Source: Nitrosarchaeum sp. | GTDB taxonomy: Archaea > Thermoproteota > Nitrososphaeria > Nitrososphaerales > Nitrosopumilaceae | Assembly: GCA_016844465.1 (NCBI GenBank) | Contig: JAERMO010000007.1 | Coordinates: 1-42,052, forward strand | Direction: 5' to 3' | Length of the DNA: 42,052 nt | In this document: in pieces, positions 1-42,052 of the stretch | How positions within the stretch are numbered: position 1 is the stretch's first letter | Layout of the letters: each line of letters opens with the position of its first letter | The notes under the pieces: generated by a model | Seen by the model: only the letters and a program-made list of their open reading frames with translations | Database searches by the model: none | What the model was told of the DNA's origin: nothing | Translations under genes and position numbers: made by a program

Positions 1-1
1 A

Positions 2-718
2 ACAGGTGAGACTGGTTCCACAGGATCAACAGGTGAGACAGGTTCTACTGGATCAACAGGTTCCACAGGATCAACAGGTAACACCGGCTCAACAGGTTCC
101 ACAGGTTCTACAGGTAACACCGGCTCAACAGGTGAGACAGGTTCTACTGGATCAACAGGATCAACAGGTTCCACTGGCGAACCTGTTTCTGTCGAAGGCG
201 GAGGATGTACAGATTGTAATCCGCCAATTTTAGGATATGACAGCGCTGGCAGAAAGCTTGTAGATGGTGGATTTACCTACAACGGTCAAACAACTGAAGT
301 TAACTATTTCTTTACTCCATTTCCACTAATCACTGCTGAAATAGGCAAAGAAAATGTTGTCAAATTAAAGATATACGAAGACAGTGGTCCTGAACAAATA
401 AGACATGTAGCATTAGGATTTGGACTAGCAACAGGTGAGTATATGAGTCAGAGCAACGCCGTAATCGTATACGATATTGACTCTGAGGGTAATGCCGTAA
501 TTTCACAAATTGATCCAGAAAATGCGATCGATGATAACTCACTCAGAATAGAACGAGAAAATGTAAAGTGTACTAGTTCTTCTACAGATGAAAAATGCTT
601 ACTAGTTACAGTATATCATACATTTAGAGCTCCCTTAATGTTTAACATTGTTGGAACTGATGTCTGGGATGAAAGGAAAACTCTTGGCAAAATTTCTTCA
701 ATCATGGTATACATATAA
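2..718 (+). CDS. Collagen-like TGS-repeat surface protein, 5' partial, frameshifted
   Basis: The frame is open from the window edge, so the N terminus is missing. Bases 2-181 encode 20 Thr-Gly-X triplets (X is Ser, Asn or Glu), the Gly-X-Y pattern of collagen-like archaeal and bacterial surface proteins. A non-repetitive domain follows, beginning after a CTDC motif and containing blocks such as [13 protein letters not shown] and [21 protein letters not shown]. This frame ends at 716-718, but the -1 frame from about 679 continues with sensible protein ([17 protein letters not shown]) straight into the next entry. The two pieces are therefore probably one gene interrupted near 677-680. Function is inferred only as extracellular or cell-surface; the family of the C-terminal domain is not recognised. 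Confidence 0.7.
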
Positions 719-729
719 CCGGAAATTCA

Positions 730-1206
730 ATGAATCCTCCAAAAGAATATGACGGAATTAACAAAGGAGTGATCTATCACTTGACTGAAACTAGCAGAAC
801 CACCTCAACTGATGATCTAGGGAACACTTGGTCACTTGAATATGGTTTGTGGACTATGGATTTCAAGCCTATAATTAGACATGATCCAGATCTTGTTAAT
901 CCTGAAAAAATTTGGGCAATCAAACACATGTTAAAGGATAATACTCCTCAAGACATATCTGGCCTATTTGGTTACGATAGAAACCACATCAAGTTTGTTG
1001 AAGTAAAAAATGGACAACTACTCATCGCTGAATCAATGATGCAAAAGATATGTCCAGAGTGCACTGATAAACCATATGACAAGATTAATGACATCTTTTA
1101 CTATGAAATGCCAGAATTTCTACAAAGATCAGAAAACCCAGAGCTACTTGCAAAGATACAATATGAGGCAGATAGAGCTTATGATATTTTGTTAAAAATG
1201 CCATAA
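730..1206 (+). CDS. Continuation of the collagen-like protein after a -1 frameshift
   Basis: The first ATG is at 730, giving 158 residues (MNPPKEYDGINKGVIYHL...). Coding-quality sequence already starts about 50 nt upstream in the same frame (from 679), overlapping the end of the preceding frame. No separate promoter or ribosome binding site is apparent, and the piece lacks a signal peptide. It is most simply read as the C-terminal third of the preceding repeat protein. It has one Cys pair (CPEC) and many Tyr, Asp and Asn residues, with no recognised catalytic motif. If the shift at the A-run is an assembly error, the two entries form a single CDS ending at 1206. Confidence 0.6.
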   Translation: MNPPKEYDGINKGVIYHLTETSRTTSTDDLGNTWSLEYGLWTMDFKPIIRHDPDLVNPEKIWAIKHMLKDNTPQDISGLFGYDRNHIKFVEVKNGQLLIAESMMQKICPECTDKPYDKINDIFYYEMPEFLQRSENPELLAKIQYEADRAYDILLKMP

Positions 1207-1300
1207 ATTAACTTGGCAGATTCTTTTCAAAAATATTTTAAATCCAATTTGTTTTCTGTCTTTTCCAACGGGAGATTCCTGAATAATCCGTTTCTACACC

Positions 1301-1903
1301 TTAATAATTTGCAAAATTTCCGAAATTTTTAAGGAATGTTTGTTGAGCACGTTGATTTTCAATAATTATTCCATTTTGTAAGACTGGGTCTTCGCTTCTT
1401 TCATATCGTTTACTATATTGTATTTGAGGTTCATTATTTTTGCCAAAATCTGGATTTTGTATCTGTTTTCCATACACCAACTTATCAAATATCACTTCTG
1501 CATTTTTCATACTATATTCTTTTATTTGATTAAAATAATAATTGTTCCTAGTTAGGTTAGTTGGAATCTCTTGATCATGTAATATTTTTTGTTCTAATGC
1601 CTTGCCTTCCAAGTAATCAATTTCATTAATTTCTGGTTTTATAATCATTAAATCTGCAAGTATTTCCTGCACTGGTTTAGTAATAACCGTGTTTTGTACT
1701 TGGTTAGTGTCTTGGTCATTCTGGTCTGATTTTTTCACTGGATTTCCTAAATAATCGGTAAATACTATTGGTGTTCCAGTATCAAGATGAATACAATTTT
1801 CTCCATCCCATTCTGTGTCTTTTGGACATACTGCATCACCATATGCATTATTGATTGCAAAAGACAATGTTACAACAATTGCCAATAGCATTATTTGCTT
1901 CAA
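1301..1903 (-). CDS. Small secreted protein of unknown function
   Basis: The protein has a clear signal peptide and no recognised domain. A TTG at 1903 gives MKQIMLLAIVVTLSFAINNAYG followed by DAVCPKD, a classic short basic n-region, hydrophobic core and cleavage region. The same frame extends to a TTG at 1936, and an ATG lies at 1891. The mature part begins with a CPKDTEW-DGENC module, similar in form to the Cys pairs in the surface protein at 12817-14199. The rest is polar and rich in Asn, Gln and Glu, without further membrane segments. It is probably exported and soluble or loosely wall-attached. It is convergent with the collagen-like gene. Start position is uncertain. Confidence 0.65.
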   Translation of the reverse strand: MKQIMLLAIVVTLSFAINNAYGDAVCPKDTEWDGENCIHLDTGTPIVFTDYLGNPVKKSDQNDQDTNQVQNTVITKPVQEILADLMIIKPEINEIDYLEGKALEQKILHDQEIPTNLTRNNYYFNQIKEYSMKNAEVIFDKLVYGKQIQNPDFGKNNEPQIQYSKRYERSEDPVLQNGIIIENQRAQQTFLKNFGNFANY

Positions 1904-2101
1904 ACCAAATAGTTCTTGATTTTGCGAATTAACCAATAGACTAGAATTGAAACGATTACAATATAGGCGTCAGCTAGTTCAAAATAAGACAAATTTAATC
2001 TGTTTTTATCCTACTACAAGCAATATGATCACATATTCTTATTTTTGAAATCTATGTAGATTATCAACGAATAATAGCCTGCAATATGCAAAATTTTTTT
2101 G

Positions 2102-3502
2102 ATGACGTATGACACCGTGATCACAAATTCACACATTATTTTACCGCAAGGAATGCTTGATAAAAATATCATAATAGATGAGGGAAAAGTTGTCGGTTTT
2201 ACAAATGACATCCCTGCATGTGATCACAAGATAAATGGGAATGGTCTAATCTCGATACCTGGTCCTATTGATACTCACGTTCACTATGGTGTATATTCTC
2301 CTATTGATAAGGCTGCAAAAAGTGAATCACATGCAGCCGCAATTGGAGGAATTACAACTATGATGAGAATGCTTCGATTGGGAAATTCATTAAAATCTTC
2401 ATTACCAGCTCAGCTAGAGGCTGCATCAAAAAATCATTATATTGATTACTCTGTTCATGTATCAATTTTTTCTTCACAACAGATAGGTGAAATGCCTTAT
2501 TGTATTGAAAAAGGAATTACTTCATTTAAAATTTACATGAATCTTGGGGGCGATGTTGGTCATGTGTATATGGACATGCCACCATATTCTTCTAAATTAT
2601 CCGAGGCAAAAGTTGAGATAAATGATAAACTAGTAGAGCAGATTGTAAAAACTGCCGCGTCACTTGGATGTCCTGTTTTGGTTCATGCCGAAGACTATGA
2701 ATCTTGTGCATGTGGAATAAAGACTGCCAAAGAAAAAAAATGGGATGGCCTTCCTGCCTGGTCTGAAAGCAGATCTCCTGAATTTGAGGCAAAGGCAATT
2801 AAAACAGTCTCCAAATTTGGGAGAGACTATGGATGCATAATTTATTTTGTTCATATTGGTTCTCAGAAGGCATTACAGCAAATCAAAGAGGAGCGAGAGC
2901 TTGGAACTAAAATTTTTGTTGAAACATGTCCTCACTATCTTACATTATCATATGAAAAACAGCATGGATATCTTGCCAAAGTTATGCCTCCGATTAGATC
3001 TTCACAAGATAATACGGCGATATGGGACGCATTATCAAATAATCTAATTGATACTATAGGTACAGATCATGTTGCAAATCAACTAAAACTTAAACTTGGA
3101 GGAAATGATATTTGGGGAGCATTGGCAGGATTTCCAGGAATTGGAACTGCAATTCCAATTTTGTTAAGCGAGGGAGTAAACAAAAATAAAATATCTCTTG
3201 AGCAGCTTGTAAAATTTACAAGCAGTAACGCTGCTAAGATATTTGGAATGTATCCTAAAAAAGGAACGTTAGACAAAGATGCCGACGCTGATATAACAAT
3301 GATAGACCTTAAAAAAGAAAATAAAGTATCTTCAGAGATGTTTGGCGGATTCTCGGACTATATTGTATATGAAGGAATGTCATTGAAGGGTTGGCCTGTT
3401 AAAACTATTGTAAGGGGACAGCTAGTCGCTGAAGATTTTGAAGTTGTTGGAAATCTAGGCTATGGAAAATTTGTTCAACGACATCCTTCCAAAAATCACT
3501 AG
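2102..3502 (+). CDS. Cyclic amidohydrolase (dihydropyrimidinase/dihydroorotase-like)
   Basis: A 466-residue metal-dependent cyclic amidase of the hydantoinase/dihydroorotase superfamily. The full binuclear metal site is visible: HVH at 59-61, the Lys that would be carbamylated in SFKIYMN (K143), H195 in LVHAED, H251 in FVHIGS, and D322 in GTDH. These enzymes open cyclic amides such as dihydropyrimidines, hydantoins, allantoin or dihydroorotate. Length and motif spacing fit dihydropyrimidinase/hydantoinase at least as well as pyrimidine-pathway dihydroorotase, and no pyrimidine gene is adjacent, so the substrate is open. ATG at 2102 was chosen over the TTG one codon upstream. It is a single-gene unit, divergent from the secreted protein. 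Confidence 0.85.
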   Translation: MTYDTVITNSHIILPQGMLDKNIIIDEGKVVGFTNDIPACDHKINGNGLISIPGPIDTHVHYGVYSPIDKAAKSESHAAAIGGITTMMRMLRLGNSLKSSLPAQLEAASKNHYIDYSVHVSIFSSQQIGEMPYCIEKGITSFKIYMNLGGDVGHVYMDMPPYSSKLSEAKVEINDKLVEQIVKTAASLGCPVLVHAEDYESCACGIKTAKEKKWDGLPAWSESRSPEFEAKAIKTVSKFGRDYGCIIYFVHIGSQKALQQIKEERELGTKIFVETCPHYLTLSYEKQHGYLAKVMPPIRSSQDNTAIWDALSNNLIDTIGTDHVANQLKLKLGGNDIWGALAGFPGIGTAIPILLSEGVNKNKISLEQLVKFTSSNAAKIFGMYPKKGTLDKDADADITMIDLKKENKVSSEMFGGFSDYIVYEGMSLKGWPVKTIVRGQLVAEDFEVVGNLGYGKFVQRHPSKNH

Positions 3503-3919
3503 CCATGAAATACTACCTTATTAATGATATAATGAAAAAAATATTGATATTGGATCTTAAGACCAAAAACGGTTAGTTGTTTGGTGAGAGTTCCAATTAA
3601 ATTTATTTTGTCAAAATAGTATTTAGATCATACTGATAATTTCTATGCAAGTCTTTTAAGGAAACTTTTTGAAATTACCATGATCTTCATAATCTAATGC
3701 GGTCATTCACTTGTCTATTAGATAATCCAGTCCAAGATTGGGTAATTTTACCCAAATTCAATAATTATTAATTCTGAAATTTGGGAGAACGTTGGCCTTG
3801 ACAAATTATTCACAAGTATTAAAGAAAATTTTCTTTGATCAATTATGCTGGAACAAACAATAAATCAAAACTTGTATAAGAAGATCAAAATCAACTTTAG
3901 AATGATCTAGAATAATCCT
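3503..3919. other. Intergenic region between convergent genes with two palindromes
   Basis: This 417-nt gap separates the convergent amidohydrolase and rpiA. No convincing gene is seen. It holds a hairpin-capable TTGGGTAA-TT-TTACCCAA (3738-3755) and a perfect 16-bp A/T-rich palindrome AAAGAAAATTTTCTTT (3821-3836). Both lie where transcripts from either side would end, so a role in termination or 3' end processing is plausible but not shown. Confidence 0.4.
3738..3755. repeat. Inverted repeat, possible bidirectional terminator
   Basis: TTGGGTAA and TTACCCAA form an 8-bp perfect stem around a 2-nt centre. It lies between two convergent genes. It could be a transcript-end hairpin or a protein-binding palindrome; the short loop favours a DNA palindrome. 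Confidence 0.4.
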
Positions 3920-4594
3920 CTAAATAATCTCAAATTTACCGCCAATCATAGCTCTGTAAATAATATCTGGTTTCCTGATAAATATGCCTGACTCCATCAC
4001 GCCTGGTATTTGTTTTATTTTTAGGGAAAGTATTTTAGGATTTTTGATTACTCCAAAATTGCAATCAAGAATAATATTTCCATTTTCTGTAAAAAATGGA
4101 TAACCTCTATTCAGGGAACGAAGTTCTGTTTTTCCACCCAATTTTTTTATTGCATTTGTTACCGAATTTCTTGCAAGAGGATGGACTTCTACTGGAACTG
4201 TTCTAGTAAAGTTTTTAACAAATTTTGATTCATCTGCCATTACTACTATTTTATTTGCCAAGCTAAACAAAATGTTTTCACGCAAAAGAGCTCCACCCCC
4301 CCCTTTGATTACATATCTTTGAGAATCAATTTGATCAGCACCATCAAAGACAACATCAATGTGATCCGTTTGATCTGCTTCCAACAATGGAATTCCTCTT
4401 TTTTCAGCGACAAGTTTTATTTGTAATGATGTCGGGACTGCTCTAATATTATAATTTTTAACTTTGATTAATGATGCGAGTGAATTTACCAAAGTTGTAG
4501 CTGCCCTGCCACTACCAAGGCCGACCACAAAACCATCTTTTACAAATTTTAATGCATCATTTGATAATGCCTTTATGGCATCATCGTAAGACAA
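3920..4594 (-). CDS. rpiA: Ribose-5-phosphate isomerase A
   Basis: Interconverts ribose 5-phosphate and ribulose 5-phosphate, supplying ribose for nucleotide synthesis. The 224 residues match the usual RpiA length. Motifs are the N-terminal phosphate loop GLGSGRA (25-31), FDGADQID (83-90) holding the active-site aspartates, and KGGGGALLRE (97-106), whose Lys and Glu are the expected catalytic residues. The start is TTG at 4594, directly next to the TAA of the upstream gene with no spacer, so translation is probably coupled. It is the last gene of an apparent LSm-L37e-unknown-rpiA operon. Confidence 0.95.
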   Translation of the reverse strand: MSYDDAIKALSNDALKFVKDGFVVGLGSGRAATTLVNSLASLIKVKNYNIRAVPTSLQIKLVAEKRGIPLLEADQTDHIDVVFDGADQIDSQRYVIKGGGGALLRENILFSLANKIVVMADESKFVKNFTRTVPVEVHPLARNSVTNAIKKLGGKTELRSLNRGYPFFTENGNIILDCNFGVIKNPKILSLKIKQIPGVMESGIFIRKPDIIYRAMIGGKFEII

Positions 4595-5554
4595 TTACTC
4601 TACCTCTGCCTGCTCAATCTTGGAGAGAACTTTCAATATTTCCCCTTTAATTTTATCTAGGTCATCTGAATTATCTTCATCAAAATCATCTTCTAATACT
4701 GTGGGTTGGTTTGATTTCTTTTGTGGTTCAGGAAGTGCTTTGTATTCAGTTATCTTTGCAATTTCTTTATTAATATCTGGTTTTGTTTCAAACTTAGTTT
4801 CTGGTTTTATATTAACTGATTCTATGATCTCAATCTTATCTTCAATTTTTGGCTTTACGATATTCCTTATAATCTCCTCTTTTGGGATGATCATTTCTTT
4901 GTTGATCTCTACTTTTGGTTCAACTATATTTTCAAATAATGGGAATTTTGGTTCCTTGTTTGAAAATCTAGTTAAAGTAGTTAATTCAATTGATTGTTTT
5001 AATGGCATCACGATTGTATTTGACTTTGTTTCTTTTGGTACTTCAAAGTTGAACATCTTTTCAACTGATTTCACTTCCACTTTGTTTTCTTGTCTTGTTT
5101 CAGGTTTGATCTCTAATACTTCATTTTTCTTTATTTCTGGAATGGAAACATTTACAGTTGCTATCTTTGAGGATATCTCAAATAATCTCTCATCAAGTTT
5201 TGATAGTTTTTGATCCATTAAAGTAATCAAGCCATCACCAACCGGACCTAAGTCTGGATGATGACTAGCAGCCTCAAGTTTTTCTAATCTTGCTAATACT
5301 ATTCCAAGCTGGTGTTGATACTTTAACAATAATTTACCGTGTTGAATTTTTGATAAATCATAATCTGTTTGATACAATCTGGAAATTGTTTTAGTAAGAA
5401 TATCTTTTTCAATTTTTAAGGAAGTTATTTGACTTTTGATATGGGAACTTGCACCAAGGCTTAGTAACTGAGTTTTATTTCTTGGTACTTTTCTTACGGC
5501 GGCAGCTGTGGCAACACCTGCTAGCGAACTAAGAATAATTACAATCTCTTGCAT
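4595..5554 (-). CDS. Unknown protein with N-terminal hydrophobic segment, helical region and acidic tail
   Basis: This 319-residue protein is not recognised. Residues 1-20 (MQEIVIILSSLAGVATAAA) are hydrophobic and could be a membrane anchor or uncleaved signal. Residues about 35-135 look helical or coiled-coil (SLKIEKDILTKTISRLYQ, LARLEKLEAAS). A long low-complexity stretch (about 140-280) of Glu, Lys, Pro and Ile follows, with repeated PKxE and KPE units. The tail is very acidic (DDFDEDNSDDLDKIK) and ends in a short helix. ATG at 5554 follows the L37e stop with no gap, and its own TAA touches the rpiA start. A membrane-tethered scaffold is conceivable; no function is assigned. Confidence 0.75.
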   Translation of the reverse strand: MQEIVIILSSLAGVATAAAVRKVPRNKTQLLSLGASSHIKSQITSLKIEKDILTKTISRLYQTDYDLSKIQHGKLLLKYQHQLGIVLARLEKLEAASHHPDLGPVGDGLITLMDQKLSKLDERLFEISSKIATVNVSIPEIKKNEVLEIKPETRQENKVEVKSVEKMFNFEVPKETKSNTIVMPLKQSIELTTLTRFSNKEPKFPLFENIVEPKVEINKEMIIPKEEIIRNIVKPKIEDKIEIIESVNIKPETKFETKPDINKEIAKITEYKALPEPQKKSNQPTVLEDDFDEDNSDDLDKIKGEILKVLSKIEQAEVE

Positions 5555-5722
5555 CTATGTATACCATTTAATCCAGGAATACTTTCTGCGTTTTGCCTCT
5601 GGAAAACCACAACTGGCACATTGATGATGACGTTTATGAAGTGCATTATTACCGCATCTCCTACATCTGATATGTGGTTTTTTCTTTGTAAACCCACCCA
5701 TTGAAGTTGTGCCCCTCGTCAT
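5555..5722 (-). CDS. rpl37e: Ribosomal protein eL37 (L37e)
   Basis: A 55-residue basic zinc-ribbon protein of the large ribosomal subunit, starting [15 protein letters not shown]. The zinc ligands are two CxxC pairs, C20/C23 (CRRC) and C35/C38 (CASC). The fold is followed by the Lys/Arg-rich [15 protein letters not shown] tail that contacts rRNA. The ATG at 5722 lies 10 nt downstream of the LSm stop codon. The LSm-L37e pairing is a conserved archaeal arrangement, which supports the call. Confidence 0.95.
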
Positions 5723-5732
5723 CCAAAATCAC

Positions 5733-5969
5733 CTAATGCTGTGCTGGAGGAGGGGATATCATGACAACATTGTCCCCTCTAACGACAATGGTTCCGAGGC
5801 TTTTTGCATTACCTTCAGCGGAAACTTCTTCTGAAGAATCAATTAGCAGATTCATGTGCTGATCAAAACCGAGTAAATTACCTCTAATGGTTTTGCCGCC
5901 TTTGAGCTTTATCAATACAGTTTGATTGATACTCTCATCCAATACTTTTACTGCCATATCAACTGACAT
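5733..5969 (-). CDS. Sm-like (LSm / SmAP) RNA-binding protein
   Basis: This 78-residue single-domain Sm protein would assemble into a heptameric ring binding U-rich RNA. Sm1 is visible as LIKLKGGKTIRGNLLGFDQHMNLLI, with the GFDxHMNL signature of the RNA-binding loop. Sm2 is visible as GTIVVRGDNVVMISPP, with the RGD/N signature. It is the first gene of the operon with L37e downstream, the classic archaeal linkage between RNA metabolism and ribosome assembly. The ATG at 5969 gives the typical length. Confidence 0.95.
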   Translation of the reverse strand: MSVDMAVKVLDESINQTVLIKLKGGKTIRGNLLGFDQHMNLLIDSSEEVSAEGNAKSLGTIVVRGDNVVMISPPPAQH

Positions 5970-6033
5970 CTATTTCACTTATTGACTTTGATATTGAGGG
6001 ATTATATTAAAATTTCATTGGTGTAACTTTGAA

Positions 6034-6750
6034 CTATACCATGTGAGGCAAGTTTGACACTTTTTTTTCGAGATTTCTAAGTATTTCATCTAAAATCAAC
6101 AATCCGTCTCTTTTTGTAGCTTTTCTTGGATCTCCCCATATTCCATTCTTGGTAGCTTTTGGAAATGATTTTGATGCTAATCGTTCTAAACTGTTAATTT
6201 GTTGTTGATTCAGACCATCAGTCACCAATCCTTTCCTGGCCAATTTCATTTTTACATTTTTTGATATTGCAAGCATTATGGAAGTCTCTACAAATCCTCC
6301 ATGATCAAACTCTCTTTGCATAAAATGCCAATATGAAAGCGAAAAAACTTTGAGATTATTTTTTGATAATTTTTGCAATTTCTTATCAATATCTCTCAAA
6401 GTATTTTGATTCCCATAATGACCATTAATGATAAAAACTGTCTTGATATTGTTTGCAAGAAGTGACAGACACAAATCAGTCAGGATGCTATGAAGTGTTG
6501 ATTCTTTAATACTCAAGTTGAAAAACGGTGTATGTTCAAATGAGACACCATAGGTTATTGTAGGTAAAAGTAGGAAATTTTTCTTTTCTGATAATTTCCT
6601 TGCAACCTCGGTAACAATATCTGAATCAGTTGAAATTGGTAAATGTGGACCATGTTGTTCTATTGAACCTACAGGAATTACTGCAATTTGATTTTTCTTC
6701 TTAATGATTTTTCTCAAATTCGGATCTAAATGAGATTTAATTTCTATCAT
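6034..6750 (-). CDS. Creatininase-family hydrolase (ArfB-like formamide hydrolase)
   Basis: A 238-residue metal-dependent amidohydrolase of the creatininase fold. Metal ligands expected for the family are present: E31, H33 and D42 in GSIEQHGPHLPISTDSD, H111 in INGHYGN, and the Glu of HGGFVETS. In archaea the best-known members are ArfB, which removes formate from the first pyrimidine intermediate of riboflavin and F420 synthesis; this lineage uses F420, so that is the leading call. Other members (creatininase, MftE-like peptidases) cannot be excluded by motif alone. Its ATG lies 5 nt after the purU stop, so it is co-transcribed with another formate-releasing enzyme. Confidence 0.8.
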   Translation of the reverse strand: MIEIKSHLDPNLRKIIKKKNQIAVIPVGSIEQHGPHLPISTDSDIVTEVARKLSEKKNFLLLPTITYGVSFEHTPFFNLSIKESTLHSILTDLCLSLLANNIKTVFIINGHYGNQNTLRDIDKKLQKLSKNNLKVFSLSYWHFMQREFDHGGFVETSIMLAISKNVKMKLARKGLVTDGLNQQQINSLERLASKSFPKATKNGIWGDPRKATKRDGLLILDEILRNLEKKVSNLPHMV

Positions 6751-6755
6751 CTAAT

Positions 6756-7604
6756 TCACTTGGATTTAATGTGAACCTTTCTCCATCTAACTTCAAGTTT
6801 GTTTTCTAGATGCATTTTTATTGCTTTTAACAAAGTATGTGCTTCCAGTTTTTGGCCTTTTGATTTTATTTCATCCAGCGTATCATTTGGATCAACATTA
6901 AAAGAATCTTGGAAAATTATTGGTCCCTGATCTAGGTTTTCAGTTACATAATGTGCTGTTACGCCAACAATCTTAGTTCCTCTCTCATAGGCTTGTGCAT
7001 ACGCAAGAGCACCCGGAAATGCAGGCAGTAATGAGGGATGAATGTTGATTATTCTATTTGGATATCTCCAAACAAAATTAGGGCTAAGAATTTTCATATA
7101 TCTTGCAAGTACAATCAAATCAATTTCATATTTTTTGCAAATTTCTAATATTCTTTCTTCTGCTCTCTCTTGATTCGTTTCTTCAATTGAAATAAACGGA
7201 ATTTTTGTTTTCTTTGCTATTGACTCTAGAGTTTTTTCAGTTCCTATGATAATAGAAATATTTCCCACTAGTGACTTTTTTTTAGTAGCATCAAGTATTG
7301 TTTCCAGGCAAAGTGGTTCTTTTGTAACCAATATTGCAATGTTTTTTTCCAGGTTTGTCTCATGATGTGTATTTACATCCATTTTCTCTCTTTTTGATAA
7401 GGCTTGAATTCCAGAATCAAATTCCTTTACATTCACCTCCTTAGTAAAAGAGACTTCGAGATACATTCCAAAAAGTCCTTTGATTACATTTTGGTTTACT
7501 TTTTCAATGTTTCCGCCCTTCTCAAATACAAAATTAGTAAATGCAGCAACTATCCCCTCACTATCTTTTCCAACGACTGTAATTCCAATCACGATTTTTT
7601 TCAT
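6756..7604 (-). CDS. purU: Formyltetrahydrofolate deformylase
   Basis: Hydrolyses 10-formyl-tetrahydrofolate to formate and tetrahydrofolate, balancing one-carbon pools and supplying formate to purine synthesis. The 282 residues show the expected order: an N-terminal ACT domain (about 1-80, starting MKKIVIGITVVGKDSEGIVAAF), then a formyltransferase-fold catalytic domain. The latter has the INIHPSLLPAFPGA motif, where Asn and His are catalytic, and the TAHYV...LDQGPII segment with the third catalytic residue region. It is the first gene of a two-gene unit with the ArfB-like hydrolase. ATG at 7604. Confidence 0.93.
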   Translation of the reverse strand: MKKIVIGITVVGKDSEGIVAAFTNFVFEKGGNIEKVNQNVIKGLFGMYLEVSFTKEVNVKEFDSGIQALSKREKMDVNTHHETNLEKNIAILVTKEPLCLETILDATKKKSLVGNISIIIGTEKTLESIAKKTKIPFISIEETNQERAEERILEICKKYEIDLIVLARYMKILSPNFVWRYPNRIINIHPSLLPAFPGALAYAQAYERGTKIVGVTAHYVTENLDQGPIIFQDSFNVDPNDTLDEIKSKGQKLEAHTLLKAIKMHLENKLEVRWRKVHIKSK

Positions 7605-7662
7605 AACTTTTTTTTAACATCATTTTCTCATTATTAATCATTCACAGAAATTTACAATAAAT

Positions 7663-7746
7663 GCGGGAGGTGGGATTTGAACCCACGAACTCCTAAGAGA
7701 TAGGGTCCTAAGCCCTACGCCTTTGACCAGGCTGGGCGACTCCCGC
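7663..7746 (-). tRNA. tRNA-Leu (anticodon UAG)
   Basis: An 84-nt class II tRNA. The acceptor stem is GCGGGAG / CTCCCGC. The anticodon stem is TAGGG / CCCTA around loop CTTAGGA, giving UAG (leucine CUN). A long variable arm and T-arm GTGGG-TTCAAAT-CCCAC complete the fold. No CCA is encoded and no intron is seen. Its 5' end is only a few bases from the predicted start of the divergent mutase gene, so its promoter must overlap that coding region. Confidence 0.95.
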
Positions 7747-7826
7747 ATCGGACTTGCCAATTTTTTGGAACTAATGGAATTCGGGGAGTCTTTTCTGAGG
7801 ATTTTACACTTGAATTTGTACATGAT

Positions 7827-9143
7827 ATGACATTAGCGATTGGAACATACTTCAAAGTAGGACCAGTGTTAGTTGGATACGATGGAAGAGAATCGAGTCC
7901 AATAATTGCAAAAGTTGTATGCTCTGCACTAAATTATCTTGGAATTGATTGTAATGATGCAGGATTTGTACCAACACCATGTCTTGAATATGCTGTAAAG
8001 AAACTTGGTTATTCTGGTGGAATAATGATCACTGCATCTCACAATCCACCACAATACAATGGAATTAAATCTGCTGCAAAAGATGGAGTGGAGATTTCAC
8101 AAGAGGATGAGATTATAATTGAGAATATTTTTGAGCAAAAGAATTGGATCCAAAATCCTTCAAGATGGGGAAATACAGTAAAAGAAAATAGAGCAGTTGA
8201 TGTTTATGTAAATGGAATAATCTCCCAAATAGATTCAAAGAAAATAAGATCAAAAAAGCTTAAAGTTGTTATAGATTTAGGAAACGGTGTACAGGCAGTA
8301 TCAGCACCCATACTTTGCAAAATGCTTGACTGCAAAACATTTTTAATCAATGAAAAAATTGATGGTTTATTTCCAGGACGTGGATCAGAACCAACCCCAC
8401 AAAATCTTTCAAAACTATCTTTAACAGTTAGAAAAAATAATGCCGATCTTGGAATTGCGTTTGATGGTGATGGCGATCGAAGTATTTTTTGTGACAATAA
8501 AGGTAATGTACTTAGTGGAGATATTTCCGCGCTGATTCTTACAAAATTTATCTTGCAAAAAAATCCACATTCTTTAATTGTTACCTGTTTAAATTCAGGT
8601 TCAAGCATAGAACTTGTTGCAAATAAATTTGATTCACAAGTAATTCGCACAAAAGTTGGTAGTGTTGAAGTATCACGAAAAATGGTTTCAACAAACGCAC
8701 TGATTGGTTTTGAAGAAAATGGTGGATTTATGTTTGGAAAACATAATCAGGTAAGAGATGGATGCATGACTTTGGCTTTAATGTTAGATTTTTTAGCTAC
8801 ATCCGAAAAAACACTTTCTGAAGAAATTTCTTATCTGCCACCTTCCTTTACAACAAAGGATAAAATCACATGTTCTTACGAGGATGCTATGAAACTAATC
8901 CGTTCGCTAAAAGAACAATTTCCTAATTCGGATACAACTGACGGAATAAAAATTATAAATAATTCTAGAAACTGGGTGATGATTAGACCAAGTGGAACTG
9001 AACCAATAATTAGAATATACGCCGAAGCTGAAAATCGGGAAAACCTTGACACTTTGATGTCAAAATACCTCCAAAAAGTGAGGTCTATCATTTCCGATAA
9101 CACTTTTAAAACCAATAGTGGGCATGATTGGAATGGAGAATGA
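7827..9143 (+). CDS. Phosphoglucosamine / phosphomannose mutase (N-terminus probably frameshifted)
   Basis: An alpha-D-phosphohexomutase making sugar-1-phosphates for nucleotide sugars used in surface glycans. Seen from the ATG: catalytic phosphoserine in TASHNPP (S71), Mg loop DGDGDR (213-218), and the C-terminal phosphate loop RPSGTEP (near 390). The 438 residues lack the family's N-terminal substrate loop. The same frame upstream, 7764-7826, encodes it perfectly (FGTNGIRGVFSEDFTLEFVHD) but has no start codon. Removing one T from the six-T run at 7761-7766 would join it to a TTG at 7754 reading MPIFGTNGIRG. The true gene therefore probably begins at 7754. Which hexose is the substrate is not decided here. 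Confidence 0.85.
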   Translation: MTLAIGTYFKVGPVLVGYDGRESSPIIAKVVCSALNYLGIDCNDAGFVPTPCLEYAVKKLGYSGGIMITASHNPPQYNGIKSAAKDGVEISQEDEIIIENIFEQKNWIQNPSRWGNTVKENRAVDVYVNGIISQIDSKKIRSKKLKVVIDLGNGVQAVSAPILCKMLDCKTFLINEKIDGLFPGRGSEPTPQNLSKLSLTVRKNNADLGIAFDGDGDRSIFCDNKGNVLSGDISALILTKFILQKNPHSLIVTCLNSGSSIELVANKFDSQVIRTKVGSVEVSRKMVSTNALIGFEENGGFMFGKHNQVRDGCMTLALMLDFLATSEKTLSEEISYLPPSFTTKDKITCSYEDAMKLIRSLKEQFPNSDTTDGIKIINNSRNWVMIRPSGTEPIIRIYAEAENRENLDTLMSKYLQKVRSIISDNTFKTNSGHDWNGE

Positions 9144-9152
9144 TCCCTAAAG

Positions 9153-9157
9153 GGTGA
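9153..9157 (+). promoter_or_regulatory. Ribosome binding site of the L7Ae operon
   Basis: GGTGA lies 6 nt before the ATG at 9164, complementary to the archaeal 16S 3' end. It supports ATG 9164 as the start, and suggests translation from a leadered or polycistronic mRNA, in contrast to the leaderless genes elsewhere in the window. Confidence 0.5.
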
Positions 9158-9163
9158 CATAGT

Positions 9164-9550
9164 ATGGGTAAAGCTTATTATGTAAAATTTGAAACACCGG
9201 AAGAACTCGTAAATCCAATCTTGGAGGCAGTTAGAGTAGCAAGTACTAGCGGTAAAGTAAAGAAAGGAACCAACGAGGCCACCAAGGCAATTGAACGAGG
9301 AACCAGTAAATTAATTGTTATAGCTGAAGATGTTGAACCACCTGAGGTAGTCGCTCATCTTCCAATCCTATGTGAAGAACAAGGTGCAGCATATGCATTT
9401 GTTCCAAGTAAGCAGGAATTGGGCAAATCTTTGGGTATTGATATTACTTGTGCAGCTGCAGCAATTTTTGATGCCGGTGATGCACAACACATAGTTGATC
9501 AAGTAATATCAGCAATTGCTAAAATTAAGGGTGGAAAGACTAGTAAATGA
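9164..9550 (+). CDS. rpl7ae: Ribosomal protein eL8 / L7Ae
   Basis: A 128-residue kink-turn RNA-binding protein. It acts in the large ribosomal subunit, in box C/D and H/ACA guide RNPs and in archaeal RNase P. The signature [38 protein letters not shown] is intact; its start contacts the kink-turn. It is the first of five closely packed genes (L7Ae, S28e, L24e, NDK, aIF5B). Its stop overlaps the S28e start by 4 nt, implying translational coupling. Confidence 0.97.
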
Positions 9551-9759
9551 GTAACATAGTCGATGATGTAACTCAATCTGAAATTATTCAAATTGTTGGC
9601 AGAACTGGTATTGCTGGTGAAGTAATCCAAGTTAGAGTCAAGGTTCTTTCTGGTAAAGATAAAGGAAGAATTCTAACTAGAAATGTGAAAGGTTCTGTTA
9701 GAATTGGTGAAATCTTAATGCTAAGGGAAACAGAAAGAGAAGCAAAGAAAATTCATTAG
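9547..9759 (+). CDS. rps28e: Ribosomal protein eS28 (S28e)
   Basis: A 70-residue small-subunit protein with the OB-fold typical of S28e. The conserved [52 protein letters not shown] core is intact over its whole length. Length is normal for the archaeal family. It overlaps L7Ae by 4 nt and is followed after 9 nt by L24e. Confidence 0.97.
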
Positions 9760-9768
9760 GTGAAATAG

Positions 9769-9972
9769 ATGAGTCTTTTAGTAAAACCATGCAGTTTTTG
9801 TGCTAGACCAGTAGCAAAAGGTTCAGGTACAATGCTTGCAAAAAACGATGGAACTGTATTGTGGTTTTGTTCAGCAAAATGTAAAAAAAATTCACTAGAA
9901 CTAAAGCGTGATCCAAGAAAACTAAAGTGGACCAAAAAATATGTCAAAGGCGGAATTCGACACAAGAAATAA
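9769..9972 (+). CDS. rpl24e: Ribosomal protein eL24 (L24e)
   Basis: A 67-residue zinc-ribbon protein of the large subunit. The zinc ligands are CSFC near the start and CSAKC in the second half (FCSAKCKKNSLELKRDPRKLKW), the L24e signature. The C terminus is basic (KKYVKGGIRHKK). A GGTGAA sequence precedes the ATG at 9769. It sits in its usual place between S28e and nucleoside diphosphate kinase. Confidence 0.97.
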   Translation: MSLLVKPCSFCARPVAKGSGTMLAKNDGTVLWFCSAKCKKNSLELKRDPRKLKWTKKYVKGGIRHKK

Positions 9973-9974
9973 AA

Positions 9975-10376
9975 TTGACTCAACAAACTCTTTTCATTGT
10001 AAAGCCAGATGCCGTATCTAGAAAGCTTACTGGTGAAGTTATTGCGAGATTTGAAAGAAAGGGGTTTAAACTTTTAAAATTAAAGATGTTTACATTTACA
10101 AAAAAACAAGCTGAAATCTTTTACGGAGTTCATAAAGACAAACCCTTCTTTGGTGAACTTACATCATTTATCACCTCCGGTCCAGTAGTTGCAGCAATAA
10201 TAGAAGGAAATAATGCAATTGCAACTACTCGAATTATGGTTGGTGCGACAAAATCTTTTGAGGCGTCACCTGGTTCAATCCGGGGAGATTTTGGGCTAGG
10301 ATTTAGCGATAATATCATTCATGCATCTGATTCAGAGGAAAGTTTTGATCACGAATCGAGGGTAGCATTTGAGTGA
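9975..10376 (+). CDS. ndk: Nucleoside diphosphate kinase
   Basis: Transfers the gamma-phosphate between nucleoside triphosphates and diphosphates through a phosphohistidine. The 133 residues from the TTG at 9975 match the compact family length. FIVKPDAV begins the domain, and the catalytic His is in NIIHASDSEESFDHE. RGDFG and the GATKSFEASPGSIRGD segment bind nucleotide. The frame extends upstream to an ATG at 9927, but that lies inside L24e and would add unrelated residues, so TTG 9975, 2 nt after the L24e stop, is preferred. Confidence 0.95.
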   Translation: MTQQTLFIVKPDAVSRKLTGEVIARFERKGFKLLKLKMFTFTKKQAEIFYGVHKDKPFFGELTSFITSGPVVAAIIEGNNAIATTRIMVGATKSFEASPGSIRGDFGLGFSDNIIHASDSEESFDHESRVAFE

Positions 10377-10382
10377 TCTGTA

Positions 10383-12164
10383 TTGCAAATTCGTCAACCA
10401 ATTGTGGTAGTTCTCGGTCACGTAGACTCTGGCAAAACATCTCTCTTAGATAGAATTAGAGGCACAGGTGTTCAAGGCAGAGAGGCTGGTGGCATCACAC
10501 AGCATATAGGTGCAAGTTTTCTTCCAACTGAGACAATCAAGGAAACATGTGGCTTACTATACAAGAAATTACAAGAATCAGAAAACCAAGTTCCTGGAAT
10601 TTTAGTAATTGATACACCGGGACATGAGGTATTTACAAATCTTAGGGCAAGAGGAGGTTCTGCTGCTGATATTGCAATACTGGTAGTTGATGTAAACCGA
10701 GGATTCCAACCGCAAACAAATGAGAGTCTAAAAATTTTACAAAGCAGAAAAGTTCCATTTGTTGTTGCACTAAACAAATGTGATCAGATATCTGGATGGA
10801 GAAAATCTGAAACTAAATTTATTACGCAGGCAATTAAAGAACAAGACGCATTTATTCAAACTGATCTTGATCAAAAAATATATGATGTAGTTGGAACACT
10901 ATCTATCTTAGGATATCAATCCGAGGCATTTTATCGAGTTAAAGACTTCAAATCAGAAATTGCGATTGTACCAATCTCTGCAAGATCTGGAGTTGGAATA
11001 CCTGAATTACTTGCAGTATTAGTTGGATTGACACAACAGTACTTACAAAAACGATTAGATCAAAAAGAAAAAGAATCAAGAGGAATTGTGCTTGAAGTAA
11101 ATGAAGAGATTGGATTAGGTCATACAGCAAATGTAATTTTAATCGATGGTACTCTAAAAAAAGGCGACACTATAGTTGTTGCAAAACGAGACTCAGTTAT
11201 TGTAACAAAACCAAAAGCGATTCTTTTGCCAAAACCCCTTGATGAGATGAGAGATCCTAGAGACAAATTCAAACCAGTACAATCTGTAAATGCAGCAGCA
11301 GGAATCAAAATAGCATCACCTGATTTAGAAGGAGTTTTGCCCGGTAGTACTTTGTATGTTGCATCAAATAGTGCTGATGTGGAAAAATACACTAAACTAA
11401 TCGAGTCAGAAATGAAATCAGTCTTTATTGATACCCAAACAAATGGGGTCGTCATAAAATGTGATACTATAGGATCACTTGAGGCTATAGTTGAGATGCT
11501 TAGACGCTCCCAAGTACCAATAGCCAAAGCAGACATTGGGCCAGTTAATCGGCGAGATCTCATGGAAACTAAAGCGATAAAAGAAAATAACAGACATCTT
11601 GGCGTAGTATTGGCCTTTAATGTCAAGATACTTCCTGATGCAAAAGAAGAAGCAGAGGACAGTCACATCAAAATTTTTGAGGACAAAATAATTTACAGCC
11701 TAATTGACAAATACAATGCTTGGGTCGATGAAGATACTGCTAATGAGGAAGACGCTACTTTTGCAGAACTAGCACCCATTTCCAAATTCACATTTCTTAA
11801 AGGGTATGTTTTTAGAAATAACAATCCAGCCGTCTTTGGAATTAGAATAGATGTTGGAACCCTGAGACAAAAGGTACCTTTCATGAACAAGGATGGAAAA
11901 CGAATCGGGTTGGTTCATCAACTTCAACTTGATGGAAAAACTGTGACCTCTGCCAAAACTGGACAAGAAGTTGCATGTTCTGTTCAAGATGTAACAATAG
12001 GAAGACAAATTTTTGAAGAAGAAATATTTTATACATTTCCTTCATCACATGAAGCTAAAAAAATACTTGACAAATTTATGCACAAGCTAAATTCTGAAGA
12101 ACAAGACACTCTAAATCATATCATAGATATTCAAAGAAAAAAAGACGCATCTTACGCTTACTAG
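10383..12164 (+). CDS. infB: Translation initiation factor aIF5B (IF2 family)
   Basis: A GTPase promoting ribosomal subunit joining and initiator tRNA placement. The 593 residues equal the archaeal aIF5B length, without inteins. G motifs: GHVDSGKTS (G1), GGITQHIG (G2), DTPGHE (G3), NKCD (G4) and SARSG (G5). Domain II, III and the C-terminal tRNA-binding domain follow. The P-loop has Ser where most archaeal and bacterial factors have His (DHGKT), recalling the DTGKT of eukaryotic eIF5B. TTG start at 10383, 6 nt after ndk. Its TAG overlaps the convergent thioredoxin stop within a shared CTAG. Confidence 0.96.
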   Translation: MQIRQPIVVVLGHVDSGKTSLLDRIRGTGVQGREAGGITQHIGASFLPTETIKETCGLLYKKLQESENQVPGILVIDTPGHEVFTNLRARGGSAADIAILVVDVNRGFQPQTNESLKILQSRKVPFVVALNKCDQISGWRKSETKFITQAIKEQDAFIQTDLDQKIYDVVGTLSILGYQSEAFYRVKDFKSEIAIVPISARSGVGIPELLAVLVGLTQQYLQKRLDQKEKESRGIVLEVNEEIGLGHTANVILIDGTLKKGDTIVVAKRDSVIVTKPKAILLPKPLDEMRDPRDKFKPVQSVNAAAGIKIASPDLEGVLPGSTLYVASNSADVEKYTKLIESEMKSVFIDTQTNGVVIKCDTIGSLEAIVEMLRRSQVPIAKADIGPVNRRDLMETKAIKENNRHLGVVLAFNVKILPDAKEEAEDSHIKIFEDKIIYSLIDKYNAWVDEDTANEEDATFAELAPISKFTFLKGYVFRNNNPAVFGIRIDVGTLRQKVPFMNKDGKRIGLVHQLQLDGKTVTSAKTGQEVACSVQDVTIGRQIFEEEIFYTFPSSHEAKKILDKFMHKLNSEEQDTLNHIIDIQRKKDASYAY

Positions 12165-12559
12165 TCGGAATATTTTTTACAAATCATATGTATTCCAGGA
12201 GCGCCGACTGCACCTACCATTTTATCTATCATTTGTCCTGATTTGAACATGATGAACATCGGAATCGACTGTACTGCAAATTTAATGGCGATGTTTTGGT
12301 TTTGATCTACATTGACTCGTGCAAATTTTATCTTTGGATATTTCTTTGAAAGACTCTCAAAGACAGGATGCATCATCTTACATGGACCGCACCAATCTGC
12401 CCAAAAATCTACAAGAGTAGGACTGTCTGATGAAACTGTTTGAACAAAATTTGTAGAATTCAAGTCAATAATCTCAGGCTGAATCTGAGACCTGCTTTGT
12501 CGGATCATCTCTTCAAGTTTCTTTTGTTTTATTTTTTCAATTTCAGGATCATCTGACAA
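12161..12559 (-). CDS. Thioredoxin
   Basis: A disulfide reductase of 132 residues with the standard WCGPC active site (FWADWCGPCKMMHP), the conserved cis-Pro (SIPMFIMF) and the usual FARVNVDQN strand. It carries an N-terminal helical extension of about 28 charged residues (IEKIKQKKLEEMIRQSRSQ) not present in minimal thioredoxins, which may mediate partner or membrane contact. There is no signal peptide, so it is cytoplasmic. It ends in the same CTAG tetranucleotide as aIF5B. Confidence 0.93.
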   Translation of the reverse strand: MSDDPEIEKIKQKKLEEMIRQSRSQIQPEIIDLNSTNFVQTVSSDSPTLVDFWADWCGPCKMMHPVFESLSKKYPKIKFARVNVDQNQNIAIKFAVQSIPMFIMFKSGQMIDKMVGAVGAPGIHMICKKYSD

Positions 12560-12646
12560 TATCTACAAATATTTTGATTCTATTAAAAAATCTATGTTGG
12601 ATGATTTTCAAGTAAATTTGTACAAAGATTTTTCTATTAATAATTT

Positions 12647-12793
12647 CTAATCCGCTGTGGTTTTAATTGGTAATACCTCAAATCTTTTAGAATTGCATAT
12701 TGGACACTGATCAATATATTTTGTAAAGCTAACAGAAGTGTAGACAATACCACAATCTCCACAAATTCTAAGATTTCTGCTTAATTTGCTCAT
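12647..12793 (-). CDS. Small zinc-ribbon protein, 48 residues
   Basis: A short gene starting ATG at 12793: MSKLSRNLRICGDCGIVYT... It has two CxxC knuckles, C11/C14 and C30/C33 (QCPICNSKRF), spaced as in rubredoxin-like or zinc-ribbon folds. The rest is a compact beta-rich sequence ending PIKTTAD. Tiny zinc ribbons like this occur in archaea as nucleic-acid- or protein-binding modules. The partner is unknown. It lies between the surface protein and thioredoxin, all on the minus strand. Confidence 0.75.
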   Translation of the reverse strand: MSKLSRNLRICGDCGIVYTSVSFTKYIDQCPICNSKRFEVLPIKTTAD

Positions 12794-12816
12794 GTTACTA
12801 GTAATAGATATTACAA

Positions 12817-14199
12817 TTAAAAACTTAGTCTTGTTTTTGTCTTTTTAATGCCATAAAATAACATCGCGGGCGCTACAAAATACATTCCTAAATTCAATAC
12901 AATCAAACTAATTCCATAACCTAATACTTCAGTTTCTGAATCTATATCCACATAATTCAGAAGAGATAACGATGAAATCATTGGAGTAAGGGTAATTTTG
13001 ACAACTTCTTTGAATATTGGATTTTCACGTTCATAATCAGCTATTGCTGGACTAAATGAATAGTAGAAATCATTGAATGTATTCATGAATGATGTCCCTG
13101 ATTCTGTTTGTAATAGGGAATTATCTCTCAGTTCACGTAATTGCTGTACTTGTGATGCCATCTCAGAGCCGTATGTTGCAGTAGCAATCAGACAACCGCC
13201 GCCTTGTTTTGGATTATTTACAACCTCACATGTGTCACCTACTAGTTTAGTTCCGGGACCACATTCTCCAAACTCTAATTCTGCAACTTCTGGCTCTTCT
13301 AATCCAACTGCTTCATAAATTGAAGAATATTCTGGAAAGTTTTCATCAAACCATTTCTTGTAGGTTGGCTCATTGTTGTATCTGTCAACATAAGATTGTG
13401 GATCTTTGTTAGGATCAACAAAAGATGCTATTCCTGTTTCTTTTGGTTCTGGTATTGGTTTAGGTTCAGGAGTAGGGATTGATGTATTTGCAACGCAGAC
13501 TCCATTACTCAAATGCTGAGTAGATGTACATGTTGGTGTTGTAATTGCATCAGTTACTATAATTTTCACACTTTCTCTATCGTCTAATCCTCCTTTTTTT
13601 ACTACTATATCAAAAACATATTGACCTGGACCCTGAGATCCCGTGGGAGCCCATGTGAATTTTCCTGTCTGTCCATCTATTGATGCGCCAACTGGGGGAT
13701 TTTTTTCAAGACTGTATGTTACTCCTGTTAATGATTGAGTCAATGCAGGGATAAACGTCAAAGTCTTTTCTTCTTCTATTGTCTTGTCTGGAATTGAATT
13801 AAGTGCTAGTACAAAATCTGGAACAACAAAAACTTTGTTTCCATCAAATTGTAATTTTATAGTTAATCCTTCATTCTTTTTTTGATCATCGGTAAATGCG
13901 GTTGCATTGTAAATTCCCTTTGATTTAAAATAATTTGTTACATCTCTTGGAATTGTTGAAAATGATCCATCCACATCTGATGAAGGATCTGAAATCATCC
14001 CTACATAGTCTCCCGTGGGATCATCAATAACCACAAAAACTGATTTTTTCCCAGTTTGTTCTTTTCCAATAAATATCATTGATTCTTCTATTGTGTAGGA
14101 ATCCTTCTCAAGTGATATGGAAGACACAGCTGCGTTGGCTGGAACAATCATAAGGAAAACTAGGGAAAATACAAAAAATACTCCTAGTTTTGTTCGCAT
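12817..14199 (-). CDS. Secreted surface protein with Ig/cadherin-like domain and CFI-box C-terminus
   Basis: This 460-residue exported protein begins with a signal peptide (RTKLGVFFVFSLVFLMIV, cleavage near ANA-AVS). Residues about 24-120 form a beta-rich domain. Residues 125-220 resemble a cadherin-like/putative Ig domain (PDKTIEEEKTLTFIPAL, GVTYSLE, TGKFTWAPTGSQGPG). A Thr/Pro linker with Cys pairs (CTSTQHLSNGVC, CGPGTKLVGDTC) follows. The GGGCLIATATYGSEMASQVQQLRELRD motif is the CFI-box C-terminal domain found in archaeal surface proteins. Near the C terminus a hydrophobic helix (ISLIVLNLGMYFVAPAMLFYG) and basic tail suggest a membrane anchor. ATG at 14199. Confidence 0.8.
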   Translation of the reverse strand: MRTKLGVFFVFSLVFLMIVPANAAVSSISLEKDSYTIEESMIFIGKEQTGKKSVFVVIDDPTGDYVGMISDPSSDVDGSFSTIPRDVTNYFKSKGIYNATAFTDDQKKNEGLTIKLQFDGNKVFVVPDFVLALNSIPDKTIEEEKTLTFIPALTQSLTGVTYSLEKNPPVGASIDGQTGKFTWAPTGSQGPGQYVFDIVVKKGGLDDRESVKIIVTDAITTPTCTSTQHLSNGVCVANTSIPTPEPKPIPEPKETGIASFVDPNKDPQSYVDRYNNEPTYKKWFDENFPEYSSIYEAVGLEEPEVAELEFGECGPGTKLVGDTCEVVNNPKQGGGCLIATATYGSEMASQVQQLRELRDNSLLQTESGTSFMNTFNDFYYSFSPAIADYERENPIFKEVVKITLTPMISSLSLLNYVDIDSETEVLGYGISLIVLNLGMYFVAPAMLFYGIKKTKTRLSF

Positions 14200-14278
14200 G
14201 TTATGATCTTAATCCTCTTTACTTTTAAAAAACACGTATAATTTCTTCTATTGATTTGCCAAGAATTATTCACACAAC

Positions 14279-14695
14279 TCATAGATCAAGTAAAAAGCGC
14301 ATGTAAACTTGACCATTTTGTCTGATCTCCATATCATAAAACGTAGGGGCCTTTATCTCGATTTTGAAGTTATGTTTTAGAAACTCTAGTGGCTCTCCAT
14401 ACGCTTTAGCGTATATCTTGTAGCCATTATTTTCTTGAATTTCAATATCCATTCTTCTTATTGCAAAACCTTCTGTGATTAAAACAAAGGTCACCTCCTC
14501 AAGCCAGCTAAACAAAAGATATCTAAGATCTTTTCCTTGTGCCGTAAACTCTCTTTGTTCTTTCTCTTCCACTCTGTCTTTATCTAGTGTAAGATCAATT
14601 ACAGCATCTGCTGTGACTAGAAACGCCTCTTTGAGGTTTTTAGCAGTAACTTCAATAATCGCATCAGTTGCATGATCTAAAAACTTGTAACTCAA
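14279..14695 (-). CDS. Archease
   Basis: Activates the RNA ligase RtcB in tRNA splicing and RNA repair by promoting guanylylation and multiple turnover. The 138 residues start (TTG at 14695) with SYKFLDHATDAIIEVTAKNLKEAF, the metal-binding DHxxD region of the family. They end QVYMRFLLDL, whose final Asp-Leu matches the conserved archease C terminus. RtcB itself is not in the window. Confidence 0.9.
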   Translation of the reverse strand: MSYKFLDHATDAIIEVTAKNLKEAFLVTADAVIDLTLDKDRVEEKEQREFTAQGKDLRYLLFSWLEEVTFVLITEGFAIRRMDIEIQENNGYKIYAKAYGEPLEFLKHNFKIEIKAPTFYDMEIRQNGQVYMRFLLDL

Positions 14696-14839
14696 TTATA
14701 TTTTTGAAATCTTGCTAATTATTAATTTAGATGGTTTTTAGTTTCTAAACAATCATTGTATTAAAAAATTCGTTATCATAGAAATTATTCATAACAAATC
14801 TTGTTTTTAAATACAGTTTTATTTTTAACAACACAAAAA

Positions 14840-15208
14840 CTATTTGGCGTTTTGTTCCATTTGAATAATTCCAAATGTGTTTCCTTCGGTATCTGTACAC
14901 TGTGCAAAATAACCTACTCCTGGAATGGACATTTTAGGGACTAGTATGTGACCTCCATTTGATTGAATAAGTTTTGAATACTCATCAATTGATGGAACCT
15001 CAATCGTATTTGTCATACCTAATTGACCTGGCATTCTCTTTGCAAGGCCGCCATTAATTCCAGGTTGCTTTTCATCACCTGTATATGCCATCCAATATTC
15101 CATTGGACCATTCCACTTTTCAAACTTCCAATTGAATACATCCTTGTAGAATTTTTGTGCCCTAAGAGGATCATCTGCCGGAATATCAAAATGAGTTACT
15201 CTTGGCAT
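14840..15208 (-). CDS. VOC-superfamily (glyoxalase-like) protein
   Basis: A 122-residue two-module VOC domain. It opens with RVTHFDIPADDPLRAQKFYKDVFNW, the typical first metal-binding strand with an N-terminal His, and closes with TDTEGNTFGIIQ, the usual C-terminal strand. Related proteins include lactoylglutathione lyase-like, dioxygenase-like and antibiotic-resistance members; the sequence does not decide among them. Start ATG at 15208, single-gene unit. Confidence 0.8.
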   Translation of the reverse strand: MPRVTHFDIPADDPLRAQKFYKDVFNWKFEKWNGPMEYWMAYTGDEKQPGINGGLAKRMPGQLGMTNTIEVPSIDEYSKLIQSNGGHILVPKMSIPGVGYFAQCTDTEGNTFGIIQMEQNAK

Positions 15209-15684
15209 GCAAAGTTTTATAAGAAATATTATTTATATTGATCTTTTTATTCCACACCCATCTATTCATAATATTATATTCAATTTTAAAAAATCTCATT
15301 TTTTAAATATCTACCGTCTTTTTTGGAGGGTTTACAATGCTATTGATTAAATTAACATTTGAGAATTAGTTTTAACATTCCCCCGGAAGATGATTATCTG
15401 ACGGGTATTTTCTAGATTATATTTCAGAACAATTATCATAAGGAAGATAACATGTCAAGGAATTTGCGATTAATTGAGATGACATCTTCCTTATGCTGGA
15501 TAATCAAATCTAACATTGTAATATAAATTCTTCATCTCTTGTATTTTTAAAAAATTACATATTGAAATTCTTCTAATTATAAGATTTGTTATGGATCTAT
15601 ATCTGGATTGATTTCTATCTTGTTTACCCATTTTTCTTTATATCTCAATTCAAATATGCTTTTTTGTGTAACCTGTAGTATACC
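15209..15684. other. Intergenic region with a long imperfect inverted repeat
   Basis: A 476-nt gap between divergent genes. No convincing protein gene is seen. It is AT-rich apart from short GC patches. A 16-nt right arm TGACATCTTCCTTATG matches a left arm CATAAGGAAGAT-AACA-TGTCA, apart from a 4-nt bulge. The remainder holds no structure I can support. Confidence 0.4.
15433..15503. repeat. Imperfect inverted repeat, candidate structured RNA or terminator
   Basis: Left arm 15433-15457 and right arm 15480-15503 pair through CATAAGGAAGAT/ATCTTCCTTATG and TGTCA/TGACA, with a 4-nt bulge. TTATC/GATAA also pairs at the outside after a small internal loop. The terminal loop is about 22 nt. It could be a structured non-coding RNA, a binding site, or a relic of a small inserted element. 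Confidence 0.4.
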
Positions 15685-16182
15685 ATGAATTCATCTGACG
15701 TTTTTAGAAAAAGAAATCTCTCAAGCGTTAATTTTGATTATGAGGATTTGATTGGAAGAAATTTGTCAAATTCCAATATGAGTGGCGTTGATCTTAAAAA
15801 CAGGGACATTCACAATGCTGATCTAAGTTGCACTGATCTAAGTGGAGCTAACTTGAGTGGTACAATCCTGTTTTATGTCAAATTAAGAGGCGCTGATATG
15901 AGAACAACCAATCTATTTGATGCAAAACTATGGGATGCTGACTTGTATGGTGCAGACCTTCGAGGTGCAGACCTTCGAGGATCTGACTTGTTTTATACAG
16001 ATTTGAGAAGTGCTGACTTGAGTGAGGCTAATCTAAGTGGTGTAAATCTTAGGCATACAAACTTTGACGGTGCAATTCTTACAGGAGTTGATTTTACAGG
16101 TGCAAATTATGATTTGCACACATTAGATACTATTTCTGGCGACGCAAAATCCATACTAAAAAAACAAGGTAGATTGTGGTAG
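15685..16182 (+). CDS. Pentapeptide-repeat protein
   Basis: 165 residues dominated by about 20 tandem A(D/N)LXX pentapeptides (ADLSCTDLSGANLSGTIL..., ADLYGADLRGADLRGSDLF...), which fold into a right-handed quadrilateral beta-helix. The first 30 residues are not repeats. No signal peptide or membrane segment is seen. Members range from DNA-mimicking gyrase protectors to proteins of unknown role; nothing here identifies the target. The duplicated GCAGACCTTCGAGG unit at 15953-15980 indicates recent repeat expansion. Confidence 0.9.
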   Translation: MNSSDVFRKRNLSSVNFDYEDLIGRNLSNSNMSGVDLKNRDIHNADLSCTDLSGANLSGTILFYVKLRGADMRTTNLFDAKLWDADLYGADLRGADLRGSDLFYTDLRSADLSEANLSGVNLRHTNFDGAILTGVDFTGANYDLHTLDTISGDAKSILKKQGRLW

Positions 16183-16317
16183 ACTAGCTTTACATACTTT
16201 GAATTATCTGTAATTTCAAGTCATCATGCAGTCTAGAATATTTATGAAAATAATTGACAAAGGTATTACAGTATCAAACCAAATTTTTAAAAATTCGTTT
16301 TTCTAAAAAACTCTATT

Positions 16318-16971
16318 TTAACTTGTCAACTTTTTTGCTTTTTGAAAAATTGCAGACCATTGTTTCCATGTTAGTCTCCCTGTCTGTGTATTTTGCTTTG
16401 ATGGGTGATATGAAGTTAGAATTTTAATTCTGTCATAATCAAATAATTTGTCATGTCCAAACTTTTCTGGTTTTACTTGTACTAGTTTACATGTAGTATC
16501 ATAAGCAATTTTTCCAAGACATAAAATAACTGTTACATTTTTTAGAATTTTATATTCTTGTTGTAAATAATCAAAACAATTTTGCATTTCTTCTCTTGTT
16601 GGTTTGTTTTGTGGTGGTGCACATCTGACTGCAGCAGTAATGTATGCATTATTTAGTACTAGCCCATCGTTTTTTGTTTCACTTGTTGATTTTGAGGAAA
16701 ACCCATTTTTGTGTAATGCTTTTGCAAGCCAATCCCCTGAGGAATCACCTGTAAACATTCTACCTGTTCTGTTTCCACCATGAGCTGCAGGAGCTAGACC
16801 TACAATGAGTAATTTTGCATTGATATCACCAAAGCCTGAAAGGGGCTTTCCCCAATACGATTGATCTTGAAATCGTCTTACCTTGTTTTTTGCTATTTCT
16901 CTTATGTACAATGAGAGTCTGGGGCATCTGGTGCAATTTTCTATTTTTTTATCAAGTGAGATTAATTTCAA
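16318..16971 (-). CDS. Uracil-DNA glycosylase, family 5-like (UDGb), Fe-S type
   Basis: Removes uracil, and often other deaminated or damaged bases, from DNA in base-excision repair. In 217 residues: CxxC at C13/C16 and later cysteines (AVRCAPP, QNCFDYL) expected to bind a [4Fe-4S] cluster. Motif GLAPAAHGGNRTGRMFTGD (about 59-76) has Ala rather than a catalytic Asp/Glu, as in family 5. The HPSKQNTQTGRLT motif is characteristic of UDGb. The start is TTG at 16971. Confidence 0.88.
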   Translation of the reverse strand: MKLISLDKKIENCTRCPRLSLYIREIAKNKVRRFQDQSYWGKPLSGFGDINAKLLIVGLAPAAHGGNRTGRMFTGDSSGDWLAKALHKNGFSSKSTSETKNDGLVLNNAYITAAVRCAPPQNKPTREEMQNCFDYLQQEYKILKNVTVILCLGKIAYDTTCKLVQVKPEKFGHDKLFDYDRIKILTSYHPSKQNTQTGRLTWKQWSAIFQKAKKLTS

Positions 16972-17292
16972 TTGATTGTATTTTATTGAATTAGGTAATT
17001 ATCTTTTGGTGATTATATCTTTTCTTTGTTGTCTAATCCTCAAACTTTTAAGATTAATAACAATCTGAATCCTGGATCTAAATTACTCTAAACTGGTTCA
17101 AATTTCAATGGGAGCATTATGAGTTGGGGGTATAGACAAGGTGTTTACGTTTGACTATAAATGAAGATTATAATGAAAATTATAATTTTGAACTAAATTA
17201 TTCTGATCGCATTCGGTCTCGACTTGTTAAGCAAACGTCTACAAAAAATCATCATACTCAAAATAATAAAAAATCAAAATAATTGATTGCCA
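16972..17292. other. Intergenic region, one possible small gene
   Basis: This 321-nt stretch lies between UDG and the PPOX gene. Apart from the 43-residue candidate at 17151-17282 it shows only AT-rich sequence, with no tRNA or evident hairpin. Confidence 0.3.
17151..17282 (+). CDS. Possible small polar peptide, 43 residues
   Basis: A short open frame from a TTG: TINEDYNENYNFELNYSDRIRSRL..., ending with a basic Asn/Lys/His-rich tail (STKNHHTQNNKKSK). An acidic Asn/Tyr first half followed by a basic tail is more protein-like than random AT-rich translation. There is, however, no ATG, no clear ribosome binding site and no known family. The 3' end is convergent with, and 10 nt from, the PPOX gene. 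Treat as a candidate only. Confidence 0.3.
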   Translation: MTINEDYNENYNFELNYSDRIRSRLVKQTSTKNHHTQNNKKSK

Positions 17293-17694
17293 TTACTGGT
17301 TTGGTGGCTTTTGATGGAAAACTTTTCTTGGAGAAATTTTTATAATTATTCTTTTTTCAGTTGGACTCCTAAACGGATACTTGTCTAATCCTAGGTATCG
17401 TTTTGCTAATTTGTCAATATGTACATCTGCATTTTTTTCTGTAATTTCATCAACGGTTCCTCTAATTGTAACCATTTCATATGGATTGGCTTCATTTGAA
17501 ATTGACAAGGCCACACGTTTATCATTTTTTACATTTTTTTCTTTAATTCTTCCTGCTGCTGTATTGACTAGTATGTTTTTTCCATCATAATCAATCCAAG
17601 TGGGCGCAACATGTGGAGACCCATCATCCATCAATGTGGCAAAAGATGCAAAATTTTTCCCTAAAAGAAGTTTTTCAATTTCAGGTGTGATCAT
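17293..17694 (-). CDS. PPOX-class flavin/F420-dependent oxidoreductase-like protein
   Basis: This 133-residue split-beta-barrel protein of the pyridoxamine-5'-phosphate-oxidase-like class starts MITPEIEKLLLGKNFASFATLMDDGSPHVAPTW. The ATLxxDGxPHVxPTW strand pair and the NTAAGRIKEKNVKNDKRVALSI segment are typical of the short F420- or flavin-binding Rv1155-like group. A dimer binding deazaflavin F420 is the likeliest form, given that this lineage makes F420. The substrate is unknown. Confidence 0.8.
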   Translation of the reverse strand: MITPEIEKLLLGKNFASFATLMDDGSPHVAPTWIDYDGKNILVNTAAGRIKEKNVKNDKRVALSISNEANPYEMVTIRGTVDEITEKNADVHIDKLAKRYLGLDKYPFRSPTEKRIIIKISPRKVFHQKPPNQ

Positions 17695-17755
17695 TAGTTT
17701 GATTTCTCTATTCTGATTATTATGGGTTTACTCACAAGACTAAAAAGTTGAAAAA

Positions 17756-18250
17756 TTACTGCTCAAAAGATTGCTTTAATTTCTTAATGTCGATTTTTTT
17801 CATTTGAAGCATTGCATTCATTACACTCCCAGCTTTCTTTTTGTCTTTATCTTGCAACATTTTGATTAAAACAGTGGGAATGACTTGCCATGACATGCCA
17901 TATTTGTCTTTGAGCCAGCCACACATCTGTGCTTTTTCATCTCCGCCTTTGGAAAGTTTTTTCCAATAATAGTCCACCTCTTCCTGATTCTCGCAATTGA
18001 CGACAAAAGATATTCCACCATTGAAATTAAACACTGGACCTCCGTTTAATGCTGTAAATTTTTGTCCTTCAATTTGAAATTCTATAGTCATAACCTTTCC
18101 CTCTGGTATTTTGTGAAACTCATATCCTTCTTTTCCATATCGGGTGATTTTTCCAATTTTTGATTTTTTAAAAACAGACACATAAAACTTGGCGGCCTCT
18201 TCGGCTTGGTTATCGAACCACAAAAATGGAGTGATTTTTGGTATACACAT
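17756..18250 (-). CDS. PhnB-like VOC-family protein
   Basis: 164 residues of the PhnB/3-demethylubiquinone-methyltransferase-like VOC group. It begins KITPFLWFDNQAEEAAKFYVSVFKKSKIG, and shows the FTALNGGP strand and WLKDKYGMSWQVIP, all characteristic of this subfamily. These proteins lack a methyltransferase fold despite the historic name. The C terminus contains a helical VMNAMLQMKKIDIKKLKQ segment common in the group. Function is undetermined. Confidence 0.85.
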   Translation of the reverse strand: MCIPKITPFLWFDNQAEEAAKFYVSVFKKSKIGKITRYGKEGYEFHKIPEGKVMTIEFQIEGQKFTALNGGPVFNFNGGISFVVNCENQEEVDYYWKKLSKGGDEKAQMCGWLKDKYGMSWQVIPTVLIKMLQDKDKKKAGSVMNAMLQMKKIDIKKLKQSFEQ

Positions 18251-18320
18251 GTTTTTTTGATTAACAGTAATTATTCTTTCTGAGTATAGTTAGAAAGATA
18301 AAATCAATCTTTTATTCTTG

Positions 18321-18752
18321 ATGGAGAGAGTAAAAGATAATAATTCAACTATGAATAAAAATTTGAGATTTACTATGGTTTATGTTGACGGATATGTATT
18401 GCCAGTACCAAAGAAAAACCTACAAGTATATCGTAAAATGGCTCAACTAGCTGGGAAGATCTGGAAAAAACATGGAGCTCTGCAATACACCGAATGTGTT
18501 GGAGATGACCTCAACTCAAAATTATCTGGAATAAAATTCCCCAAGACAGTGCAAGCAAAGACTAGTGAACAGATAATATTTGCTTTTATCATATTCAAGT
18601 CAAAAACACATCGAGATAGAGTCAATGCAAAAGTTATGAAAGAATTCATGGAGGATCCAAAAACTAAGGGCATGTCAATGCCGTTTGATATCAAGCGTAT
18701 GGTTTATGGTGGATTCAAACCATTGGTCAACATCAAATCAACCCATTTTTAA
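18321..18752 (+). CDS. DUF1428 family protein
   Basis: A 143-residue protein whose MVYVDGYVLPVPKKNLQVYRKMAQLAGKIWKKHGALQYTECVGDD opening is the hallmark of the DUF1428 alpha/beta-barrel dimeric family. Family members usually start close to the MxYVDGFV strand, so an internal ATG at 18351 is also possible. ATG 18321 adds a polar extension. Its biochemical role is unknown. It is divergent from the PhnB-like gene and shares a short promoter region with it. Confidence 0.8.
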   Translation: MERVKDNNSTMNKNLRFTMVYVDGYVLPVPKKNLQVYRKMAQLAGKIWKKHGALQYTECVGDDLNSKLSGIKFPKTVQAKTSEQIIFAFIIFKSKTHRDRVNAKVMKEFMEDPKTKGMSMPFDIKRMVYGGFKPLVNIKSTHF

Positions 18753-18831
18753 AAACTGCCTAGTTCTGCATAGTTATTGTACCTAACATCACAGAAATAT
18801 CTAAATCAGTAGATCATATTGGAAAAACAAT

Positions 18832-20112
18832 TTGGAACTGCCTCGTGGAATGAAGGATTTTGATGATAAGGAAAGTTCAAACATTGAACATATACGAAAT
18901 CATTTCAAAAGATTATCAAATTTATACGGATTTTCATTTATGGATCCATCTCCAATTGAACTATTATCTGTACTAGAGACAAAGTCAGGACCTGCAATTA
19001 GGGACGAGATTTATTATTTCAAAGATAAGGGAGACAGAGAAGTTGCACTTCGCTTTGATTTTACTGTAGGATTGACACGATATGCAGCATCACAAAAATC
19101 AATGCGACTCCCTGCAAAAATCTCGGCATTTGGCGGAGTGTTCCGATATGACGAGCCACAAAAAGGCAGGTATAGGTACTTTCATCAATGGGATGTAGAG
19201 ATTTACGGAAAGCCAGGATTAGAATCAGAAGCAGAAATTATTGAATTTACATCCAGATTATTTGATTCCTTACTACTCAAAAATATTACAATAGATATCA
19301 ATCACAGAAATCTAGTAGAGTCTTTTATCAACAAAACATTTGATTCTACAGATAGAAAGTTAGTTGCAGATATGCTGCGAGCAATAGATAAAATACAAAA
19401 AAAATCCAAGCAAGAAATTCTAGATGAATTCAAAGACAGATACGACATACAAAAACTAGAAAAAATTCTAGAATTTTCCCAGATAAAAGGAACCATTCAA
19501 GAGATAGAAAAAAAATTAGACGTATTGGAATTGCAATCATGGGATGAACTAAAACATCTAGTAGAATCACTTGAAAACAGAGGAGTCTCTAATGTGAGAA
19601 TTAATTTTGGCATTGTGAGGGGGTTGGATTACTATTCAGGAATGGTCTTTGAAGTATTTGACAAGCATTCAACTCTTGGGGCTCTAGCCGGCGGAGGACG
19701 ATATGATTCACTAACTAAAGCATTTGGAAGAGAAGACATTGGAGCAACAGGTGTTGCAGGAGGGGTAGAAAGAATTATTCTGACAATGCAAGACCAGGGA
19801 GTAATTTCACAAATTAAAGAAAATAGAATCTCTGTATTGTACGTTAATCAAGAAATGCAAAAGGTTGCAATGAGCATTGCCTCTTTATTGAGATTAAACG
19901 GCATAACAACTGATATTGATTTGGTTGGAAGGAAATTGCACAAACAGATCGAGAATGCAACTGAATCAAAATATTGCATTATAGTAGCCCCCGAAGAACT
20001 AGAGCAGGGTAAAGTGGTACTAAAAAGCATGCAAGATGGCATTGAATCACAAGTAGAAATTGAAAATCTTACAGATGATCCAAAGTCTATTCTTAATTTA
20101 GAAAAGCTCTAG
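18832..20112 (+). CDS. hisS: Histidyl-tRNA synthetase
   Basis: Charges tRNA-His. The 426 residues carry the class II motifs: motif 1 in the LPRGMKDFDDKE start region, motif 2 FRYDEPQKGRYRYFHQWDVEIYG, the histidine loops GLDYYSGMVFE and GGRYDSL, and motif 3 GVAGGVERIIL. A C-terminal anticodon-binding domain of about 90 residues (VLYVNQEMQKVAMSIASLLRL...) follows. The start is TTG at 18832. Its 3' end overlaps the convergent aIF6 gene by 20 nt. Confidence 0.95.
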   Translation: MELPRGMKDFDDKESSNIEHIRNHFKRLSNLYGFSFMDPSPIELLSVLETKSGPAIRDEIYYFKDKGDREVALRFDFTVGLTRYAASQKSMRLPAKISAFGGVFRYDEPQKGRYRYFHQWDVEIYGKPGLESEAEIIEFTSRLFDSLLLKNITIDINHRNLVESFINKTFDSTDRKLVADMLRAIDKIQKKSKQEILDEFKDRYDIQKLEKILEFSQIKGTIQEIEKKLDVLELQSWDELKHLVESLENRGVSNVRINFGIVRGLDYYSGMVFEVFDKHSTLGALAGGGRYDSLTKAFGREDIGATGVAGGVERIILTMQDQGVISQIKENRISVLYVNQEMQKVAMSIASLLRLNGITTDIDLVGRKLHKQIENATESKYCIIVAPEELEQGKVVLKSMQDGIESQVEIENLTDDPKSILNLEKL

Positions 20113-20758
20113 TTAACATCATAATTTCAGGACCGCTAGTCATAGAACCTACCACCACTGTGTTGTTATTCACCAGGATTCCAGACATCACATATGGAAC
20201 GCCGTTGTTAATTGTAGTCTGCTCTACTTTTACGCCCATTAGATTTGCAAAAACTTTCATGTCTTCCTCGTCAGCTTCTGGGTGTATTGCAGCACCTGAA
20301 TTATTTGCAACCATTACAGCTCCTGTTTGGTTAAATCCGGCGATTCTTTCCTGTAAAACCTCAACTCCTAGAACTTGCTCTATTGTATCACAGTCTTCTT
20401 TTGATAACCATGGCGATACAATAGCTCCTTTATCATTTGCACAAATTACATTTCCAAGTGCAGTGTATTTTGAATCCAATACTCCTACTTCCATCTTGGT
20501 CTGTTTTTTTAGAAATTCATATTCATCAATGTATGCAGTCTTGGGAAGCAAAATTCCATTGTTATTCATTACCATCAATGCTCCTAAAAGACGAGTATTT
20601 GCAACTGATGAATACAAAACTTGAGCCTTTAGATATTCTCCAAGTTTTTCAGCTTTGGTTTGAGCAAAACCCATCGGAACTAGAACAAAATTGTCATTCA
20701 CATTAATGTAGATTCCAATGTTTGGTCCTCGGTAAACGTCATATTTGATAATGTCCAT
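20093..20758 (-). CDS. eif6: Translation factor aIF6
   Basis: Ribosome anti-association factor that binds the large subunit and blocks premature joining. The 221 residues form the expected five-fold alpha/beta repeats: MDIIKYDVYRGPNIGIYI, NTRLLGALMVMNNNGILLP, YTALGNVICANDKGAIVSPWL, GFNQTGAVMVANNSGAAIHPEA and NGVPYVMSGILVNNNTVVVG. ATG at 20758. The last 20 nt are antisense to hisS. Confidence 0.97.
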   Translation of the reverse strand: MDIIKYDVYRGPNIGIYINVNDNFVLVPMGFAQTKAEKLGEYLKAQVLYSSVANTRLLGALMVMNNNGILLPKTAYIDEYEFLKKQTKMEVGVLDSKYTALGNVICANDKGAIVSPWLSKEDCDTIEQVLGVEVLQERIAGFNQTGAVMVANNSGAAIHPEADEEDMKVFANLMGVKVEQTTINNGVPYVMSGILVNNNTVVVGSMTSGPEIMMLTRAFLN

Positions 20759-20842
20759 TTATTAGAATTGATCTTCAATCGATATGAACGTAAGGAAATT
20801 CAAAACCAGATTTCGGGCATAGGTTTTTAATTATAATTATAT

Positions 20843-20856
20843 TTAGTTCAAACTAA
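20843..20856. promoter_or_regulatory. Palindromic operator-like site upstream of ferredoxin 1
   Basis: TTAGTT-CA-AACTAA is a perfect palindrome with a 2-nt centre. It ends 11 nt before the TATA box, and the same arrangement is present before the second ferredoxin. Its position just upstream of TATA suggests activator or general-factor binding. Confidence 0.55.
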
Positions 20857-20867
20857 TTTTGTCTAGC

Positions 20868-20875
20868 TTTAAATA
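20868..20875 (+). promoter_or_regulatory. TATA box of ferredoxin 1
   Basis: TTTAAATA preceded by TAGC. It starts 30 nt before ATG 20898, the distance expected for a leaderless archaeal transcript. This supports ATG 20898 over ATG 20889. Confidence 0.6.
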
Positions 20876-20888
20876 ATATCTGGATTGA

Positions 20889-21452
<564 letters not shown>

Positions 21453-21455
21453 ACT

Positions 21456-21470
21456 ACTTTTTCTTTTTTT
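21456..21470 (+). terminator. T-rich terminator after ferredoxin 1
   Basis: A pyrimidine run (ACTTTTTCTTTTTTT) begins a few bases after the stop, the usual archaeal poly-T termination signal. It lies before the second ferredoxin promoter, so the two genes are likely separate transcripts. Confidence 0.5.
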
Positions 21471-21487
21471 ATATAATAAATTCAAAT

Positions 21488-21501
21488 TTAGTCCAAACTA
21501 A
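21488..21501. promoter_or_regulatory. Palindromic operator-like site upstream of ferredoxin 2
   Basis: TTAGTC-CA-AACTAA, differing from the ferredoxin 1 site by a single base, and again ending 11 nt before TATA. The shared site implies a common regulator or recent duplication of promoter plus gene. Confidence 0.55.
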
Positions 21502-21512
21502 TTTTGTCTAGC

Positions 21513-21520
21513 TTTAAATA
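21513..21520 (+). promoter_or_regulatory. TATA box of ferredoxin 2
   Basis: TTTAAATA in the same context (GTCTAGCTTTAAATAATAT) as the first ferredoxin promoter. It starts 29 nt before ATG 21542, implying a leaderless mRNA. Confidence 0.6.
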
Positions 21521-21541
21521 ATATTCAGATAATTATCACAC

Positions 21542-22084
21542 ATGGTAGAACTAGTAATACCAGAAGATTTTTGCCACGACCAAAAACCAGTCGGAAAAAC
21601 TAGCCATGCGAATGGTGAGAATTTTCATTGGATTTGGGGCAAAGGAAATCCAGAAGGCGCAGCATTCTCAAATGATGATGTAAAGGCAGCTTATGAAGAA
21701 CATGGAGAAAAACAAGTTCCTCTAGGTATTCACGGTACAACAGTCGCAGTTGATTGGGATTCTTGTATTGCAGCCGGTTCATGCATGAGTGTATGTCCAG
21801 TTCAAACATTTCAGTGGTACAGAACCGAACAAGATATACCAGCTAAAGATGTAGTTGGTAAAACTTTTGAGGGAACTGGAAAGACTGAACATAATGAACG
21901 TCTTGACGCTAGTGACAAATCACAACCTATCAGAGAACATGATTGTACAATTTGTATGGCTTGCCAAGAAATCTGTCCTTCAGGCGCTATTCGAATCGAA
22001 CAAGCGAACTTGGAATGGCATGAGAAAGCAGCTGGAACCTTCGTCAAAATGACCGGTAGCGGCAACCCACACGCTCACGATTAA
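21542..22084 (+). CDS. 7Fe ferredoxin, zinc-ferredoxin family (paralogue 2)
   Basis: A 180-residue paralogue of the preceding ferredoxin. Cluster I Cys are C75, C81 and C85 (CIAAGSCMSVCP), with Ala at 78 instead of Asp. Cluster II is C135, C138, C141 and C145 (CTICMACQEICP). All three N-terminal His of the Sulfolobus zinc site have counterparts (H22, H29, and H64 in LGIHGTTVAVDWD), but the Asp position is Gln (KSQP, Q128). It shares the central insert and C-terminal NPHAHD tail with paralogue 1. Both likely serve central carbon and redox metabolism as soluble electron carriers. Separate roles are suggested by the differing ligands. Confidence 0.9.
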   Translation: MVELVIPEDFCHDQKPVGKTSHANGENFHWIWGKGNPEGAAFSNDDVKAAYEEHGEKQVPLGIHGTTVAVDWDSCIAAGSCMSVCPVQTFQWYRTEQDIPAKDVVGKTFEGTGKTEHNERLDASDKSQPIREHDCTICMACQEICPSGAIRIEQANLEWHEKAAGTFVKMTGSGNPHAHD

Positions 22085-22091
22085 AGAATTA

Positions 22092-22108
22092 TTTCTTTTT
22101 TTCTTTTT
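22092..22108 (+). terminator. T-rich terminator after ferredoxin 2
   Basis: A run of T interrupted by single C bases follows shortly after the stop codon, fitting archaeal termination on oligo-T. Confidence 0.45.
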
Positions 22109-22165
22109 ACAAAATCTACTTTTATCTCATCAACAAATTTTAATCACTGTTTTGTATCACTTTTT

Positions 22166-22249
22166 GCAGAGGTCGCCTAGCTCGGTAGGGCGCGGGCCTT
22201 GAGAGCCTGTGTGCGCAAGCACCCGGGGGTTCAAATCCCTCTCTCTGCG
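22166..22249 (+). tRNA. tRNA-Ser (anticodon UGA)
   Basis: An 84-nt class II tRNA. Acceptor GCAGAGG / TCTCTGC with discriminator G. Anticodon stem CGGGC / GCCTG around CTTGAGA, giving UGA (serine). The long variable arm is GTGC-GCAA-GCAC, and the T-arm is GGGGG-TTCAAAT-CCCTC. The extra bases belong to the variable arm and not to an intron. A TTTTTATTTTT run directly follows. The stop codon of the convergent RFC gene lies only 11 nt beyond the 3' end. Confidence 0.95.
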
Positions 22250-22260
22250 TTTTTATTTTT

Positions 22261-23115
22261 CTATAAAATATCTGATATCTTTTCATGTTTTGTTTTGAAT
22301 ACTGCAGAATTTAGATACTTGAGAAAATCAGATTCTGACATTCCGTAGACCTTGATTAGTTCAATCATTTTTTCTCTAGCGTCTAAAATTTTTCCAGATA
22401 GTGCCATTTTTAAAACACCATCAACGTCACTGGTTTTTGTTAATCCAGCTGATGCCTTTACATGTTCTTCTGAGATCTCTCCCAAACTCGCAGTTGCCTG
22501 CATCAGATTAATAGCATGTCTGAGGTCTCCTTCAGAATAATCATAAATTGCCTTGAGTCCTTTTTTATCTGCTTTCACTTTCTCTTTTTTAGCTATTCCT
22601 TCCAGATGATTAATTACATCTTCTTCAGGAATTGATGTAAACTTGAAGGTAGCACATCTACTTTGAATAGGGTCGATAATTTTTGAGATATTATTTGCAA
22701 TCAGAATGAATCTGCAATATTTTGCTGTATCTTCTATTATTCGTCTAAGTGCAGTTTGTGCATCAGAAGTCATCTCGTCGGCCTCATCTAAAATAATTAT
22801 TTTAAATGGGATATCTACCATTCCTGCATATCTAGAAAATTTCTTTACTTTTTCTCTAACCATACCTATGCCTCTTTCATCTGAGGCATTTAGCTCCAGC
22901 GTATAGTCTTTAGAATATTGACCAAGAATTTGTCTAGCAATGCACAAGGCAGTAGTTGTCTTACCAACTCCTGCAGACCCAGAAAACATCAAGTGCGGCA
23001 TATCGGTCGGGTCTTTAATTAAAGCCTCCAGGCTACCAATAACCTCTGTTTGATTTACGATCTCTGATAGCTTTGAGGGGCGATACTTTTCTACCCACAT
23101 GCCTGTTGATAACAT
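22261..23115 (-). CDS. rfcS: Replication factor C small subunit, C-terminally short
   Basis: AAA+ clamp-loader subunit that opens the PCNA ring. Seen: WVEKYRPSKLSEIV, Walker A GSAGVGKTT, LELNASDERGI, Walker B ILDEADEM, sensor 1 LIANN, arginine finger SRC (QSRCATF), and sensor 2 in EGDLRHAIN. The sequence stops after VFKTKHEKISDIL. Typical archaeal small subunits have roughly 35-45 more residues forming the collar domain end. The stop is 11 nt from tRNA-Ser. The ATG at 23115 (MLSTGMWVEKYR) was chosen; a GTG at 23139 and an ATG just before WVEKY are alternatives. A second copy elsewhere in the genome is possible. Confidence 0.88.
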   Translation of the reverse strand: MLSTGMWVEKYRPSKLSEIVNQTEVIGSLEALIKDPTDMPHLMFSGSAGVGKTTTALCIARQILGQYSKDYTLELNASDERGIGMVREKVKKFSRYAGMVDIPFKIIILDEADEMTSDAQTALRRIIEDTAKYCRFILIANNISKIIDPIQSRCATFKFTSIPEEDVINHLEGIAKKEKVKADKKGLKAIYDYSEGDLRHAINLMQATASLGEISEEHVKASAGLTKTSDVDGVLKMALSGKILDAREKMIELIKVYGMSESDFLKYLNSAVFKTKHEKISDIL

Positions 23116-23240
23116 GAGATGTTCTAGTCTATATCCCACTAATAAATCGAAATTAATAGGATCAATTGATCTAACAAAATAGTGAACAGAATTGATCGAT
23201 CCATTACATCAGTATCTAGTGATGAAATAGGGATCTTACG

Positions 23241-23771
23241 ATGAACATAGATGATGTAGAAAAATTGCATTCTATTGGATATAGCCTAAAGGATGCTAAG
23301 GTTACACTAAATCATGATATTAAATTCAGCGTGGCAGGCCTCAAGATTAATGGCACCCATGGCGAGGTTCTAAATTTACCTCAATGGCTAGGAAAAATTC
23401 TTGCTCAAAATAAACTTGCAACACTTGATACTCCTGACATGATAACTGAGCTAAAACAAGCATTATCAAAAGAAAAGATGGTAGGTGAATATCAACTATC
23501 TACACTAGATCCTCATTTTTATATCAAATTAAAAGAATCCATGAAAAATTTACGTAGAGATGATTTTGATCACGTAGAAAGCATGATGCTGGAACTATTT
23601 AGAATGAGAAGAGGAAAGCTTGTCAAGCTTGCAGATTCAACAAAACTCAATTCTGAATTATATGGTAAGCTAACAGTTGAAGAAAATATATTCTTTAAAA
23701 CAATTTATGACAATAGTATAGAATTTGAAAAACAAATCAGAGGTGATTTAAATGAGCAAAGTTCAAACTAG
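23241..23771 (+). CDS. GINS complex subunit (Gins51/Sld5-like)
   Basis: A component of the CMG-like replicative helicase together with MCM and the Cdc45/RecJ homologue. 176 residues: an A-domain rich in helices containing LPQWLGKILAQNKLATLD and RRDDFDHVESMMLELFRMRRGKLVKLA, the helix typical of the Gins51 type. A short C-terminal B-like part (LTVEENIFFKTIYD) follows. Assignment rests on this motif and on direct linkage to mcm, a recurrent archaeal pairing. The end overlaps the MCM start by 20 nt. Confidence 0.85.
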   Translation: MNIDDVEKLHSIGYSLKDAKVTLNHDIKFSVAGLKINGTHGEVLNLPQWLGKILAQNKLATLDTPDMITELKQALSKEKMVGEYQLSTLDPHFYIKLKESMKNLRRDDFDHVESMMLELFRMRRGKLVKLADSTKLNSELYGKLTVEENIFFKTIYDNSIEFEKQIRGDLNEQSSN

Positions 23772-25839
23772 CACTTTTACCGAATCTGCATTATCAGATA
23801 AAGTAAAAGAATTTCTTACAAGATTCAAAGACAAGAATGGCAATTACAAATATGTAGAGCAAATAGACGAGATGATGCCAAAAAATGCAAAATTCATCAT
23901 TGTTGATTATAATGATCTTGTGGTAGAACCTGAAATTGAAATAATTTTCACGACAGATCCTGACAGAATTCTAAATGCATTTTCAAGAGCAATCAAAGAA
24001 GCACTTCAAACAAGATTTCCGGACTATGCTGAAAAAATAAAAGACGAAGTTCGTGTAAGATTAATAAATTATCCGCTACAAAGAAGTCTAAGACAAATCA
24101 ATGCAGAAACAATTGGAAACATTACCAGTGTTTCAGGAATGGTTGTACGGGCATCCGAAGTAAAACCCCTAGCAAAAGAACTTGTATTTGTCTGTCCTGA
24201 TGAACATCAAACAAAAGTAATTCAACTAAAGGGAATGGATGTAAAGATCCCAATAGTTTGTGATAATCCAAGTTGCAAACACCGAGATTTTGAATTAAAA
24301 CCGGAAGCCAGTAAATTCATAGACTTTCAGATTCTTAGACTGCAGGAACTTCCTGAAGATCTTCCTCCTGGTCAATTACCTCACTACATTGATGTTACAA
24401 TTAGGCAGGATCTTGTAGATAATGCTAGACCTGGAGACAGAATAATTCTTTCAGGAATAGTCAGGGTAGAGCAAGAATCAGTTGCAGGAATCCCGAGAGG
24501 TCATAGTGGCTTGTACAGATTACGAATTGAGGGAAATAATATTGAGTTTTTGGGTGGCAGAGGTTCAAAGACTTCACGTAAGATACAAAGAGAAGAAGTT
24601 TCCCCAGAAGACGAAAAAATGATTAAGACACTTTCACAAAGTCCTGATATTTATCAAAAATTGATTGATTCTTTTGCACCACACATACAAGGACAGTCTC
24701 TAATCAAAGAAGCTATTTTGTTATTGATCGTGGGGTCTACTCAAAGACTGCTCGGAGATGGAAGCAAAATTAGGGGCGACATTAATGTATTTCTTGTCGG
24801 TGATCCTGGTACTGCAAAAAGTGAGATGTTAAAGTTTTGTGCTAGAATTGCGCCAAGAGGTTTATACACATCAGGTAGAGGTTCAACTGCAGCAGGTCTC
24901 ACAGCAGCTGTAGTTCGTGATAAAACGGGAATTATGATGTTGGAAGCAGGCGCTGTAGTCCTTGGTGATCAGGGTCTTGTATGCATCGATGAGTTTGATA
25001 AGATGAAACCAGAAGATCGTAGTGCATTACACGAAGTAATGGAGCAGCAATCTGCTAGTATTGCAAAAGGTGGTATTGTTGCTACACTAAATGCAAGAAC
25101 ATCAATTTTGGCAGCTGCAAATCCAATGTATGGAAAATATGATCCATTCAAAAATATTACTGAAAACGTAAATTTACCAATTCCACTATTGACCCGATTT
25201 GACTTGATTTTTGTAGTTCGAGATATTCCTGGAAGAGAAAAAGATGAAAAAATTGCAAGACATATCATTGAATTGCATACCCCTCAGGGAACTGACAAAC
25301 GTTCTGTAATTGATGTGGATACTCTAACAAAATATCTTTCATATGCAAAAAGATCTTCTCCTGATTTAACAAAGGAAGCAGAAGAAAAGATTCTGGAATA
25401 CTATCTACAAATGAGAAATGTAGAATCTGAAGAAATGATCACAGTCACCCCTAGACAGCTTGAAGGTATTATTCGACTCTCAACTGCACGTGCAAGATTA
25501 CTCATGAAAGATAAAGTTGAAGAAGAGGATGCAGAACGTGCAATATTTCTCATTCAAAGCATGCTTCAGGATGCTGGTGTTGATGTCAATACTGGTAAAG
25601 TTGATCTTGGAGTTTTGCAAGGAAGACCACGTAGTGAAGTATCAAAGATGCAACTATTCATGGATATTCTAAAATCAATGGAGGGTGACAATAAAGTTTC
25701 AGTTGAAGAAAGAGCATTTGTAAAAGAATTAGAAAAGACAGAAAAATTTACTGAAGAAGAAGCAAGAAATTACATCCGAAGAATGCTTCGCGAAGCATCT
25801 ATTTATGAATCAAAACCCGGTCACTATAACCGAGTATGA
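23752..25839 (+). CDS. mcm: Replicative DNA helicase MCM
   Basis: Hexameric 3'-5' helicase unwinding the replication fork. 695 residues, close to normal archaeal length, no intein. N-terminal DNA-binding domain with a zinc-binding loop (FVCPDEHQTK ... VCDNPSCKHRDF, ligands CHCC). AAA+ core: Walker A GDPGTAKSE, Walker B CIDEFDKM, sensor 1 AAANPMYGKYD, arginine finger LLTRFDLIFVVRD. A winged-helix C terminus follows. It overlaps the GINS gene upstream and Hel308 downstream (4 nt), so the three are probably one transcript for fork progression and restart. Confidence 0.97.
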   Translation: MSKVQTSTFTESALSDKVKEFLTRFKDKNGNYKYVEQIDEMMPKNAKFIIVDYNDLVVEPEIEIIFTTDPDRILNAFSRAIKEALQTRFPDYAEKIKDEVRVRLINYPLQRSLRQINAETIGNITSVSGMVVRASEVKPLAKELVFVCPDEHQTKVIQLKGMDVKIPIVCDNPSCKHRDFELKPEASKFIDFQILRLQELPEDLPPGQLPHYIDVTIRQDLVDNARPGDRIILSGIVRVEQESVAGIPRGHSGLYRLRIEGNNIEFLGGRGSKTSRKIQREEVSPEDEKMIKTLSQSPDIYQKLIDSFAPHIQGQSLIKEAILLLIVGSTQRLLGDGSKIRGDINVFLVGDPGTAKSEMLKFCARIAPRGLYTSGRGSTAAGLTAAVVRDKTGIMMLEAGAVVLGDQGLVCIDEFDKMKPEDRSALHEVMEQQSASIAKGGIVATLNARTSILAAANPMYGKYDPFKNITENVNLPIPLLTRFDLIFVVRDIPGREKDEKIARHIIELHTPQGTDKRSVIDVDTLTKYLSYAKRSSPDLTKEAEEKILEYYLQMRNVESEEMITVTPRQLEGIIRLSTARARLLMKDKVEEEDAERAIFLIQSMLQDAGVDVNTGKVDLGVLQGRPRSEVSKMQLFMDILKSMEGDNKVSVEERAFVKELEKTEKFTEEEARNYIRRMLREASIYESKPGHYNRV

Positions 25840-27962
25840 ACATAGAAAAACTAGATCTTCTCAAATCTGCAATTGATTTTCTAATATCCGAGGGATTTTC
25901 CAATCTATATCCGCCTCAAGCTGATTGTATCAAAGCTGGATTACTTGATGGAAAAAGCATTCTAGTTTCTGCTCCTACTGCAAGTGGAAAAACTCTCACT
26001 GCAACACTTGCAATGATTAACTACCTTTCAAAAAATAAAGGAAAGGTTATCTATCTTAGTCCGCTAAGAGCGCTAGCTTCTGAAAAATACGTAGAATTTA
26101 AAAAGCTAGAAAAAGTTGGATTAGGGAAAAAAATCAAAGTAGGTATATCTACTGGAGATTTTGAAAATATTGAAAAAAATCTAGAAAAAAATAATGTCTT
26201 AATTTTAACAAATGAGAAGATGGATTCTATAATCAGACATGGAGCTGAATGGATTGATGAGATTGGACTAGTTATTGTAGATGAGATCCATCTTATCGGT
26301 GATGAAACTAGGGGACCCACATTAGAGATGGTCTTAACGAAATTAAAACTACTAGCAAGCAAACCCCAAATTGTAGGGCTTAGTGCAACCATTACAAATT
26401 CTGATGAGATTGCAAGATGGCTTGACTGTACACTTGTAAAAAATGATTGGAGACCTGTACCGCTTTCTGAGGGCGTATATGACGATGGAAAAGTTTTGAT
26501 GAGTGATGGCAAAAAATTTAATATCGAACCTAGCCTTTGTGGCATCCCTGTTGATTTAGGCGTGCAATCAGTAAAAGAGGGGGGCCAATCACTAGTTTTT
26601 GCAGAGACTAGAACTCGCTCAAGATCTCTTGCAACAAAGGCTGCTGATGTCATTTCACAATTATTGGAAAAAAAAGAATCAGAAGAATTAGAAAAAATTT
26701 CAAAAAAACTTTTATCAAATAATGAACATACTGAATTAGTAAAGACTCTTGCAACATTGGTGAAAAAAGGAGTTGCGTTTCATCATGCAGGACTAAATCA
26801 AAATTGCAGACAAACAATAGAATCTGAATTTCGTAAGGGGACAATTAAGCTATTGTCCTCTACACCAACTTTGGCAGCTGGTGTGAATCTCCCCGCAAGA
26901 AGAGTTGTTATATCTAACATCAATAGATATAATGCAAACGTTGGTGCTAACAGACCTATTAGCATCTTGGAATACAAGCAACTCTGCGGTAGAGCTGGAA
27001 GACCACAATACGATGATTATGGTGAATCAATTATTGTTGGAAACGGAAACAGCGCGGATCTATTTGAATATTATATTAATGGTCAACCAGAACCAATCGT
27101 CTCCAAAATCGCAGATGATAAATCATTGCGAACTCATGTGTTGAGCGTCATCGTAACAAACCCTGGAATTAAAAAAGAAGAAATCTTGGATTTCTTTTTA
27201 CAGACACTTGGTGGTCTACAATCCCGAAAAGCAACAATAAAGTTTGCAATTGATATTTCACTACGATTCTTAGAAAATTCATTTTTAATTATTAAAAAAG
27301 GTGAAAGATACGCTGCGACAGAATTTGGAAAAAAGACATCAATGCTTTACATTGATCCACTCACAGCAACTTACTTTAGAGATGCAATCGAAAATATATC
27401 CAAAGAAAGAAAACATACTTTTGGGTTTTTACATCTAATTACAAGTTGTGGGGAATTTTTCCCCAAATTCTCACTTAGAAATAAAGACTATGAAACTGCA
27501 AGTTTGGTGATAGAGAATAATTCTTCAGAGCTTTTAGAGCCAATATCCGAATATGACTGCTCTAGGAGTTTACTTGCTTTACAGTCATGGATTACAGAAT
27601 CCTCAGAATTATCTCTTTCTGATGGCCTTGGAATTGAATCTGGCGATATGCATAGAATGATAGAGACTGCAGATTGGTTAAGTTACTGTCTCAGAGAGAT
27701 ATCAAAACACCTAGAGCGTGTAGATTTGCTTGATGAGCTAGAGAATTTACGAAAGAGAATCATTTATGGTATTAGAGAAGACTTGTTGGATTTAGTTAAG
27801 GTAAAAGGAATTGGAAGAATAAGGGCAAGGGTACTGTACAAAAATGGAATTAAGACCCTAGATGAATTAGCAAAGATTCCGGTAAGTAAATTATCGATGA
27901 TCGATAAAATCGGTTCAACCACTGCAGCTAACATAAAATCAGAGTTACAAAAGGCGAGGTAA
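25836..27962 (+). CDS. hel308: ATP-dependent DNA helicase Hel308
   Basis: An SF2 Ski2-like 3'-5' helicase acting at stalled forks. 708 residues with Q-motif YPPQADCI, Walker A SAPTASGKT, DEIH box (VDEIHLIG), motif III LSATI, motif IV AETRTRSRS, motif V STPTLAAGVNLPARRV and motif VI QLCGRAGRPQYD. A winged helix, ratchet domain and C-terminal helix-hairpin-helix (LLDLVKVKGIGRIRARVLYKNGI) follow. The start overlaps the MCM stop by 4 nt. Sharing an operon with MCM and GINS fits a fork-associated repair role. Confidence 0.95.
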   Translation: MNIEKLDLLKSAIDFLISEGFSNLYPPQADCIKAGLLDGKSILVSAPTASGKTLTATLAMINYLSKNKGKVIYLSPLRALASEKYVEFKKLEKVGLGKKIKVGISTGDFENIEKNLEKNNVLILTNEKMDSIIRHGAEWIDEIGLVIVDEIHLIGDETRGPTLEMVLTKLKLLASKPQIVGLSATITNSDEIARWLDCTLVKNDWRPVPLSEGVYDDGKVLMSDGKKFNIEPSLCGIPVDLGVQSVKEGGQSLVFAETRTRSRSLATKAADVISQLLEKKESEELEKISKKLLSNNEHTELVKTLATLVKKGVAFHHAGLNQNCRQTIESEFRKGTIKLLSSTPTLAAGVNLPARRVVISNINRYNANVGANRPISILEYKQLCGRAGRPQYDDYGESIIVGNGNSADLFEYYINGQPEPIVSKIADDKSLRTHVLSVIVTNPGIKKEEILDFFLQTLGGLQSRKATIKFAIDISLRFLENSFLIIKKGERYAATEFGKKTSMLYIDPLTATYFRDAIENISKERKHTFGFLHLITSCGEFFPKFSLRNKDYETASLVIENNSSELLEPISEYDCSRSLLALQSWITESSELSLSDGLGIESGDMHRMIETADWLSYCLREISKHLERVDLLDELENLRKRIIYGIREDLLDLVKVKGIGRIRARVLYKNGIKTLDELAKIPVSKLSMIDKIGSTTAANIKSELQKAR

Positions 27963-28955
27963 TTGACTGAACTAATAATTCCTGCAATCATTTCATGCAT
28001 TGTTGCATTTTTTACAGTATATGTTATGACACCTCCTTTGATAAAATTTTTACAAAAAAGAAATTTTTCTGTCAGGGATGTGAATAAAAAAGATCATATC
28101 ATGGTAGTAAGACCTGGCGGTCCATCAATTATTGCTGGAATTATCACATCTGAAATTGTTTTGTATATTTTTTTCCAATCTAATGAAATTCTTGTAATAA
28201 TGATTACTAGTTTCATAGCATTTGTAATTGGTTATGTTGATGATAGGAAAGTTATGGGTGGATGGTTTAAACCAGTTGCCTTGGTAATTGCTGCTACACC
28301 GATAATCTTACTTGGTACTTATGATTCCAATCTATCATTTCCTTTATTCGGGTCTGTTCACATACCTGTTCTTTATCTTGGAATAATTATATTTATGATT
28401 CCAATTACTGGGAATACCATTAATTCTATTGATGTATTAAATGGTGTAGCTAGTGGTTTTATGATAATTGCAAGTTTTTCATTAAGTATTGCATTATTTA
28501 TATTACAAAATTATGAAATGGCAATAATCAGTTTACCTTTAGGATTTGTTTCATTGGCGTTTTACAAATTCCATAAAATTCCAAGCAAAATATTTCCTGG
28601 TGATTCTGGCGCTTTGACTCTGGGTGGTATGTATGGAGCAATCGCTATTTTGGGACATGTAGAAATAATTGCAGCAGTGGCACTCTTGCCGGCTGTAATC
28701 AACTCCTTTTTGTTTCTCACTAGTGTGAAACGAATTGTAGAACATCGTCAAATAAAAGGAAAACCAGTAGAGCATACTGAAGATTTCAAACTAAAGGCTA
28801 CTGATGATAAAACTGCCCCTGTGACACTTGTGAGGCTAATCCTTGCATCTGGACCACTATCTGAAAAACAAGTTGGGCATACAATTTTTAAATTAGCAAT
28901 TTTTTCTGGAATACTTGCAATAATTACCGCATTCATGACAGGAACGTCAATTTGA
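27963..28955 (+). CDS. Glycosyltransferase family 4 (polyprenyl-P GlcNAc-1-P transferase-like)
   Basis: A polytopic membrane enzyme (about 9-10 segments, 330 residues) related to MraY/WecA/AglH. These load a sugar-1-phosphate from a UDP-sugar onto dolichyl phosphate to start N-glycan assembly. Family motifs: VDDRKVMGGW, the NSIDVLNGVASG loop and FPGDSGALTLGGMYGA, together supplying the catalytic aspartates. A basic KRIVEHRQIKGKPVEHTEDFK cytoplasmic loop fits the His-rich substrate loop. TTG start at 27963 directly touches the Hel308 stop, so it may read through from the helicase operon. Confidence 0.88.
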   Translation: MTELIIPAIISCIVAFFTVYVMTPPLIKFLQKRNFSVRDVNKKDHIMVVRPGGPSIIAGIITSEIVLYIFFQSNEILVIMITSFIAFVIGYVDDRKVMGGWFKPVALVIAATPIILLGTYDSNLSFPLFGSVHIPVLYLGIIIFMIPITGNTINSIDVLNGVASGFMIIASFSLSIALFILQNYEMAIISLPLGFVSLAFYKFHKIPSKIFPGDSGALTLGGMYGAIAILGHVEIIAAVALLPAVINSFLFLTSVKRIVEHRQIKGKPVEHTEDFKLKATDDKTAPVTLVRLILASGPLSEKQVGHTIFKLAIFSGILAIITAFMTGTSI

Positions 28956-29182
28956 AAGTGGGACTTTTTGGATTTTTATTTGTGATGTGGATTTTGATTA
29001 TTACCGGGGGAGGAATTCTAGTGACAATTCTTGGTCCTTTTTCTATCAGTGGTTACGGTGATTTTGATTGGATTTTAACTTCTGGATTCAAAGCAATTTT
29101 TGCAATAATTCTTGTTATAGCTTGGATTCTGGTAATGTCAAAATTAAAAAACTGGATATTTAGGAAAGATATAAAATCCTAA
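28952..29182 (+). CDS. Small two-helix membrane protein
   Basis: This 76-residue protein has two hydrophobic helices (about 5-28, VGLFGFLFVMWILIITGGGI, and 46-65, GFKAIFAIILVIAWILVM) and a basic tail (KLKNWIFRKDIKS). The TTG start overlaps the preceding glycosyltransferase stop by 4 nt, so it is translationally coupled and perhaps an accessory of that enzyme. No known family is recognised. Its stop overlaps the convergent acyltransferase stop by 4 nt. Confidence 0.7.
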   Translation: MKVGLFGFLFVMWILIITGGGILVTILGPFSISGYGDFDWILTSGFKAIFAIILVIAWILVMSKLKNWIFRKDIKS

Positions 29183-29649
29183 CTTTCCAACCACTGTTTT
29201 TGTTTCTTGTCATATTCTTTACGAGTATATCTTATTGTGGCTGGGGATCCTATGACTACCGAATCTTCTGGAACATCTCTGGTTACGACTGCACCCATGG
29301 CAACAACACTATTTTTTCCAACAGTTACCCCGGCTTTGATTACCGCCCTTGCTCCAATTACTGCATTATCTTGTATTGTAACTCCGATCATTTTATCACA
29401 CATTGGATATGGATCATTTGTCAGTACTACTCCAGGTCCTATGAAAACATTTTTACCAATTCTAGAAAGTGGTGAAATGTATACCTGACCTTCTATCTTT
29501 GTATTGTCTCCAATCTTTACATCATAATCAATATGTGCTAGTGAGCCAATCTTTACATTATTTCCAATTTCAACATTATCTCCGATATATGAAAAATGCC
29601 AAATTTTTACATCCTGACCAATTTTTGCCTTATCTGAAATAAAGTTCAT
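29179..29649 (-). CDS. Hexapeptide-repeat acyltransferase (WbpD/WlbB-like)
   Basis: A 156-residue left-handed beta-helix acyltransferase. Hexapeptide repeats run from IGQDVKIW to VVTRDVPEDSVVIGSPA. A TNDPYP insert resembles the NDxYP loop of WbpD/WlbB, which N-acetylate UDP-3-amino-sugars for surface glycans. The partner Gfo/Idh/MocA dehydrogenase is in the same operon, as in wlb/wbp pathways. The expected sugar aminotransferase of the DegT type is not present nearby. ATG at 29649; a TTG two codons upstream is also possible. Confidence 0.85.
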   Translation of the reverse strand: MNFISDKAKIGQDVKIWHFSYIGDNVEIGNNVKIGSLAHIDYDVKIGDNTKIEGQVYISPLSRIGKNVFIGPGVVLTNDPYPMCDKMIGVTIQDNAVIGARAVIKAGVTVGKNSVVAMGAVVTRDVPEDSVVIGSPATIRYTRKEYDKKQKQWLES

Positions 29650-29660
29650 AACCAATTATA

Positions 29661-29930
29661 TCACAAATGCCAAGGTTTTGCCATAGTAATAATTTTTTCC
29701 GGTAAATTTTTCTGATAGTTCGTGAGAAACTCCATCTCTTGTTTCTTGTTTCTTAATTCATCTGGCAACATTATTGGTATCTCTTCAATTATGGGATAAA
29801 ATCTAGAGCATTTAGGACAAAATAAAACTCCTTCAAATATGACATTGTCCTTTTCTTTAATTTCGTATAATTCTAATGGGTGATTTTTGTCTATTGGACA
29901 TGCCAAAATATTCATCATTGTTTTGTTCAT
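29661..29930 (-). CDS. Trm112-like zinc-ribbon protein
   Basis: 89 residues. The order ILACPIDK ... GVLFCPKCSRFYPIIEEIPIMLPDELR is the Trm112/YcaR pattern, a small activator or stabiliser of methyltransferases. Cys residues are C11, C38 and C41; the fourth expected position is Asp (D14), so the metal site may be incomplete. An added acidic/basic C-terminal helix (QEMEFLTNYQKNLPEKI) follows. It overlaps the dehydrogenase stop by 4 nt. No methyltransferase is in the operon. Confidence 0.8.
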   Translation of the reverse strand: MNKTMMNILACPIDKNHPLELYEIKEKDNVIFEGVLFCPKCSRFYPIIEEIPIMLPDELRNKKQEMEFLTNYQKNLPEKIITMAKPWHL

Positions 29931-30862
29931 TTTAAATCCAGATAAATTGGAATTCCTTTTTGACTAGATAAAAGTGCTGCTTCGGCTATTTTAGTTACGT
30001 TTACTGCTTCTTGTGATTTTACAACTAGATTATTTTTTCCTTCTATGGCCCCCAAAAAATTTTGAATCTCTAATAACAATGGTTCTTGTTTTTCATTGCG
30101 TGGAATTTCAGTCTCTTCTTTTTTCTCTATTTTTACTTCTTGCGAAATAAAATCTGATGTAATTACTGCATCAGTGCAAACTGCACTAAATATTCTGACT
30201 CTCTTGGGTGTGATCCAATTTGATATGATTATTGCTGATCTGTCATTTTTATATCCAAGCATGATGCTTGCATAATCCTCATGCTCATGATTTACCCTTC
30301 CAGATCTTGCAAAAACAACATGAGGCATATCATCAAACAACCAATTTGCAGTATCAATGTCGTGCACAGATGTATCATAAATTATTCCAACATCTTTAAT
30401 GTGAAGTGGTATCCTATTTTCCCGATGAAATTCAAGCATCAATAATTCTCCAAATTTTTTCTCCCCTACAATTTTTTTCACAATATCTACAGCTGGATTA
30501 AAACGTTCTATGTACCCACATGTTAAAATTACATTATTTTTTTCTGCCAATTCTGCAATTCTTTGACCGTCTTCTGATTTGTAAGTCAGTGGTTTTTCTA
30601 CAAATACATGTTTTTTTGCTTGGAGTAGTTTTGTAGCTATTTCTGAATGAGTTGAAGTGGGTGTTACAACAAGAGCTCCATCAAATTCTTCACAACCTAT
30701 CAAATCATCTACTGAACTATAATGATTCACTGAATATTTTTCACCATATTCTATGCTTCTTTGAGCATCAGCATCGCAAACTGCAGAGAGGACACCTAGC
30801 TGTGATAGTATTCTAATATGATTTTTGCCCCATCCTCCAGTGCCTATTTGAACAATTTTCAT
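29927..30862 (-). CDS. Gfo/Idh/MocA-family sugar dehydrogenase (WlbA-like)
   Basis: An NAD(P)-dependent sugar oxidoreductase of 311 residues. Rossmann motif IGTGGWGKNHIRIL near residue 6-19, EKPLTY for cofactor and substrate, and the DTSVHDIDTANWLF segment with catalytic Asp/His. WlbA/WbpB homologues oxidise UDP-GlcNAc-uronic acid at C3 before amination and acetylation, and the operon's hexapeptide acetyltransferase fits that route. Adjacent to ilvE with no gap. Confidence 0.85.
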   Translation of the reverse strand: MKIVQIGTGGWGKNHIRILSQLGVLSAVCDADAQRSIEYGEKYSVNHYSSVDDLIGCEEFDGALVVTPTSTHSEIATKLLQAKKHVFVEKPLTYKSEDGQRIAELAEKNNVILTCGYIERFNPAVDIVKKIVGEKKFGELLMLEFHRENRIPLHIKDVGIIYDTSVHDIDTANWLFDDMPHVVFARSGRVNHEHEDYASIMLGYKNDRSAIIISNWITPKRVRIFSAVCTDAVITSDFISQEVKIEKKEETEIPRNEKQEPLLLEIQNFLGAIEGKNNLVVKSQEAVNVTKIAEAALLSSQKGIPIYLDLK

Positions 30863-31792
30863 CTAATATACAACAGTTAACCAATGGGTGTAATCATTGT
30901 TTTTGTTCATTACTATGTCTTTATACTCCTTCATCATTTTTTTGGTGATTCTGCCAGGCTTACCACTTGCAATTTGTTTCCCATCAACTGCAACTACTGG
31001 GATGACTTCTGCTGCAGTTCCTGTTAAAAAAACCTCATCAGAAATAGTCAACTCACTTCTTGCGATCTCGGTTTCTATTACTTCCATACCAAATTTTTTT
31101 GCAATCTTTATGACTGTGTCACGTGTAATTCCATTCAAAGCTGAAGATGATAATGGTGGTGTTATTAATTGACCTTCTCTTACAATAAAAATATTTTCGC
31201 CTGGTGATTCACTAACATTTCCGTTATGATCTAATAAAATTGCTTCATCAAATCCATTTCTTTTTGCTTCTTGTGTGGCAATGATTGAGTTGAGATAATT
31301 TCCACCCATCTTTGCTTGAGAAGGTGTTGACATATCTGAAAACTTTCTCCATGATACTACACCAGCTGTAATTCCATTTTTATTAAACAAATCACCAAAT
31401 GGAAATATAAAAATTGCAACATTAGTTGGAGCCTTTTCCGTTATGTGAAGATTAATTCCATAATCTCCAACAAAATAAAATGGTCTGATATAACATGATT
31501 TTTTAATTTTATTTATTTTACAAATTTCAATTATTGCATTACTAATTATTTTGTCTGAAAAATTAAGTGAAATGTCGTAAAATTTTCCAGATCTTCTAAA
31601 TCGTTTAATATGATCATTCAATCTAAAAACAAAAAGATTTTCTCCATTCCAATATGCACGTATTCCTTCAAAAACCGATGTTCCATAATGAATTGCATGA
31701 GTTGTAATGGGAACCTTGGCTTTTTCTAAAGTCATAAATTTCCCGTTAAACCAAACAAATTTTGAGAGGGGTAGACTCACAAAAAATCTCAA
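30863..31792 (-). CDS. ilvE: Branched-chain amino acid aminotransferase
   Basis: A PLP-dependent fold-type IV transaminase. The 309 residues contain VWFNGKFMTLEKAKVPITTHAIHYGTSVFEGIRAYW (entry to the active site), PLP Lys in MGGNYLNSIIATQEAK region, GFDEAILLDHNGNVSESPGENIFIV, and the TGTAAEVIPVVAVDGK phosphate-binding signature. It catalyses the last step of valine, isoleucine and leucine synthesis. TTG start at 31792; an in-frame GTG four codons later is possible. It heads the four-gene minus-strand operon. Confidence 0.93.
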   Translation of the reverse strand: MRFFVSLPLSKFVWFNGKFMTLEKAKVPITTHAIHYGTSVFEGIRAYWNGENLFVFRLNDHIKRFRRSGKFYDISLNFSDKIISNAIIEICKINKIKKSCYIRPFYFVGDYGINLHITEKAPTNVAIFIFPFGDLFNKNGITAGVVSWRKFSDMSTPSQAKMGGNYLNSIIATQEAKRNGFDEAILLDHNGNVSESPGENIFIVREGQLITPPLSSSALNGITRDTVIKIAKKFGMEVIETEIARSELTISDEVFLTGTAAEVIPVVAVDGKQIASGKPGRITKKMMKEYKDIVMNKNNDYTHWLTVVY

Positions 31793-32128
31793 CTATTTCC
31801 GTAATTAATCTATTCGGGAAAATTCTTGATTTTTGGTGTTTTTTAAAGTCTTGATTTCATTGATATTCTAATAATTGTATTGAAAGAGGATTCTAAACTT
31901 GAATACCTTATTTTTTATCAAATTTCTATATGAATTTTAATTTGATGAACTGGAAAAATCAGCGACAATTAGTTAAGGACAAGAAGTGCTGAAAATACAG
32001 ATCTAACTTTGATCTATATTCATTTTTTATTTTCAAAAATGTTTTAAAATTGTATTCTAAATAATACCCATTTTGTGTAATTTTTTTAATTTCACCTGTA
32101 GAAATTCAAGTAAATTCATATTTTATTT
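31793..32128. other. Intergenic region between divergent genes
   Basis: 336 nt holding the promoters of ilvE (minus) and the small Lys-rich peptide (plus). A TATA-like TTCTAAATAATA is at about 32055-32066. AATTTC-ACCTGTA-GAAATT (32088-32106) can form a weak 6-bp hairpin before the peptide. No other structure is supported. Confidence 0.4.
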
Positions 32129-32194
32129 ATGGCAGCAAAGAAAAAAGCAGCAGCTAAAAAAACAACAACCAAAAAAGCTTCAAAAAAGAAATAA
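32129..32194 (+). CDS. 21-residue Lys/Ala/Thr-rich basic peptide
   Basis: ATG at 32129 to TAA at 32194: 11 of 21 residues are Lys, the rest Ala, Thr, Ser and Met (MAAKKKAAAKK... ending ASKKK). The composition matches histone-H1-like or DNA/RNA-binding tails. The gene has its own TATA-like signal upstream and a T-rich tract (TTTTATTTTTT) after the stop, and no neighbouring ORF on its strand that it could be a tail of. Very short Lys-rich sequences are difficult to separate from chance A-runs, so certainty is moderate. A role in nucleic acid compaction is only an inference. Confidence 0.5.
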   Translation: MAAKKKAAAKKTTTKKASKKK

Positions 32195-32206
32195 ACTTTT
32201 GAAGTT

Positions 32207-32219
32207 AGTTTTATTTTTT
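32207..32219 (+). terminator. T-rich terminator after the Lys-rich peptide
   Basis: The T-rich tract AGTTTTATTTTTT follows the stop by about 12 nt, fitting archaeal oligo-T termination and supporting an independent transcript for the peptide. Confidence 0.4.
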
Positions 32220-32267
32220 ATATTCTATTCTCCATTTTTCAAAAAAATCACAGTTTTTAGGTAAAAT

Positions 32268-32870
32268 CTATTTAGACCAACCCTCTTTTGGAAATTTCAT
32301 TCCCAAAACTCGGGTTGTTTTATCTTCCAAACCCGCAAATTTTTCAACTACGTCCCAATTCTCAATGATAATTTTTTCAACATTTTCTGGAACATCTCTT
32401 TTCCAATCTGATTTTTTTCCTAATGCTGAATCATACAGACTTTGTTTTACATCAGCAGCAGATAGTGCTCTTCTATGCCCTATTTTGGGTTTGAGTCGGT
32501 ATATTTTGAGCATATATCCCTCTGCTTTGTCTCCCGTATATGAAAAAAAATTATCTTGTACACCTCTAAGTATCTGTTTTCGCAACTCCCAAGATTTGGG
32601 TGATAGTAGAGGCGGCATGTATTTTTTGAAGGGAGCAAAAAATGTATAATCATCCGTAACTAAAATAGAATTCCCAAAAACTGCAGTAAGCATTTTTTTT
32701 CTAATCTCAAAATTAAAGGGAAAACTCTTACTGTTGATCTCATTTTCTACTGATTTAAAAACTACGGGCATGACCTTTACAATATCTGCATTGTTTTTTA
32801 ACTCATTAATTATTTCAACATGTGCGTTTGTTACAGGGTTCAGGTGTGCAAGATATAGGGCAGTTATCAA
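32268..32870 (-). CDS. Nucleotidyltransferase-fold protein with degenerate HxGH motif
   Basis: This 200-residue protein begins MITALYLAHLNPVTNAHVEIINELK, matching the first strand and loop of cytidylyltransferase/NMNAT-type enzymes (usually GRFQPxHxGH). The HxGH motif is degenerate here to TNAH. A RRALSAADVKQSLYD segment near residue 130-145 may correspond to the ISSTxVR signature. The substrate cannot be stated; family members make NAD, CoA or CDP-lipid precursors. It is a single gene upstream of tRNA-Pro on the same strand. Confidence 0.65.
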   Translation of the reverse strand: MITALYLAHLNPVTNAHVEIINELKNNADIVKVMPVVFKSVENEINSKSFPFNFEIRKKMLTAVFGNSILVTDDYTFFAPFKKYMPPLLSPKSWELRKQILRGVQDNFFSYTGDKAEGYMLKIYRLKPKIGHRRALSAADVKQSLYDSALGKKSDWKRDVPENVEKIIIENWDVVEKFAGLEDKTTRVLGMKFPKEGWSK

Positions 32871-32921
32871 CTATAGTAACTAAAAAAATGTCATATTTCA
32901 ATGGTTGACTTTATAATGGAA

Positions 32922-32995
32922 TGGGAACGATGGGATTTGAACCCATGACCTCCAGCACCCGAGGCTGGCAGTATGCCAAGCTAACCTACGTCCCC
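32922..32995 (-). tRNA. tRNA-Pro (anticodon CGG)
   Basis: 74 nt. Acceptor GGGGACG / CGTTCCC with discriminator A. Anticodon stem CCAGC / GCTGG around CTCGGGT, giving CGG. T-arm ATGGG-TTCAAAT-CCCAT. The D-stem is weak (GGT/ACT with a G-U pair). No intron and no encoded CCA. Confidence 0.93.
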
Positions 32996-33042
32996 ATACG
33001 TATACATTATTCGAAGATTTTATTTCTTTAAAAAATTCTAAT

Positions 33043-33888
33043 CTAGCCGTATGACTCGTATTTTACTTCAAAGCTTCCATCTGAACGCTTGTCATGTTCT
33101 GTAACAAAGCCCTTTGGATTTAAAAAGTCCATTACACCATCAATTGTTCCTTGCCATCCACAAACATAAAAGATTGTATTTTCTTTGGTGATTGGTTCTC
33201 CAACCAATTCTTCTAGTGGTGACATTCCATTGTCTCTTGGTCTAAGAAATGTTTCAACTCGTCCAACTTGACCTGACCAGGATCTGTTAAACCATTCTTG
33301 AGGTCTACTAATTGCTGCTCTGTATTTGAAATTCCATTTTTCTTTTCCTTCTGCCTTACTTTCATTTTCTAAATCTGAAAGTAATTCTTTGTAACTTAGT
33401 TCATCAACATAACTTGCACCATGAAGAACAACAATTTCTCGCTTATCTCCAGTATCGTGTAGATGCTGCGCAAAACTTACAAATGGCGCCAGACCGGTTC
33501 CTCCACCAATACAAACAATTCTTCTAGTATCTTTTTCTCCATTTGAAAGTGTTTCATTTAACAAAAGTGCTTTGCCTGTAGGCTTCAACCACAAAATCTC
33601 ATCTTTTTCTTTTGCGCTAAATATTTGAGTGGTTAATCTACCTGGAAGTGGTTTTCTTACCCATCTTATTACAAGTTCGATAAACTTTCTGTTTTCAGGA
33701 TGTGATGCAATCGAATATGCTCTTCTGACAATTTTTCCATCTTCTGTAGGATTTGGTAATCCTAATGTAATGAATTGACCAGCTTGATATTCTGGAACTG
33801 GACCTTCTTTTGGAACCAATCTAATAATTACAAGATCTTCTTTAAGTAACTGAACGTAAGTAATAGTTGCTTTGTTATCTACCACCAT
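33043..33888 (-). CDS. Ferredoxin-NAD(P)+ reductase-like flavoprotein
   Basis: A 281-residue FAD/NAD(P) reductase of the FNR superfamily. The FAD-binding barrel contains RRAYSIAS (RxYS motif), and the NAD(P)-binding domain contains CIGGGTGLAPFVSF and VCGWQGTIDGVMDFL near the end. No Fe-S motif is present, so it is the stand-alone Fpr type. With two ferredoxins in this window, exchange of electrons between ferredoxin and pyridine nucleotide is a sensible role. ATG at 33888. Confidence 0.88.
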   Translation of the reverse strand: MVVDNKATITYVQLLKEDLVIIRLVPKEGPVPEYQAGQFITLGLPNPTEDGKIVRRAYSIASHPENRKFIELVIRWVRKPLPGRLTTQIFSAKEKDEILWLKPTGKALLLNETLSNGEKDTRRIVCIGGGTGLAPFVSFAQHLHDTGDKREIVVLHGASYVDELSYKELLSDLENESKAEGKEKWNFKYRAAISRPQEWFNRSWSGQVGRVETFLRPRDNGMSPLEELVGEPITKENTIFYVCGWQGTIDGVMDFLNPKGFVTEHDKRSDGSFEVKYESYG

Positions 33889-33960
33889 AACGCTAAAACC
33901 TTCTAATTATAGTTAAATATCTTTTGTTAATTCATACTCGTATTTTCACTTTAACCGCTA

Positions 33961-33989
33961 AACGTTAATAACCAATTTGAAAAACGTTA
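33961..33989. repeat. Two AACGTTA repeats two helical turns apart
   Basis: AACGTTAAT (33961) and AACGTTATT (33983) are 22 bp apart; each contains the palindrome AACGTT. They lie in the intergenic region between the flavin reductase (minus) and tRNA-Ala (plus). The same-face spacing fits a dimeric regulator, without direct evidence. Confidence 0.35.
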
Positions 33990-34011
33990 TTCGATCAGTT
34001 TGCTGATTATT

Positions 34012-34085
34012 GGGCCGATCGTCTAGTCTGGTAGGATGGGTGCATGGCATGCATCAGATCGAGGGTTCAAATCCCTTTCGGTCCA
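34012..34085 (+). tRNA. tRNA-Ala (anticodon GGC)
   Basis: 74 nt. Acceptor GGGCCGA / TCGGTCC containing the G3-U70 wobble pair that identifies alanine tRNAs, discriminator A. Anticodon stem GGTGC / GCATC around ATGGCAT, giving GGC. T-arm GAGGG-TTCAAAT-CCCTT. The 3' half overlaps the end of the HEAT-repeat gene on the other strand. Confidence 0.94.
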
Positions 34086-34624
34086 CTCTTTCTTTTTACT
34101 TTTGCAAGGAGTCTTTCTAATTCAGAATCTTTTTTCAAAGAAATCTCTTTAATTTTATCTTCTGATAATGAATCTCCAATGTTGATTACTGCCTGCAACG
34201 CACTCTTTCTGACCTCCAAGTCAGAATCTAACAAACAATTACAAATTGCATCTTTTGCATCCTTTGCGTTTAGATGACCCAATGCTCCTAATGCACAGGC
34301 TCTTACCATTGAGTATTGATCGTTTGTAAGTTTGACAATCTCCTGTATGGCATTTGAATCATTTCTATTTGCTAAAACTAGAGGTACAGCTCCCCGAATA
34401 TTCTTATTTTGAGATCTCAAATTTTTTATTAAAACATCAGAAATTTTATTTTCATTTAATATTAAAGAACTAAAAGCTTCTCCTCTAACTTTAATATCAT
34501 CATCATCTAATTTTGAAATCATTTTTTGAATGTTTTTCACGTTGTCTGTGGAAGAAAGTGATTCTAGAATTTTGATTTTTTCTTCACTAGTTCCTGAATC
34601 TAATATTTTTCTAATATTTTCCAA
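34067..34624 (-). CDS. HEAT-repeat protein
   Basis: 185 residues made of about five alpha-hairpin HEAT/PBS-lyase-like repeats (VKVRGEAFSSLIL, NIRGAVPLVLANR, MVRACALGALGHLNAKDAKDA, EVRKSALQAVINIGD). These serve as protein-protein scaffolds. The start is TTG at 34624. The last residues (RKSGPKGI) and the TGA are encoded by the antisense of the tRNA-Ala T-arm, a 19-nt overlap. No partner is evident. Confidence 0.8.
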   Translation of the reverse strand: MENIRKILDSGTSEEKIKILESLSSTDNVKNIQKMISKLDDDDIKVRGEAFSSLILNENKISDVLIKNLRSQNKNIRGAVPLVLANRNDSNAIQEIVKLTNDQYSMVRACALGALGHLNAKDAKDAICNCLLDSDLEVRKSALQAVINIGDSLSEDKIKEISLKKDSELERLLAKVKRKSGPKGI

Positions 34625-34711
34625 GTTACTCCCTAAAATAACCCGATCCAGTTAATAATGATTCAATGTTTTTCATAAAATTTTCTACGCAACTAAAAAA
34701 TCTCTTTTAGC

Positions 34712-34720
34712 TTTAAATTA
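34712..34720 (+). promoter_or_regulatory. TATA box of alba
   Basis: TTTAAATTA in the context TAGCTTTAAATTAT starts 30 nt before the alba ATG, the same spacing and flank as the two ferredoxin promoters, so alba is probably leaderless and strongly transcribed. Confidence 0.5.
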
Positions 34721-34741
34721 TCCTTAAATACCGAATGTGTC

Positions 34742-35026
34742 ATGTCTAACGAATCCAGAAACACCATATTCATTGGTAAGAAACCATTGATGGCATATGT
34801 AACATCAACGCTAATTCAATTGGCAAACTTACCAGCCGTTTACATCAAAGCTAGAGGTCTTAGCATTGGTCGTGCTGTAGATGTAGCTCAAATCATTGCA
34901 AGAAAAACAGAAAACGCAGGATACTCTATTGGAGAAATTAAAATAGGCTCCGAAGCATTAGAGTCACTAGACGGTAGAACCAGAAACGTTTCAACAATAG
35001 AAATTGAAGTAAAGAGAAACAGTTGA
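34742..35026 (+). CDS. alba: Chromatin protein Alba
   Basis: A dimeric DNA/RNA-binding protein that shapes archaeal chromatin. The 94 residues contain the family signature NTIFIGKKPLMAYVTSTLIQLAN with the Lys whose acetylation controls DNA affinity, then VYIKARGLSIGRAVDVAQI and the SLDGRTRNVSTIEIEV beta-hairpin arm. Normal length. ATG at 34742 supported by the TATA box 30 nt upstream. Confidence 0.97.
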   Translation: MSNESRNTIFIGKKPLMAYVTSTLIQLANLPAVYIKARGLSIGRAVDVAQIIARKTENAGYSIGEIKIGSEALESLDGRTRNVSTIEIEVKRNS

Positions 35027-35055
35027 TAACTGAACTTTACTTGAAATTTTTTATT

Positions 35056-35922
35056 TTATTTTCTTTTAGAAAATCCATATTTTTTTTCTAATTTTTGGAA
35101 CTTAGGTAATTCTACTAAATCATTGAATTGATCAAAATTCACAACTTTTTGTTTAAACTTTGTAGTATCTCCTGTTTTCTTTAGCTCTTGTAAAATATTC
35201 ATTGTTGCAAAAGTGTTCGCAAACAAAACCGAAAGTGGATATAAAATTATTTTAAATCCCATTTCATGTAAAGTATCTGCCGAACTAATTGGGGTTGCAC
35301 CTCCCTCAATCATATTTGCAACAAGTGGTGCATTAATCGCCTTTCCAATTTTCCTCATCTCTTCTAATGATTTCGGTGCTTCGATAAATACAGCATCAGC
35401 TCCAGTTTTTTTATTTTGTAATCCTCGTTCTATTGCAGCATCTAGTCCTTCTGTTGCTCTTGCATCAGTTCTTGCAACAATAATGAAATTTTTACTTTGT
35501 CTTGCATCTATTGCGGCCCCCAATTTTTCTGTATATTCTTCTTGTGCAATGACTTCTTTACCTTGCATATGTCCACATCGTTTTGGCCATCTTTGATCTT
35601 CTAGAAAAATTCCAGAGGCTCCTGCAGATTCCAATTCTCTTACTAATTTCCAAACACTTAGTGCATTACCATAACCTGTATCAGAATCAACAATTACTGG
35701 AACAGATACTGCTCTACATATTCTTCTTGCATTATCTAGAGTCTCAGTAGCTCCAATAAAGCCATAATCAGGCATTCCAAACAGTGTAGCTGAAGTCCCA
35801 TATCCTGTTTGAAACATGGCTTCAAATCCCACTTTTTCTGCAATTTTTGCTCCTATTGCATCATAAACGCCTGGTATGACCAGAGGTTTGTTTGCCTTTA
35901 GCATACTTCTTAAATTTTTCAT
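35056..35922 (-). CDS. Isocitrate lyase / PEP mutase family enzyme
   Basis: This 288-residue TIM-barrel enzyme of the (methyl)isocitrate lyase / phosphoenolpyruvate mutase superfamily has YDAIGAKIAEKVGFEA, metal-binding VDSDTGYGN, and the active-site loop EDQRWPKRCGHMQGK with the catalytic Cys of lyases (KRCGH). ARTDARA and the EAPKSLEEM barrel strands follow. The Cys favours 2-methylisocitrate/isocitrate lyase or oxaloacetate decarboxylase over PEP mutase. No glyoxylate or methylcitrate partner gene is nearby. Confidence 0.87.
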   Translation of the reverse strand: MKNLRSMLKANKPLVIPGVYDAIGAKIAEKVGFEAMFQTGYGTSATLFGMPDYGFIGATETLDNARRICRAVSVPVIVDSDTGYGNALSVWKLVRELESAGASGIFLEDQRWPKRCGHMQGKEVIAQEEYTEKLGAAIDARQSKNFIIVARTDARATEGLDAAIERGLQNKKTGADAVFIEAPKSLEEMRKIGKAINAPLVANMIEGGATPISSADTLHEMGFKIILYPLSVLFANTFATMNILQELKKTGDTTKFKQKVVNFDQFNDLVELPKFQKLEKKYGFSKRK

Positions 35923-36259
35923 AACTTTGCTTTTACTCTGAATTATTTATGATTTTAAAATATCAAAAATGGAGTAAATAATCATACTATCTCCATTCAA
36001 TTATTCAGGATTGATTTTTATCCACATCTAGATTATTGATCCCTAATTCTTAACTTTATTTTTTTGCTTTTATGACTGAATTTTTACCAGTTGTTGTTCT
36101 GACACGTTCTAATCCTATTCAGATATATCTGCCTGAGTTTTTATATTATTATTACATAAATCTATGGATTATTCTTTTCATGATGTCTTGAACCACTCTA
36201 ATTAGGAATTAAATACAATTTATTTTCCCAATTTGCTTGTCAATATAATCATGTGTAAT
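35923..36259. other. Intergenic region, nothing supported
   Basis: 337 AT-rich nt between the lyase-family gene and the padR terminus. Only a 39-residue hydrophobic frame at about 36072 appears, without support; no RNA gene or strong repeat is seen. Confidence 0.3.
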
Positions 36260-36769
36260 TCATTCAATCTTAATTTCTTTTCCAACTTTCGTTAGATTAA
36301 CCTCATTTATTTTCCTTAGTTCTGATTCCAAGAATTTTTTATATTTCTGGGTTTCCTCATTCGTCATATTGACAAAATTTGAGCTTAGAATTGAACCTAT
36401 CGTAGAGATTTTTTCTAGCAAATCTAATGCAACAAATCTTCCCACATTACCTAATCTGAAAAGAACATCTAGTTGTTTTCTAACAATATCGTTAATCTTG
36501 TCAACATCTTTTGCAGTCTCAATTCCTTTTTTTGTAAGCTGATATTTACCATCTTTAGTCTCTTCAATTAGATCTTCGTCAAGTAATCTTCCTAGAAGAG
36601 GATAGATCAAACCTGGTGAAGGTTTCCATATCCCATTACTTTGCTCAATGGCGTAATCAATAATTTCTTTTCCAGTATGAGAATCCTTTTTTAGTAATTC
36701 TAAAATGAAATATCTTGAAAATCCTCTCGGTACTGAGCTTCCAACCCTTTGAAACCATTCAGAAATCAT
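36260..36769 (-). CDS. PadR-family transcriptional regulator
   Basis: 169 residues. The N-terminal winged helix-turn-helix (about 15-95) shows FILELLKKDSHTGKEIIDYAIEQSNGIWKPSPGLIYPLLGRLLDEDLIEE followed by the wing KDGKYQLTKKGIE, the PadR signature. A longer than usual helical C-terminal part (RKQLDVLFRLGNVGRFVALDLLEKI...) would mediate dimerisation. ATG at 36769 lies 7 nt from an 18-bp palindrome overlapping its TATA region, consistent with autorepression. It is divergent from sdhA, so the sdh operon is a possible second target. Confidence 0.9.
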   Translation of the reverse strand: MISEWFQRVGSSVPRGFSRYFILELLKKDSHTGKEIIDYAIEQSNGIWKPSPGLIYPLLGRLLDEDLIEETKDGKYQLTKKGIETAKDVDKINDIVRKQLDVLFRLGNVGRFVALDLLEKISTIGSILSSNFVNMTNEETQKYKKFLESELRKINEVNLTKVGKEIKIE

Positions 36770-36776
36770 CGCTTAT

Positions 36777-36794
36777 TATATCACTAGTGATATA
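36777..36794. promoter_or_regulatory. Perfect 18-bp palindrome, probable PadR operator
   Basis: TATATCACT-AGTGATATA is a perfect palindrome in the padR-sdhA intergenic region, close to the padR start. PadR proteins bind such inverted repeats with ATnnnnnnnnAT-like ends and typically repress their own gene. Confidence 0.6.
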
Positions 36795-36827
36795 TATTAA
36801 TTTTTTGAAATGGTGACTCTATTACTA

Positions 36828-36835
36828 CATATTTA
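36828..36835 (+). promoter_or_regulatory. TATA box of the sdh operon
   Basis: CATATTTAA begins about 36 nt before the sdhA ATG (36864), compatible with a short-leader or leaderless mRNA. It is about 33 nt from the PadR palindrome. Confidence 0.4.
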
Positions 36836-36863
36836 ACCCGCCTTTAGGAAGTTTGTCTGAAAT

Positions 36864-38576
36864 ATGGCAGAGTCTATTGAATTTGATTTGATAATATGCG
36901 GTTCTGGTTTGGCTGGTTTGAGGGCAGCAATTGAGGCTGCAACAAAAAGCTCTAAAATTAAGATTGGAATAGTTTCAAAAGTTCAAGTTATGCGTTCACA
37001 CTCTGTATCTGCAGAAGGTGGAACAGCAGCTGTTCTTTTTGAAGATGAGGGGGACACAATTGAATCTCATATTTATGATACTATCAAAGGAAGTGATTTT
37101 CTTGCAGATCAGGATGTAGCTGAAAGACTATGTGTAGAAATACCAAAGCAAGTATACCAATTAGATCATTGGGGAATGCCTTGGTCCAGAAGAGACGATG
37201 GAAGAATAGCTCAGCGAAATTTTGGAGGTTATAGTTTTCCAAGAGCAACTTATGCTTCTGATAAAGTAGGGTTCTTTGAAATGCAAACTCTGTATGACAC
37301 TTGCCAAAAATTTGAAAACATTGAATATCTCAATGAATGGTTTGCAACATCCATAATTCATGATGGAAAACGATTTATGGGAATTACTGCGATAGAGCTT
37401 TCTTCAGGTACATTTTACACAATTAAAGGAAAAGCTTTGATTATTGCAACTGGAGGAGCTGGACGACTGTATAGTTTTTCTACTTATGCATTATCTTCAA
37501 CTCCGGATGGTTTGGATATGGCCTTTCGAGCTGGTATGGCATTAAAAGATATGGAGTTTGTTCAATTTCATCCAACTGGAATCTTACCATCTGGAATATT
37601 AATTACAGAAGGTGCCAGAGGAGAAGGTGGATATCTTCTAAACAATAAGGGTGAGAGATTTATGAAAAATTATGCAGCTGGAAAAATGGAATTAGCTCCA
37701 CGTGATATTGTTTCAAGAGCCATGATGACAGAAATGAGTGAAGGTCGTGGATTCAAACATGAAACAGGAGTTGATTGCATGAAACTTGATTTAAGGCATA
37801 TTGGTGATGAAAAAATTAAAGAAAAATTAGGTGGTATTAGAGAAATATCTATCAAATTTTCTGGATTAGATCCTGCAATTGATGTTCTTGATGTAAGACC
37901 TGTATGTCATTATATGATGGGTGGAATTCACACTGATATTAATGGGGCAACAGAATTGCAAGGTGTTTGGGCGGCAGGAGAAGCAGCTTGTAACAGCGTT
38001 CATGGATCTAACCGACTAGGTGCAAACTCTACTTCTGAGTGCATAGTTTGGGGTAGAATTACCGGTGAATTAGCAGTTAATTATATAGAAAAAGGATTCC
38101 AGTCAACTTCTTGGCCTCATCACTTAGTTGGAGCAGAGGAAACAAGAATCTATGATGGAATTTTTAGAGGTAATGGTGATGTTAATCCCTATGAGATCAG
38201 ACAAGAATTAACTGATACTATGAATGAAAAAGCCTATGTCTTCAGAAATGAGGAAAATCTGATTGCAGGATTAAAGAAAATTCGTCAATTAAAAAAAGAA
38301 ACTTGGAAACACGTTGATGATAAAGCAAAAGAATACAATACCAATTTTTCAAACGTGATGGAACTCGATTCGATGTTTAGAGTTGCAGAAATAGTTTTAA
38401 TTGGTGCGATTAATAGAAAAGAATCTCGTGGAGCACACGCTAGAACGGATTATACAAAACGTGATGATGCAAACTTTTTACATCACACACTTGCATACTA
38501 TGATTCAAAAGAACCAATTATGAAAACACATCCTGTCACAATTACCAAATACAAGCCAGTGGAGAGAAAATACTAA
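36864..38576 (+). CDS. sdhA: Succinate dehydrogenase flavoprotein subunit
   Basis: Oxidises succinate to fumarate in the TCA cycle and feeds electrons to the membrane quinone pool. 570 residues. FAD Rossmann motif CGSGLAGLRAA (12-22), the His of RSHSVSAEGG (H46, covalent FAD site), FHPTGI and GARGEGGYLLN for substrate, catalytic RPVCHYMMGGI, and SNRLGANS. Complete. The TAA is directly followed by the sdhC ATG. First of the order A-C-D-B. Confidence 0.97.
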   Translation: MAESIEFDLIICGSGLAGLRAAIEAATKSSKIKIGIVSKVQVMRSHSVSAEGGTAAVLFEDEGDTIESHIYDTIKGSDFLADQDVAERLCVEIPKQVYQLDHWGMPWSRRDDGRIAQRNFGGYSFPRATYASDKVGFFEMQTLYDTCQKFENIEYLNEWFATSIIHDGKRFMGITAIELSSGTFYTIKGKALIIATGGAGRLYSFSTYALSSTPDGLDMAFRAGMALKDMEFVQFHPTGILPSGILITEGARGEGGYLLNNKGERFMKNYAAGKMELAPRDIVSRAMMTEMSEGRGFKHETGVDCMKLDLRHIGDEKIKEKLGGIREISIKFSGLDPAIDVLDVRPVCHYMMGGIHTDINGATELQGVWAAGEAACNSVHGSNRLGANSTSECIVWGRITGELAVNYIEKGFQSTSWPHHLVGAEETRIYDGIFRGNGDVNPYEIRQELTDTMNEKAYVFRNEENLIAGLKKIRQLKKETWKHVDDKAKEYNTNFSNVMELDSMFRVAEIVLIGAINRKESRGAHARTDYTKRDDANFLHHTLAYYDSKEPIMKTHPVTITKYKPVERKY

Positions 38577-39011
38577 ATGACAAATCAAGATGAACACAAA
38601 GAAGGAATTGGAGGAATGATTAATCCTCGAAGATACGGTATTGAACGAGTAGCTTATTTGTTAATGCGATTAAGTGGATTAGGATTATTAGCATATTTTA
38701 TAGGACATATTTATGAAACTAGTAGCATTCTAAAAGGTCAGATTGGATGGAATGAATTTCTTGAATTAACTCAAACTAATGAAGGTCATATTATTTTAGC
38801 TATAGTAATTGCTATGTGTGTTTTTCATACAGTCAATGGAATTCGAGTAATGCTTGGACAGGGCGGTGTTGGTGTGGGAAAACCTGCCAGGCCTGATTAT
38901 CCATATATCCCAGCATCACAAAATGTTAGACACAAAATGGGTATCTATTCTGCAATTATACTTGCAGCAATTGCAATGATGTATGGACTAGCGGTAATGT
39001 TTGGTGAATAA
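38577..39011 (+). CDS. sdhC: Succinate dehydrogenase membrane subunit C
   Basis: 144 residues, three hydrophobic segments (VAYLLMRLSGLGLLAYFIGH, IILAIVIAMCVFHTVNGIRV and IYSAIILAAIAMMYGLAVMF). Candidate haem/quinone ligands are the His of FIGHIYE and VFHTVNGIRVML. The short polar N-terminal arm (MTNQDEHKEGIGGMINPRR) faces the cytoplasmic SdhA/B. The HTVNGIRV motif recurs in SdhD as HGFNGLRV, showing their relationship. Confidence 0.88.
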   Translation: MTNQDEHKEGIGGMINPRRYGIERVAYLLMRLSGLGLLAYFIGHIYETSSILKGQIGWNEFLELTQTNEGHIILAIVIAMCVFHTVNGIRVMLGQGGVGVGKPARPDYPYIPASQNVRHKMGIYSAIILAAIAMMYGLAVMFGE

Positions 39012-39012
39012 A

Positions 39013-39363
39013 ATGAGAGAAAGTATTATTATGAAAATACATTATGGAACTGCTCTAGCTGCGGTAGCCCTTGTTGCAGTTCACATCTTGATGCGTCTTA
39101 CACAAGGGTTTTCAGAATCTTTGCAATATGATAGTGTAATAGCAAACTACAAATTTCTGCCTTATGCGGGAATGCTTGAAATAATATTGATTTTACTATC
39201 TATTCATGGCTTTAATGGATTAAGAGTTATTTTACTTGAATTAAAACAGGGAAGAACATATGAAAAAGCTGTATCATATGGCTGCGTTGCAGCTATGATT
39301 GCATTAATTACATATGGTACGCGAACAATAATAATGGTAAATACTGGACTGGGAATGATGTAG
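39013..39363 (+). CDS. sdhD: Succinate dehydrogenase membrane subunit D
   Basis: 116 residues with three membrane helices (YGTALAAVALVAVHILMRL, YAGMLEIILILLSIHGFNGLRV, AAMIALITYGTRTIIMV) and His residues positioned for haem b or quinone. The ATG at 39013 follows the sdhC stop by 1 nt. A TTG at 39001 in the same frame would lie within sdhC, so the ATG is preferred. Anchors the complex together with SdhC. Confidence 0.85.
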   Translation: MRESIIMKIHYGTALAAVALVAVHILMRLTQGFSESLQYDSVIANYKFLPYAGMLEIILILLSIHGFNGLRVILLELKQGRTYEKAVSYGCVAAMIALITYGTRTIIMVNTGLGMM

Positions 39364-40122
39364 ATGGCACAAATACCTATCATAACAGAAGCCTCAACTA
39401 CACCTTCCCCCAAAGTAATTACTTTACGTATTGCAAGATATAATCCTCAACATGACAGTAACAAGAAATTCATGGAATTTAATATTCCATATGAAAGATG
39501 GACTACTGTTCTAGAGGCAATTCTTGAAGTTAAGAAATATTTTGATCATTCTGTAGCAGTTCGTTATTCATGCAGACAAGCTACATGTGGTTCATGTGGA
39601 ATGATTATTAATGGTAAACCAAGACTTGCGTGCTTTACAAAAATTAGTGAATTAAATTCCAATGTTGTGACCGTAGAGCCAATGAATAATTTTCCAGTAA
39701 TTCGCGATTTAGCAGTTAAATTTGAACGTCTTTTTAATACCCATCATAAAGTAAAACCATATCTTATTCATGATGATAGTGAGATTACAACTGACTCTAA
39801 AGAATTCTTACAATCTCCGAAAGAATTAGAGAAATACATCCAATTCTCCAATTGCATCAAATGTGGATTGTGTAATTCTGCATGTCCTACCATGGCAACT
39901 GACTCTTTATTTGTAGGTCCTCAAGCATTGGCTCAAGCATATCGATATGTTGCTGACAGTAGAGACAAAGGAAAAGACACAAGACTCAAAATAATTGATG
40001 AATCACACGGTATTTGGAGATGTCATTTCGCAGGTTCTTGTAGTCAAGTTTGTCCAAAAGGAGTAGACCCAGCCATGGGAATTCAATTACTCAGAGGCTA
40101 TATGTTGGGATTTAGAAGCTAA
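39364..40122 (+). CDS. sdhB: Succinate dehydrogenase iron-sulfur subunit
   Basis: 252 residues carrying three clusters from flavin to quinone. [2Fe-2S] by C70, C75, C78 and C90 (CRQATCGSCG...C), then CIKCGLCNSACP (164-175) and CHFAGSCSQVCPKGVDP (220-236). The third group CxxxxxCxxxCP is the usual [3Fe-4S]-type arrangement. ATG immediately follows the sdhD stop. The 3' end overlaps the convergent MIP18-family gene by 11 nt. Confidence 0.95.
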   Translation: MAQIPIITEASTTPSPKVITLRIARYNPQHDSNKKFMEFNIPYERWTTVLEAILEVKKYFDHSVAVRYSCRQATCGSCGMIINGKPRLACFTKISELNSNVVTVEPMNNFPVIRDLAVKFERLFNTHHKVKPYLIHDDSEITTDSKEFLQSPKELEKYIQFSNCIKCGLCNSACPTMATDSLFVGPQALAQAYRYVADSRDKGKDTRLKIIDESHGIWRCHFAGSCSQVCPKGVDPAMGIQLLRGYMLGFRS

Positions 40123-40441
40123 TTGGCTTTTTTGGATTGGGACTATTATTAACTTGATTGTTAATTTGTTCTGCCATAAAATGATTTGAGACATTTACTT
40201 TAACATCATCAATTCCATTTACTTTTAAAAGATTATCATGAATATCTTGACAAATTTTAAACCCAAAAACTGCAGGACAAAATGGACTAGTTAGATGCAA
40301 ATCGACTTTGACATTACTGTTATTGATATTTACTTCATCAATCAATTCTAAATCTGTAATCGATGTGTTGATTTCAGGATCTACAATCCTTGATAACTCA
40401 TCAAATATTTTTACTCGAAGTTGTTTGATATCTAAACTCAT
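40112..40441 (-). CDS. MIP18/DUF59-family iron-sulfur assembly protein
   Basis: Scaffold or targeting factor of the SufT/MIP18 family for Fe-S cluster delivery. From the ATG at 40441, 109 residues: LSRIVDPEINTSITDLELIDEVNI (D-P-E-I and D-L-x-L) and LHLTSPFCPAVFGF with the conserved Cys, then VNGIDDVKVNV. Convergent with sdhB, a Fe-S protein, and divergent from argH. An in-frame TTG or ATG upstream gives a longer, less family-like N terminus. Confidence 0.85.
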   Translation of the reverse strand: MSLDIKQLRVKIFDELSRIVDPEINTSITDLELIDEVNINNSNVKVDLHLTSPFCPAVFGFKICQDIHDNLLKVNGIDDVKVNVSNHFMAEQINNQVNNSPNPKKPISF

Positions 40442-40490
40442 GTGGGAAAAAGCATTGATGCTATATATAACCATTTTAAAACCTTAGGTA

Positions 40491-41951
40491 ATGTATCGTT
40501 CACGTCTAGGTGCTGATTTGAGTGATATCACTTTGGATTATGTTTCATCTATAAATGATGATACTCAGATAATTTTTTATGATATTCTGGGAAGTCAAGC
40601 TCACACTCTTATGTTATATGAAAACCAAATCATCACAAAAAATGATGCAAGAAAAATTCTTTCCGCATTACAATCTTTAAAAAATGAAAAACTTGATACT
40701 TTATCTGAAGCAGAAGACATTCATGAACTAATTGAATCTCTCGTAATCAAAAAAGCTGGTATGACAAGTGGTGGAAAAATGCACACTGCGAGATCACGAA
40801 ATGATCAAGTTGCTTTAGATATTAGAATGAAAATTCGTGATGATATTAACATTATTTGTAATTGCCTACTTGATACAATTGAGGCATTAGTATCTTTGGC
40901 AACAAATCATCAAAAAACAATAATGCCTCTCTATACACATCTACAACAAGCTCAAGTAGGCTTGTTTTCTCACTACCTATTGGCTCATGCTGATGTATTG
41001 TTTAGGGATTTTGATCGCCTTTACACTACATTTGTTCATGTTAATCAAAGTCCTTTGGGGGCAGGACCTGTTGGCGGAACTAGTATTGCAATTGATAGGC
41101 ATAGCACTGCAAAGATGTTAGGGTTTGATGGAATCGTTGAAAACTCGCTTGATGCAACTAGTACACGTGATTTTGTTGCTGAATATATGGCAATGGTAGC
41201 TATATTGATGACTAATCTTAGTAGAATTTCTGAAGATTTTATAATTTGGTCCACTTCTGAATTTTCCTTTATTGAATTAGCTGACGAATTTACATCTCCT
41301 TCAAGTGTAATGCCACAAAAGAAAAATCCTGATATCTTGGAATTAACAAGAGGGAAAACTGCAGAAATTATTGGAAATCTTACAGCAGTTCTAACTACAA
41401 TCAAAGGACTGGCTTCAGGATATGGACGAGATTTACAGCAAATCAAATCATCTATTTGGTCAGCATCAAAAATTTCAATTAGTGCTTTAATGATTTTAAA
41501 GTCAATTCTTCTTACATTACATGTTAATGAAAAGCAAATGAAAAAGGCAGCAGAATCTAGCTATCTCATTGCACTTGATATTGCAGAAAAATTAGTTCAA
41601 AATGAAATTCCATTTAGAACATCTCATAAAATTACAGGAGGACTAGTGCAGATAGCACATGAATCTAAAAAACCTTTAAATAAACTTGGTATAACAGAAA
41701 TTTCCCAAATTGCTAAGGAAACAAAAACTGACCCAAACCTGATAATGAAAATTATTCAATCTACTACAATTACATCATCTCTAAAAGAAAGAAAATCTTT
41801 TGGCTCTTCTGGATATGACGAACAAAAAAGAATGATTGCAGATCGTATGAAAAAAATAAATATCTATAGAACAAGTACAACAAAACGGGACAACGATATC
41901 TCAAAGGCACTGGATGGTCTCTCAAACAAAATTAATGAATTAACAAAATAG
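40491..41951 (+). CDS. argH: Argininosuccinate lyase
   Basis: Last step of arginine synthesis, splitting argininosuccinate into arginine and fumarate. 486 residues of the aspartase/fumarase superfamily. Motifs: GGKMHTARSRNDQVALD, the catalytic His region in THLQQAQVG, and the signature GTSIAIDRH ... SSVMPQKKNPDILELTRGK. Arginine-pathway neighbours are not visible. ATG at 40491. The stop is 4 nt before the tRNA-Lys 3' end, which is antisense. Confidence 0.96.
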   Translation: MYRSRLGADLSDITLDYVSSINDDTQIIFYDILGSQAHTLMLYENQIITKNDARKILSALQSLKNEKLDTLSEAEDIHELIESLVIKKAGMTSGGKMHTARSRNDQVALDIRMKIRDDINIICNCLLDTIEALVSLATNHQKTIMPLYTHLQQAQVGLFSHYLLAHADVLFRDFDRLYTTFVHVNQSPLGAGPVGGTSIAIDRHSTAKMLGFDGIVENSLDATSTRDFVAEYMAMVAILMTNLSRISEDFIIWSTSEFSFIELADEFTSPSSVMPQKKNPDILELTRGKTAEIIGNLTAVLTTIKGLASGYGRDLQQIKSSIWSASKISISALMILKSILLTLHVNEKQMKKAAESSYLIALDIAEKLVQNEIPFRTSHKITGGLVQIAHESKKPLNKLGITEISQIAKETKTDPNLIMKIIQSTTITSSLKERKSFGSSGYDEQKRMIADRMKKINIYRTSTTKRDNDISKALDGLSNKINELTK

Positions 41952-41955
41952 GAAG

Positions 41956-42029
41956 CGGGTCTAGTGGGATTCGGACCCACGACAACCGGATTAAAAGTCC
42001 GGTGCGCTACCTGGCTGCGCCATAGACCC
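41956..42029 (-). tRNA. tRNA-Lys (anticodon UUU)
   Basis: 74 nt. Acceptor GGGTCTA / TAGACCC with discriminator G. D-arm GCGC...GCGC, anticodon stem CCGGA / TCCGG around CTTTTAA, giving UUU. T-arm GTGGG-TCCGAAT-CCCAC. No intron, no CCA. Confidence 0.95.
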
Positions 42030-42052
42030 CTGACAAAAATGCTTGACGTGTA

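Follow-up and report, generated by a model that had tools for sequence, protein, structure and literature searches.

A gene for a presumably secreted, collagen-like protein that is read from two overlapping frames raises a simple question: does the split belong to the biology of the cell, or only to the sequence as it was assembled? Such a case lies at the start of the 42,052-nt stretch analysed here (the window), which is the whole of contig C72 in an assembly of 169 contigs and 1.56 Mb that is 77% complete. The initial annotation had described a collagen-like surface gene split by a −1 frameshift at an A-run, and had proposed assembly error, real pseudogenisation, phase variation, and slippage-based recoding as possible causes. 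The existence of the split and each of these causes are considered below.

Two Open Frames and One Protein Gene

On the forward strand, frame 2 runs uninterrupted between base 2 of the window and a TAA at 716–718 (238 aa), while frame 1 carries a stop at 670–672 and is then open from 673 to a stop ending at 1206, so that the two frames overlap by 46 nt (673–718). Recomputed reading frames thus agree with the frame 2 end at 718 and the 176 codons of the −1 frame (676–1203) given by the initial annotation; its peptide KNSWQ is the reading with an extra base, and the raw −1 frame reads KENSWQNFF instead. None of 20,000 mononucleotide shuffles of 676–1203 was free of stops, and the other two frames carry 10 and 24 stops in the same interval, which argues that the downstream open frame is not due to chance.

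When the upstream and downstream halves were searched separately, both led to the same loci, in which the two regions are adjacent within a single open frame. The genome itself holds three such homologues, two copies on C65 and one on C69, and relatives with homologues include G004, G005, G008, G009, G027, G046, G054, and G055. The upstream part of the conserved core (191–676) is 80% identical to the paralogue on C69 and 64% identical to G008 (Nitrosarchaeum sp. nzgw8), which is the best-matching homologue and has been placed in the same genus as the window, and the downstream translation is 41–59% identical to the C-terminal half of the homologues, over near full length in the best cases. The genera with the closest intact homologues are Nitrosarchaeum, Nitrosopumilus, Cenarchaeum, and Ca. 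Nitrosotenuis, and the host belongs to the Nitrosopumilaceae and is probably Nitrosarchaeum-like. At the junction (671–685, with AAAA at 677–680), DNA was read in 14 homologues, three from the same genome and 11 from relatives, and every one of them runs in frame, the window being one nucleotide shorter. Altogether 24 loci were found in GTDB genomes, one of which, from MAG NORP47 (L088:4010–4952), is also broken; its frameshift lies in the upstream half, within the core domain, and does not share the site of the break in the window.

The possibility that the locus consists of two separate genes has one point in its favor, namely that the first ATG of the downstream frame, at 730, stands 12 nt past the upstream stop. 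However, the first stop ends none of the homologues examined, the break cuts a conserved and confidently modelled domain, and the second part would lack a signal peptide; two natural genes are thus ruled out by homologues that never end at the first stop, and the probability left to this reading is close to nil. The comparison with orthologues that had been proposed in the initial annotation has therefore come out in favor of its split gene, and the arrangement named there as contrary to it, with orthologues ending at the first stop beside an independent second gene, fits none of those examined. Judged by homology across the junction, frame 2 and frame 1 are the two halves of one protein gene split by one lost nucleotide.

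Architecture of the Protein

The upstream half (2..718, + strand), whose 5′ end is lost at the contig edge, opens with collagen-like G-[STNE]-T triplet repeats (5..181, + strand) that match PF01391 of Pfam (E 1.7e-9), scoring 37.7 bits where the cut-off is 27.2, followed by the first part of the core domain (191..676, + strand). The downstream half (676..1206, + strand) holds, by homology, the end of the core domain, running up to the residues NSMNP, and a helical tail with a CPxC motif. Of the conserved columns, 35 of 37 are kept before the break and 19 of 19 after it, giving 54 of 56 in total. The domain that follows the stalk, beginning near residue 64 of frame 2, has no convincing match in Pfam or NCBIfam.

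An AlphaFold model of the intact homologue L067 shows a confident beta-sandwich that spans residue 1 to about 185 and includes the strands 150–157, 162–168, and 171–174; the break corresponds to about residue 160, and in terms of this model it takes away the last strands of the conserved core. A fold search of the PDB retrieved only generic immunoglobulin-like sandwiches, with TM scores (query) of about 0.25, which identify the domain as a beta-sandwich and nothing more specific. A sequence search of the PDB gave a single helical match that was judged spurious.

The unnamed core domain together with the CPxC tail recurs in Nitrosopumilaceae (window 191–1203; L067–L087). In the homologues the domain is carried on stalks made of collagen, Fn3-like, or propeller-like repeats, or of Ser-rich linkers, with a signal-peptide-like start before them, and the protein presumably resides at the cell surface. 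In G009, G046, and G054, small secreted-looking proteins (L019, L020, and L016, respectively) are encoded beside the large gene and end in the same tail, with E values of about 1e-9 to 1e-11 against the tail of the window, and this recurrence suggests that the small tail-bearing protein and the large gene form a partner pair. In the window, a convergent small gene on the minus strand (1301..1936) has a secreted-protein-like start and a C-terminus with weak similarity (44% over 25 aa, E 0.053) to the tail of the split protein; from these features it is a possible partner.

Collagen-like proteins are known from this archaeal family, as Ca. Nitrosotenuis chungbukensis MY2 has an LPXTG-anchored collagen-like adhesin (PMC13037477). 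The split protein is likewise predicted to be a secreted collagen-like protein; it differs in carrying the unnamed core domain and tail. The same genome encodes a second collagen-like protein (G000:C39:577–2226, L127; 549 aa), in which triplets of the GDKGxxG type form long stretches, and a third collagen-like ORF with GADGSD repeats and a signal-like start that is cut by the contig end (G000:C42:3–404, L128).

The Missing 5′ Half and the Genomic Site

Contig C72 begins within the collagen-like repeats, and the 5′ end of the gene thus lies outside the window. The terminal ORF of contig C58 starts like a signal peptide and encodes an Fn3 domain (PF00041) as well as GST repeats; the genes beside it are those for tRNA-Ala-CGC and a zinc-ribbon protein, together with a second small gene. 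These C58 genes stand directly upstream of dihydroorotase in four relatives (G008, G009, G010, and G016), and dihydroorotase is found in the window at 2099. This shared gene order indicates that C58 most likely lies next to C72 with the gap inside the repeats, and the missing 5′ half of the gene most likely lies on C58, an assignment made by repeat type and synteny rather than by contiguous sequence; no exact overlap was found between the ends of the two contigs. Contig C42 was also considered as the 5′ part, and was set aside in favor of C58 on repeat type and synteny, having a different repeat (GADGSD) and at most 6 nt in common with the start of C72. The intact product would accordingly be composed of a putative signal peptide, an Fn3 domain, a collagen-like GST stalk, the conserved beta-sandwich core, and the helical CPxC tail.

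The interval from tRNA-Ala-CGC to dihydroorotase (the end of L129, and window 1–2099) is a variable site. It holds the collagen-like gene in the present genome, is empty in G009, and is occupied by another secreted gene of about 440–540 aa in G008, G010, and G016; in G005 the contig starts inside dihydroorotase, and the tRNA-Ala side was not found.

Phase Variation and Recoding

It could be imagined that slippage at the A-run toggles the gene between a long and a short form of the protein. As in the phase-variable genes of meningococcus, the gene encodes a predicted surface protein and carries an indel at a homopolymer; the consistently variable tracts in that bacterium, however, are those of at least 8 (PMC5084427), while the tract here is just 4 nt long and nothing indicates two states. 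The AAAA at the break is one of 1,039 A/T runs of at least 4 in the window, it is not the long simple-sequence tract of phase-variable contingency genes, and no long tract occurs at this site in the homologues. Phase variation is thus highly improbable.

Alternatively, a full-length protein could be made through transcriptional slippage or a programmed −1 ribosomal frameshift, as in fucA1 of Sulfolobus, where two ORFs that overlap by 40 bases are accompanied by a stem-loop and by A-AAA-AAT in the 0 frame (PMC8211752). The layout is indeed similar, with two ORFs in −1 relation, a short overlap (673–718), and uninterrupted genes in relatives. Both signals of fucA1 are nevertheless absent from the split gene: there is no X-XXY-YYZ heptamer in the 0 frame, the sole one (AAATTTC at 690) being in another frame, and no stimulatory RNA structure was found downstream, the fold of 681–780 being less stable than that of most shuffles (z-score +0.85). 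The break is also not conserved among the homologues. We regard recoding of this kind as no less improbable than phase variation.

Among the four causes initially proposed, these two are therefore unsupported. Nothing speaks for regulation, and in the preferred reading the split is no regulatory device. It is very unlikely that the split is real and tolerated, with a full-length protein made by non-canonical slippage at the A-run, or with lengths switching in the population. The other two causes, assembly error and real pseudogenisation, stand.

Recent Deletion or Assembly Error

Taken literally, the sequence would have translation stop about 12 residues past the break, without the last strands of the core or the tail, and would leave a downstream part that has no signal peptide. 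A disrupting lesion that is absent from relatives, as found here, is expected of a pseudogene, which would also carry the lesion in the DNA of the organism and not just in its assembly. An old pseudogene is nonetheless ruled out by the intact conserved residues: the split gene has no second lesion, and with all 19 conserved downstream positions intact, the lesion must be either very young or false. The upstream half gives a dN/dS of 0.09 against the C69 paralogue, a rough value with synonymous sites near saturation. Together, the intact homologues, the lack of a second lesion, and this ratio fit a gene that is whole.

The reliability of the assembly was assessed with a broken-gene screen, in which 1,489 ORFs of G014 were compared with 235 kb of the 1.56 Mb assembly. 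Outside the window, the screen flagged ten apparently broken genes in the 235 kb, of which one on C4 was discounted as a weak repetitive match and two or three (parts of C15 and C18) are less conserved genes. Among the others, SecY (C7) is broken by a false deletion, HMG-CoA synthase (C15) lacks 46 nt, 2-isopropylmalate synthase (C8) lacks about 32 nt, and RlmN (C10) is interrupted by an N-gap between duplicated 20-mers; these four would hardly be lost together in a living archaeon, and the breaks are thus assembly errors. Contigs with local deletions or N-gap duplications in conserved genes are G000:C7, C8, C10, C15, C3, and C1. On stretches of the relatives, which comprise about 225 genes, the same screen yielded 2 candidates, with a Fisher value of 0.002 that is approximate, the 225 including 21 genes of G014 itself. 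On the contig of the window, none of the 34 genes checked was broken.

The gene would then in truth be whole, one nucleotide having been dropped at 671–685 by the draft assembly, and to such a local error we give an even chance. The break is also 677 bases away from a contig end that arose from repeats. In its private indel, intact homologues, and other broken genes in the assembly, the locus resembles the ordinary frameshifted genes and pseudogenes of draft MAGs. It differs from the other breaks of this assembly in size, as the lesion here is 1 nt, whereas the characterised false indels are mostly of 8–66 nt or gap duplications and none is of 1 nt; the loss is thus not obviously in the same class. 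That this particular break is false is what we infer.

The rival reading is that a 1-nt deletion, real and very recent, has left this strain with a pseudogene or with a gene whose protein is shortened. Real frameshifts are ordinary in accessory surface genes. This gene is a member of an accessory family with several copies, of which three paralogues remain in the genome, it occupies a variable site, and the homologue of MAG NORP47 has been frameshifted elsewhere in the gene. Single-base errors, furthermore, appear to be rare in this assembly: across about 133 kb of conserved coding DNA, the screen revealed no clear indel of 1 nt, and it detected 61 of 86 artificial 1-nt deletions. Against this stand the youth that the undamaged downstream half would demand and an assembly that demonstrably breaks essential genes falsely. 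We judge a real deletion to be a serious candidate with slightly less than an even chance, and error and recent pseudogenisation are about equally likely.

Implications

At face value, the locus would have been taken as a sign that ammonia-oxidising archaea recode or switch a surface protein, and slippage or length switching, if true, would be to our knowledge the first case in a thaumarchaeal surface protein. This reading is unsupported by the evidence, and follow-up work on it can be saved. Indels in this assembly need support from reads before any biological reading is given to them. The most useful by-product of the analysis is the unnamed secreted core domain, which merits a family entry.
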